Translations under genes and position numbers: made by a program
DNA from: Diprion similis
Lineage: Eukaryota > Arthropoda > Insecta > Hymenoptera > Diprionidae
Length of the DNA: 64,000 bases
Assembly: GCF_021155765.1 (NCBI RefSeq)
Contig: NC_060116.1
Location: forward strand, 17,752,657-17,816,656
Direction of reading: 5' to 3'
Shown here: positions 1-64,000 of the stretch, one piece after another
How positions within the stretch are numbered: the stretch's first letter is position 1
Layout of the letters: every line of letters begins with the position of its first letter
The notes under the pieces: generated by a model
Seen by the model: the letters and a program-made list of their open reading frames with translations, nothing else
Database searches by the model: none
What the model was told of the DNA's origin: nothing

Positions 1-684
1 AATTCATTTTTACCCCAAATAACGACCACCCTAGTGTCTATGAGTGTAAAGGAAAAGTATAATCCAAGTAGAAAATTTTTGAATTATCATGAGAAAGCCA
101 TGCCCAGCAGTTATTCTATAAAGTTGAATGTGGGATTAATTTAACCTCGTGTAACAACGAAGAGATGGAAAGCCTTTATTGCCTACTGTAACTTGAAAAC
201 AGATAACAGAGTCACTACATTTGTATCAGGTTAACAACGAAGTATCCCTGCCATATTGTTGCATAGAGTATAACAACAATTATTGAAATATGAAAGGATA
301 TGCGCGATTTTCAAAATTCCAATAGGGTATTTCTTGAAAGGATTGACTGCATATTTTCACAAAAAGTACCTGGAAATGTACCAGAGTATCGCATCTATCT
401 TTCAAGTGTACTATAATCTACACTACTAAAACATAATCTAAAAACACTGTATTAGTAACTTAATTATTTTTATAATTACAGTTATTGTCATAAAATTATA
501 ATATTATAGTCATAAACTATAAAATTATAGTTATAATTATTGTCACAGACTGCAGAATATCAAAACAGCCCAGCCTTAAGGGTTCTATTGGCCAGAGATT
601 GTAACAAACGAGGAGAAGTAAGGGAAAACAGAGCAATAGCAGAAAGAGTAAATAAATCATCAGCCTATTATAATTGATACATAC

Positions 685-3600
685 CCTTGTCATCATGCAT
701 GGGAATGCAGTGAGGATTTTCTTTCTGCCGTTTAGTTGCATTTGCTATTTCTTGTTTTCGTCGTTCCTGCACGTACTTGATCACCTCAAGCCAATATTCC
801 ATAGCTTTATGAACCCGCTGATTCATTGTAGCACCCCGAAGACGTTCCATCTTGAAAATATGAGACAGTGAGAATTGATAATTAAAGTAGTCCGAGCTTG
901 GAACGTAAGAATGTAGGTATTTCATATGCTAGGCTACAAAACGAGAAACCATGTATCACGCCAGCACTAATTACCTCCATCAAGCATAAGGAACTCGTTG
1001 ATAGTGAAAAAGTTGAGAAACAGATCGACCTAGACATCACGAAAGAGTACACGAGGTACAGGAGCAATCTAACAACTCTGCTCAAGAAAGCAAAAACTAA
1101 CTACCAGAGAGCAAAGATAGCAAAGTGCGCCAACAACCAAAGGAAGCTGTGGGAGACCATAAACAGAGCCATGCGTAAAATAGGGACGAATCCGCAGGAT
1201 ACTCACGAAATCTGGGATGAAAAAGACTACATACTCTGAAAAAACATAGAAGTAGCTAAGGAATTCAACGCATTCTTCAACAGCGTAGGCAATAACCTAG
1301 CCGACATAATCACACGTAGTCAGAACCTCGGGCATCGTGACGGAGATACCCGAATCCATCTTCTGCAGTCCTGTGTCTATGGATAAGATCTTAAAGATAC
1401 TTGGGTGACTGAGGATAAACAATGCCTATAGCGAATAGGCATTATCTTCAGCCCCCTGATGTTCATCCTTTACTTCAACGATCTTAAGCTTTTTAACTCC
1501 TCTGGGAGAAACACCTCCTATGCAGATGATACAAACATGGTATACATCGGCTACTCGTGGGAGGATGTTAAGCAACGCATAGAAAAGAACCAATCACAAA
1601 CCCTTGAATGCTTTTCATGTAACTCCCTGATGGTAAACACAGGGTAAAGGAGCTGCACTCCCCTTGCCTCCTATCACGAGAAACTTCCTAGCGTTCCGCA
1701 AGCTAACCATGGCAGGTGATGTCCAGGTCGAAAAAAGAGACTGTGTTAAATTCCTGGGTATATATCTAGACAGTAACCTAAGGTGGAAGAACCATGCATC
1801 CAGCACAGCTGCCAAACTGAGACGAGCCGTTTTCGTGTGAGGAAAGCTCGGTAGTTTCCTGAACACTAAACACCTGTTCCAGATATATCACTCCTTCTTC
1901 CATTCAATCCTCACTTATGGTATAATCGCCTTGGTGGCAGTATATGACACAGTAGTCAAGCTGCTGGAGCAGGACAATGCCATAAGAAAGGTGAGCAAAT
2001 GAGCTCCCATAGATGACAATGACATCCACACCACCGGAGAAACCTTCATACTTAGCCCTGTGCTCCAGAGCCTCAAAAGACGCCCATTAAACAACGTGGT
2101 GTTACGTAGCAGAAAAAAAAAAAAACCACCAGGAGCGCCACCAATAACGACATGAATATCCCAAGAAAGAGGCCGACCATAAGCCAGAGAGCCTTTACCG
2201 ATGTTGGGCCAAAGATGAACAACCTAATGCTTAGAGAAAAAAGGGAACCGGCACTTTCAAGTCTGTAAGAAGATCAATCTCGGCATGACTGGAAAAATAG
2301 AACATCTACCTCAGACGTGTTTGGCGCAGCTTGAGAGAGATTACCACGCACTTGAGACTGATGAAAAACGATACGACTCCCCCCCTATCCCACGCCACAC
2401 TAACCGTGAACGACTTTATTGTATTCCTTCTCGCACTGGCTCTCTCCTCATTCGCTAATATTTCACGTCGTTTTATATCTCTTTAATGTATATATTCTAT
2501 ATTCTATTATATTATTTTATACTAGTCACACAACTTTGCAATAACGAATTACACTTGAAACGTGCACAAGGATCACGTGTCTTTTTGGGTTTTTACATGA
2601 CACTCGAAGTATTACTACTAGAGAAGGGTAAGAGTGATGGCGTGTTGCATATTCTCTTTGTGTATCAATAAATAAATAAATGAATAAATAAATACATTCC
2701 TACTGATTTTGAACCGAATATTAGAATGCATGTTGGATGTTTCTCTCGATTAGTATGTGATGCTCTTACCTTGGCCACAAGGGTAATAACACGCGCATGT
2801 TCTCTCAGATGATCAATTATCAGCCGGTCAACACGTGACGGATTCCCTTGTAAACGCGGTGTAGGTATATTATTGGCACTGGTCACACGTTTTCCTGGAA
2901 AGTGAGCAGCTAAGCCGGCCTCGCATTTTTTCCGCTCTTTCTCCAGCTGCTTGAACTGTTCATAGGTCTGCTCCAATCTCAGTTGTAATATGCTAGAAGG
3001 GCCTGAGCGCCTAGAAGTGCTATTCCTGAGTCCTCCAAACAATACAGACATAGGGTGCAATGGTGGAACAGATACAGATACGGGCACTGATAAGACTGTG
3101 GAAAAAACATTTCCAGCATGCACCAGCCCAGTGTTGAACAAAACGTCGGGTGGTGGCATAGGATGGACCCCTTGAAGTTGGCGTTGTTTCATCATTTGGT
3201 TAAACATTTCACTGCCTTGTGCATTTCCTGCTAATGTCGGAGCGAATGACATCGATGAAGGATACGAAATTTCACTCGATAAATCAAACGAATCCATGTT
3301 GTATGCCATATTTTGTTTCTTCATGTTACTCTGGTAATTATTCCCAGTGGTACTGAGTGTCTGTGTACCTTTCAATGTATCAGTATTATTGGTTGTATAA
3401 CGCTGGTATCCATTCGGTGTTTGGTAATTATGTTTATTAGACATAATCGTGCAACTCCTTGAGATCAAATTTCTTGGAAATCCAATGGGAGAATAAACTT
3501 GATGATTCTCTCTTTGTTTTACATGAGGACTAAGCGGCGATGTATGTAAGTTATTGTTCATCCTCTGATCCACGATTCCTACTGATGATATAGTTTCAGA

Positions 3601-5019
3601 ATTACTGGGATGAACCTTTGGTATCGATGGGTAATCATTCAAATAAGGATAGCAGTTAACCATTCGTTTATAACTCTGATCCATTGGTGTATCTGTCCTC
3701 AAAGCTTGTGATTGTTGTTGTAGGAAGAGGGACTCATTTGTTGTATCGACCATACCTAAACCATTGGGATCTTGTATGTCTCGATAATCATCAAATCTGG
3801 TGCATTGAAAATTATTAGGTATACAATTCTGTAAACCAGTTTCTGCTGGAGAATAATGCTGTAGCGGTGAATTGGACAAAAAACCTGAATCACCACTCAA
3901 ATCAGTCATAACAGAGTTTGGCCTGTACATTTGAGACGCTGCAGTTACATTGTAAGAATCATGCATGCTCAGCATTTGATTATTTTTAGGTTTTCCAATG
4001 CTAGGGTAATCGCAGTTGCTTTGTGATTCCCAATCATTTGATCTAGTGCAACTCGGAGAATCCATTGGCAAATTTGAAGATAAATTCAAATTGAAGTCAA
4101 GATTGCCATGTTTCTGAATTGACTGGTAGTTCCCGAACAGATCTTTTGTGCAATTTGGTGATATTAATGTTTCCGACCAGTTAGACGTTCGCGAACTGTA
4201 ACTTAGCCCGTTTGTTGTGGTGAGCAGTCCATTTGAGAGTGATGCATAATTTCGGTTTTCATTCAAGTAACAATTGTTGTTGGACAATAAATTACTTTGT
4301 TGGGTAGTAGGTCTCTGTAGCTCGTTTATGGAACTGTTGGAATAGGTGTTACCTTCGCTCAATGTATTTCCTGTACACACATTTAAACTTAGAGCGTGTA
4401 ATCGACTACAGTACTTTTGATAATTGTTTTCGTTGTGAGATCCGTCGGATATACCCGTCTCAGTGGTATAGCAGTACCTTGTTTCGCCATTGGGCTTCAA
4501 AATAGAAGGTAATAATTCGTTAGCGGTATGGACGTCGATACGCTTGGAATATTCGGACTGATATTGCGGTAATCTGGTTTGTCGATCTGCGAAATTGTCT
4601 TCAACAATATTAGAATCGTCATCGAGAATTTTGGCAACAAGATCATTGACCATGCTATTGTTTAGATCCTGACAATCCTCATCCTCATTACTTGCCTGGA
4701 AATAGAATAGTACAGGATTACTGGTTGGGTTGATTCAATAACAAATGTTTAACCTGAGATGCCTCCGAAAAGAGCGAAAGTATTCTGTTGAGATGAATTA
4801 TGAAACAACTTCAATAAACTTAATTACTGCAAAAAGCTCAGATATGTTTGGAACTAATCAGTTAATTATAGGAAGCACAATCAAAATACAAGATGCTGAT
4901 GCGTAAATTAATAATCAACTAACTTGATTACTCGCATTGACGTTGAGTAGGTCATAAGCCCATGGATCATAATCGGCGCATAGTTTGGTCACAGTCCTAT
5001 TTGCATTTGCTTCGAACAT
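685..5019 (-). CDS. MEIOC: MEIOC-like protein (meiosis-specific, coiled-coil); 3' end unresolved
   Basis: In vertebrates MEIOC partners the RNA helicase YTHDC2 to keep germ cells in the meiotic programme. Exons on the minus strand: 4924-5019 (start MFEANANRT), 2770-4695 and 685-850, joined in phase; about 729 residues to this point. The long exon is Asn/Ser/Tyr-rich and low in complexity, as expected of the disordered part. Its last ~100 residues hold the family block: [19 protein letters not shown], then [16 protein letters not shown], then [19 protein letters not shown]. The next exon starts MERLRG and continues [16 protein letters not shown], both typical of MEIOC. The exon ends at a strong donor (GTATGT at 679-684). 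Beyond it the gene is unclear. One option is an acceptor at 585-586 and stop at 517-519. The other is a conserved-looking stretch ending SLANRTLKAGLF with a stop at 560-562, separated from the exon by in-frame stops. An upstream noncoding exon may lie further right. Identity is confident, the terminus is not. Confidence 0.82.
898..2694 (+). mobile_element. Degraded non-LTR retrotransposon (LINE) fragment
   Basis: This lies in the MEIOC intron between 850 and 2770, antisense to that gene. The 898-1239 frame resembles the linker between endonuclease and reverse transcriptase ([12 protein letters not shown], then [16 protein letters not shown]). A reverse-transcriptase piece follows with the catalytic YADD at 1519-1530. 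From about 1708 there is a typical late-RT motif, [16 protein letters not shown]. Frames are broken by stops at 1237-1239, 1645-1647 and about 1838, and the RT fingers are deleted between about 1330 and 1440. The 3' end is an AATAAAT-type tail at 2666-2694. A Jockey/CR1-like clade is likely but not established. The element is inactive. Confidence 0.85.
2666..2694 (+). repeat. Short (AATAAAT)n tail of the LINE
   Basis: A run of AATA/AAAT units with one substitution ends 75 bp before the splice donor of the long MEIOC exon. This is the kind of simple-repeat 3' tail left by target-primed reverse transcription. Confidence 0.6.
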
Positions 5020-7459
5020 CGTGATACTTTGTTCAGTCTGCAACAATCATTTATGTGTGGTCCGATGATTAGCAATATGGCGATTACATCGAATTAGCGT
5101 CAGAGTGTTTGTTAGGACTCCAATCAGAGAAAGTTGCAAAATCCTAGAAAAATCCTAGAACATGGATAAAGCTCAAGTAGTAGAGATAATGCTGCCAATT
5201 GCACTGAATTTGTCTGTAATATACAGTTGATGGTCATTCGACAATATAATGCACTTATTGAACCCTCTAATATTTCAGGGCAGCACATGTAAATTCAATT
5301 GGTATAGTTGACAAGGTTTCGACATAGGATACGTTTTTCAAAGATTATCAGGAGAGGTCAGATGTATAAATTTAACAGAAATGATAACGAACGATCTGGG
5401 AAAATGAGCACATGTTGTAAATACAACATTGTGTAGTCAAAAAAAAAAAGCCAAGCTCATTTCTCAAACGCCTTGATTGGTGCAAGTTTCGATTGGTCAG
5501 CTATAGATATGAAATCCAGAGTACAAGGAAGCTGACACACAATTCGTCGAAATGTTGAAATAACATTGTCATAAATAGGCAGTAGACGGAAAATTCATAT
5601 AAATAATGTAAAAATGGCTAAAAATCATAGTTTTAGAGTTTGATCATATCATATTATACCTATACCTTGTTATATTTACCTTATAATATCCCAAGATCTA
5701 CTTCACAGTCAAACCTGCCTTTCTTTAAAATCAATGCCTCCCTAATTGAGTCTGCACCCTTTCATAGATGTATGAAATTAGTAAACGTTAACAAATGGAT
5801 TAACGACTTTTTCCACCTTGGGAAAAATTCGTTTACGAACATTATAACTATGAATCTTGATAAGATAAAATTAAAAGGTGTAATTCATTTAGTTTAGTAT
5901 TTTTATTTATTTTCTCTTTTCTATTGGTTTTTGTTAATTTTCTGCCCGCCATACTATGTAACGTATAGACAGATTATTATTTATACTGTCTTTTCTTCTG
6001 TTAGGTTCTATATCTGTATTGCATACATCAATGAATAAATGTTACCATTCTCTTCAATGTGGATACTAATTATAACATGGGTTGAACTATAATTCACAAT
6101 ATTTTTACTACTTACAATGATAAAAAATGACTATATTGTTTCGAGTACAAGTGGAGGTTTTTTGCTGTCAACATGAGCCCCAAAAATTATCCTAGACTTA
6201 TAAGCGAGGTTGATTTATATCAGGGATTTTTAGGTAAGTTACCTTACAGACTAAATTGTTTTCCATAAATAGTCTAATTATCAAATTAGACCAATGAAAT
6301 TCACACTGCGGTATTTCAATCTACCTTATTTTAATTGTTAAAAGTACCTACTTAAGAAAATTCCAATTTATAACTTAATAAGTAAATATACTCTTGTGAT
6401 ATCAATTTAGTTGTAAAAGTCGGCTAATATTCAGTACCCAAAAAAGACTCCTGAAATGCAGAATGAACAGTAGGGATCAACTTCTATCCAGGGTCAACTT
6501 ATATTTGGGACAATAGGATATACTGTGATTATATCGGTGATCCAAGGATAAAACATCGGGATTTGTAACTAAGACAAAGGTTACTAAATATTGTGCATAG
6601 GTATGAACTATTCTTCGACGTTCACTGGTCATGTTCGACCCTTTCCGGATGGTATTAAACACCCCTAATGATCAGCACTCTATCTACATTTCGATGTTGG
6701 CAATATCTACAAAACAAGTTTATGAATAAATTTACCTGAATATGAATTGATAGACTAAAATCATGATAAGGGAATGTCTCAATGATACCTTGCAGAAACT
6801 GAGGGTATTATTGTTGAAAATTGTTGATAAGCTTGTTAGGTCTAAAATCATTATGAGAACACATTTGCAAAAAAAAAAAATATGTATAGGTACGACTCAT
6901 GCATACATACAGCACCGTTATATACGCTAAAATGATGTATCTTCGCACTTAATACGTGATACTCAGCCCACAGGTTAATCAAATTAACAATCAAATTTTT
7001 AGACATTCTTAGCTGATGGCTCGAAATCGTCGGCTAGATTTCTTCAATATCACGATTATCATTGAAGACGTGCATGCCGAAATGCACATGCAAATGTAGT
7101 ACGTAGGATGCCGCAAATATGTACGTAACATACATACGTAACTATCATTCATGATTTAACAATAAGCATTAAAGTATATTTTTATGCACAAATAGGTGTA
7201 CTGCGCCACTCGGAACGCTAAAGAGATGTATACTGAAAGTAGGTCCATACATCGAGGCCCGTAAAGTTTTTGGAAGAAAGCTTTTTAGAAGAATGCAATT
7301 TGACAAGAAGTCCGATGCCAAGCTTTGATGCGACCCCAATTATTAAAAGAAAAAAACCTGTAGCCATCTATTAAATCTAGTAGTAGAGACAAAGAACAAA
7401 ACTAGGCCGAAATCGGCAGAATTGTTGATAGAAGTAACATCTTTCAGATTGGGACAAAC

Positions 7460-7780
7460 CTTGGAAAATGCTACCGTGCGATCTGCTCGTCCATCCACCG
7501 CCAACGTATCACCACCGCCGACGGAGTGCACACAGCACGCACAACTCGCCCGTATACACCCGTACAGTGCCCGTACCTAAGCTTCTGTCAAATGGAGCGA
7601 TAGCACTATCTTCAGCAAGAAAATGCCAATGGCCGGGACAGCGTTTAATTGTTGCCCGACCGACACGAGATGTCGCAACCGATCCCGTTCCTTTACGTTC
7701 CTTGAATTCGTCCCGCCAAAACTGTAATACAGGCCAAAGCCTTGTTTCCCCTATGTTTCGCGATAGCTGCATAAAAGTTA
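7460..7780. promoter_or_regulatory. GC-rich island, candidate MEIOC promoter or first noncoding exon
   Basis: This segment is clearly richer in G+C and CpG than its flanks and is open in several frames on both strands, none of them protein-like. It lies upstream of the first MEIOC coding exon, on the correct side for a minus-strand promoter. The role is inferred from position and composition only. Confidence 0.3.
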
Positions 7781-9669
7781 TGGCTTTGAATATTATACAG
7801 TATATACGTACCCACCTGCCGTTCGATTATGGGGTATGTATATGAACAAGTTTCTAATTTGTTGTAATTATTCCCGAGGTTGACGGACGTATTAAGAAGT
7901 TTACTCAGGACTTGTGTGTGCAGCGTGGTTACGTGGTCCGAACCAATCAAGAAGTAGCTTTAAACGAACGCGTTACACAGCCTTCAATTGTCAACCCTGA
8001 CTCCCGATTCAGAAAAGTTATGTGCTTTTGGCAGTTTTGGTGACGTCGATTTCGACGGAGTTAAACCTAAGATCCGTCTAATGACTGTAGTATGTGCGTA
8101 CTTTCTATTAATATTTTGCAGTTAATGGTTTTTTTCGTTTTTCATTATTTCTGGACAAAGTTGAAAGTGTTGGAACACGGCGATCCGACGTCGGTCTGCA
8201 TTGATGAAGAGGAAGACGCCACCTTTATACTCTCACTCATCCTTTTTATGTCTCCATTGTTTTGATGGAATTTCCAACTTTTAGAAATATTCTCAGAGTT
8301 ATCTGCAAACTAAACATAACACGTACCATATACGTCAGTCATACTAATTTTAAGCTTCAACCTGAATTAAAGACCAAAAGAGTTATGCATAACTAATAAT
8401 TCGTGTACCGTATAACTTAACAAAAACCGACCAACGACCCAGGTGCTACACTGACCTGTTGAATTTCTAAAAAAAACTTTTTCACCTCTGTGTGATTCAT
8501 TTCGAGTAAAAATATATTAGTCTACTCATTTTTTGATTATCTTCATGACGTAAATGGAATTTAATATTTTTCGTCAAAGTATAATCAAGTCTTCAATGTT
8601 TGCTGCAGATTACATTGATTTTAAGACGGTCCGTTCGCCAAGTATGCTCGAAGTGAATAACTAAATTATGTGTCTCTGGAATCTGACGAGGTCTCCATTG
8701 ATTTCGGTCGGTGAGAGGCTGGTGCACATCTCTTAAGGGGGTCCCCTTTAAGGGACATAGCTAAATAGACATACACCGTTGTCAGATCAGACATCTGCAT
8801 AACAGCATTCATCAAATTTTGAAAAGTTTGTCTCTGTATGCGAAAATGCATGAAGAAATCATAATGTGAATAGTGCTACCCAATATTTAAAATACAGAAG
8901 ACTACAGGATACAGGATACATATAAAAATACAGGATTCTCTTCCGCCATTGCAGACAATTGATATTTCTTTAATTTTCCCATGATTCCACAGTGTAATTG
9001 AATTCAGTACACACAATATCACTTCCATCATCAAGCGACGAGTGGAAGAAATTATTAAACATTGATAGAACTTTAGAATTCATTTCTATACCAGTCTCCT
9101 TGTTCTCAGTCGATATTTCGCGCCTTTAATCATAAACAGAATGAGCCAGAGCGTTTTGGTGTGAACGGTTTATTTATACCACTGTGGCTGCTAAAAAAGT
9201 GCCTCATATTTTAACTAACAGTATTCGCGTCGAATGATACAGTAAATGCTAATAGTTATATGCAAGTTGATGTATATGCCTTTATAATTGATAAGTAATA
9301 GTCTTAGGATCATAGATACGCACTAAATGGAATAGTTGTTACGTCAGTTATGCACAGTATACAATAAGTGAAAAATGAATGTATTGGCTGAGCCGTGAGA
9401 AATTCTCAGTTCACACAATTGCAAATAAAATAAATATTTGTGTTTAGTAACTATGAATTCATACCTATATGTATAATCTTTGTGAAAGTGTTCTAGCCAC
9501 TTGAAGAAGTATTACAGTTGCAGCTATTTACCAAGCAATACATTAAATACAAAGCAATATTTGAAAATCTGCATATTGGTGTGCTGATGTATTTGCGGCA
9601 TTCGTCGTGTCAGTCAATCCACTTTGTTTCAAATTCTCAGACATCTGTGCTTGTAATAATTGGTCACAT

Positions 9670-10184
9670 TTAAGGGGGTGTCCTATTTATGTTCGCTAAA
9701 GAGTCTTCTGTCTTGTAATTCGAAAAAAATGAAACTGTGCGATCAATTATTTCCGAATTTTCAGTGTATGTTTATTACTATGTTAGATATTAAAAAAAAA
9801 TTGTCAATCATTTTTATGAAAAATTTTGCCTGCTGACTCTCCTCGCCCGTGACCCCGTAGTAGCGCCGGTCTGCCGGATTTCTTCACTTCTGGTTATCTG
9901 AAAAAGAACAAAGCGGCATTTCAGTTCGTATTCATGTAGCTATCGTTCAGTAAACGAGCATGAAAATTGTTTTTGGCAAGTGCACATTTTATAAAAAATA
10001 ATTTTATTGTCTTGCCGATTCATTGAACGATAGCTGTATGTGCACGAAATAAATTGCCATTTGGCTTTTCTTTAATAATAAAGACGCATTGAAAATTCGG
10101 AAATAATTGATTGTCGAGTTTCATTTTTTTCCAATTACAAAAAAATTCTTACTTTAACGGACAAAAATGGGACATCATCCTTAA
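9670..10184. mobile_element. Foldback element (non-autonomous, ~515 bp)
   Basis: The outer arms are imperfect inverted repeats. The left arm starts TAAGGGGGTGTCCTATTTA and the right arm ends with the complement, GGGACATCATCCTTA. Matching continues inward through TCAATTATTTCCGAATTTTC against GAAAATTCGGAAATAATTGA. An inner pair shares AGCTATCGTTCA and TGAACGATAGCT. There is no coding capacity, so it is probably a MITE. Confidence 0.75.
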
Positions 10185-11815
10185 GTATTACTTGAGACTA
10201 AAGTGTGTGGGCATTTTTTCGGACTTGTAAAAAAATATTTTCAGAGGATGGAATTTTTTTCGATTCTCGACATAACTTGGATCAGGAAGGTATGGCAAAA
10301 AAGTTGGTGGTTCAAAAATCTTTAGATTTTCACTCAACTTTGTATTGCCATGAACCTTCCATTTTTGTTGTTTGTGAAGACAGGTTTTATATTAGAAAAA
10401 AAATGAAATAATTTTTGTGTAGTCATTCAAACACTTTCGATGTTATTCCTACATAATTTATAGGGATATGCAAGGAAATGTATTGTAAAATTCGCATAGC
10501 AGGCCTCGGCTACTTAGTGGCGATGGACATTTTTTTTCTGCAAGTCTCGGCACAAAATCGTATTCGATCAACCATTTGCGCTACTCCCTATGTACCTAAT
10601 TTTCCAGAATCGTTTCAGTAGTAACAATATAGTGAAATTAAAATTAAAACTAACCTGCGTGTAACTACTTCTCCGAATCTCTTTAGTAATAACAGTATAC
10701 AGAAACTATAAGATTATAATTAACCTGGGATGCTATGGTAAGATAACCAGTTTGTGTTGAGACTGTGGACATTTTCTCGCAGCTCCATTAAATACCCAAT
10801 GCCCAATATTCTGATTTTTTTTTTGTAGGGTTTGCTACATATTTCTCTGGATTATAAGTTTTGCCAGACCTATTTAATGCAAGTTATATGAATTTTTGTG
10901 TTAATAAAAATTTGAGCAAATTCACAGTGAATGCTTTTAACTAGTACTGATGTGTGGTCAATTATGAATAACATCCAGGTGGGTTGGAAAAAAAGTAGCT
11001 GTACCGACAAAGATTGTCCTTATCGATAAAGCACTTTGGAGTGCTGCAGTTATATATTTACACGTTGGCTTATATTTACAAAGCAAATGACTAATACGAA
11101 AATAAAAAGAAAGTAAAATAAAAAATATATAAGCCTTCACAAAAACATCAGATATCTGACTCATACCAGAATCATAGTGTGTATAATTAGATTGCTAGAT
11201 CCAACTAGGTGAGGTGGTGTACATCCGACAAGTTAATTAATTTACATATAAGTAACGCAGACGCTACTGCACTAGTAGCACAGTAAGAATAAATGAATTG
11301 AAATATACATATCAAGGTAAAAGTATATAGTCCAATAGTTGATGTGACGATATGCTTTTAGCGTAAAGTCAGAGAATGAGATGAAAAATTAATGAATATT
11401 GACCATCGCGCTATTGAACGATATGCATTAATCTTGAATAAATACAGAAACACGTAAATGTAAGAGGTAAGGTAAAGTATGATTTACATGTATTGAGGCC
11501 CATGTATTTCACACTAAAGTTTATATTTGCAAGTGCTGCACATATATTAAACTCACCCACCACTTTATTTCTGGCATACTCGCAACATATTGTTCAGGTT
11601 AAAATATATGACACTAAAGAAATTAAGTCTGTCAATTAGAAATTGGGCACCAGCTTTGCATTTAGTGAACAATCTTATGACCTTACTAAATTTAACTTTG
11701 ATCAATGAGTGCCAAGTTCATGTTTATTTTCGCATTTCCATATCTTTTCTGACAGATCCCACACATTAATTCTTGTTTTCAAATTAGGTGTTTATTATTA
11801 GGTATTAATACTTGG

Positions 11816-14800
11816 CTACATGCCTATGTAAGGTGAATTTGGAACAGATGTGTAGAAGAGTAAGTAAGCACTAGCAGTTTGTGATTTCACCTCGCTTGGT
11901 GGTACCTCTCGTACTGTATGATCATCGTATTTGTACCATCTGAAAATACAAGAATATCCATAGTTAAGTACAACTAAGTGACAGTGATACAGTCAAAAAT
12001 TAAGACAAATCGGAACAAAACTACAAGTTGTTTTCAGTTCATCTAGCTGTCTACTCGATTTTATGGTTATACCAGGTACAGATATATGTTTTTGTAAAAA
12101 GATTTATAAATCGATAATCCACTATACAAAACTATATAATATCGAATCCAAGACGTAAATCTTGTTTTTGCACTCCATGAAAATGTGTATGTATCTGAAA
12201 ATCATGACTTGAACAAAGTTCAAGGTGACGTAGCATTTTTTCTAGATAATTTCAGAATAATTATCTTGTAGAATAGTCGATAATTATTATTTCAACATAC
12301 ATAAATATTCTTTTCGTTTATTTTTTTTTTGTTTCTAAAATCTCCCAGGTTCACAACAATCGTTGTAAATTCCAAGGAAAGAGGAAGAAGCAAATATTCT
12401 TGTTGTAGGTACTGACTTATTTTGTGAAGCGCTGTTGCAGTAGGCAGTGTAATGGCCACCATCCATAGTTCCATAGTGATTCGAAACTGCATACAAATTA
12501 TAAGTTTGTTGATAAGAGTTTGGCACAGTAATGGTACTTCCAGAATCGTATGCTACATAACTCCTTAGATCTAGTGAAACAAGGGGGAAATCGACCGCAG
12601 TATTTATTTTTTGTATCCATCCACCAGTCTCGCCAAACCTATTTAGGTGAATTACTATTATTGGTGCCAGTTTAACAAAGTCAAACTTTTTCGTCGCATC
12701 TCTTGCAGTTTTACAGCTTGGACATCTCCATCCCGAAACTCGTTGTCCACTTACATACTTCCTTATGCAGTCCTGAAAGAGAAATCATTGTAATCACTAC
12801 ATTCAACTCTCTCGGGAGAACTTCCTTCCAGAGGCAAGTATTATAAAAATCTTTGTATCAGAATGAGATCTGAAAACTACTGCCAGCAACCTCCAAAGGC
12901 AGAAGTACAAAAAATTCGGAAAGACTTCGGTTCCAGTAAATCTCAACTTCATGGTGAAGATAGAAATTGGGTAATGACTGAGTTGAAATTAGACTTTGTT
13001 GAAAAATGACTACTATCGTACAGCATCAACTATACAATAATATATTAATGCTCAATAATTTTGCCTGGCTGACAATGAAACTCATTAAGTAGTGACATAC
13101 ATCTAGAGTACATCGATTGGTATCTGGAAGAGATAATGTCAGACTGTTGAAACTTTCATAGGTTGTGCTACTGTCTCCACATGTAGCACAGCTGATGGTG
13201 GATCTAAGTTGACCGAAAAACAACTGAGATATTATAGAAGTTTGACCATCCAGAGCTTTGTCCCATTCCTTTTCTGCATTACTAATCGGGCGATCTGATT
13301 CCGGTTTCGCCTTCTGTAAGAGGAGAGTGGTAATGTGATTCATTTAATAAGGATTGCATCGCATAACGCGAATTTTCAAGCAATGTGGACAAGTTAATTT
13401 TTTTTATTCCTACCGTTTTAAGATCGTTATGCATCCAGTCTAACAGGAATGTTAGAAATTCGTGAGAATCTTGCTGCTCATAGCTCTCGAACTGCATTTT
13501 GTACTGCCCAATTGCTACCTGATAAAAATTTAAATTACCAATTGTTTTGGCATTTTGAACATTCCAGTGATATTTACAACTTAGCTGACAACATTATGCT
13601 ATTTTCAGCATACAATAATAAAATATTCGAATATTAATCAAGCTTAATTAAATTAAATATTTCGGTGTAAATCTTTGTCACCATACCTTGAGATCTCTGG
13701 GTGATATACTTCGATAATGACCACACCAAAGCGCCTTGATCACCTGCGCGACTTCTTCAACAACTTGACCTTGGTTCTTTTTATTTTTTGTATTTAAATC
13801 GTCGGTATAAAGTCCGTGAATGAAATATCTTGCCAAGCTAGTGGTGTTACTCAGGCACTGAATTATACTGTTCATGTAGCAAGAGTTTCCAAGGTTTTTG
13901 AGTCCAGTTATACCAGGATGCTGAAGTCAATACAAATTACACAACGTGAATACCGGTATTTTAACGAAGTATTTCAAAGTCTATCATTATTAACGATTGG
14001 TAAGGAATAACTTCACTAATCGCCTTTATTTACCTTCTTGAAATAACTGATGATGTATTGGGATGATAGCTTTCTATGTACTCTTGTATAAACCATATTT
14101 ATTTGGCAGTGATAATATTAATTTCATTTAAAATTTGATGCATGAAAGTGAAAAATTAAACCAAGGAGTAGCCAGTTTTTTTTTCTCAAAGGCAACATAT
14201 TTTTTTATGAGAGATTAAAGATTAAAATAATGATGTGAAAATTGAATTGAACCGATGTATCGCAGTTTTTGAATTTCAAACGGCAAACATTACTGGATGT
14301 CACGTAAACACAGAAATGTGGCCGACATGAGAAGGAAGAAAAACTCATGCACCGTAAAAGTTATTCCTGCAGCTATATGTAGACACAATACAACAAATGT
14401 TGTGAACCCCAGAAACCACGTGAATTTTTACCCAGTAATTTTTTTCCAGAAAATGAAGATAAATTCAGTAACACCTGGCACCTAGGTAGGTCAGTCAGTA
14501 ATTACAGTTTTCCTTCATTGTGGTCTCTTGGAAGGCATGTATATATTGAACATTAGTCATTAGATTGGATTGGGAAGCCCTGCGTGATCTCCCATGCTTC
14601 CATATACATATACGTGTCTGCTAATTGGCAAACGTGACCATACAGCACGTGGAATATTGTGCCTACACAATCTGCGGATATGTATACTAATATAATCCTT
14701 ATTCGGAATCAAAGTTAGATTTTTAATGACTGTTATTACGGAACCAAATATGGGTTTGTTTTTGCTTTCACAGCTTTGGCCTGTCAGGTATCGACATTGG

Positions 14801-17800
14801 GCATGCTTTGTAGTAACTTTGGCTTAACTTAAAGAGCAGCATGATTCTGGTACTTCGATACTGCGTAAAAAAGCAGTTGGATAAAAAAAATAGAACTCAA
14901 GCTATTCCGTTGGAATAGTATTATGGTACTAATAGCACTATATCAATTGAAGTAAAATATGGATTATACAAATAATATTTCAACAATCAAATACGTTATT
15001 CCCGCTATCTACGTATGTGATAAGAGGCAAGGTCAGGTAACCAATGATAGCTAGTCGGTAGCCGAATCTAAAGATCTTTCACCGCATGTTTGCCAAGGTG
15101 GTAATTATTTTGACACAACGACAACTAAAATAATATTTTACCTCGTAATGGAGCAATGAAGAGAAATGAATTCAAATACTCACAGGATTGCTATTATCAA
15201 CTACATTGAGGAATTTGATTTGGACCATCTTCTCTTGAGATGCTTTTCTCAAATGCTATTGTACTCTTGTATGATACTTGGAAATTGTGATAAATCATTA
15301 GCATACACACAGCTACTGTGTGCACATATCTGCGAGTACAGATGTTCAGAGGAAATACAATGAATGAAAGGGCCTATTTCACAAATGATCGATCACAAGT
15401 TGTTAAACATCATGTATTATGAGAACTCATATCAGTTGAGCACTCGCTGCTTAACCAAACTAAACTAAACTCGGATACTGGTGGGTAACTAGCACATAAC
15501 TGTGTTATCTCAATTTGATCGCAATATCTCCTGCACACGTGATCAATGGATTCTGATAACATTTTAGATTTTAATAACTCTTCGAAACATTTTGAAAACT
15601 CAACTGTGACAAGCAAGATCTAATATTCAAACTTTACGTATTTACATATCATTTTGGTAGAATATTAAATTGTGTTGATAGAAGATCTTTACGGCCGCTA
15701 CAGTTTGATAAGATAAAAAAAAATTATATTCATTTTGTGTACATAAATTATTGAAATCTAAGGCTGAAAGTGTCAATTTATTTATACATCACAGTGAAAT
15801 ATTGCAGTAGCAGATAACTTCAGTTCTGTGCTCGGTATCTGCGATATTGGTGAATAAATTTCATCAAATATTGAGAACACTAATTCTGGTACGATTTTTG
15901 CATTAATATTACACAAAATTCTGAACCATGACCTTGTCTTATTCGTATAATAGCGCTATCGGAATGGTCCATACCAAAATAAAAGTATGATCAACGATGT
16001 AAAATGTGAAGAAGTGCTATTTTTAGTTCCTGCCAAAAATGACTGATAATTCAACGGGTATTAGTTAAAAAAGCTTCACTAACAGACGAAACAGATGAAA
16101 AATCCCAACACTACCGTTTAAAAAGATAGGGCTCGATGTGTGGGTTTAAACGGACATATCACAGAGATTCATATATCAAAATACCATTTCCGTTTATCTG
16201 CGACATAGCCGTTAGTCTCAATCAGCCTTTATCGCGTATCTGGTTGAGATAGGTCTTTTTCATTAGGTCCCATCGAGTTTAACACAATTAACCATTATCA
16301 GTTTTTGAAATATATTTCGATAAATGAACTATTGAACTATTCAATTTATCATAATGCATATATTCCTAACAGTCATTTACCTAGAAAGTTTTGATTAACT
16401 GCACTATTCTTACTGACAGTATGATAACATATTCTATGATAAAACAGCAGGCCAATTTGAAGTAAAGTTATGTTTGAATTATAAAGATGATTCCATTACC
16501 ATGTTTCCAAACACTGGATTCATCCTCTGTTCCCGATCCCTCCTCAAAGGTTGAGTGTTGATAAAGGTATTGTTCATAATATTATTTTTATGTTGATGTT
16601 GTACCAGAGGCTTTGATGTTCTGTCGACTTGTGGTGTTTTATAGTCAAGACCTCGGATGGCCGACTCATTGCGAGTTTCCAACTGGTGTATGGACCAAAT
16701 GAATATGTTCACTTCAAGTTAGGAAAACATACGCCAATTGGGAAATTTCATGAAATTTTATATTCTGATACATGCCCATAGCAATGGTCGTTTGTCTTTT
16801 GCGGAGCGCAAAGTATGTAAGTATGTAAGCCATAGCTTATACTGTGTTTGGATTGGACAAACTGACTCCGAAACTGATAGATCCAAAAATTAAAAAAATT
16901 TGTTCAAATTCTGTATGCTATCAGAATAGAGAGCTTGAAATTTTTGTAATATTTCAGAATGCTGTAACATGCGCCAGATAATATTTTTTAATTTAATGAA
17001 TGTGTTGACGATTTTATAATTGTCTGCAGAATTATTCAAAATATAAGTTGTGAAAATTTTTTGGCTACATGCCGATCGATCTGGAGTGTTATCAATGTAA
17101 AAAGTTGTCTTCACGATTTATGAAGGGGGAAAAGAAATGAGCCGTGATGGCTGTGAATCTAAAAATAGATATCAACCAAGGCATACGTTATTGAATGAGA
17201 GAACGACAGACTGTGCCCAAACTGGTAAAACTGAATAGCATGATATGCTATTCAGATGGACGTTTGAAACAGATAGTTCCAGCTAAATTGAATAAAAATA
17301 TTCATCATGATGTGGATCTCTGGCTCAAGAGAGTGTAGCTGAATTAATATACTGAAAGCCAGTCCAAGTTAGAAATGTCAATACAATGCTACTTCAGTCA
17401 TATGAGAGTGCTATTAACATACCATGCGGATGCCTTGGAGCAGACCGCTTCAATGCACTCAGGGTGACACTATTCTACATTGGCTGAAATGCATTGAAAT
17501 TATATGACTTGGTTCACATTGTGAGTGCAAAAGGCATGTTTCAGGAGACCATCTTTGTATAAAGGCAAATATGGGCTACCATTGTTTGAATTTCAATCCA
17601 TCTGTTATCAATGAGCAAGTTAAAAGCAGATATTTACTTTGTGTTGTGACTTTAACTTCTTTACCTTCACGAGGTTTGGACTAGAATATGATCGTTTAAG
17701 AGCACTGTTCCTTATCTGTCCATCCTGTTTTAAAGGTGTTTTTTGCATATCCTTTTCAATAGCAGTTGGTGGAGTAGACATATTTTTACGTTTAATTTCT

Positions 17801-20800
17801 TCATTTTCCTCATGCTTTCTAATAATCAAATACACGTCGACATAGACAGTCATTACAAAATGAAAAAAGATTAGTCATCATACCATTGAATTTCATAATG
17901 TCGACAAGATCCTACTTGGTCACTTACTTATCTCGTTCGCTTACGAGTACTCTTTGCTCAATCGCCAGATATTGGGCTTCCTGCTCAGCAACGCCAATAT
18001 CAAGTTCAAGTCTAACTTCTTCGTCGTGATGTTTAGGATTCACTTTGATTCCCTCCCGTTTGCATCTGTCCAATGCTTCTTTAATACTTGAGATTTGTTT
18101 CGTCTATATGAGTAAAAGCAGTACTTTTATAAAATATCTGACTTCATAAGACTTTGGGCACATCACTATCCTCTGTCACGTATAAATAAACTTAATAAAG
18201 TGAAAGTTAGCAATGAATATAGAGGTCTGATTGTAGGATTTCTATTTTCGTGAAATTTACTTACCATTTCAATCATAGCCTCATTTATGGTTATCGTTTG
18301 TTTCGATGTTTCAGTCTCCAGCTGCGAGCTATCATCGTCGTTATCTCTACGAATTAACTGACTCTCCAACAACAACTTCTTTTTTGCCAATTTCAACTGA
18401 GTGTTTACCGCATGACTTTTCAACCTTAATAAGTTTAGCACCTTCTCGGAATCCACATCATAAGTTTTTTCAATATTAGGTTTACTACTGCGATCGACTG
18501 CTGGTTTTTTAATGTTGCTTTCTGCAGATTCAATTATTATACTTCGTGCTTCATCATTCTGGCTGAGCCATAAACTGCTAGGGTGCAAATTTGCTGTTGT
18601 CTTTTTTGGTAAAATTACAGCTTTTGGCTGATCATCAATAAAGTCTGCTTGGACTTTTAATGTGCCAGTTAATATAGAAGAGTATTTGTTGTTCTTTTTA
18701 TTAATATTTCGACTATCCAAAGTATTGGTATATGTAATTTGTGAATTTTTCTTCTCATTTAACATAGGTTTCAAACTCCTCGCTGGAATCTGCTTAACCT
18801 TTATTTCTGACATTGGTTGGTCTTCGTCCGATTGATTCCACTCTGGGTATTCCACTTCTTCCAAGATTCTTGCCATGCTGTTATCCTCAATGTCAGGGGG
18901 CATTACACCAGGATTTGTAGTCAGCGTAGGGAAACAATTTAACCATTCTTTGTAACCTCCGTCCAGTACAACTATCCTCTCGTAAGCTACACCTGGATCC
19001 CACTCAAGCAGTATTTTCCTCAGCACATTCAATTGATTGGCTGATTGCAATGAGGCTTTCGTCGACTGCCAATCTAACAATACTATCAGGTCGCAGTATT
19101 CCCGAGCTCTGTGGCGAATAACTCGACATGTTCGCTCATCTCCATTCAATCGTTTAAAAAGGTCAGTAGCTAGTATTCTGGAACATTAGAAATATTAGAA
19201 ATAATTAGCGACCTGTTTCATTCATTTAATAAAAAATAATTCAAGAATCAGTCTGAAGACAGGGTGTGTTTGGAGACTAGAAAAAAAATCCCAGAATTTT
19301 TCCAACTTTTCCGGCGAAAAATATTCTTTTTCCTACGCACATAGCATAGATTACCGATATTACTTTTTATATCGAGGAAATAACAAAACCTTTCATATAT
19401 TTTTATAATACCGGGCCTTATAGTCGTCACGAAGGTTGTTTGTAGCTTGCAAAATATGAAATTCTATCAATGAAATCGGAGATTTCATATTAAGAGGCCA
19501 TATTAAGAATTTCAGTGTACAATAATAACTTGAATATCAAAAATATCCTGGAACCTTTATTCGGCATCAGGTACATCATGTCTCTAATGGTATAAGGACG
19601 TATGCCCCATTATACGACCTTTTAACACATGTGAAGGTAAAAAGGTGTATTTTTACCCTTTGTATTTACACGATAAATATATGGATACAATGAAAAACGT
19701 TGAAATTGAAACGTGGATCAATTAATGGTAGAAGGTCTAAGTACTGGCGGTTATGCCCTTACATCACGAACTTTATGAAAAATGATCATATTCTCTAATG
19801 GTAGAGGTTTGCATGTTCCCACATACAACCTTATACCATTGCGTCCAACATTACTTATTGAGAAAATAAAACATTTCAAATATTCTCCTCAACATTAATG
19901 AAACTTTACTTTTCAAAAGTCTCTAAAGCGTTGGCGAGAAAAAGCAATTTGGCGGATACAATCTTATACCGTTATGTACGATATTATTTTTTGACAAAAG
20001 ATGAGATTATAAATTTGTAAGGGCATATCCACCAAACATAAGGCCTTTCATCTTTATTCATTTTTTCGGTTGACTTTAGTGTAGATATATATTTTGAGTG
20101 ATTTTATAGCAAATGCCGCAAATGGAAAAAATTATACACCCTTTTACCACCAAATTTGCCTTTTTAGTCCATTCATCCTTCTACCATTAGACACGAGATA
20201 TTATTATACAATGTCAACCAGGCAGAATGGGAAAAATATTCCCCCAAAAAATATGAATTGTGCAAAATTTATCTTATTATGATGGACTACAAGACAATTC
20301 CCGTGTTTTTTCCAGTTTTTACCCCGATACGTATACACCCTGGAAGAGTATCTAATTGAAATCCAATGGAAAATGAGTGTTTACCCAGTCTTTATTATGT
20401 CAGTTGGAATGTTAACGCATTGGTTGCTGGTGACATGTGAATTTTGAAAATCTCCTTGCTGTCTAATATCGATTACTATTATTCGATCACCCAGTTTTTG
20501 CATTTCTTGAAACATCTCCATGCATGTTATTGATGTTTCAGTCTGTTTCGTATCCGGATCATCCGTCGGTGTGTCAGGTAAATTCAGCTCGATATCCCCA
20601 ACTTCATTCAATAAATCATCATCGTTTATGTGATCACTTTCAATTATCACTTTGTCAACAGTATTCACTATATGTTTAGTATTTTCTTCTAATCGTTTCA
20701 CTTTATACCTGTTTTTCAATCTATCGGCAATCTCTTCCAAAAGACTTAGTATCTCCTTCACCTATAATTTACACACACTCAGCTGTATAATTGAGGTATG

Positions 20801-21234
20801 GATTTTTGGAAAATCAGTAATGCTCAAAAGTCAAGAAACATTTTCTAAAAAGTATGGGGACTGGATGATTGAGAGTAAAAAAAACTGAAGGAAATGGGTG
20901 TAAACACTATATTTTCTGCCATCTACCAAAACCCATACCTTTTACATAAAATTACCTTAGACCCCGAAACATAAGGCTTGAGGAATTCTTTGTTTTCTGT
21001 GAAATCAGGCGTTTTTTGGAGCCACCGAATACACTGAATCCATCGCATATAAACTATATAAGCCATTTCATCGTCCCCAGTCAATCTGTGTTTCTTTCCT
21101 TCGTCGAGTAATTTTCCCAAAGATTTACAGACCAGCCTAGGGTTTTTCTTTTCGAATTTAACTTCTGCTTGACTAGTCAAATCTTCGAAACATGTGGCAC
21201 AATGGAGCGGACAAGTGGGTACAGTACTTGGCAT
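11816..21234 (-). CDS. USP8: Ubiquitin-specific protease 8 (UBPY)
   Basis: USP8 removes ubiquitin from endosomal cargo receptors and ESCRT-0. Coding exons: 20956-21234, 20385-20761, 18265-19177, 17928-18103, 17665-17818, 16500-16682, 13687-13920, 13414-13518, 13101-13313, 12417-12772, 11816-11939. These total 3114 nt (1037 residues; human is about 1118) with every phase consistent. Domains: N-terminal MIT/dimerisation helices (1-130); rhodanese-like domain (~173-302, LLDWQSTK and VVLDGGYKEWL) without a catalytic cysteine loop, as in other USP8; coiled coil (~525-600); 14-3-3 site RSYSSP (624-629); USP domain from ~695. The Cys box is GLKNLGNSCYMN (Cys708), there is a CPSCK zinc ribbon, the His box is NHYGTMDGGHYTAY (His985), and WYKYDD follows. 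All catalytic boxes are intact. The start is the first ATG in frame with the MIT exon (MPSTVPTCPLHC). The gene is head-to-head with RALBP1. Confidence 0.95.
19575..20200. mobile_element. Foldback element in a USP8 intron
   Basis: It sits inside the 19178-20384 intron. The left end carries CTCTAATGGTATAAGG and the right end its near complement, CCTTCTACCATTAGA, with further imperfect pairing inward (pyrimidine-rich TTTTACC/GGTAAAA blocks). Internal copies of TAATGGTA recur near 19723 and 19797. No open frame is convincing. The boundaries are approximate. Confidence 0.5.
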
Positions 21235-21976
21235 TGTCACCGTAAGATTCTGTTGTTAAATTAAAGGGTTAATCAGGTCGTCCGCTGAACCAACTATTTG
21301 GAAGTTGAGGTTTCTGCAACTAGTTAATCCTATGGTCAATTGAAAGTTGCACCGACATCGTGAAGTTTTATCAACATTAGTACACATTGAACAAGACTCA
21401 TCATATTTTAATACTTTTTGTTAATGCAATAGGAATTACGAAATCTGTATTTGTCAGATTGAGATAAAGCCCAGATTCTCTAAGTTGACTGTATTTGGAG
21501 AATTCGGAAGATTTGATCGTAGGAAATACATAGCATGCCGCATAAAAGGTAAGTACGTAACACAACATTGGTGGTTATGCAAACTGTGACATTTGCCTTC
21601 TCGTCCCTTTCGTTGTTGATTTAAACATCCTAGTGTTTCGACAGTGGGAAGAGAAAGATACCGTTGCTCGCAACTCCCAACTGACAGGTGACAAATAATT
21701 AAAGTCAATGCAGATAATCCAAAGCACTAAAATGTATTCCACATGAAACGCGTACCGCGCACATACATAGAGGTATTTGACGGAATCTGACCATTCTGAC
21801 CCGACAGATCACAGTCACCGTGTAAGATCATCCTTAGACCATACAGAAGATAGGTTCACATAGGCGCGGCGGTGCGGAGCGCGGTTGAGTGGTAACCAAT
21901 CACAATGCTTAAAATCTAGTGAACACCATATTTTAGGCATTTTGATTAGTTAACGCTTGACCGCGCTCGCGTCACA

Positions 21977-22014
21977 GTGACGTCCTCCAGTACTCCGCGA
22001 AAATTCCCGAATTT
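21977..22014 (+). promoter_or_regulatory. Dispersed promoter motif, copy 1
   Basis: GTGACGTC is followed nine bases later by ACTCCGCGAAAATTCCC. Near-identical copies at 39502-39540 and 59457-59485 share GTGACGTC and ACTCC-CGAAAATTCCC. GTGACGTC contains the CREB/ATF half-site TGACG. The function is inferred from recurrence in bidirectional promoter intervals. Confidence 0.5.
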
Positions 22015-22090
22015 TAGACACTAGAAATTATTGCCGAAGTACATACATACATACATACCTACAGCTAGACTCAAGCTATAGCAGCGTGAA

Positions 22091-22313
22091 GGTAAGATTT
22101 CACGGGCGGTAAAAAGCAACAGCAGTTTAGTAACTTACTTGATGTTACTAACGTCGGTCTAGTTATTTGCGCAGTTTCAGCGTTGCTCGTGAATTTGCTG
22201 TTCTGCTGTTCGGATGAATGAAATTCAAGCAGCAAAAACTTGCGCCGGAAGTGCTAGTAACTTTCAATGAACTGCTGCTGCTGCTGCTACTTTTTGCTGC
22301 CCATGAGATCTTA
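22091..22313. mobile_element. MITE A (~225 bp, inverted terminal repeats)
   Basis: The left end TAAGATTTCACGGGC is the inverse of the right end GCCCATGAGATCTTA, with pairing continuing through the AAAAAGCAACAGCAG/CTGCTGCTACTTTTTG arm. A (CTG)n stretch lies in the right arm. The element has no coding capacity. Confidence 0.65.
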
Positions 22314-22577
22314 GGGTTCGTTCCCAAATTAGCTGTCAGTTCCTAAAACTCCCTAGGATAGAGTCAGACCTATGGTGCGTTCCGGAATTAGCTGGCAGCG
22401 TTAAAAACTCCCTAGGACAGAGATAGAGCAGCCCCGAACTTGTCCGCACAAAAGAGATGAAAGATTGTTGACAGCACTGAGAGCTAATATCGGAACGCAC
22501 CCCTAGTCACAAACTCGGCAGCGTAAAAAAGGTAAAAGATTTCTGACAGCACTGGAAGCTAATATCGGAACGCATCC
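22314..22577. mobile_element. MITE B with a second copy nested inside
   Basis: Two nested inverted-repeat pairs share one terminus family. The inner copy is 22374-22502 (GGTGCGTTCCGGAATTAGCT against AGCTAATATCGGAACGCACC). The outer copy starts at 22314 with GGGTTCGTTCCCAAATTAGC and ends at 22577 with GCTAATATCGGAACGCATCC. Both left halves share AAAACTCCCTAGGA. This looks like one family member inserted into another. Confidence 0.7.
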
Positions 22578-22585
22578 TTTAGCCT

Positions 22586-22655
22586 GACGCCAGTGGCGTC
22601 ACGCCACGGTAGCGAAAAACCACGGAGCAGTAGGAGTCCTACTTACTGCTCCGTG
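22586..22655. other. Two short palindromes in the RALBP1 5' region
   Basis: GACGCCAGTGGCGTC (22586-22600) is a perfect palindrome with a one-base centre. CACGGAGCAGTA at 22621-22632 pairs exactly with TACTGCTCCGTG at 22644-22655, leaving an 11-nt loop. If transcribed in the RALBP1 5' UTR, both could form hairpins. Confidence 0.5.
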
Positions 22656-23033
22656 CGGAAAACTGCCCATGAAAATATATCGGCAGGACGGTCAGTCTCG
22701 GGATATGATGTGCAATAGAGAACGACGTAACTTCTGTCACTCTTTCTTCTCCCGAATGCGGCGCATGTGCCGTTGGCCCTAACTCAGATTAATTGAAAAT
22801 CGTCAGGACTTGGGTTCACACGGTTCACGGTGTAAGATAGGCACCGACTACGTTTGCATCCGACAATCAATGTCAAGGTACCTCGCAAGGTACTGTCAAC
22901 CAAGTGGAGTAATCAGCATCCATTTCGACGGAATAGACGAATTAAGGAGCTGTAGAATATTGCGACATGGTTGCAGGTTGCAGATTTCTCAATCCTTCAA
23001 CACATTTACAAGAAAAGTAATAATTCTATAAAG

Positions 23034-26000
23034 ATGGACTTCGAAAGCCCTGATGTTGAAAAAGATTTTCCCGGCTTGTACGCTTCGGAATCCGGAAGAA
23101 AGAGCAACGAAAGCGACTGTAAGATATTAATGATTCTTCACTCTAAGAGCACGGGCTCATTTTTTGCCTGAAGAAATCCTACACGTATGCGCCCGCGTGC
23201 AATAGCCTAACATTCCCCGTGTGGGAACTGTGTTACCATTTTGGCATAAATTTCCCAATTTTTTCGAGAATTGAATAAATCTTCATCGAGTTATATAACT
23301 TGTAACGGACATAAAGACATAGGCCGAACTGCTGTGTAGAGCCATACAAGGTGCACTGGTCTATGGTGTCTAATTCTAAGAAATTGAAGGGTCGCATTTT
23401 ATATTATACCTGTAGTGTCTGACATTTGACTTGAAAATCATAGTATTGAAAATTAATCAAACCTCTACTTCAAACCATATTTATGTTGGAAAGTTAGTGA
23501 CGATGGACACGATAGGCCATCCAAGAAAGAACTTCTCATTGGCAAACGTAAAGACAAAAAAGACAAAAAGGATCGTGGATATGCTACACTAGAGGGTGAA
23601 AGCTCCCCGGAAGAAGAAATCGAAACCAAGTATTACAATACTTATGCCTTTATAATAATAATGCCTTTCATTTGATGATGCTTTCTCAATCAGATATCTC
23701 AGTTTACTGAATTGTTGCTTGCTTTTCAACACACATTTGTCTATGGAATTAATTTCAATAACTATCATTCAAATCGTCGAATAATGTACATTTGCAAAGA
23801 GGGATTGGAGGCAGTAAATTTTTTTTATATAACGTCAGTATTGCTTCGGCGTCTTTTTTTACTTGTGTTATTGACGTAAACCAATTGTTTTTACAACAGT
23901 ACCAAAAAAGAGCATCGATATACGTTAAAGTGTACTTTGACATCCTAGTACTTGAAAATGTTTTTTTTTCGTACTTGGCAACAAAAAAAAAAAAAAAAAA
24001 AAAAATTTCTGTCACATAAATCATCGTGTGTACCATGAAGGCAAAGTCTTTTTTACCTTACTTATTTACAATATTAATTTTCGGCTTGCGTACGCGCTCA
24101 CCTATAACTTACATTGCAAACTTGTGTTCGGCATGAAAGACCTACTTTGCTTCTTTGGTGCACAATCTACTATTACCATTACTGACTTTCGTTTCGCTTG
24201 AAACTTTTCATTATTCCTCATAGTCACTTTTAGTGACTTTTTCTTATCAAGCTGAACCTTGTCAGGATACTCCCTATTACATATTCGTAATCAACATTAG
24301 TATGGTAGATCTAATTACATTTGCAGCCCATTAGCTGTTACCTGTCAATTGGCTGAGATTCTGAAATTAATAGCTGCTGTCATCATTCAGAGATGGACGA
24401 CGTTCACATTTTCATTAAAAAAATGTTATTCCTAGCTACTCCGTTTTTGGTTGAAATAAGTAATAGTGCTTAATAAATATGTCTAACAACAGTTCTGTTT
24501 CTACTTGTAGTGATTTAGTTTTGTTGATTATACTTGTTCTAATTTACTTTACAAACTTGTATTTTGTGATAAAAGTTTTTATTTACTATGTACAAGAGAC
24601 AGGCAATTAATTCTCTAACTAATAACATTTCCAGATGGTTTTCGGGTATGCTCAATTACTCGAGATAGTTTTTGTAGGTTTAGATTTGACATTTGTATCT
24701 TATACGGTTTAGACTATGAATTAGTTAACGGCTTCTGAGTATCGCGTGTATTGATTTGAGATATGCTTTCAAGATATATCTAAAAGGCACTTATAAATCC
24801 ACATCTTACCCAAGCCATTTTGCATCTATGCATGTGCGTGCGTGTGTGTTTGTGTGCGTGTGTAATGGAAGATAAATGTGTTTAGCCATCTTTTGATATG
24901 GTATGCATTGTATTAGTAAATCCATAAATCCTTTAGGAGTCCGTCAAAGTCAAAAAAATCTAAAACATTCAAGTTCCCATCTAAGAAGGAAAAGCGAGAG
25001 AAATCCAGAGAAAAGGATGGTAAGGAAAAGGAAACAGATAAAGAAAGAGAGAGGAAAAAAAAAGATAGAGACGACAGGGATATGGATAAAGAAAAACGTA
25101 AAGATAAAGATAAGGAGAAATCCAAGCAAAAGTTGAAGGATCGCAAAAAAGGAAAACACGGGGAAGAAATTGTTGACATTGGTGGTAAGGCAGTTACAGA
25201 GAATACTGAACACCTGTGATTGGGGTGATATACCAATAAAAATGAATCAATATTTATTGATCAACATGTTTCAGAGGAACAACCAATCTTTGGCGTTGCT
25301 CTGCAGGTGGCTGTGGAAAGAGGACGTTGTCATGACGGAGTCGAGCTTCCATTGGTTGTAAGAAATTGCATCGATTACATTGAAGAATATGGCAAGTCAA
25401 TAGCATCAATAATTATATCTTTGAACATTTAGTGAAAAATGGCTAAACGGCCAGGCTTGTGTACTTCATCTTGATAGTGATTTTGTATGGAAGTGCCTTT
25501 GTGGCATAAAAATATCAAGGCAGAAGAGGCATTAAGGGGGGGGGGGGGGGGGGGGTCTATCAACTAAAGTAGCTGACGGCTGTTAATTTTTTTCTGAATA
25601 CTGTTTTGTGTTCCAAAAAACATGCTTAAAGCTCACGGCGAGAAAAAAATGATTTAACCCTGGTTGATTTTGTATACACGTAAATACGAAATCGGCCAGG
25701 GTCAAATAATTTTTTTCTCGCTGTGAGTTTTGGAACACAAAACAGCATTCAGGAAGAAATTGACAGCCATCAGCAAATTATAGTTCTGATAGCGACTTTA
25801 GTCGTTGGACCCCCTCCCCCTCCGTAAAAGTTTCCCGTGTAATCATTGAATCTGAAGACATAAAAATGTTATTAAATTATTCAAGTTTATTATTGCCTAC
25901 TACATAAAAACATGTGCCTCAGGTCCACTCAAGTACACAATCTCTACCAAAAGAATTGTCCGTAGCTGATTATCTCTGATATTCTCCAATCGAAATTGTG

Positions 26001-29000
26001 AAATGGCCTGACACTGCGACGCCTACACATATCTGCAAACTTTCTCGTTATCGCTTCCAGGTATGACTGTGGACGGACTATACAAAGTTTCAGCAGTAAA
26101 ATCTAAGGTCCAACATTTACGAAAACTTTACAATCAACGAGAAGTGGTAGACATGTCAGAGTTTGATCCTATGGTGGCTACAAGTCTGTTGATACTATTT
26201 CTCAGGTTGTAATTGAATTCTGACTGAAACATTTTTCAATAAAAATGAAAATATACCAGGTGCATAATTACATTGAGTAATCAGGACTTCTGTCTTCTGC
26301 CTTGTAGAGAGTTGCCTGAACCAATACTTCAAAATGACGAAGTTGTATCTCGATTTGAACAGGCAGCTTCATTGAAGGAAGTTGCTTTGAGAGAAACGCA
26401 GCTAATTGATCTGATAAGTCAACTACCCAAGTGTAACAAGACTCTTTTGGCATGGGTGATCTTGCATTTAGATCACCTCACTGCGCATGTGAGTGGTCTA
26501 GAGTAACTATTGCTTGGATGCTCAATGAATTGTGGTTCTTATCAAATTTCAGGAAAAAACTACCAAAATGAACGCCCAGTCTATTGCAATGACACTGAGT
26601 CCAGTTTTACAAATGAGCCATCGACTACTCTTGGCATTGCTTTTACATTGCAAGGCATTATTTGCAAATGTTGAATTAACCAAATATATTCCACCATTGG
26701 CCTCTGGTAGTCCAAACTTGCCGGACACCGTGGATGCCATAGCTGCCGAGTTGGCCAAACAAGAATCGTTATTGTCTCAAATTCATATGCAAATGAACGC
26801 AGGATTTGTTACCAAATTGAGAGAAGAACAATTGTGGGAAGTGCAGCGTCTTATAACACAGCTCAAGGTGAGAGGTTTTACAATTACGCAAAAAAAGAAA
26901 TACAGATTCCAGAATGGAGAAAAAAATATCTATCAAATATCAGTATGAGCAAACTAGCCGATCAATATAAGTACATTAATATTCCTTCCTTAGTTTGGAA
27001 TCTTTGTTTAAGAAATGAAGTTCTAGAAATGACAATCATCCTGTATGTTTGAGAATAGCACAGATTGCAGACTTATTACACTTGTAGAGAAAATACAAAA
27101 CCGTGCAAAAACTGGAGGGATCAGCACAGAAAAGTTTGGAAGAAGATTTGAAATTAGGTGACGAGGGTAATGTTGATATCAGTTTGCATAAAGCTAAGCT
27201 CGTGCCTGATGAAGATAATAGTTACATCAAAAGTGATTATCAGCCATTGCCTATGGCTGTTGTAATCCGTAACCAAAGTTGTTCTCAAAGTATCGATGAG
27301 TCAAACGACCAATGTGACACACCTGAAGTGAATGAGAAATTAGGAATGCTCCCTGCAAGTAAACATGTTTCGCAAACTAAATGCATCCAAGAAAAACTGG
27401 ATTGCACCAGTACTGAACTAACACCAGACGAAATAATTAATGAAAATAGTGGGGAAACTTTGCAAATTTGTATGTATAATATGTTAAATGAAACTTGCAT
27501 TTGTTTTTTTTTAAATAATTCCAAATCAAATTGTCACAACTAGAAAATATGATTTATACCTGCTTTTTTAAAGTGAAAGCTCGACAGATATCTCTCGATA
27601 ATGACGAGGAACTGAGAGAACGGCTGATCTATGGCGAATTATTGGCAATGCAGGCATCACTAGGATCGCGTATTGCCGAAGAGCGAGGTGAAGTAAAACG
27701 ATTGGCTGAGCTTTTGATGAATAAAGACAATGAAAGAAGTAAGCCGATAGACATTCCCCATACCCCTGAGGAAGCTGAAAGGGTTGCAACAATTGAACTT
27801 GTTCTGGAAAATCAGATGCTGGAGGTAAAAATTACATTTCATAGTTACTTTTATTCAATGTGACATACACGAACATTAATTTTTCGTCAACTCCAAGAAA
27901 ATTCATACAAGGGTTTGCATTCAAAGTTGCGCAATTTGGAAATTTTTTAAGCAGTACTTCTGCAACGAAATGTAACATTGTGCATAATTTTAGGCCTGCA
28001 CGTAGTTTTTCAAAAGCGATACAACGCTTTGTAATTTTCAAGGGTCCTTTCTGACAAATAAATAAATAAATAGATGAACAAACCGAATGAATCATTATTG
28101 GCAAAGTTTTCAGTTCTAATAACAGGGTTATCAAAATTTTAGTGTCGCGTGTAATCATGATGTAGATATAATACAGTTTACATTAAGGATTTTGAACCAC
28201 TTCTCATATTTAAGAATTATCAAACATTCAAGGGATATTAGACTGTACACATTTTACCGTACAAAAATTTTCATTGGTTTTGGTTCCAGAGTTTTCGTTA
28301 CGAATCATTTTGCCTGATGAATGACTACTTTTAGTAATGGCAGTATTAACGAAAGATCGAACTTTCCTTCATTTTATATACATCACAAGATTAGCATTTC
28401 ATTATTATTGTTTTCTTGCATTAAACTCTAAATAAAAACGAATGAGTTTTTTTTGAAAAAGGTAGGTTGCAACACTTAACAGAATGTGTTATTTTTATAT
28501 GATGAATTATTACTACAGAATTTCGTAATTTTTAGAATAAATTGAGTCATTTTATGTTTAATTTATTTTTTAAAGTAAGATAGTGTCAACAAATTTATGT
28601 GCATGAAGCGTTTCACGGTTACATGATCATGAATAAATATTTACTCCGTACTCATTTGTGTGCGACTCAGTTCGACCAACATTATTCATGACCTCGAGTG
28701 GAAAGATAAAACATAAAAAAGAATTCATATTCTTTCTGTTATTTATTTTGAAAACTATGAAGTTCTATAACAATATTTCATGACTTCAGTAATGTATTTT
28801 GGTGAAGCTCCATATTTTGCCTGCACTTTTTCCACTCTGAATAATTTTATAAAAAACTTGAAGATATAATAATAATAATAAAACAAAATACACTCTAAAG
28901 ACGGCATCACCCACAAAAACCTACTCCCAAGCTTGAAATTTTGCAGTTTTATACATTGCCCATATCAAATAAGTATGACGTATGTATATGTTGCTAATTA

Positions 29001-29135
29001 TTGTTTTAGAAAAAAAAGGCCACACTTGTAAGAACTATTATTGAAGAAAATATGGCTTGCGTTGAATTACGTGCACAGTTCGTGATACAACAACTTTTTC
29101 ATCAAAACTGTACACTTGCTGCAAAACAAATTTAA
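23034..29135 (+). CDS. RALBP1: RalA-binding protein 1 (RLIP/RLIP76), RhoGAP
   Basis: A Ral effector with a RhoGAP domain, acting in endocytosis and cytoskeletal signalling. Exons: 23034-23118, 23494-23629, 24937-25184, 25275-25391, 26061-26205, 26308-26488, 26553-26867, 27088-27469, 27574-27824, 29010-29135. These total 1986 nt (661 residues; human 655). The N-terminus is MDFESPDVEKDFPGLYASE, followed by GKRKDKKDKKDRGY and a very Lys/Asp/Glu-rich segment (residues 74-156). The RhoGAP domain (~157-345) has LRELPEPIL and KMNAQSIAMTLSP. The Ral-binding coiled coil (~370-430) has LWEVQRLITQLKRK. The C-terminal coiled coil ends ATLVRTIIEENMACVELR. The arginine-finger position is Lys204 (GLYKVSA; human GIYRVSG). 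Intron 4 begins GC (25392) and phase forces that reading. The acceptor at 27574 could alternatively be 27580 (two codons shorter). Confidence 0.94.
23982..24005 (+). repeat. Poly(A) tract in a RALBP1 intron
   Basis: A homopolymer of more than 20 A residues lies in intron 2. It could be a microsatellite or a retro-insertion tail; nothing upstream of it looks like a SINE or LINE. Confidence 0.5.
25536..25825. mobile_element. G-run-bounded foldback element in a RALBP1 intron
   Basis: It lies in the GC-AG intron 25392-26060. The left edge is a run of 20 G followed by TCTATCAACTAAAGT; the right edge is the inverse, ACTTTAGTCGTTGGACCCCC. Inner arms pair GACGGCTG/CAGCCATC, CTGTTTTGTGTTCC/GGAACACAAAACAG and TAACCCTGG/CCAGGGT. 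About 285 bp, no coding capacity. Confidence 0.75.
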
Positions 29136-29697
29136 TCATTTCTAAGGTAATGACAGTAAATTAATTTACGAAGATGTTTCTTGAACTAGCATAGAATATA
29201 CATGACGCAAGGAAATAAGGTGAAACAATGCGCATACGCTTTAGTTGAACCAATTAGAGAACGTATCCAAGGTGACGTCATATAGGCTTGATATTTTGTT
29301 CTTCAGTGTTTATATTATTATTTTTGCAAGTTTTAACAGCACAAACTGGGGTTTTCAGCAAACGGAATGTACAGAAATAAATAAGTAACCTCAAGTAACC
29401 TATTTACGTGATTTCTGTGACTTCATCTTGCGTATACGCTGCCTGAGCGAAAATCGGTCTTCAGTTCTGACACACCTTATCTCCTCACATCGTGACAATG
29501 TAAACCGATCTGACTCTCATGCGTCTTTGACATATCTTTGTGACGCTCAAAAGGTCTTCAAGAATCAATATATTATAGCTACAGTTTTCAAGTAGTGGCT
29601 GAGTTTTTACCTAGATGGTTGAACAATCGGCCCACACATCTATAAATTAATATAATATTTATTGAGAAGTCGCATTGTTGTACAAAGTCATTTATTA
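29136..29697. other. RALBP1/NOC3L convergent 3' interval
   Basis: AT-rich spacer between two convergent genes. The NOC3L polyadenylation signal (AATAAA on the minus strand) follows its stop codon closely. No other feature is seen. Confidence 0.6.
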
Positions 29698-32600
29698 TCA
29701 TGTACATTTAACTTTTTTCAATTTAAAAGCCCCATAAAAGTTCGTAGCTATGTCATTTTGTTGCGAATGTTGGAAAATAGTTTCCAAATAATCCCCGTAA
29801 CGTTTCGTTATAAGTTCATTGTAGCCGCACAATTTCACGGATATTACTTTTTTGGGTGCAGGAACAGCAGGCTTGAACATGACCCCTGTCGTTTCGTATT
29901 CGTGAAAGAGGTCCACTGGAGATCTTAAAAAGGAGGGAAAAGAATATATTGAAAAATGAATTATTACTATTATTACCAGCAAATGTTTTGTAAGCATACT
30001 TCGAAACCACCATCAATAGTGGTTCTTTTTTTTAAATATATTAAATTGTCCCTGCATATATAACCATTCCTCACACTCACAATTTCCCAAATTCTGGCTC
30101 TAAGCTGCCCTCTCCACTTGTAGGAACTCCTTTCGCAATATTCTTCGCCATTTTTTGCACCATTGGATGATAGTGTGTCTGAAAGTGAATGGTATTAAGT
30201 CAACAGACGTATCCTCACCATTTTGTGCTGAAAAAATGCTATTTATTTTAAGTTTACTTGTAAAGGAACGAGTTCCCACAAAGCTGAACGTTGAGCATTG
30301 CAATATTCTGGTTCATTCAGCACCGAATCATAGAAACCTTCTCCTATGGAGGAATCCGTGTCCAGTAAAATGTCAGCTGCTTTTCCAAGTTGCATCACCG
30401 TCTTGATGATAGCTAGTACCCCAAGCGTACCATTGTGTTCTAATTGTAGTGCCAAAATACTTATTCGTTTCAAAAAGGCAGCAAGTCGATTCTGTGAGAT
30501 GTTCTTACGTTTTTTTATCAAAATGTTACCCAGTGTTCGTAAAATAATTATTAAATCCGCATGATTTTTACCCGCACGAATACCAAGTAAGTTTCTATAG
30601 AGGTGCGAATAAAACCTGAAAAACAAATATGAAAGAATTATCCCGCACTTGGTCGTCTGATATTTTTATTTATATATCGTAAGTGTACTATTTTCCGAAG
30701 CTCATACTTACCTTGATGGATCAATGTTCAATGCCTCCCCTTGCCCAGATAAAATAACAAAGACAGTTTCAATGCAATACAGTTGCTCTTTCAAACTTAA
30801 GGTGTTGCCTTCCAATAACCGATTCAGAACATTGACTAAATCTTGATAGAACTCTATATTAATGCTGTGTGCAAACCTACGAAAATTAAATAAATGCTCT
30901 TTCACATGATATCATTTGAACAAGTTAAGTTAGAAACTGTTGTAAAGTCTAATTGTTTCTTAATACCACTTTAAGGACAAAAATCACGTCTTTCTGATTG
31001 GGAAGGGGAACCAAGTAGTAGAGGAGTATGTAGATACACCTGCTGTACTTAGATCACATGATATCTGTTGAATATTCGAGTGTGAAATGCTATGTTATTA
31101 TCAACCCAAACATTGATAGTAAATCTTTGGGGCTTCGCAAAAGCACCTATTCTGAGGAAAATTCAGCGTACGATAACCTGACAGTCAGCATTACCACTTG
31201 GTACAGCTGGTGTATTCATATGCATATGTCTCCCTCCTTGGTCTATCTTCACCCACCAAATTTGAATTGGCTTAAAGATGTCTCATGTTTATCCATAAGA
31301 TACTTTAATTTGTGAGGAAAAAATGAGGTGATAATTTGTGCTTAAATGAAAACGTACTTAGCTAATCCTTGTAACGTAATGGACAACATTTTGCCCGTTG
31401 GGTTTTGCTTCAGAGTGCGGAAGTAAATAGTGAACACTATGCTGGTTATATCGGTCAGCACCTGTTGCTTGCTCTGTTTATTCTCTTCCGCTTTAGTCTC
31501 CATCATCTCTTTTTCAACCTGTTCTAGCTTCTTTTTTCTCTTCCGTTCTCGTTTACTCATAGAAATTAATTTCTGCTTATGCATCTGGAGTTTCTTCTGT
31601 TTCAATTCTTCTATTTTGCCCTTGTCCAAATCTATATCAGAAATTTTCAGAACCAACAGTACGGTCAATAATTCAGCATAAACTGAGTGACCCCTAGTTT
31701 TTATATACTGATTTATCCGACGCACAATCTGTAAAAAGGACAAAGAGATCAAGAACTGGCAAAGCATTAGTGTCAACAAATTTTGATCAAGACTAAGGAA
31801 AGTTTCCTTATCTACTATCTTTGTATTTCAATGGGAGATTAATTTTATCATACAAACTCTCACCACAAGAGATAATTCGCCACGTTTATCTTCCTTGAAT
31901 ATTTGAGTAACACATTTAGCCACTATCTCCCTTACACTTGACCATTTACTATCTAAGTATGGAACCAAAAGGTTAGCAATATTGACAGAGAAATTGAAAT
32001 ATGGATGTGCGACCAAAAGCTCTGACATACAACTGATAGCAATTTCTCCCAATCTTTTTTCCTGCTCTTGTAACTTGTTCATGTTACTGCTCTTTCTGTT
32101 CAATGTGCTAGCCAATTTTTCAAGCTTCTGTAAGTACAACTTGTAGCTTTTCAACATTACTGCTTCATAATTTTGTAAATTCAATGTCTCCTTTCTCACT
32201 AAAAAAAATTTCATTTCATGATTTTATTAGCATGATATATCATCATATAGAATAATATGAGGAACAATATGAGAGGCGTTTCAAAGGAATTGAATTGTGG
32301 ACTAGATCAGTAATCATTATCATACATTTAACTTTATCTTGGGGGATTTGTTTAATGCTGTAAGAAGGTAGAATGTCCTTGAATACTTCCAACAAGGATA
32401 CCATTGCCAATTTCCTAACAGTAATATAAACTTCTGGATGATCTTCTTCCATAAGTGACAAAAGTACTTTCAAGTTTCCAGCCTTCAGTTCAGGATTTTC
32501 TAATAATCCACTTGACAAAATTCCGATCTTGAAACGACGTGATTGGAGTACCTCTTCTCTGCATGCCAACAGTTCTACCACTGATACTGGTTTACTTACA

Positions 32601-34402
32601 TCTATTTTTCCCTCTTCCTAAACAAAGTGTTAATTAATACCACGTGCATTTTAATATAAAAATATACCTTTAATATACCACGGCTCTTGAAAGAGTTTCC
32701 CTTTTACAATGGATTTACATCGCTCGTAAATATCAATATCTCAGTCTTTTGTTTAATCATTATTCTCAGATTTGGGTAATTTCTTACAACATATTCTAGG
32801 TTCAGTTCCTGGTCGCTCAATTCTTCATCATCTACAGACTGTAGATCATTACTTTTATGCTCCTGCTCAATTCTTAATTCTTTCTCTTCATCCAACTTCT
32901 CTATTTCACTTAGTGGAACATGCCGCTCAATTAATTTATTTTGAGATTTGATGGGCAGAAGCATACGTGTGCGACTAGTTGTAACTGTGGTGTCGACTGT
33001 CGCATTTTCATACTTCTCCTCTAAATCATCAAATTCTGTTGATTTTCTCCATTTTCGTTTGATTTTAGACTCTGGTCTAGATTAAGAAAATGCAGAAAGT
33101 GACTTGTTTTAGTATATTAGCAAGCTAGATGGCTCCTCCAATTGGGAGATACTTTGAGAAAAATGAAAATTAACTTTAACAAAATGTCAAGATGGTAGTG
33201 TATTGTAATTATAGACTGTTGAAGAGAAAATTAATATTTTGACATTTATATGGTTAAAATTTTCTGTTTGGATAGATGGTGCTGAAATCACCAGAGATTA
33301 CCTTTTTTTTTAGGTACTCCATAATACTAACACAAGTTTTTATTCCATCATTGTATATAAAGGTATAAATTTGGATTAATTACGTACTGGCTTAATCGAA
33401 TTCGGCTAAGCAGATTGTAACTCTGGTTAGATACAGCTTTTTTCAAAAATTCCAAGTCATCTTTTTCAACCATTCCAAGCATATCTTCACCATGATCGCT
33501 CTCATCTTCTGTTTCAACATTATCTGATACGAGTGTCGTGGGTGGCTTTTGCAACTGTTTTCGAGTTTTATGATTTCTACGGCTCTTCAATTTTCCCTGC
33601 TTAGAAAGTTTAGTCCTCGTCTGATTGTTCCTTTTTATCTTACTGATTTTCGACTTTGCTATTTTCTTGACGAAATAATAGAACAAGCAAATTAATAAGA
33701 GCACTAAAATATTACAGAACTGCATTTACTAACGTTAATGAAATATCAGGGAAAAAATCATCGATGTCCAATTTCGGATATAACTTTCAAGAAGCTTTTT
33801 AAAACATGAGTATGTTTGTCATTAGGATTTATTAAATTTTAGACCATCCTAAAGGTGTGAAATAATGATTTTTCCTCACGTGCATTCTTATAACAACGTT
33901 ACTAACTTTAAACTTCTTAAATGCTGCATATTCTCTGATGACTGGCATCCAGATTGAAAAAGAGCTCTTGTTAAATATGAATGGTGCAAAAAATTTGCAT
34001 CAAAAAGTAAGGGTAACATGATAGATAAAAAATTCAAAACACGTGTCTCAGTTTCTCCTAACACTACAGAGAATCGGTGTTGTTTACTAATTGAAGTCAT
34101 CTAGAAAAAACATTTTAGGTCATCTCTAGCTGACTCATACACATGAATTAGTTTTCATTGTTGATTTTAAGAGCATTTGTGCACGAATATGCTATCATGT
34201 GAGAGATCATAATTCTTTACATGTGTCGAAAGTACGAATTCCCGAGAATCGATAATACTGTATATGATTATTGTTGCAATGAACAGATTGATAGAATAGC
34301 GCGTTGCACCTTTAGGTTATGTCACCTTGTGCAATCGGGTGAAGATTTGTTACAGTGCATCTAAATCATATATATATAAAAATTTATTTGACTTACCCCC
34401 AT
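29698..34402 (-). CDS. NOC3L: Nucleolar complex protein 3 homolog
   Basis: NOC3 acts in 60S pre-ribosome maturation and, in yeast, replication licensing. Exons: 34397-34402, 33388-33665, 32719-33076, 32326-32617, 31864-32198, 31358-31728, 30712-30876, 30258-30615, 30081-30178, 29698-29923. They total 2487 nt (828 residues; human 800) with consistent phases. The first coding exon is only ATG GGG; joined on, it gives MGKIAKSKISKIKRNNQTRT, a typical NOC3 start. Conserved blocks: ITVRKLAMVSLLEVFKDI, LLVAHPYFNFSVNI, LSGQGEALNIDP, LNEPEYCNAQRSALWEL, HYHPMVQ. A Lys/Arg-rich helix (KRERKRKKKLEQ) is the nucleolar-type basic segment. The donor of exon 3 is uncertain: GTAAGA 69 nt further upstream, followed by a 33-nt microexon near 32667-32699, is an alternative that preserves frame. 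The stop is followed at once by AATAAA. Confidence 0.94.
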
Positions 34403-34637
34403 ATCAGAAAACTGGTTTTTAAGCAGAAATGGTAAACGCTGCTTTCATACACACGCCACTTCCAGCGTCAATCAATTTCAAAATTGATGCCATGCACGTG
34501 GTCTACACGGGTGTCGGGTGATGGGATCGTTAATTCACGACATTCACGAGCTGAGGAGCTAGGGGGTGACATTCAATGCGTTCCGAAATACACTTGCAGT
34601 AAGTACTTTCTGCCCAACGCTGCCGACTACTCCCGAC

Positions 34638-35360
34638 CAGCGTTGCCAACTCTTCTAGAGTAAATTATCGACGCAGGGCCGTGAAATTATGGTACTTTTA
34701 TGGTACAGTCATCAAACGAAATTATTGATTCAGGACCGTAAATTATGGTACTTTAAAGCCCTGTATCCGCGATCAAAGCTTTTCAATTAGGTAAATAGAA
34801 AGAAAAAAATACTCAGAGTTGACTCATAGATGAGACTTGGATTGAAAGGTTGGATCAAACATTTTGGTGAATTTATTTTACATGTCCAGAAAAATTGAGA
34901 ATATGATAATATTATCTGATATGTAGATCATAAATTAACTGAGGTTATATGACCGTGTATCAAGGTTTCGTGAAAAAGCTAGTGTAGCGCAGAGGACGAG
35001 GTTTTCAACTGCGACACAATGCGACACAGTGTCAACATTTCTGGTGTATTCCTTCGCCCGGATTGTCTGCTTACGCCAGAAAGTTGACACTGCGTTAGAT
35101 TGTGTCGGTATGTGAAAACTCCCAAATAACTGATGAAAAGTGTTGTGCAGGTCCCCGCTAGGGGTCGAGCTAGCCAGGCTGAAAAAAATAACTAGGAGCA
35201 AGTACCAGATATGCAAAATTATGGTCCAAAATTATGGAATTTACTTCGGTATTCAGAATTATGGTATATTTTTTGAGTATGATACGCGTGGTATGGTACA
35301 TGGTACAGATGGTTGAATTATGGTACGATTCCATAATTATGGTACGAGTTGGCAACGCTG
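34638..35360. mobile_element. hAT-type MITE with intact 8-bp target-site duplication
   Basis: The 15-bp terminal inverted repeats are CAGCGTTGCCAACTC (34638-34652) and GAGTTGGCAACGCTG (35346-35360). They begin CAG and end CTG, as in hAT elements. The flanking direct repeat CTCCCGAC is at 34630-34637 and 35361-35368, the 8-bp duplication expected of hAT. Inside, ATTATGGTAC recurs many times and an inner inverted pair at about 35001-35115 surrounds TGCGACACA. There is no transposase. It lies in the NOC3L/LYAR promoter interval. Confidence 0.9.
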
Positions 35361-35908
35361 CTCCCGACCTTAGCTCCCGACCAACTGAGAATAATAATCT
35401 GCGCCAGCACTGGCCAGCACCGCCGTCGGCGAGAATTGGAACTATTATTTGCCGAAATTCCGGCCGCAGCTAGCTTCACGTATGAAGCGCCGAGTGGGAC
35501 CTCTTTGTCTTTTCGGCAGCTTGGATCGTAGAGCTTGAAGTCGCTTGAATCTCTTTGGCTTGAATCACCACGAGGTATTAAGATTTAAGTTAAGTGAATT
35601 TACCACTAGCGTCCGTTTCCCCCTACGCAAAGCAAACGGCGTTTAATTTTTTCTGTATAGTTTGAAGATAGGCTGAACTTGCTTTAAATTTCAACCAACG
35701 TTGGAGGATTCTGGTCTAGGTCTGTGATTTACCCCGACCCGAGTTTATTTTACCCAACACTTATGGCTCATTTCTAAAACGGCTGATAAACTTGTAGGTT
35801 AGTTTACTTTCATGCTGTCAACAGTTGCCAGTCTGATAAAATCCCGACAGAGCGAATTCAAGAAAAAAACTTGGTCTTCGGTAACGTGAATACAGTTTAT
35901 CCATAAGA

Positions 35909-37156
35909 ATGGTATTTTTCACGTGTACTCACTGTGGCGAGGCAATAAAGAAGCCCAAAGTTGAAAAACACTTTCAATTCAAGTGCAGAAATTCCATTTC
36001 AGTCAGCTGCATGGATTGTTTCCAAGATTTTCGGTATGGTCTAGTTGGGTTAATTTGATTTAAAAATAAAAAACTACAATACAATTGGCAATATGAAAAA
36101 TTTGTATTATATTTTGTATAAACTGTGTGCTAGATGATGTATGATTTCATGTATAGGGGACAAGAGTATGCCAAACACACCAAATGCATAACGGAGGCGC
36201 AGCGTTATGGTGGAAAAGACTTTGTCCCCCGGCCGAGCAAAAACAAAGGAGAGCAAAAACAACAAGATTGGATTGCAGTAGTACATGCTGTCATTGAAAA
36301 TTCAGAAAACCTATCAATTGCCGAAAGGAACATTCTTAATGTGTTATCCAATCATGACAATGTGCCAAGAAAGAAAGCAAAGTTTTTCAATTTTATGAAA
36401 AGCATGTTAGCTGGTCGAGTTGACTTGACAGTTCTTGAAAGTATATGGACTAAAATGGAAGAAGCTTTTAAGAAAACTTCAGCAAATAAAGCTACTACAA
36501 ATACTAATGTTTGTTCTCTCGCTCAAGATAATGGAGTGATACCTTCGATTCAGACAGATATATTGGAAAATGAAAACAACGAGAATATAACCAACGAATA
36601 TAAAAGAGCAGATCCTAATATCGAATACAGTGGGAAATCAGAGAGTTGTGAAATCAGCTTACAGACAACTGATGGTAGTATGAGCAATAAATCAAAAAAA
36701 TTGCTGAAGCGGAAAATGTCTAAAGAAATGCAATGTCAGAAGGAGGAAAATTTTCACACTAACAACAGGAACTATGAAAATTTCGAGCAAAATTTATCTT
36801 CTTCAATAGGTATGGAAGAAAACTGTGTTGGAAGTAAGAAATCTAAAAAACTTATAGGTGATGAATTAGAAAGTACTAATTTAATAACTGTAATGAGTCA
36901 GAACTATTGTAAAAATATTTCCAATAATAATGAAATTGTAGTTAAGAAATTTAACTGGAGTGATGCTATATTGGAGGTACTCCACTCTAAAAAGGAAATT
37001 TCTTTGAGGAAATTGAGGAAAAATGTCTTACGACAATATCAAACGTATAGTAAAGTTGCAGTACTGAACGGAAATCCTGCTACTAAGTTTGATAGAAAAA
37101 TTAATAGAATGACGCAGATTGTTATTGAAGATGGAAAAGTTAAGTTGGCAAAGTGA
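35909..37156 (+). CDS. LYAR: Cell growth-regulating nucleolar protein LYAR
   Basis: A nucleolar nucleic-acid-binding protein linked to rRNA transcription and processing. Two exons, 35909-36033 and 36157-37156, joined in phase 2 across a 123-bp intron; 1125 nt, 374 residues. The start is MVFFTCTHCGE, the family N-terminus. Two C2HC fingers: Cys6, Cys9, His21, Cys26 and Cys34, Cys37, His49, Cys52, then CITEAQRYGGKDF. A basic stretch KKLLKRKMSKE (~187-197) may be a nucleolar signal. The C-terminal block KFNWSDAILEVLHSKKEISL, then KLRKNVL and DGKVKLAK, matches LYAR from other animals. The middle is Asn/Glu-rich and low in complexity. An AATAAA-like signal lies near 37196. Convergent with NSE4. 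Confidence 0.94.
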
Positions 37157-37594
37157 TATCTAAACAGACAACATCATGTAAAGAAGAAAAACAACAATAA
37201 AAATAAGGGAATATTGATCTATCATCATTCATACAATATTACCTACTTGCGTTATTTGTTAAGTTGCATGCGGTGGTAAATTTACATTTTTATAAACGTT
37301 CCCCTTCTGCCAAATAATAAATAATGAAAAACTGGTCCACCCACTCCTATAAATATCTTAGGTGATACATGGATAGTCTCTAACAAATTCTCCCTAAAAT
37401 TTTAATAAAACATGCTTAAGCTGGTATATCTCTCCAAAATTGACAGTACTGCAGATATAGGATAATTAGGTGCAAGTAAGAAATCATAAGAACGAAAAAA
37501 ATTAAACATGTGAAAAATAAAATATATGTTTATTGTTCAAAAGGAGGATTGTTATATTAGTGTGATTTTTGAATCAGTCTTGTGCGGGGGAAAT
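37157..37594. other. LYAR/NSE4 convergent 3' interval
   Basis: AT-rich spacer. It holds polyadenylation-type signals for both genes: AATAAA on plus near 37196 and on minus near 37530. Nothing else is seen. Confidence 0.6.
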
Positions 37595-39153
37595 TTACAA
37601 ATGAACAGAAGTTGTGAAATTAATCATGGCCCCATCCAGTCGATATATTTCTTTCAGAATCTAAAACAAAGTGTGAAACATTGTTGCACAAACTTTTAGT
37701 TATATAATCTTCATTTGATCATACTTTTTACTCACTTGCCACTGCTTTGCGTTTATTGACATCACGTTCTGAACATGTGAATCATTTCCTTTTCGTTTTG
37801 CGTTAGCACATGCTTCTTTGCTACTTGGCTGCACGACCAATTTTCCCCTCTTATCTGTTCAGTGATGTGTGAATGGGTATTTGTTTGAGTAAAATTATTT
37901 CTAAATGATTATAATACATGGTGTGGTATATTGGGAAAGAGTAAAGATAACTGTATAACCTTTCGTTAATTGTAATAATCCATCTCTGATTAAGAATGAA
38001 ACATGTAACATGTTTTCCACAGTTCGACCAAAGTCAAAGGGATTGAGAATAAGTTTGAAGAAATCAAGTGGCTTCTCATTTATTTTGTAATGATGAGACA
38101 CAAGAGCTTTTATTTTCCGTACTGTTTCTTCTACTCCGTGTTCAACTTTATCGACAGCTTGAACATTCTCAGGTCTTTTAGTAGCTACCTGGATATCTCT
38201 TGGTCCTTGCTTTCTCTTTGCGATTTGCTTCTTTTCTAATGGCTTCAAGGTTCCTACACATATAAGAACAGAATTAGAAAATAGCCCTGTGTTTGGGAGG
38301 GTAGGGATTGCATTGTATAGATTTTGACAAATTGGAGCACGTGGACGAATGAACAAACCTAAAAGATACGAATAATGTGGAATAACGTTCAAACACTTCA
38401 GCATTTCATCAGCCAAAATCGGCCAGTGCGGTTCCTCTAAGATGGTATCTGGGCGCAGCTGCACGTAAGATAACTAGAAGGTAAAACCTTGAAATTGGTA
38501 ACCATTGCGAATTTAATTTTTTTTTTTTTATTTAAAATTCAATGTGTACGAACAATTTTCTCAGCAAATTCAGTGTGGTCATATGGGCTCATGTCTTTGT
38601 TCAAAGTTTCTGTACAACGTTTCATCACATCTGAGGATACATACATGACTTCTGAATCTAGCAGAATTTCGTCAGTGTAATTAGCTGAACAAACAATAAA
38701 TATATTACTTTTAAAGAAGCAGTATAGAGGATCATTTACTTTTGAAATTCCACGTCAGTATAAGGGCGTGAGTTCTACAAAATTATAAAAGTTGGATAAA
38801 AAACATTTATGGAAAAATACCAAAGTTCTTTGCTTTAAAATATACCTTTTTCTAGAGTTTCCTCATCTTCGTTTATAATATCTGTATCAGCCATTATGGT
38901 ACGTAACGTTTTAATCGTGTTTTTGGATACATTTTCCTCTGGAACGAAAATAGCCAAATATATATAAAAATATGGTTAGTCACAACATCAAAACCATACT
39001 AGGATGAATTACATCGTAGTAAACACCTGAATTTCAAACTGATAAGAACTTACGGAGAACTTTAGTTCTTCCCAAATATTTCCGGTAAAATGCTTTCCGC
39101 TTTTGTGGAGAGTGAGATGATTCCACGGATACGTTATTTTCGTTGTCTGACAT
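37595..39153 (-). CDS. NSMCE4A: SMC5/6 complex kleisin subunit NSE4
   Basis: Nse4 bridges the SMC5/SMC6 heads in the genome-maintenance complex. Exons: 39054-39153, 38846-38938, 38554-38684, 38359-38458, 37960-38253, 37736-37854, 37595-37660. These total 903 nt (300 residues) with consistent phases. The start is MSDNENNVSVESS. The N-terminal kleisin region has EILLDSEVMYVSSDVMKRC. The middle has GTLKPLEKKQIAKRKQGPRD. The C-terminal winged-helix domain has NPFDFGRTVENMLHVSF, LIRDG, VVQPSSKEACANAKRKGN and NVMSINAKQW, all hallmark Nse4 motifs. The donor after 38554 (GTTCGT) is weak and was chosen for phase. An apparently longer open frame through 38254-38358 is an intron read-through; splicing gives SYLL|GTLKP. 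Head-to-head with PRPF3. Confidence 0.9.
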
Positions 39154-39501
39154 TATAAACACAATTTTTTACCAACCACTTCGAAGCAGATTTAACCGCG
39201 CGATAACAGACCATGCACCTCGACAATGAGTGTCAAAAACCTATTTCATCTCGAACGGCGCTCCGAAATCCAGAATACGAAAAATGCATATGTTTCTCTT
39301 TGGACGTTGCGTAAAATCCGATCGGCCGGTTGCCAGATAAATAGTGTCGCGAGTCGCCAGAAGTGGGCGCACAGCAAGCCGATTATTGCCAATGTGACGT
39401 TCTAACGTCAATTCCGGACAAATTAGGAATTAGACTTACGATCAGTGGTTTGGGTCGCTCAAATATTGATTGAATAGCTTTTTCCCCTGGTTGCACTGAG
39501 T

Positions 39502-39540
39502 GTGACGTCGAGCGGCACTCCACGAAAATTCCCCAAGTTT
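39502..39540 (+). promoter_or_regulatory. Dispersed promoter motif, copy 2
   Basis: GTGACGTC, then ACTCCACGAAAATTCCCC nine bases later. It lies between the NSE4 start (39153, minus) and the PRPF3 start (40308, plus). This copy matches copy 3 almost exactly over ACTCCACGAAAATTCCCCAA. Confidence 0.5.
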
Positions 39541-40307
39541 GTGACTGGAATTCGTTTTAGTTGGAATATATTTCGATTAAAGACAAAACTAGGAATAATA
39601 ATTCTAGTACAATGCTATAAGATTTGTTAAAGAATCGGGCAGAGATTTGTCGTTGGAATGCAAGTGCTAGACGATTTTATCGTGAGGATCTACCGAGAAC
39701 AAGTACCTACTGCAGATAAAAACCAAGAGAGCGAATGAACGCTGGGTGCTCGTATTTATTCAGATTGGTAACAGTAGGGGTGTGAATCCTTCTCCTCAAG
39801 CATTACCTCACAACAACATTTCTTCTCCTTATTCTAAATTACAACTACGTCGGTATGCTATGCTACGGGACTTATTGGTGTCGGGTGCAAAGTTGATGTT
39901 CAGCGTCAGCCAGCGCAAGCTTTGTTGTACGGATTTTTGATGTCGGATTAAATGTACAGAGCTGGTACTCCTTTACTCTAGTCTCCATAGTATAACCCGT
40001 GGAACAAACGTGGTATAAATCAGTATAAACATGGCTGGTTCCAGCCTTCGGTTCTAACCTATGGGGTCTAAGGAGGTTCTGTCACGGTCAAGACTCGTAT
40101 GAAGTATTCTGTGTGTATGAATTGTATTTGTCGGTTCACCCTACTTTACGGTTTCCATTGTGGTTTCCATTACTCGAGTGTCGGCTGAATGATATAATAC
40201 AACGTCGTCCAAATCTTCTCTTTGGGGTTGAACGAGTATTTGTTTGCGATTTTCCAATTGATTTCTTGCTATAACTTCTCCACATTCCAGTTGCACGACT
40301 TATTAAA

Positions 40308-43300
40308 ATGGCTTATCTAACCCGCAAAGAGATAGATGATATGAAGCCTCAAATAGAGAAGGCAGTACATAAGTTTCTGGGTTTTGGCGAGCCTTCAATC
40401 GTTACTACTGCTATGAACTGTATTACTTCTGGTTACGACAAGCGTAAAACTGCTGGTAAGTTTCTCTATATCACTGACATTGGGAATGATCTACAATTAC
40501 AACTATTAAACTGTTTCATTTATTCATCCATCCTTTTTACTCAGTAATCTGAAACTTTCAATGAAACGCTACTACCTAGCATTTAGTTAATTTACTTGAG
40601 TTAAATACTCATCTTCTGAGAGCATTTAAAAACATTTTTTTAGAACCTGTATATGTAGTGTGTGATAAATTATTTTTTAGACAAACTTTCGGCACTCTTG
40701 GAAGAAAAGAAGGCTACCAAGTTGATGGAAAAAATATTTTCAATTTACGATGACACTAAAGCTAGCCAAAAGACTAAGAAACGTCCCCATATCGATGACA
40801 AGGATAAAGACAGAGATGCAAAGAAACCGAAAACAAAAGAAGAAGAATTCATGAATGAAAAACCTACAGAAGCACAGTTGTCCGCTGACAAGGTACATTT
40901 ACGTTTATGCATTCACTGTTGAGTACTTGCACTGAGAGAAAGAAATTTATTGAATGAAAAAAAAATAAAACTGTTTTGGTCAACTAAATGTGTCACTTAG
41001 AGGCGGCAAAACGAATATTTGGTTACAACAATTTATAAGTTGCATGAACTAAATGAGAAATACTTCTTGTGACTTTATTATTATTTAACATAAATATGAG
41101 GGTGTACAGTCAATGGAGTATTAAGGTGAATGACCTGTATTATATAGTTGATATGAAAGTAATTTTGTTAATCTAAATACCCAACTTTTGGATCCAACAA
41201 ATGTTTAAGCAATGCAGTACCATGGTCTGTTGGCTTCAAAAAATTTCAGTCAACGCTACTGAATATTCAGTTGAAAAAATCCCAGCTAGGTACGCATAGA
41301 GAAGTGGATTCTGACTGATTCAAGACCACCGGTGTCATCTGCTACCATCTATTCAACCTGCGTAGCAGATGACACCACTGGCCTTGAAGGTGTCAGAATC
41401 CACCTTGGGAGGTGTACATACAAGCAACTAAACATTAGATCAGTGTAGTGTTTCAATCATTAAATTTGATTAAATTTGATTCCGCAGAGTACTGAATTCT
41501 TTGACGACAAAAAAGATATTTAGTCGAAGCTATTGCACACATTCAAGTGTAGGTATCCCCTTCTTCAACCAGATCATTGAGTTGACGCTACTAAATATTT
41601 TTCGGACCTATCAACTTTTCATTCAAATGAACCACGTAGTTCAACTAACTTGTTTGTTCGATTTGACCTGACGGAATTTATAATGTTGACTAAGGTGTAT
41701 AAATTTTCACAAAATAATGATTGAAGCAACAATTTTTATTCAACTAAATCGATTCGGTTGATTTGCTGACTCTTTTCTCTGCGTGCGATTAACATTCATT
41801 AATATTCGGTTAAGAATTTTATCTCCTTATCTTCTTCCTCTACCATTTTTTCTTCATAGATAAAACAAATGATGTTGAATGCTCAAAGAGAGATTGAGGA
41901 GCGTAAACGAGCGTTAAAGGCAATACGGCAAGATGATATGCCGCCAGTACGACCCTTGTTCCGAGCTCGCGAACCCATGCCGTCCGTAGGGAGTATGTAC
42001 AATCAGGGACTGTTGAGTAAAAATGATTCTGACAAAGCTCGGAAGATTGCTGCACTTCAGGCTCAAATTAGGAACAAACTCAGTTCGGGATTATTGGGAA
42101 GCCTGCCAGTCCCTGATAAGCCAACACCCTTGATACTGGATGAATCTGGAAGAACAGTTGATATTACGGGAAAAGAGGTTCAACTCACCCAGGTCGTTCC
42201 TACGCTAAAAGCCAATATTCGAGCAAAGAAACGAGAAGAATTCAAAGCACAGCTGCAGGATTCTAAGGGACCAGAGGAGATGCAGGATACACATTTTTTC
42301 GACAATCGGATCGGTGCAAAGCCAGCCCAAAGAAATAAACGAGCCTTAAAGTTCCATGAGCCTGGGAAGTTTCAACAACTGGCGGACAGAATACGTATGA
42401 AAGCCCAGTTGGAAAAACTGCAAAATGAAATATCACAAATTGCCAGAAAAACCGGTATTAGTTCGGCGACAAAACTTGCACTGATTGCCCCCAAAACTGA
42501 AGCCTTGAACGAAGATGTACCCAATGTCGAGTGGTGGGATTCGGTTATTATTACCGGATGTTACGCAGGTGACAAAGAACAAATGCCAGTCAAGATTTCC
42601 GCTATTACAAACTTGGTTGAACATCCAACGCAAATGCGGCCTCCAAGTAAGTTATAAAACACTCGACGATTAGATTGTTTGAAATAGTACTTTCACCACT
42701 TGTCTGGTTGCGATACGAAAATTGAAATCCTCGAAAGAAAAGTGTTATAGCCCATAGTACCTTAAATAAGTATCATCAGAGAAATACGAATACATGGCAA
42801 CAACCATATTTGTCATGTATGTTTGTAACTACAGAGCTTTCACTTGCTCAAGAATTACTTGCTTGTATATTAATATTACTTATTCATTTTTTTTGCTACC
42901 TGTACGAGGTCTTAGTACTTGCTAAGCACGACAACGCGTCTATACCAGGTTGAAGAAACACTTTTAACGCTCTTCGATCCATTTTCCTTCTGCTTATAGC
43001 TGATCCTCTCAAGCCGATCTACATGCCAGTATTTCTTACAAAGAAGGAGCGTAAAAAATTACGACGGCAGAACCGACGAGAAGCATGGAAAGAGGAACAG
43101 GAGAAGATCCGTCTGGGTTTGGAACCACCGCCTGAGCCAAAGCTAAGGATCTCTAATTTAATGCGTGTCTTGGGTACAGAAGCTGTACAGGATCCTACAA
43201 AAATTGAGGCTCATGTCCGTCAGCAGATGGCGAAGAGATTGAAGGCTCATGAGGATGCAAATGCGGCACGGAGGCTTACTGCGGAACAACGACGCGAGAA

Positions 43301-43835
43301 AAAAGCTCGTAAGCTAAAGGAGGATACCACCCTTGGTGTACACGTAGCAGTTTACAGGTAATCCATTGTTTGATATATACCCTCCCCATGGGGATGACCA
43401 TGTTCATAGAATTATATTTAAATGAACTATTTTAGGATACGAGATCTAGTTAATAATGCGTCGAAGAAGTTCAAAGTGGAAACAAATGCCAAACAATTAT
43501 ACTTGACCGGATGTGTGATGTTGTTTCGCGACTGCAATGTAGTTGTAGTTGAGGGTGGAGCTAAACAACTGAGCAAGTATAAACGTTTGATGGTACGGCG
43601 AATAAAATGGGAAGAGGATATCGTCAAAGATAATGATGGAAACGAGGTGCCTAATAGATGTGTCTTGGTTTGGGAGGGTACAAGCAAACAGCGTCACTTT
43701 GGTGAGATAAAATTCAAGGTGTGCCCAATCGAAAAAATGGCAAGGGAACACTTCAAAAAACATCAGGTTGAACACTATTGGGATCTGGCATATAGTGGTG
43801 CGGTACTGGACAATACAGATGATGCACGTTCCTAA
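40308..43835 (+). CDS. PRPF3: U4/U6 snRNP splicing factor PRP3
   Basis: Prp3 binds the U4/U6 duplex and is a core tri-snRNP component. Exons: 40308-40455, 40681-40892, 41860-42646, 43000-43357, 43436-43835. These total 1905 nt (634 residues; human 683) with consistent phases. The start [20 protein letters not shown] and [15 protein letters not shown] form the PWI domain (~1-85). A Lys/Asp-rich linker follows. The Prp3 core (~ residues 270-480) has [36 protein letters not shown] and [19 protein letters not shown]. The C-terminal DUF1115 ferredoxin-like domain (~500-634) has [18 protein letters not shown] and YWDLAYSG. An AATAAA signal occurs shortly after the stop, near 43896. All expected domains are present. 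Confidence 0.96.
41304..41403. repeat. Hairpin repeat in a PRPF3 intron
   Basis: Two ~42-nt arms (41304-41345 and 41362-41403), imperfect inverted repeats beginning GTGGATTCTGAC and ending GTCAGAATCCAC, are separated by only 16 nt. AGCAGATGACACC/GGTGTCATCTGCT pairs exactly. It is a strong stem-loop, probably a very short MITE. Confidence 0.8.
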
Positions 43836-46217
43836 AACCTAATGTGGTAATGAAAAGATATTACAAATAATGAATCGTAGAATTCTTGGAGAGAAATAAA
43901 TGATAAATAATCAAATTCAGATAGTTTTACGTATTTTGTGTAAAGTTGGAGGTTGTTAAACTAATTCAATATCTACTCACAATCAGTCAATGGATAGACT
44001 GAAGGACGATTGTTTCTGTTTGTAATAATGGAGCTATGGATCACTTGTTAAACATCTGCTTTCGTCGCTTGGATTGAATTTCAGTACATCTATAGTTTCG
44101 ATCCCTCTGTAAGTATCTTAGTAGTCATGACATGCAAGAATAGCCATGAAATGACGTAGTTGCAAGATCTTGGACGCTTAGAGCCCATGTAATTAGTAAC
44201 CCTCCAGGGAGTGATGAGACAACGCCTAAGGGGATCCCCAGCCTTCTATTTGAAAGATCTATTTGTGGGGGCAGTTTTTGGGTAAAATTCAACTATCAAA
44301 AAATCGGAAGTGAAATACTTCTTCTAAAGCCTTCCGAATTTTATATTTTACGGACAAAACGATACGTACAGACCGATTGAGATTTCTAAACCGTTTTGTA
44401 GCATGTGTGACATACATTTTACGAAAAAAACAATATATTAACTCTCTAATTTTAAAACATTGTTTTTTCACTCAAACTACATACTGTTCAATGATTTCCA
44501 ATCTAAAAGGTGCGTGACATTCACTATTATGCATATACACATACATTGATCTTATCGCCAAAGAGGAACACTGTGATAGATCTTACACACGAGTAATATT
44601 CTGAATGTGTCGTAAGCATGTATGAATTATAAGAAAGATAGTTCCAATGAAATTGATGATATACAACTCATATTAATGACAACAATAATACAATGGTGAG
44701 TTATTTACAATAGTAACTGTAATTAGAGCTGTGCAGGTACCAGAATTCTTCGGGTCGGGTCGCGTCGGGAAAAATGTATTGGTTTCGAGTTGGGTTCTCG
44801 GAATTTCCGGAACCTTCGGGATTTATGAAAATGTCGGAATTCCTGAAAACATCAGGGTTCCTGAAATTAGGTTTTTTTTTAAATTATCCGGATTCCCGGT
44901 TCGCCCGATGAAAGGTGATATTATTTTTACTAAAAATATTCATGCCATTTAGATATTACTATTTACTATTAGTACGTAGTATTTAGTACCTGTCCAATCG
45001 TATTACAAATATGAGGTAAGTTAGGTTACCCACGTTTCGAATTTTTCAAAGATGTTTGGTTTTCCGGAGATTTTTTGTTTTACAAAGATTCCGATCTTGC
45101 CAAGCATTGCGGGATCGCCAAAAAGCCCATCTAATACAAACCAGTCCCTAATCCGCGAAAAACAACAGCAACAACAACCCGAACCTCGTTTCAATATATT
45201 GTCATTTCATTTATTTTTTTTAAATAAATTTCTAAGATATGTTCGACTACTGAAGCACTACTCGAATCTAAGCGCAAACGTTTCACCGTTGACAGCCCAC
45301 GAAAGCGCTACGGCCAACGGAACATTGAAGTTCACGACTAATTCTGAGTGTCCACACGGTTTACGTGCCTTCTGGTAAACGAGCCTGGGTACTTCCAATT
45401 AATAATAACGTTCACGGTAACCGTAGCGACCAATTTTTATGCAAAATGGACAATAGTGTGGGATCTGAATTTCGTTCGTAAAAACCACCTCGTATGATAG
45501 TGACCGACAAGTGGTCAAGTTTAGCAGTCCGAAACCCTGTCGAACTCCATTGGGTATACATTTATCGCGGTGTGACTCATCCTGTCTCCTCATCCTTCCT
45601 GGTGTATGCAGGGAGAGCCAATCGAAGTGCGGGCCCCATCGGGCAAAGTGGACCCACTGTAGAAAGGAATGAGATTTAACAAAATATCGATATCGCTTGA
45701 AATGTATTTTTAGGCCGAAGAAAAACAAATTGCGATGTCAAAATTGGTCTAACGTTATTCGTTTCTTAAGGGACCCACTTTGCCTCGGACTTCTACGCAC
45801 ATATACCATACGTACGTATACAGGGGTATATCGCCTCTTCTCTTGTACTTGAATCCTACTCTCCCGCAGACTAAAGTCCCGGTCGTAACCACTTGTGCTG
45901 CAATATATGTATGATGTATACGTAGATACATATAACTTACAGGAGTATAGTAGCGGATTATGTTCAGTTCCATCGTCTATAGTGCAGGTGAATGTAATTT
46001 GTACAATCCTTAGCCTCATTCTCATCAAAGCCTGTGTCTCGGTTCGGTGGATTCGGTCAATTGCTCTCTAACACTCGCAGCCAGCGGAGTGCGGTAGTTC
46101 GTTGTTGTGGCGAGTCAAGAATCTGAATCAGAAAATCGTGTGCCAGGCATCTTGTTCCTCGTCCTTTGTGAAAACACCGTAGACGAATGAAAATTTCTCG
46201 TCGAAAGTGTCGATAGG
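43836..46217. other. PRPF3/peroxidase intergenic interval
   Basis: No protein-like frame. At about 44740-44930 there is a degenerate run of TCGGG/TTCGGGA/TTCCTGAAA units, a low-complexity interspersed repeat. The GC-richer stretch at 46030-46217 just before the peroxidase start is probably its promoter and 5' UTR. Confidence 0.5.
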
Positions 46218-49200
46218 ATGATTGACTTGGATTTCAAGGTAATCGGATTGGCGTTGCGGTAAGTATCATGTATACGTTCTATATTATACTCATGTGTAAT
46301 GTATAGTATGTAAATTCCCCTTTTTCACCTCTAGACACTGTCTAACGTAAGGATAGCCCGCTTGTGCTCGGAATTATTTATTAGCTTATTAATTAATTAT
46401 AAATATAATGTATAATCATATCCATCTCAAACTGTGCAAAGTAGTCGCACGAAGAAATGAAATTGGTAGCGTTATTTCACGGAATTTGCTTAAAAATTGA
46501 GAAAAAATCCCGCTGCATCAGTCTTAATCTGAAACTTTCGATTCAAAGAGTCAAAATATGCAGAAAACGACTACTTATATTATACGTTTGACTGATTTTC
46601 TCTATTTTTTACAGTGTTTTCAACGCGCTAATGCATTCATGAGAAGCGTACTGTATTGTACATACGTGTTACTGCATACGCATAGATAAATCTCAAACTG
46701 TCAGCATTGGAAGACGCAAAACATTAAAAAGTTTCGATCCCTTCTAAATTTACATTTATCACGACCGATCCAAGTTTCATATCTTTCGAATTACCATCAT
46801 TTTCATCCGTAGAGGGAATTTGCAGTTTTGATAATGTATGTAAGTACTTTCTGATGCCCTTTTAAATGGCAATAAAAAAATAACAATAAACTGTTCGCGA
46901 TCCATTCGAAAAAAGCGAGTTAACCTTCACAGAACCTTGGTGGCTCCACTTACAAAAAATCTAACGCGTTCATAATGCGTTATTACCCCCCTTCGAACCT
47001 TAAATATTTTGAACGAAACATCTTTTCGTATCTTGCTTAGTTTTGGGGTAATCGACCCTAGGCGATTAAAATGAAACACCTTGTATGTAGAGAAGAGAAG
47101 AGAATAGAAGAAGAGACGAAGATGCTAATTAGCAGAAGAGAAACCGTGGGTTTGGAATATTTGATAAAGCTGACTATAATTCATTTAGCTGTATGTGAAT
47201 GTGTAGGTACTCATAGATATGTACAAAATGCAACTATAGGTATCTAGTATATTGAACTAAAGAACCTAACTCTACCAAATGTCAGTACCTTGTTCAACGT
47301 CGCCAGTTCTCTATCACTCACAGTTGGGTCCTGACCATTTCTGCGCTTGTCCATGGGACTCTGCTGCCCTTACGTATGGTGCAAGAGCTGGGTAAGCGCG
47401 CCAACGTCTTGAGCGCACGGTACGACCAGATGGAGGCTGGCATACTTAACTCGAAGATTCACCTGACACAGGGTACACCCGCTTGGTATCTAGGAGCTTC
47501 ACATACGATTCTTCCGGAAATTAGAAATCTTACGCACAGGGCAATCCGATCAGAAACCGTTGCGATGATGTTAGTGGCGGCTATGAATATGACACCGAAC
47601 GAGGCTGTCACGATCCTACCTTCAATGGGGCTGGCGGCATTCGGACTATGCGACAGTAACTCTGGGGAATTTTCTGAAATAATCGAGAGCTGTGAGACTA
47701 CGACGTTTCCGAGTAGAATCAAGTACAGAAGCCAATCGGGTAGGTGTAACAACCCCAAACACTCCAATTGGGGTGCTGCTTTCGAGTCATATGCCCGACT
47801 TCTGCCGGCTGAGTACGCGGACGGCGTATCGCTTCCCCGGTTATCGAATCTCCCAAGTGCCCGAGAAGTATCACTGGGTGTCCACTCGGGTCTACCGGAT
47901 CAGCCGCATCCATATTTGATGGCACTGGTAGCGTTATTTGGTCAATTCATCGCATACGACTTGTCTCACACACCGAAGGTCGAACTGCCTGACGGAACGA
48001 AGCTCAAATGCTGCGATGTCAGCTACGAACACTTTCATTCCGAGTGCTTTCCTATAAAGACTGGCAACGACACGGCAGCCCACTGTATGGAGTATACACG
48101 GTCGGCTCCGGATCCCGGAAACATCTTCGAGGTATATTTCCATGTGTATTGTATTTATGTACATATAAGTACACACGACATCCATACGAGGGGGAAAGTG
48201 AGCTATATTGAATCACGTTACTCTAAAAGAAATGATGTATGTATGTACATACGTATAGCACAAGCATTGTATGCCCTATCCTCCGAAAAGCACCTCTGGT
48301 GCAAGAACCTCGCGCCAAGTACATTTGAGTGGAAACCTCAGACGAAATTCACTTTGTACTTTGGAAACAACCAAAATGTTAATGTTCATTCAATGTAAGT
48401 GTTGAAAACAATATCCTACCTTCACAAAGAATAGTGGGATCAAAATCCTCACTGCCAAGTATATTTCATCGCAGAAATAATAAATGGACGCTACAAATAT
48501 AGAATTAGGGACGATACGACGAATTCGGTGGATTTCACTACCATGCCAAATGACGGGTTAGGCGGTGAAGTAAATTCGATATTGTTATCGAATTGTATTA
48601 TTATATGATATACATATACATGACACACCTGATTATATTATTATATACTAATATCGTACCAGAGTGGTCACAATCTGTATTATACATATAACATGTTTTT
48701 CTAAACTGACGTCAATAAGGTTAAGCCCTTCATCAAAACTGTAGCGTAAGAAAGCTATCAATTTTTTTGCACTCACGTTCAAGAGTTGGAATATTTTTAT
48801 CAAAGCTCCCTATATACAATTAGGCATTGACATTATGTCCCTGCTACTCCACCAAGCTCTACAGTTTTTATTCTATTGCGTGTGTCGTAAACTTCTCGGG
48901 TGGAGCTATTTTTAGCGTATATGTCGTATACGTATACACACAGTTCAGGCGTATATCATATATCTAGTCTGAAAGTCCACAACGGTTGACGACAATTCTT
49001 GTTTGATCTGAAGATTTCGACGATGTTGGGAATATTACAATTGGTATAAGCTGCAATGAGCTCTCCGTGCACTGATTGCATTGCAAGAGCCTAAATTAAA
49101 GCTCTTGGAGATAACGTTATAAATAAAATTGTCAGATGTCGTGAGTCACCGTGAGAGCGGAGACATATGTGATAATATTCTCGCCGTAAAGGCCAAAGGC

Positions 49201-52200
49201 CTGTTCTCTTCGCGGTAAAAGAGGGTGCGTTAGCTCGCGCGCTGAATTATTATTTATTTCCAATGAACTTGGCGCGAGAAAAGAGCGTCCCTTTTCACAC
49301 GGTGGTACGATTTATCTAGTGCTACGAAGTAGTCTACCTTCACCTATAAGTGTGTAATGTGGAAAGAGAATAGGTATATCATCATCAGGAATCTGAGTGT
49401 GAACTTTTTTTGTAGCTCGCCCAAAATTCATGAAAACACATAATCATACATAGATTATACTTTTCTGCATACACTAGTATTAAAATATTTCTGTAACGAT
49501 GTACGATTATAAGTTTCATACCGTGCAATTCACGTATTTCACGAATGCAAGTAATTTATAGAAAACGATTTTTCCAAAGTATTGTAGTCGTACATACGAC
49601 AAACCCATCTGAAATTGATTAATTTAATTACCACACATATAGGGTTGTAGATTAGGGCCACGACAGCAAATAAATCAGGCAACATCGTACTTGGATTTGT
49701 CTTCGGTCTATGGAAGTTCCAATTCGAAGACGAGAGTACTACGTTCAGGTGCCGGAGGCCGGCTGAAAACGCAAAGGAAAAACTTACCGATGCCATCTGC
49801 AATACCGGGCAGCTGCCGGAGCGATATCGCGGCGTTCCCATGCTTTTTCAGTGGCGATGCCCGTATCAACGAACATCCGGGTCTCGCTCTCATACACCTT
49901 CTCTTTATACGAGAACACAACAAGGTGGCAGCTCGACTCGAGTCCCTTAATGCTCACTGGAATGATGACACGTTATTTGAGGAAGCTCGGCGAATCGTGA
50001 TTGCCGAATTACAGCATATCACCTACAACGAATTCCTGCCAGTTGTACTAGGCGAGTCTACGCTTGACAGGTTCGCACGTCAATCATTCGTATATTCAAA
50101 ATGTAGCCGTATGTAGAAAAAAAGTGTAGAAGTGTGCTTCATGTTGCTGCGATTTTTATACAAACCGTTACCAGCACTCGCAAGTAAAAAACGTTATTGA
50201 CGAATAGTGCTGATAGGTTAATTGAAAAGGATGATGGCGAGAAATGAATTTTCCGAATTTTTTTAATCACAGCCAATTTTATGAAATTCAGGGAGATGAA
50301 GGCAGCGTGAGGCACTTCGGAAACGATATGATCATGCAGGTTACATGAACATTTTTCTCTTCTTATTTACATATCGCTGAAGAAAATATAAATCTCACTG
50401 CTTGTGTTGCCCAACAATAAATTGAAAAAAATAGTTACTCGGGACTTAGCGAGCAGTGTCTCTAATAAATGAAAGATTTTAAACAATCTTTCGCATGTCT
50501 CACGCTGCGCCAGGCGTCCCATTGTATTCTACTCTTGTGCCTTCTATATTATAGTACGTATGTTTAGCAATTTAAGATTGTAGCTAATAATACAAAAACG
50601 TCTTTAATTTGCATCTAATCACAGATTCCTTATCGGCGGTACGGAAAGAATGATTCTTTATCCATACCTAATCCAACTAGTCGTTGGTAAACTATATCTT
50701 ATGACAATACTGTCAATATGTTCTGTGTAAATGAACTCAATTTAAAGCATTATATGGAGGCGGGGGGGGGGGGGGGGGGGGGGGGGGCAGAATGCGGCAC
50801 TTGAAGCAGATGAAAAGCTTGGTGGGAATTGTTTTATTGATCTTTTACTATATTGGAGGTGCCCCACTTTGACGCAGGAGACACAAAATAGTGTATTTCA
50901 AGAACACATATTTTCCTTGTAACTTAAAAAAGGCTATTATTTACGTTAACTTTAATTAAACAGAAATAGAAAAAATATCATTTGAATAACCATGATCATT
51001 TTTTTTCCTTAAATGCCACATTTTATCGTCAACTTCCCTGTATACATCTACCTATTACATAGGTATATCAATGACTGCTGAAAAATTTTGCTTCCATGAT
51101 TTCGCGTCTAGATGGAATATTCGACTTGAGGTGGAAGGTTTTTTCGAGGGATATCAACCACAGACAGATGCGACATTGTCAAATGCAGCTGCTTCCGTGG
51201 GTCTTCTTTTTGTTGCCGCCATCACCCCCAAGACCATCGATCTAGTCGATACGCGATCGAAAAAGTTCGTCAAGTTTGGCGAAAGATCTTTACTTTCTTC
51301 GTTTTACGCACCGCAGGAAATTTACGAAGCTGGTGCAATCGATCGACTGATTGCTGGGGCAACAGGTGAGACACACGAAAAATATATTTAAATGTTCATT
51401 GATCCTGGAGCCATATTACATAGTTGCAAATTTTAAATATCAAAGGCCATCAATATGCATGAACTTAGAATGACGACGCTGGTTGAAATTCCGATGTACA
51501 GGCTTTAACACGGATGGCAGAAAAATCATCGCATTAAAATATACCATGAGAATCATACATGATTTGAATACCTATAGGTCTCTTACAGTTAGTGGTATTC
51601 GTATGTTTTTTCGTATATTTAGGGGACCCTTTCACATGTTTCATCGTAATCGGAATTTTGACGAATGATGACTTGAAATTTTTCACATAGAGCAGCGTTA
51701 TTGGGGTGAACGTACGTGGTGAACTCGGTTCAAGGTCAATCGAAAAACAATTATTTCTATGGAGATCAATCAGTTTTCCTCTTACCTAATTCATCGTGAG
51801 TCCGAAATCTGCACACATGGTAATTAACTACGTGATTTTAGGTTTATACAAAGTAGGATAGCGATTGTAACTTGCAACACGAAGAAATTGATCCATAGTA
51901 GTTCCAGAAGGTTTACGAGTGAAAGGTGCCACTTGTGGTCACTGATTAATGTTTGGTCAGACGTGCGAAGAGCTTTAATAGCTTTTGGTACTACAGATCC
52001 ATATATTCAGTAATTGCAATAATCACAAGACATACATATTTTGCAGTAAATATTGAACGGAACTTTTAATTACCAAATTGTTTGAAAACCAAATTTTACA
52101 GTGATCAAATCTGATAAAACATTTGTGTACGATTTGAGTTAGCCAAAACAGATACTGATGAGGTACCATGCTAAAATTGGCGTATGAACAGTGCGTTGCG

Positions 52201-55200
52201 GAGCTTGTAACGGTCAGTGTCATACGAAGTTACATTGATGAGAAATGACAGGATTGAAAAATAAAATTGAATATGCATACGTCTGTATGATTAACTTATG
52301 GCCACCCAACTAAATGAAATTCTGTTACGATACAGTTGGGCACTCCAGGAAACCTGTGCCACCTGGACTCAATGAGATATTTCTTGGGCGATATTTCCAC
52401 GATGGTAAGTCTCCGGAGAATCCGGTCGATCTCGCTGCACAGCTCATTCAACGTGGCAGGGACCACGGTCTACCGCCTTATACAAAGTGGAGGACGTTTT
52501 GCGGATTGCCCGATGCCAGTACCTTCGCGGATCTCCGTGGTACGATATCCGACGAAGCAATACGGAGGTTACACCTCGTATACGGGCAAGTAACAACTTT
52601 AGAATTTAATTCCCCGAGCGTTGATGACTTTCCCTTTATGACACAATACCTGCAATGCAACGTCGAAATGTAGGCGGAGTATCTTATTAGTCTGTTTATT
52701 TGACATTAAAATGAAAATCACGAACGAGGTAATAGCAACAGACGGTAAATGTGAAGGTGAGAATGTTACAGAACCTGAATATTCCAAATCGAATGAATAC
52801 GCACCAACAGGTATGTATTTCATATAAACGTATCTACACTGTAACAGAATGCATTTAGCGTTTCGATCGTGATCAACTTCTCCTGTCCTTGGCATTAGCG
52901 GGCCTTACATCATCGTTTCATAGTTTACGTTTCTCTAAATCCGTTTACTGTTTCCATATGACTACAACCAGTGACCTTGACGGTAGTTGCACGTATAAAT
53001 TACGGTTGACAATGAGACGTGCAAATCCTGTAAGCTGTGGAATTTCTCGATAAGACCATGCATTCGCAATATCACACGATCTGATTACACATAATATCAA
53101 CCAAAAACGTCATACATCAGGAAAGAATACCACGAAATAGAAATTGGAACTATCCCACCGCTGACTCACATAGTGTGATACATGTGCCACATTTAAAATT
53201 GTCATGTACATACATTATACATATAACGAGTGTATTTCGCAGTGAACAACGTCGACGTACCCATTCATGTTACATTGGCGTGTCAGACAGAATAATATAT
53301 TGCAAACGTTGGGGAAAAAATTGATATTCAATATGTTACAACGAAATGTGATCTCGTAAAATAAAGATATAGGGAAAGTTGTGTCAGTGTAATATTTGAT
53401 ATACATTTTAATATTGCAACAGCTTCAAGTTTGTGCGTAGCTGGGACTGATGGAACTGTTGCGTATAGTGTGTACATCTGAAGCAGCGGTTCCAATTTGA
53501 AGCACATTATTGAAAAGCAGTCGCTATAGATTGTGAATTGAATCTATATTTTTCCAATATCCAAATCAAAATATTGTTCACCGAGCCTGCAGAATTACTT
53601 GATCTAAAAGCTGCACTAATAACTATTGTTTTTATTCAAATAAAACATACTGTGAACTCTGATGTTAACTATATTATGAAATATTATCCTACTTCTACGA
53701 ATGAAAGTACTTATCGATTACTCGGGATCGACTCTTATGTTTTGAATTTCTACTGTAGGAGTGTCAAGGATGTCGACCTCGTTACCGGGGCTTTCGCAGA
53801 GGCTCCCATTGGGGGATCCATAATAGGTCCGACGTTTTCGTGTCTACTCGGACGCACATTCAGAAATATCCGCCTCGGTAAGATCTCTGCTTGTATTTTA
53901 AAAGGGGCTGCTAACTTGAATACCTAATGGGAGTATTAAGTATTCACTTACTGTTAACATGTTTTAAACTTACCTTTACGCCCTATGGCCGCAGGTGACA
54001 GATATTGGTACGAGAACGGGAATACACCGGGAGCTTTTACGTTGGAACAGCTAAAAGAAATACGCAAGAGCTCCATGGCAATGTTACTGTGCAACAACGG
54101 GGACCATCTCGAACAAGTGCAGCCAAGATCCTTTATTTTGAGCGATTCTTTTTTGTAAGTTTTCGTATTCATCCATCAATGATCGCGCTCCTGCCATTTA
54201 TGTTACTCCCTAGTCATGCAATGAACTCACCCACTATCTTAATCACATCTTATAATTCCGAGCAGTGAAATTAGTCCAGTCAAATTAGCTCTAATAATAG
54301 GCCGATCTTGTTGTTGGCTTACCACACTTGGGGACCAAGCGCTTTTTATGTAAAAAAAATGCGCTCATTTCGAAAATCCTAGTCCCCGTGGGCGCAAAGT
54401 GGCGGAACATATTGTTAAAAATCAAAAACTGAAAAATTACCAAATAAAGTCGCATTTTTTCGCATTCATCGTCGAATATCTCGGAAAGTATGGCTCTTAG
54501 GCAAAAAATGTACAGAGGTCAATTTGCTGAGAATTATATTTTCCACAAGACGCACTTGGTCTCGAATGTTAATTTTCAAAATTTGATTTTTTTTAATGCA
54601 AAATACGAAAAAAGAAATTTGCAAAATTGAGTACTCATTATCCCCCCTTAAAATTCATCCAACCTCTTTGATGATCGGTAATCAATTACCTCTTTTGGTT
54701 GCAAAACAGTGAGTTAAACCCGATCCCTGTGGGTAGAATAGTTATTGCATAATTAAGCAACAAAAAAAAAAAAGTAATGCCTTCTGTAGCATTTGCTATA
54801 ACACCCACACTGGTCTCGATTTTTTTACCCATATTAGACACCCCCAATAACAATTTCCAATGGTTTTTTAATTTTTTTTTCCAATTTGACGGCCTACAGA
54901 ATTTTTGAAAAAAAAAAATCACTTTTTTTCCCAATAATAAATGGAATAACTTTCAACCTATACTATCAAGTGTTACCTTATAGTACACGGTTAGAAAGCT
55001 GTTTTAAAGACGTACAATTTCCCAAAAAAAACGTCGAAATCCAATGGGTAGATCCCGAGATAATGGTCTTTAACTTTAGAGCTCGTTTTTGAGGCAACTA
55101 TAAATGCTAGCACAATCTGCAGAACGCCGATCGGTTTGATGAACCAACTTCTATCCACGTGCAAGTTGTTGAAAATATTATAATACGAATTTGCATTTAG

Positions 55201-55832
55201 AATGCAAGAGAGAGTGAACGCCGTCGCGCGAAATTGCAGCGTGCGCGGCTCCCGTGCAGCGTGCGCGGCGGTGGTGGGGGAAGAGCGAAGCCGTCTTTGC
55301 AAAATAAATGTTCTCGGCGCGCTTTTTCATTGCGAATTTCTCGGCTTCTATTAGACCAAAATGCATGACTTTTTTTTTTAAATTTGAATGTTTTGAGTCA
55401 AGTAATGCAATGAACATAATCGTTATCCTAAATTCAACACAGTTTACAAGATATTACAGGAAATTGTAGTACAGTACAGTATATTGTAATTGTTTCTATT
55501 AGTAGAAACGATAATATTTGTAAGAGCTATACTAATTTTTCAGTTTTTGATTTTTAACAATATGTTCCGCCACTTTGCGCCCACGGGGACTAGGATTTTC
55601 AAAATCAGCGCATTTTTTTACATAAGAAGCGCTTGGTCCCCAAGTGTGGTAAGCCAACACCCAACCCAATCCCTATATAATTTGACTAGACTAAATCATA
55701 TACGTATATTTGAAATCAAACACCTTTTAAATGAGTTCATCTTCACCCTACAGAAACCCAATTTCCAACTGCTCAACGCTGACTACCTTGGACTTAACAC
55801 CTTGGAAGGAGAGATTAACAGGAACAACTTGA
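46218..55832 (+). CDS. Animal haem-peroxidase family protein lacking both haem-site histidines (predicted pseudoenzyme)
   Basis: Exons: 46218-46258, 47324-48131, 49643-50070, 51112-51365, 52336-52585, 53759-53877, 53995-54154, 55754-55832. These total 2139 nt (712 residues) with consistent phases. An N-terminal hydrophobic stretch (VIGLALRWVLTISALVHGTL) looks like a signal peptide or anchor. The fold is clearly that of insect chorion-type peroxidases: CNNPKHSNWGAAFESYARLL, LGPRQQINQATSYLD, LIHLLFIREHNKVAA, DLAAQLIQRGRDHGLPPY, YGSVKDVDL and a PISNCSTLTTLDLTPW end. Key sites differ: canonical GQFxDHD reads GQFIAYD, so the distal Asp and His are Ala224 and Tyr225; the proximal His of FRFGH is Ala461 (SVGLLFVAA). 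Arg357 and Glu360 (GDARINEHP), equivalent to MPO R239 and E242, remain. Normal peroxidase chemistry is unlikely. Intron 5 starts with GC (52586), required by phase. The remaining exons are intact, so this is not simply a pseudogene. Confidence 0.9.
50762..50787 (+). repeat. Poly(G) tract in a peroxidase intron
   Basis: 26 consecutive G residues. It could fold as a quadruplex, or its length could be a sequencing artefact. Confidence 0.6.
54312..55659. mobile_element. 1.35-kb long-TIR DNA element in the last peroxidase intron
   Basis: Terminal inverted repeats of about 125 bp (54312-54440 and 55531-55659) begin TGTTGGCTTACCACACTTGG and share GCGCAAAGTGGCGGAACATA. The interior has no transposase frame. 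It has short AT-rich stretches and a CG-rich insert at about 55215-55320 with a repeated GCAGCGTGCGCGGC. No clear target duplication was found, so the superfamily is open. The intron around it still splices in phase. Confidence 0.85.
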
Positions 55833-57164
55833 CTTATTCCTATGCAAACACTGCAATGTATACTTCCGTGCATGCCACGGAATATCCGCATTGACGAGAC
55901 AAAGTGATTCTGTACAGACATGAGTTGCATCAAAGCAATAGCTTTATGTTAAATAAATAATTTTTCAGTTTTTTTGTAGTACCCTCGTTGAGTAAGATGC
56001 GTTAATAAAATCTGATTTTATCCTTTACAACTATAAGTTATTTCAATCACTATAAATTGTTTAGCTTCAATTCGCATTAAGTAAAACTTGCAACAAAATA
56101 TGACGAAGCTGGGTGTACTGTTTGGAATTTCTAATTGTAACGGTACGTTTACAACGCAAGTTATGGACCGTCGCCTCCACCTCAATTCATATTAATAATA
56201 TCAGTAGTGACGAGAAGTCCTGCATACGATATGGGCGAAATTAGAATAACCTAGAATATTTCCTCATCCTTTTGTTAGTAAATATCTGTTCCTATGTCCT
56301 CCTGAGCGAGCGACTCGAGGCAAAGCAATCACCAGAACATGGCACAAGCTGCAAGGAGAACACCAACAATGCCTAACTTTCCGCATTCAACTGGGGACAT
56401 GGGCACGCTGGAATATTTTCCTAGTGTCTTCCTCCGGGCAGGTTCCTCAACGCCTCAGCCGGAGTACCTGGGTCTCTGCCACCTCAGCTCCGAAGTACCT
56501 TCACGACTACCGTCAATCAACGAGACTGTATCAACCAGGCGGGCCTTATTCTGTAAAGTTTTTACTTTTGTCGCCGTAATACAGTGAGAAGCCAATACAT
56601 GGCGAAATGCGTAGAACGAGTGTAGCCTTTCCTTTGAGGATTAGTAACAAATAATCTGGTGCGGCTTCACTTTCTTTTAATATTTATTATTGTTTGACAT
56701 AGGTAAGTAACAATCAAAACGTGCTACACTTGCAGCGGTAAAAAGGGAGAGAAGAAGATTAAAAATGGTTGTATTGTTGCCAATCTGCAAATGGCTTATC
56801 CCCGCAGTGGCGTTGCGCTGGTTCCGCCACACGAGCAAAAACTACTACCTTCTTTAGAAAACCTAGTTTTTTGTTTTTTGAGTCCTAGAGTGGTTAATTT
56901 GGATGCGAAATAAACCCACGAAATGCAGAGAGAAATTTTTAACGCAACAACGGCGTAAGTATTACCGTCAAAGCTGTATCAAAAGAATTTAAGGTAAACG
57001 TATAAATTATCAGAAGTCTAACGTGGTGGTTGAAAAACGTTTATTTAAAAAGTTAAACTCCATAAAATTTTTTAATACAAAAGAAATGTGAATAAATTAC
57101 AGAAATAATAATTATTCATGTTATGCATATTCTTATATCACTCACGTATTTTGTCTATGCGTAG
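55833..57164. other. Interval between the peroxidase and the Harbinger remnant
   Basis: A peroxidase polyadenylation signal (AATAAA) lies near 55953. The stretch 56287-56585 is much GC-richer than its surroundings and is open in two plus-strand frames (e.g. SAPKYLHDYRQSTRLY in one, GDMGTLEYFPSVFLRAG in the other), but neither matches a family I know. It could be an unrecognised or decayed exon. The rest shows nothing. Confidence 0.4.
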
Positions 57165-57912
57165 GTTTTTAGAAAAAATTAGAATTCCTGGCCTACTTGG
57201 AGTTATTGATTGCCTACTAGTTAACTTCATAAGGCCAGTAAGGATAAAGAAGCTTTTTATGATTATAAGGGGTTTCACGTCGTGAATGTGCGGGTTGTAC
57301 GTGACATGTTTTCAATAATATTTTATCTGGCTAAGAAATTGCAAACTGAAATTTCTATGTGATGTGAAATATGATGTGAAATATGAAATATGAATCAATA
57401 CTTTTTAGGTGTGTGACCCGGAGTACATGCATGATACGGGATATCCGTATTTGTCCTGGAAGCAACAATGATTGTTATGTTTGGCAATACAGTGAGGTTA
57501 AACAATTTTCAGCGGACTTGAGGCAAAGCGAGGCGAAGAGGAAGACGCTATTATACTTACTTGGTACGTAATAGATATGTTGTTACCAATAAATTCACCA
57601 ATGATCCTGTATGAGTGACATGATTTTTATTTTTTAGAGGACAGTGGTTATACCCCTTCTACAATCCTGTTAATCCCGGTACGCGATCCGCCGGAAGGGT
57701 CGCCAGCATCCCGTCACAATGACGAATTTGTACAAACCAGATGCAAAATCAAACGAACTTCTGGAATTCTGACAACTGTGTGGCGTTTCATAAAACAAGA
57801 GCGGAAGCTGTGTTACAGGGACCCTCAGAAAGTCGCGAAAACTACTATTGCATGCGCAGTTTTGCAGAATTTTCAAACAAGACGGGGTGTTCGCCCCTTT
57901 GACGATCTGTGA
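57165..57912 (+). pseudogene. PIF/Harbinger (HARBI1-like) transposase gene, spliced but frameshifted
   Basis: Three exon-like blocks. Block A (57165-57296): FLEKIRIPGLLGVIDCLLVN, then after a frame change in a T-run at 57253-57258, YDYKGFHVVNVRV. Block B (57409-57563): VCDPEYM, then after a frame change at 57426-57436, IRDIRICPGSNNDCYVWQ. Block C (57638-57912): EDSGYTPSTILLIPV, then RHNDEFVQTRCKIKR, GILTTVWRFIKQERKLCY and VAKTTIACAVLQN, ending at TGA 57910-57912. These follow the DDE-nuclease order of Harbinger proteins (GxID, KGxHxxNVQVVCD, PGSxHDS, GDSGY, ER-GxLK-RF, CxVLHN). Junctions A/B and B/C use GT-AG signals and keep phase. The N-terminus was not found. Two frameshifts suggest decay unless they are assembly errors. 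Confidence 0.75.
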
Positions 57913-58892
57913 GGTTAAAGACGCGGTGCATAGTCACAATAACGGTCACAACAAGTCAATAATAATCATGATGCGGCGTTTAGTCATCGCTCTCCTGGTA
58001 GTTTTACTCTAGGGGTTTATCGTAGACGTGTATAACATCCGACCGGAACGTCCGTATGATTTATTGCTTATGACTATTCCCTAACATTAGTACCAACTAA
58101 CCAAAACTCTAAATGTGAGAACTCTGTAAGATAGTCATTCAAGGAAACTGCCTAACCATCTGAATGCCCCTGGATGAGGTATAGCAACAATTATCATTGA
58201 TCAAGAGCCCAGAAATCGTATTACAGGATCCTCACATTACAGGAGACTATGATATTATGATTTTATTACTACAATTTACTAATACTATTATATCCAAATA
58301 CTATACAATTACCTAGTAGCAAACATGGAGTTTAGAGCCACATTATAGGCAACCTACGCTACACGCCATAGCTCGGAAATAGATAAGACTATAACGCAAA
58401 AGATATAATAATCAATATAATATAAAATTAACAACATTACAGAAATAAACTATAAAGGCCAGGAACTGCGATACCTCCAAAAACGTAAATACAAATTATC
58501 CAACATGAATTATAGAATCCCTTCCAAAACGCCGTATTGTAGGCAACGCGCCCAACTTCGGAGGTAACGTAGACCCCTATTGCAGAACCGTACAGAACGC
58601 CACCTGAAGGGTGTATCAGTAACATGATAACAAAACCACCGAAGGAAAACTAACTCACGGGATCATTCTGTAGGGCGAAGCAATCAAAAGGCAACCCAGG
58701 AAAATAATGATGAATAGACTATTATTAAATCATCAAAATCAAAACATTCACATTATTTTTGGAGATGAAATATAACAATGTTCCAGAATTAATTATCCTT
58801 GCGCTTCAATGAAATATATCAAATATTATATTAGAAAACGCTCTTGTATCGCAGCTAAACATTAAGCGAGCAAATTAATCAAATATCTTCTA
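57913..58892. other. Unassigned AT-rich stretch
   Basis: No recognisable gene. A minus-strand open stretch at 58437-58625 encodes a hydrophobic C-terminal tail (ICIYVFGGIAVPGLYSLFL) of no family I recognise. Its DNA resembles 58330-58390 (TAGGCAAC and TCGGA blocks about 200 bp apart), so this may be a diverged duplicated repeat rather than coding sequence. Confidence 0.3.
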
Positions 58893-59180
58893 TACAGCCT
58901 GTTTCATTCCAAGTGTCGAGAATAGGAGGAGCTTAGTAGGAGCTAAACTACGCCCCGTCAGCCAATCAACAACTAGGAAAATATCGACAGTCGAAGTACA
59001 ACGACAATAGACAATACATCATCTTAGCGTAGGAAGAAAATGTCAACAACGGCTAATCCGATTGTTATTCATTCACAGGTATTTATTGAGTTCAATGCTC
59101 TCTCGCGTAGACTGACGGGGCGTAGTTTAGTTCCGACTAAGCTCCTCCTATTCTCGACACTTGGAATGAAACAGGCTGTA
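58893..59180. mobile_element. Tc1/mariner-type MITE with TA duplication
   Basis: Inverted repeats of about 65 bp start TACAGCCTGTTTCATTCCAA (58893) and end with its complement (59180), flanked on both sides by TA. Arms share GTGTCGAGAATAGGAGGAGC and ACTACGCCCCGTCAG. 288 bp, non-coding. Confidence 0.85.
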
Positions 59181-59456
59181 TAATCCATCATTATACTCTT
59201 TAACACACTAGAACATTCTATAAGTAAAACTACGCTTGTAATATAACGCCCCGTACCCTCGAGAACGCCAACGTTGTATAAAATCAAAACCAACATAATG
59301 GTGCAGGTAAGGCTCACATGGATTCAACCCTAGGAAACGACGATCTAAGTCCGCGCGGCGATCTCGAGCATATGCGCGTTACGCGCTCGAAGGCCACCCC
59401 ATAAAGTTGTGTTAGATCCCCTACCCTTCAGTACAGCTATCAAGGTGTGACGTCGG

Positions 59457-59485
59457 AGCAACACTCCACGAAAATTCCCCAAAGC
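59457..59485 (+). promoter_or_regulatory. Dispersed promoter motif, copy 3
   Basis: GTGACGTC followed by ACTCCACGAAAATTCCCCAA, as in copies 1 and 2. Here it lies in the subtelomere with no recognised gene beside it. It may mark a promoter of an unrecognised transcript or the end of a repeat family. Confidence 0.45.
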
Positions 59486-60149
59486 TACCAATAGAGATTA
59501 TCGCGGATGTTTAGCTAGACTTCACATCAGTAGCTGTGTGTCGCCAATATCGATTAAACACTGAAGTGAAATGAACAACTTGATCGAATTCGCGTAATTG
59601 AGTATTAACGCGGAGTTAGAAATTGTTGTAAATAATTGTCTCTAACTCAATAACCGTTGCTGTAAAAAAAAAAAATTGTCGGAAGAAGTCTTTAAGCCTT
59701 ATTTCTTTGCAAGGAATCCGTCAGTGCCCGGTGGTCCGCGGGGGTATTGGATCACCCTGTGTAATCCTATTCATACCTTATAAATGAACATGCGTTGTTG
59801 GTGGACTGAATTGTATGGTTTGTTTAATAATGTGACAGCATTATTAGGATTGCTGCTATTTATTTTAACGATGGGTTTCTAGTTTTATCGGTATAGTTTC
59901 GGTTTTATAAATTAAATGTTCCGGTGTTAACTGATAATATTTCTAGAAATTTTACCGGCGTATTGGGGATAATGAATTTCCTTACCAATCAGAAATTATT
60001 AGCCTTGCAAGATTTCTGAGGATCATTCTGGTGAGTTGATTGCTAGCTGTAGATATGGCGTTAACACGTATACAATTTAGATAATTTTTTGGATATCTTA
60101 CTGACTTTGTATAGAGGTGAAGACACCCACGACAGAGGCACCTGAACGG
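59486..60149. other. Subtelomeric stretch without recognisable features
   Basis: AT-rich up to about 60100, with no conserved frame. A short A-tract is at 59663-59675. Nothing else is seen. Confidence 0.4.
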
Positions 60150-60480
60150 TAAGAATAATGAGGTCAGCCTCCCGAAACCACAACGCACTCATGAGTACAT
60201 ACGTGTCACCGACCTACGGTGTAGCAGTTTTTTTTTTCCTGTTTGATTTGTGATACAAAATTGATTTTTGCACCGTACATGAACACCGAAGGACAACCCA
60301 GGCGTCAAGGAGCGTGGCCTCGGTATCGTTCTGTGAAAGACACGGTCCAAGAACCGTACACGCACACCGAAAGGTCGAGCCAGGTGACGGGCATGTGGTC
60401 TCGACGTTCTCCGGTCAAGAAGATGGTCGATGCCCCGTACGCACAACAAGGGGTGAGCCAAGCGTCGGGTACTCTAGTCT
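60150..60480 (+). repeat. Degenerate ~80-bp subtelomeric repeats
   Basis: CCGTACA/CCGTACG blocks recur near 60272, 60353 and 60437, each followed by ACACCGAAGG- or ACAACAAGG-type text and a CAGGCGTC/CAGGTGAC-like block, giving about three diverged units. A fragment at 60166-60200 (CCGAAACCACAACGCAC) matches part of the 123-bp unit at 62866-63456, so these are probably older relatives of that repeat. Confidence 0.5.
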
Positions 60481-61344
60481 AGAAGCTTCCCGAGCAGAAC
60501 GCTGCTGCGCTAGAATCTTGCTTGAGACAGTTAGTTCTGAGCGCCCGCGCTGTGCCCGCGTGGCGCTGTAAGCGCGCGGCGTGCGGCTGATTGGGTGGGG
60601 GAAAAGCGAGCACGAGTAGTGAGCAACCAAGTTCGGAGCGAGGAGCCCGGCAAACGGGTGCGTCGTCGTTACGAGAGAATCGGTTCGCTTTCCGCCGCAT
60701 ATGTCACAGTAGGAAAACCGCGAAAGGTGACCGTGGCACCGAAAAGGTCAGAATAAGCTCGGTTATCCCAAGACAGTGACACTCCGAAGGCGAATCGATC
60801 CAACATCGCCCTGCAAAGTTTCAAAACATCCGGAAGATAAATCCAGCCACCGCGGTAAAGAAATGTCCTTCAAAGCTTCTAGTCGGAACGCAGGGCTCGG
60901 AGGGTATAGACTACAGTCGGAATAAAGCCAACTTGAATGTGTATAGTGTGTGGTGGGTTCTACTTTCCGGAACGCTAACACACACGTGGGTGCAAAAAAC
61001 GGCTGAGGAGGCCGTGTCTCGCGTATGTTTGTTACAAGTTCGGACATCCGTGACAGTGACCCATAAAAAGTGGGATAGAGCTCAGGGACTCCACCAACCC
61101 AGCTGGGGTTAAGGCACAACACGAACGTGAGTACGAAAAACAATAATATGTTAACGGCAAACAAAAGTTTGCACAAGGAGAGCCTTTCCGGAACAATGGC
61201 ACGATGAGGTTGAAATCATAATAGCTTTCCCATAATAGTCGCAGCCCAGAGTTAAAAATCATTCAGGATAGTCCGAGTCGAATCACAATCACGTCGATCA
61301 TGATCACTGGAGAGTTATCACCTTCGGTCGGCAGTATCATTTGC
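60481..61344. other. GC-rich subtelomeric DNA
   Basis: Several long open frames on both strands follow from the high G+C, and none is protein-like. GTGGCACCGAAAAGGTCAGA near 60732 resembles the 123-bp unit (GCGGCACCCGGAAGGTTGGA), suggesting mutated satellite. Confidence 0.45.
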
Positions 61345-61522
61345 CGGTCAGGTTTAGGTCAGGTTTAGGTCAGGTTTAGGTCAGGTATAGGTCAGGTATA
61401 GGTCAGGTTTAGGTCAGGTTTAGGTCAGGTTTAGGTCAGGTTTGGGTCAGGTTTGGGTCAGGTTTCGGTCAGGTTTCGGTTAGGTTAGGTTAGGTTAGGT
61501 TAGGTTAGGTTAGGTTAGGTTA
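61345..61522 (+). repeat. Interstitial telomere-like array, 11-bp TTTAGGTCAGG grading into TTAGG
   Basis: From about 61348 to 61478 the period is 11 bp (TTTAGG plus TCAGG) with variants TATAGG, TTTGGG and TTTCGG. From 61479 it becomes pure TTAGG for about eight units. Orientation is the same as the terminal telomere. It is about 2.2 kb inside the terminal array. Confidence 0.9.
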
Positions 61523-61631
61523 TAGCCATGACCACCGGTCGACTTCCGGTTTTTGAGTGAACTTTTTCGGATTTTTTCCGCTCTTTCCAATGCCGCTAAT
61601 TATTCCAAAATCTACCGGGCCGTTTTTGAGA

Positions 61632-62190
61632 TTTTGAGGGGGGGGGGGGGGGCAAAAATGGGGGGCGGCGAGGGGGGGTGGGTGGGTCGGGTGCAGGATC
61701 CCCCCGCCCGTTATGTCCCCCACGGCCCCCTCCCCCCTCCCCCATTTGACCCCCCCGGGGGGGGTGGGGGGGGGGAACGGTTGCTGGACCCATTTGGTCC
61801 TGGCATGAACTTTTCAGCCCTTGATTTATCGAAAAAAATGAGCCCCTAACCAACCCTCTCCGTAGCTTGGTTCAAAAGATAGGCGTTTTTCGAAAAATAT
61901 CACCCACCTAACCTGACCCGACCCAACTCAAAAAGTGATGGTCGGACGCATAAAAGTTCTGCGCACCCGTTTCCGATGTCAGACTGACACCCCCCCTCAA
62001 AACCCCCCCCGCGGGGGGCGTGGGGGGGGAACCGTCGCTGGACCTAATTGGTCCAGACATGAACTTGGTAGAGCTTGATTTATCGAACAAAACGAGCCCT
62101 CAACGAACCCTCTCCGTAGAACGGTTCAGGAGATATGAATTTTTGAAAATTATTTTGCACCTAACCTAACCTATGTCGGAAACAACGGAA
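61632..62190. repeat. Duplicated G-tract subtelomeric unit (~300 bp, two copies)
   Basis: Both copies have long G/C homopolymer blocks (61638-61780 and 61987-62030), then GCTGGACC--TTGGTCC, CATGAACTT, CTTGATTTATCGAA, GAGCCC and AACC-ACCCTCTCCGTAG, ending with a short CACCTAACCT block, that is, telomere repeats in reverse orientation. The G-runs can form quadruplexes on one strand. Confidence 0.8.
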
Positions 62191-62225
62191 ATTTTCTAAG
62201 TTTTTTTTCGAAATTTTCGTCACAC

Positions 62226-62640
62226 AGAAACTTGTTTTTTAGGCGTTTCAAACGATTCTGAGCCGATCTGTACCTATTTCGCGGGAACTTTTTTTTTTTT
62301 TTTTGAACGCACAACCCCAAAAACTTTGAAATTTTTCGAATTTTGAAAAAAAAAAATGTTACCCAGAGACTTGTTTTCTACGCGTTTCGAACGATTCTGA
62401 GCCGATCTGTACCTATTTGGCGGGTACTTTTTTTTTTTTTTTTTGAACGCACGACCCAAAAAACTTTGAAATTTATCGAATTTCGAAAAAAAAATTAGTC
62501 ACCCAGAGACTTGTTTTCTGGGCGTTTTGGACGATTCTGAGCCGATCGGTACCTATTTGTCGGGAACTTTTTTTTTTTTTTTTCCTAATTCCACCGCCCA
62601 ACTCAAAAACTTCAAAATCGCCCCGGAAAATTCCGAAAAA
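62226..62640 (+). repeat. ~140-bp tandem repeat, three copies
   Basis: CGATTCTGAGCCGATC recurs at about 62253, 62392 and 62532 (spacing 139-140). Each unit also holds ACTTGTTTT-TAGGCGTTT-type text, TACCTATTT--CGGG, a T-tract of 15-18 and AAAACTT-GAAAT. Confidence 0.85.
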
Positions 62641-62865
62641 ATTCCAGTGAACCAGTGCGGTCATCGCGGTGAAAAAACCTCCTCAGAAGCATGTCGCTAA
62701 ATCTCACGGTTCGGATTTTACAGCCGGCGTTTCCGCTTTCCCGGCGACCGACTTCCGATTCGACACCACCATCGCGTTTAGATGGCCATAATCAAGCGGG
62801 GACCCGCGGTAATTCAAATTTCAAGTCGATCGGATCGATTTCAGAAAAGTTAGGACAAGTTCGGC

Positions 62866-63456
62866 CCTCCGAGACATTGGATTCCGGACGGTTGGAATAT
62901 GTTCGGCTTCCGGATTCTACGGCGGCCGAGAGGTTAGGAAGGGTTCGGCTCCCCGAAACCACAACACACACGGGGGCACGAACAACGCGAAAGGTGGTCG
63001 CGGCACCCGGAAGGTTGGAATAAGTTCGGCTTCCGGATTCTACGGCGGCCGAGAGGTTAGGAAGGGTTCGGCTCCCCGAAACCACAACACACACGGGGGT
63101 ACGAACAACGCGAAAGGTGGTCGCGGCACCCGGAAGGTTGGAATAAGTTCGGCTTCCGGATTCTACGGCGGCCGAGAGGTTAGGAAGGGTTCGGCTCCCC
63201 GAAACCACAACACACACGGGGGTACGAACAACGCGAAAGGTGGTCGCGGCACCCGGAAGGTTGGAATAAGTTCGGCTTCCGGATTCTACGGCGGCCGAGA
63301 GGTTAGGAAGGGTTCGGCTCCCCGAAACCACAACACACACGGGGGTACGAACAACGCGAAAGGTGGTCGCGGCACCCGGAAGGTTGGAATAAGTTCGGCT
63401 TCCGGATTCTACGGCGGCCGAGAGGTTAGGAAGGGTTCGGCTCCCCGAAACTACAA
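62866..63456 (+). repeat. 123-bp tandem satellite, about five copies
   Basis: GGTTGGAATAAGTTCGGCTT begins at 63013, 63136, 63259 and 63382 (exact period 123) after a diverged first copy at 62889. Copies 2-5 are nearly identical. Because 123 is a multiple of three, the minus strand stays open for 182 codons, which is not evidence of a protein. Confidence 0.92.
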
Positions 63457-63720
63457 TGCATATCTATAGTTCCAAAACCGTACACTTTTCAGGGGTACTT
63501 GATATCAAGTTTTTTGACCGCGACAGCTTGCCCAATTTTTCAGAATTTTCTCAGATTTTTTCACTGATATTTTAAAATTTTTGGAACAGGTACAAAATAA
63601 AGAAAACGTCTTCGAAAGTTACCCTGGGTCGTCTCAGAATCGCCCGAAACGCCTAGAAAACACTTCTCCCCGTGACGAAAATTTCGAAAAAAAACTTTGA
63701 AAATTTTCGAAGCTCCAGAG
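63457..63720. repeat. Telomere-proximal spacer with an inverted copy of the 140-bp unit
   Basis: CTCAGAATCG-CCGAAACGCC at about 63637-63656 is the reverse complement of the GGCGTTTCGAACGATTCTGAG portion of the 140-bp repeat, followed by TAGAAAACA and CGAAAATTTCG. It joins directly to the telomere array. Confidence 0.7.
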
Positions 63721-64000
63721 TAGGTTAGGTTAGGTTAGGTTAGGTTAGGTTAGGTTAGGTTAGGTTAGGTTAGGTTAGGTTAGGTTAGGTTAGGTTAGGT
63801 TAGGTTAGGTTAGGTTAGGTTAGGTTAGGTTAGGTTAGGTTAGGTTAGGTTAGGTTAGGTTAGGTTAGGTTAGGTTAGGTTAGGTTAGGTTAGGTTAGGT
63901 TAGGTTAGGTTAGGTTAGGTTAGGTTAGGTTAGGTTAGGTTAGGTTAGGTTAGGTTAGGTTAGGTTAGGTTAGGTTAGGTTAGGTTAGGTTAGGTTAGGT
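63721..64000 (+). repeat. Telomere, (TTAGG)56
   Basis: 280 bases of perfect TTAGG repeat run to the window edge. The G-rich strand reads 5'->3' toward the end, as at a right chromosome terminus. TTAGG is the ancestral arthropod telomerase product. The array abuts subtelomeric satellite with no intervening retrotransposon. Confidence 0.97.

Follow-up and report, generated by a model that had tools for sequence, protein, structure and literature searches.

Results

A peroxidase-like gene near a telomere-type repeat

The window, meaning the whole 64,000-nucleotide stretch of Diprion similis DNA that we analysed, lies at the end of contig C12, making up its final 64 kb, in a genome of 269 Mb and 60 contigs. 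The telomere unit, the gene content and the structure of the genes all look insect-like. The window carries a peroxidase-like gene on the + strand at 47324-55832, referred to here as W. Spliced alignment resolved the coding part into seven exons, partial at the 5' end, which encode 698 residues with zero internal stops.

47324..48131, + strand: first exon found, preceded by acceptor ACAG and entered in phase 2; hydrophobic WVLTISALVHGT start, unassigned N-terminal extension, then the first part of the peroxidase domain, including GQFIAYD (spliced alignment; PF03098 8.8e-32)
47952..47960, + strand: Ala-Tyr-Asp replaces Asp-His-Asp, so that the haem-ester Asp and the distal His are gone and the calcium Asp remains
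49643..50070, + strand: exon 2, with the calcium loop (TSYLDLS), GDARINE and the REHN helix (Pfam 2.1e-55, spliced alignment)
51112..51365, + strand: exon with the altered proximal helix SNAAASVGLLFVAAITP (Pfam 5.6e-7)
52336..52585, + strand: exon carrying DLAAQLIQRGRDHG, in which the proximal Asn has become Leu (52443); donor ACGG|GCAAGT (GC-AG) (Pfam match)
53759..53877, + strand: exon SVKDVDLVTGAFAEAPIGGSIIGPTFSCLLGRTFRNIR (Pfam match, spliced alignment)
53995..54154, + strand: exon GDRYWYENGNTPGAFT...VQPRSFILSDSFL, donor GTAAGT at 54155 (Pfam match)
55754..55832, + strand: final exon, NPISNCSTLTTLDLTPWKERLTGTT with the stop codon (spliced alignment, using the C-terminal end of the double peroxidase)
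63721..64000, + strand: telomere-type repeat of 56 TTAGG units at the end of the contig, context of W

The exons were mapped with a purpose-written spliced aligner and a paralogue as query, which gave 47328-48131 through 53995 onwards without a stop. The first exon was extended from the aligner's start at 47328 to the acceptor at 47324, and the last was located with the C-terminus of the same genome's double peroxidase. The six introns are GT-AG with the single exception of one GC-AG. Given the phase 2 entry, the start may be supplied by an upstream exon, or translation may begin at the first Met, model residue 18. Five candidates for an upstream first exon were considered, none of them convincing.

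The Pfam family An_peroxidase (PF03098) matched all six exon frames scanned (the first six of seven) with E values from 5.6e-7 to 2.1e-55, and these matches jointly span most of PF03098 positions 1-530, placing W in the animal haem peroxidase family by descent. The first-pass annotation had drawn the gene at 47952..51220 with eight exons. The observation itself holds, but the modelled coding sequence spans 47324-55832, and seven exons were found, a count that an upstream first exon would bring to eight. Residue numbers in that annotation equal those of the 698-residue model plus 14 throughout.

Other features surround or interrupt the gene. Tandem arrays of 11, 140 and 123 bases lie just inside the TTAGG repeat, the whole region occupying 61346-64000, and a DDE_Tnp_4 transposase fragment (57619-57912) lies between W and the telomere. 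The intron preceding the proximal-helix exon contains an uninterrupted run of 26 G (50762-50787).

The haem pocket of W

The haem site was read from a 13-row alignment that sets W beside lactoperoxidase and 11 further domains from its own genome, with functions for the distal and proximal His, Gln, Asp, Arg, Glu, Asn and calcium Asp assigned after PMC3533774. On the distal side, positions 47940-47963 encode GQFIAYDL, where the codons GCA (Ala, 47952) and TAC (Tyr, 47955) replace Asp-His. On the proximal side, 51179-51232 encode SNAAASVGLLFVAAITPK, and GCC (Ala) at 51215 occupies the proximal-His column. The codons thus bear out the first-pass annotation on the loss of both histidines, as well as on the retention of the catalytic Arg (49862) and the haem-linking Glu (49871). 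Two further losses go beyond it: the proximal Asn is Leu (codon 52443), and so is a conserved, haem-contacting Arg that precedes the proximal His by three residues (codon 51206). Among the residues that a functional animal haem peroxidase requires, W has Tyr and Ala for the two histidines and Leu for the Asn bonded to the proximal His, while the distal Gln, Arg and ester Glu are in place together with the calcium-binding Asp and loop, including all four calcium-site residues counted (Asp, Thr, Asp, Ser). These changes are unlikely to stem from chance or faulty assembly, because five altered pocket codons are spread over three exons of a model without a stop or frameshift.

Ten of the 13 rows keep the proximal His; the three without it are W (Ala), gene F (Asn) and AN (Leu), where AN denotes the double peroxidase's N-terminal half. 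Nine rows have the distal His, the exceptions being W, AN and the two Duox-like genes, E and J. Only W and AN have lost both. Lactoperoxidase, seven of the 11 other domains of this genome and all eight bacterial relatives retain both histidines.

These bacterial relatives came from a genome-contig pattern search that matched 27 stretches, eight of them relatives and all of those bacterial; they served as a control set only, and no orthologue of W was found in viral contigs. In L022, L024 and L025, long flanks misplaced the distal column in the alignment, and the distal motif was read directly instead. The peroxidase domain of these three of the eight loci, all from Planctomycetota, looks circularly permuted, with the N-terminal segment that bears the distal His motif downstream of the C-terminal segment.

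Relatives of W in the same genome

A search of the genome with the W protein returned at least 33 matches, seven at the exons of W and the rest at or directly beside loci of the Pfam search. The nearest relative is gene C (L013 plus L012), with 41% identity over 486 columns. The two are sisters in the tree with support of 85/81, which rises to 98/98 once the long AN row is removed; a clade of W and AN is neither shown nor rejected (p-AU 0.163). Judged by its sequence, C is an ordinary animal haem peroxidase with a single domain. Both histidines, both ester acids and the Asn are present in it, and it has one mapped domain intron, located elsewhere than those of W, against five in W. The idea that all exon phases had been preserved did not hold up, as only one of the five mapped W introns (column 520, phase 2) coincides with an intron of paralogue I, in an alignment-dependent manner. 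Homology between the N-terminal extension of W and that of C gained no support, since 210 of 1000 shuffles scored as high as the real pair.

AN resembles W in having lost both histidines and the Asn and in a gap at the GDPVY-type loop, as judged by eye. It differs in that Arg and Glu are also lost, 49 of the 85 conserved columns described below are kept, and an intact half follows in the same frame. The double peroxidase itself (L010, contig C3), presumably DBLOX, joins its two halves in a single 1234-residue open frame; the N-terminal half is without both His, Arg, Glu and Asn, and the C-terminal half keeps all of them.

Genes F, G and H (L016-L018) form a cluster on contig C1 at 1.73-1.77 Mb, and in all three both haem-ester acids are replaced and the proximal Asn is Asp. 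F (L016) keeps the distal His and has Asn for the proximal His, Ala for the ester Asp and His for the ester Glu. If these proteins bind haem, their sequences suggest that the usual ester links would be absent. The genome also holds two Duox-like genes, E and J (L015/L029 and L020/L030). Among three frames scanned downstream of them, one beside E matched FAD_binding_8 and the one beside J matched Ferric_reduct above the cut-off. W lies outside the Duox clade, with E and J branching apart at 100/100 support.

Constraint and decay

W keeps 70 of the 85 columns that are invariant in six haem-competent domains; the same columns are kept 72 times in F, 76 in G, 76 in H, 55 in E, 57 in J and 49 in AN. 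In a leave-one-out comparison, each haem-competent domain keeps 85 of 89-101 columns; over these column sets the figure for W is 74 to 79. The losses in W affect five of eight pocket positions (distal Asp and His; proximal-side Arg, His and Asn) against 10 of 77 elsewhere, giving a one-sided Fisher p of 0.004 for a pocket set chosen after the residue table had been inspected. With smaller sets the value is 0.017 without the Arg and 0.037 with only the five sites named by the earlier note. One non-pocket loss, F385H, may reflect gap placement. Concentration in the pocket also appears in F (4/8 lost, p 0.017), G and H (3/8 lost and p 0.036 in each) and AN (p 0.009), and it is not seen in the Duox-like E and J (p 0.59 and 0.81). 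Because F, G, H and AN show it, and G and H keep both histidines, the pattern is not specific to haem loss; it shows altered pocket chemistry and is not by itself proof that haem is gone.

Outside the pocket, W keeps 10 of the 10 cysteine columns common to at least 6 of the 13 rows. As a yardstick for decay, we simulated neutral change from the coding sequence of gene C (300 runs per level), a rough measure given the lack of indels and the paralogue start. At 0.3 changes per site, the simulated genes lost 4.0 of eight pocket residues, gained 11.7 stops and kept 48% of the cysteines of C. At 0.05 changes per site, 5% of runs had zero stops, and no run lost five or more pocket residues. W has lost five pocket residues and has no stop. 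Synonymous divergence between W and C stands at a pS of 0.81, with dS saturated and both it and dN/dS therefore undefined. The tree branch of W measures 1.35 against 0.63 for C, about twice as long, which is compatible with partly relaxed constraint.

Discussion

Our analysis suggests that W is best read as a putative pseudo-peroxidase whose fold has been retained, much like the domains of Duox and PXDNL. The first-pass proposal of selection for structure or binding rather than catalysis gains support from the haem-pocket losses, the retained fold markers and the missing signature of neutral decay. We infer that the product is probably a secreted, disulfide-bonded, calcium-stabilised peroxidase-fold protein that would not bind haem normally or act as a peroxidase, and that most likely works by binding. 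In such a scenario, haem chemistry would have been given up and the peroxidase fold retained for structure. The protein might serve as a structural or matrix binding partner, or it could compete with or regulate an active peroxidase or Duox without any catalysis of its own, comparable to the haem-free DUOX1 domain that serves assembly.

Precedents for peroxidase folds without catalysis have been described. Human DUOX1 is a well-documented case: its peroxidase domain shows no haem density, and mutants at either of its cation sites fail to co-assemble with DUOXA1, for which the authors speculate a folding effect (PMC7794343). By motif correspondence, W keeps the residues of the second cation site. 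Fly Duox is reportedly without both histidines (PMC4654585). The Duox peroxidase-homology domain is like W in having a peroxidase fold without the usual haem site (PMC7794343, PMC4654585), but it belongs to a membrane NADPH oxidase, and the Duox-like E and J of this genome, unlike W, keep a His in the proximal column. Human PXDNL, a second parallel, is a duplicate peroxidase with changed conserved residues and no measurable activity (PMC8533639). It differs from W in that the changes named there are at Gln and Asp and the protein is multi-domain. Lost catalytic residues, kept fold positions and an open frame, which characterise this non-catalytic kind, are all found in W. Among the matches listed from open-licence PMC papers, there was no stand-alone haem-less insect peroxidase.

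Several other explanations can be weighed against a fold-retaining pseudo-peroxidase. A recent loss of function, in which the haem residues were early casualties of a dying gene, would fit the long branch of W and its subtelomeric site about 7.9 kb before the telomere-type repeat. Such a gene would hardly be expected to lack any stop or frameshift, to keep every shared cysteine column and to concentrate its losses in the pocket, and the neutral simulation disagrees with it as well; we regard this account as unlikely. The opposite possibility, that unseen exons restore the motifs and the true product is an ordinary peroxidase, draws on the 5' partial state of the model. Exons restoring DHD or FRFGH, which the first-pass annotation had named as grounds against its reading, were looked for in 43801-64000 with four motif patterns in six frames on both strands, giving zero matches, and tblastn with the 13 domains as queries found nothing outside the exons of W below E 0.18. 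The exons bearing the losses also carry their conserved flanking sequence. The probability of this account is close to negligible.

Two further readings would assign W a different function. Catalases use an Arg-Tyr pair to support their haem ligand, and by this precedent haem might still be bound in W. The Tyr at the distal place, next to the surviving Arg, would be its axial ligand, and the surviving Glu could go on forming an ester link to it. Iron coordination would then have shifted from the proximal face of the haem to the distal one, giving a catalase-like ligand inside a myeloperoxidase fold. Such a switch would accommodate both the kept distal Gln, Arg and Glu and the loss of all three tabulated proximal-side residues (Arg, His and Asn). 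The ester-forming Asp has been lost too, however, nothing in our data shows haem binding by W, and we know of no peroxidase with such a tyrosine ligand switch; we consider it very unlikely. The first-pass annotation had in mind an adhesion role like that of peroxinectin; an adhesion protein of this type, bound by an integrin through RGD or KGD, is likewise very unlikely. W belongs to the animal-peroxidase family, and peroxinectins and Cysu reportedly bear integrin-binding motifs (PMC3533774, PMC5225594), but RGD, KGD and LDV are all absent from the 698-residue model, so the single feature tested for this role offers it no support. RGD does occur in paralogues D and I of this genome, within a family-wide R-x-GDR stretch.

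One specific puzzle comes with the fold-retaining pseudo-peroxidase: the distal Arg and Glu are retained. A pocket that is simply dead would not explain why these two residues and the distal Gln are still there. Naming by Pfam match would label W a peroxidase, a name that is probably wrong on its chemistry. In the literature considered here, the haem-free domains of Duox and PXDNL are parts of larger proteins, whereas W is a separate single-domain gene that has kept its cysteines, calcium site and most fold positions and lost both histidines and the proximal Asn. W would be a natural test of how the peroxidase fold is used without haem, and of which pocket residues serve folding and which serve catalysis.
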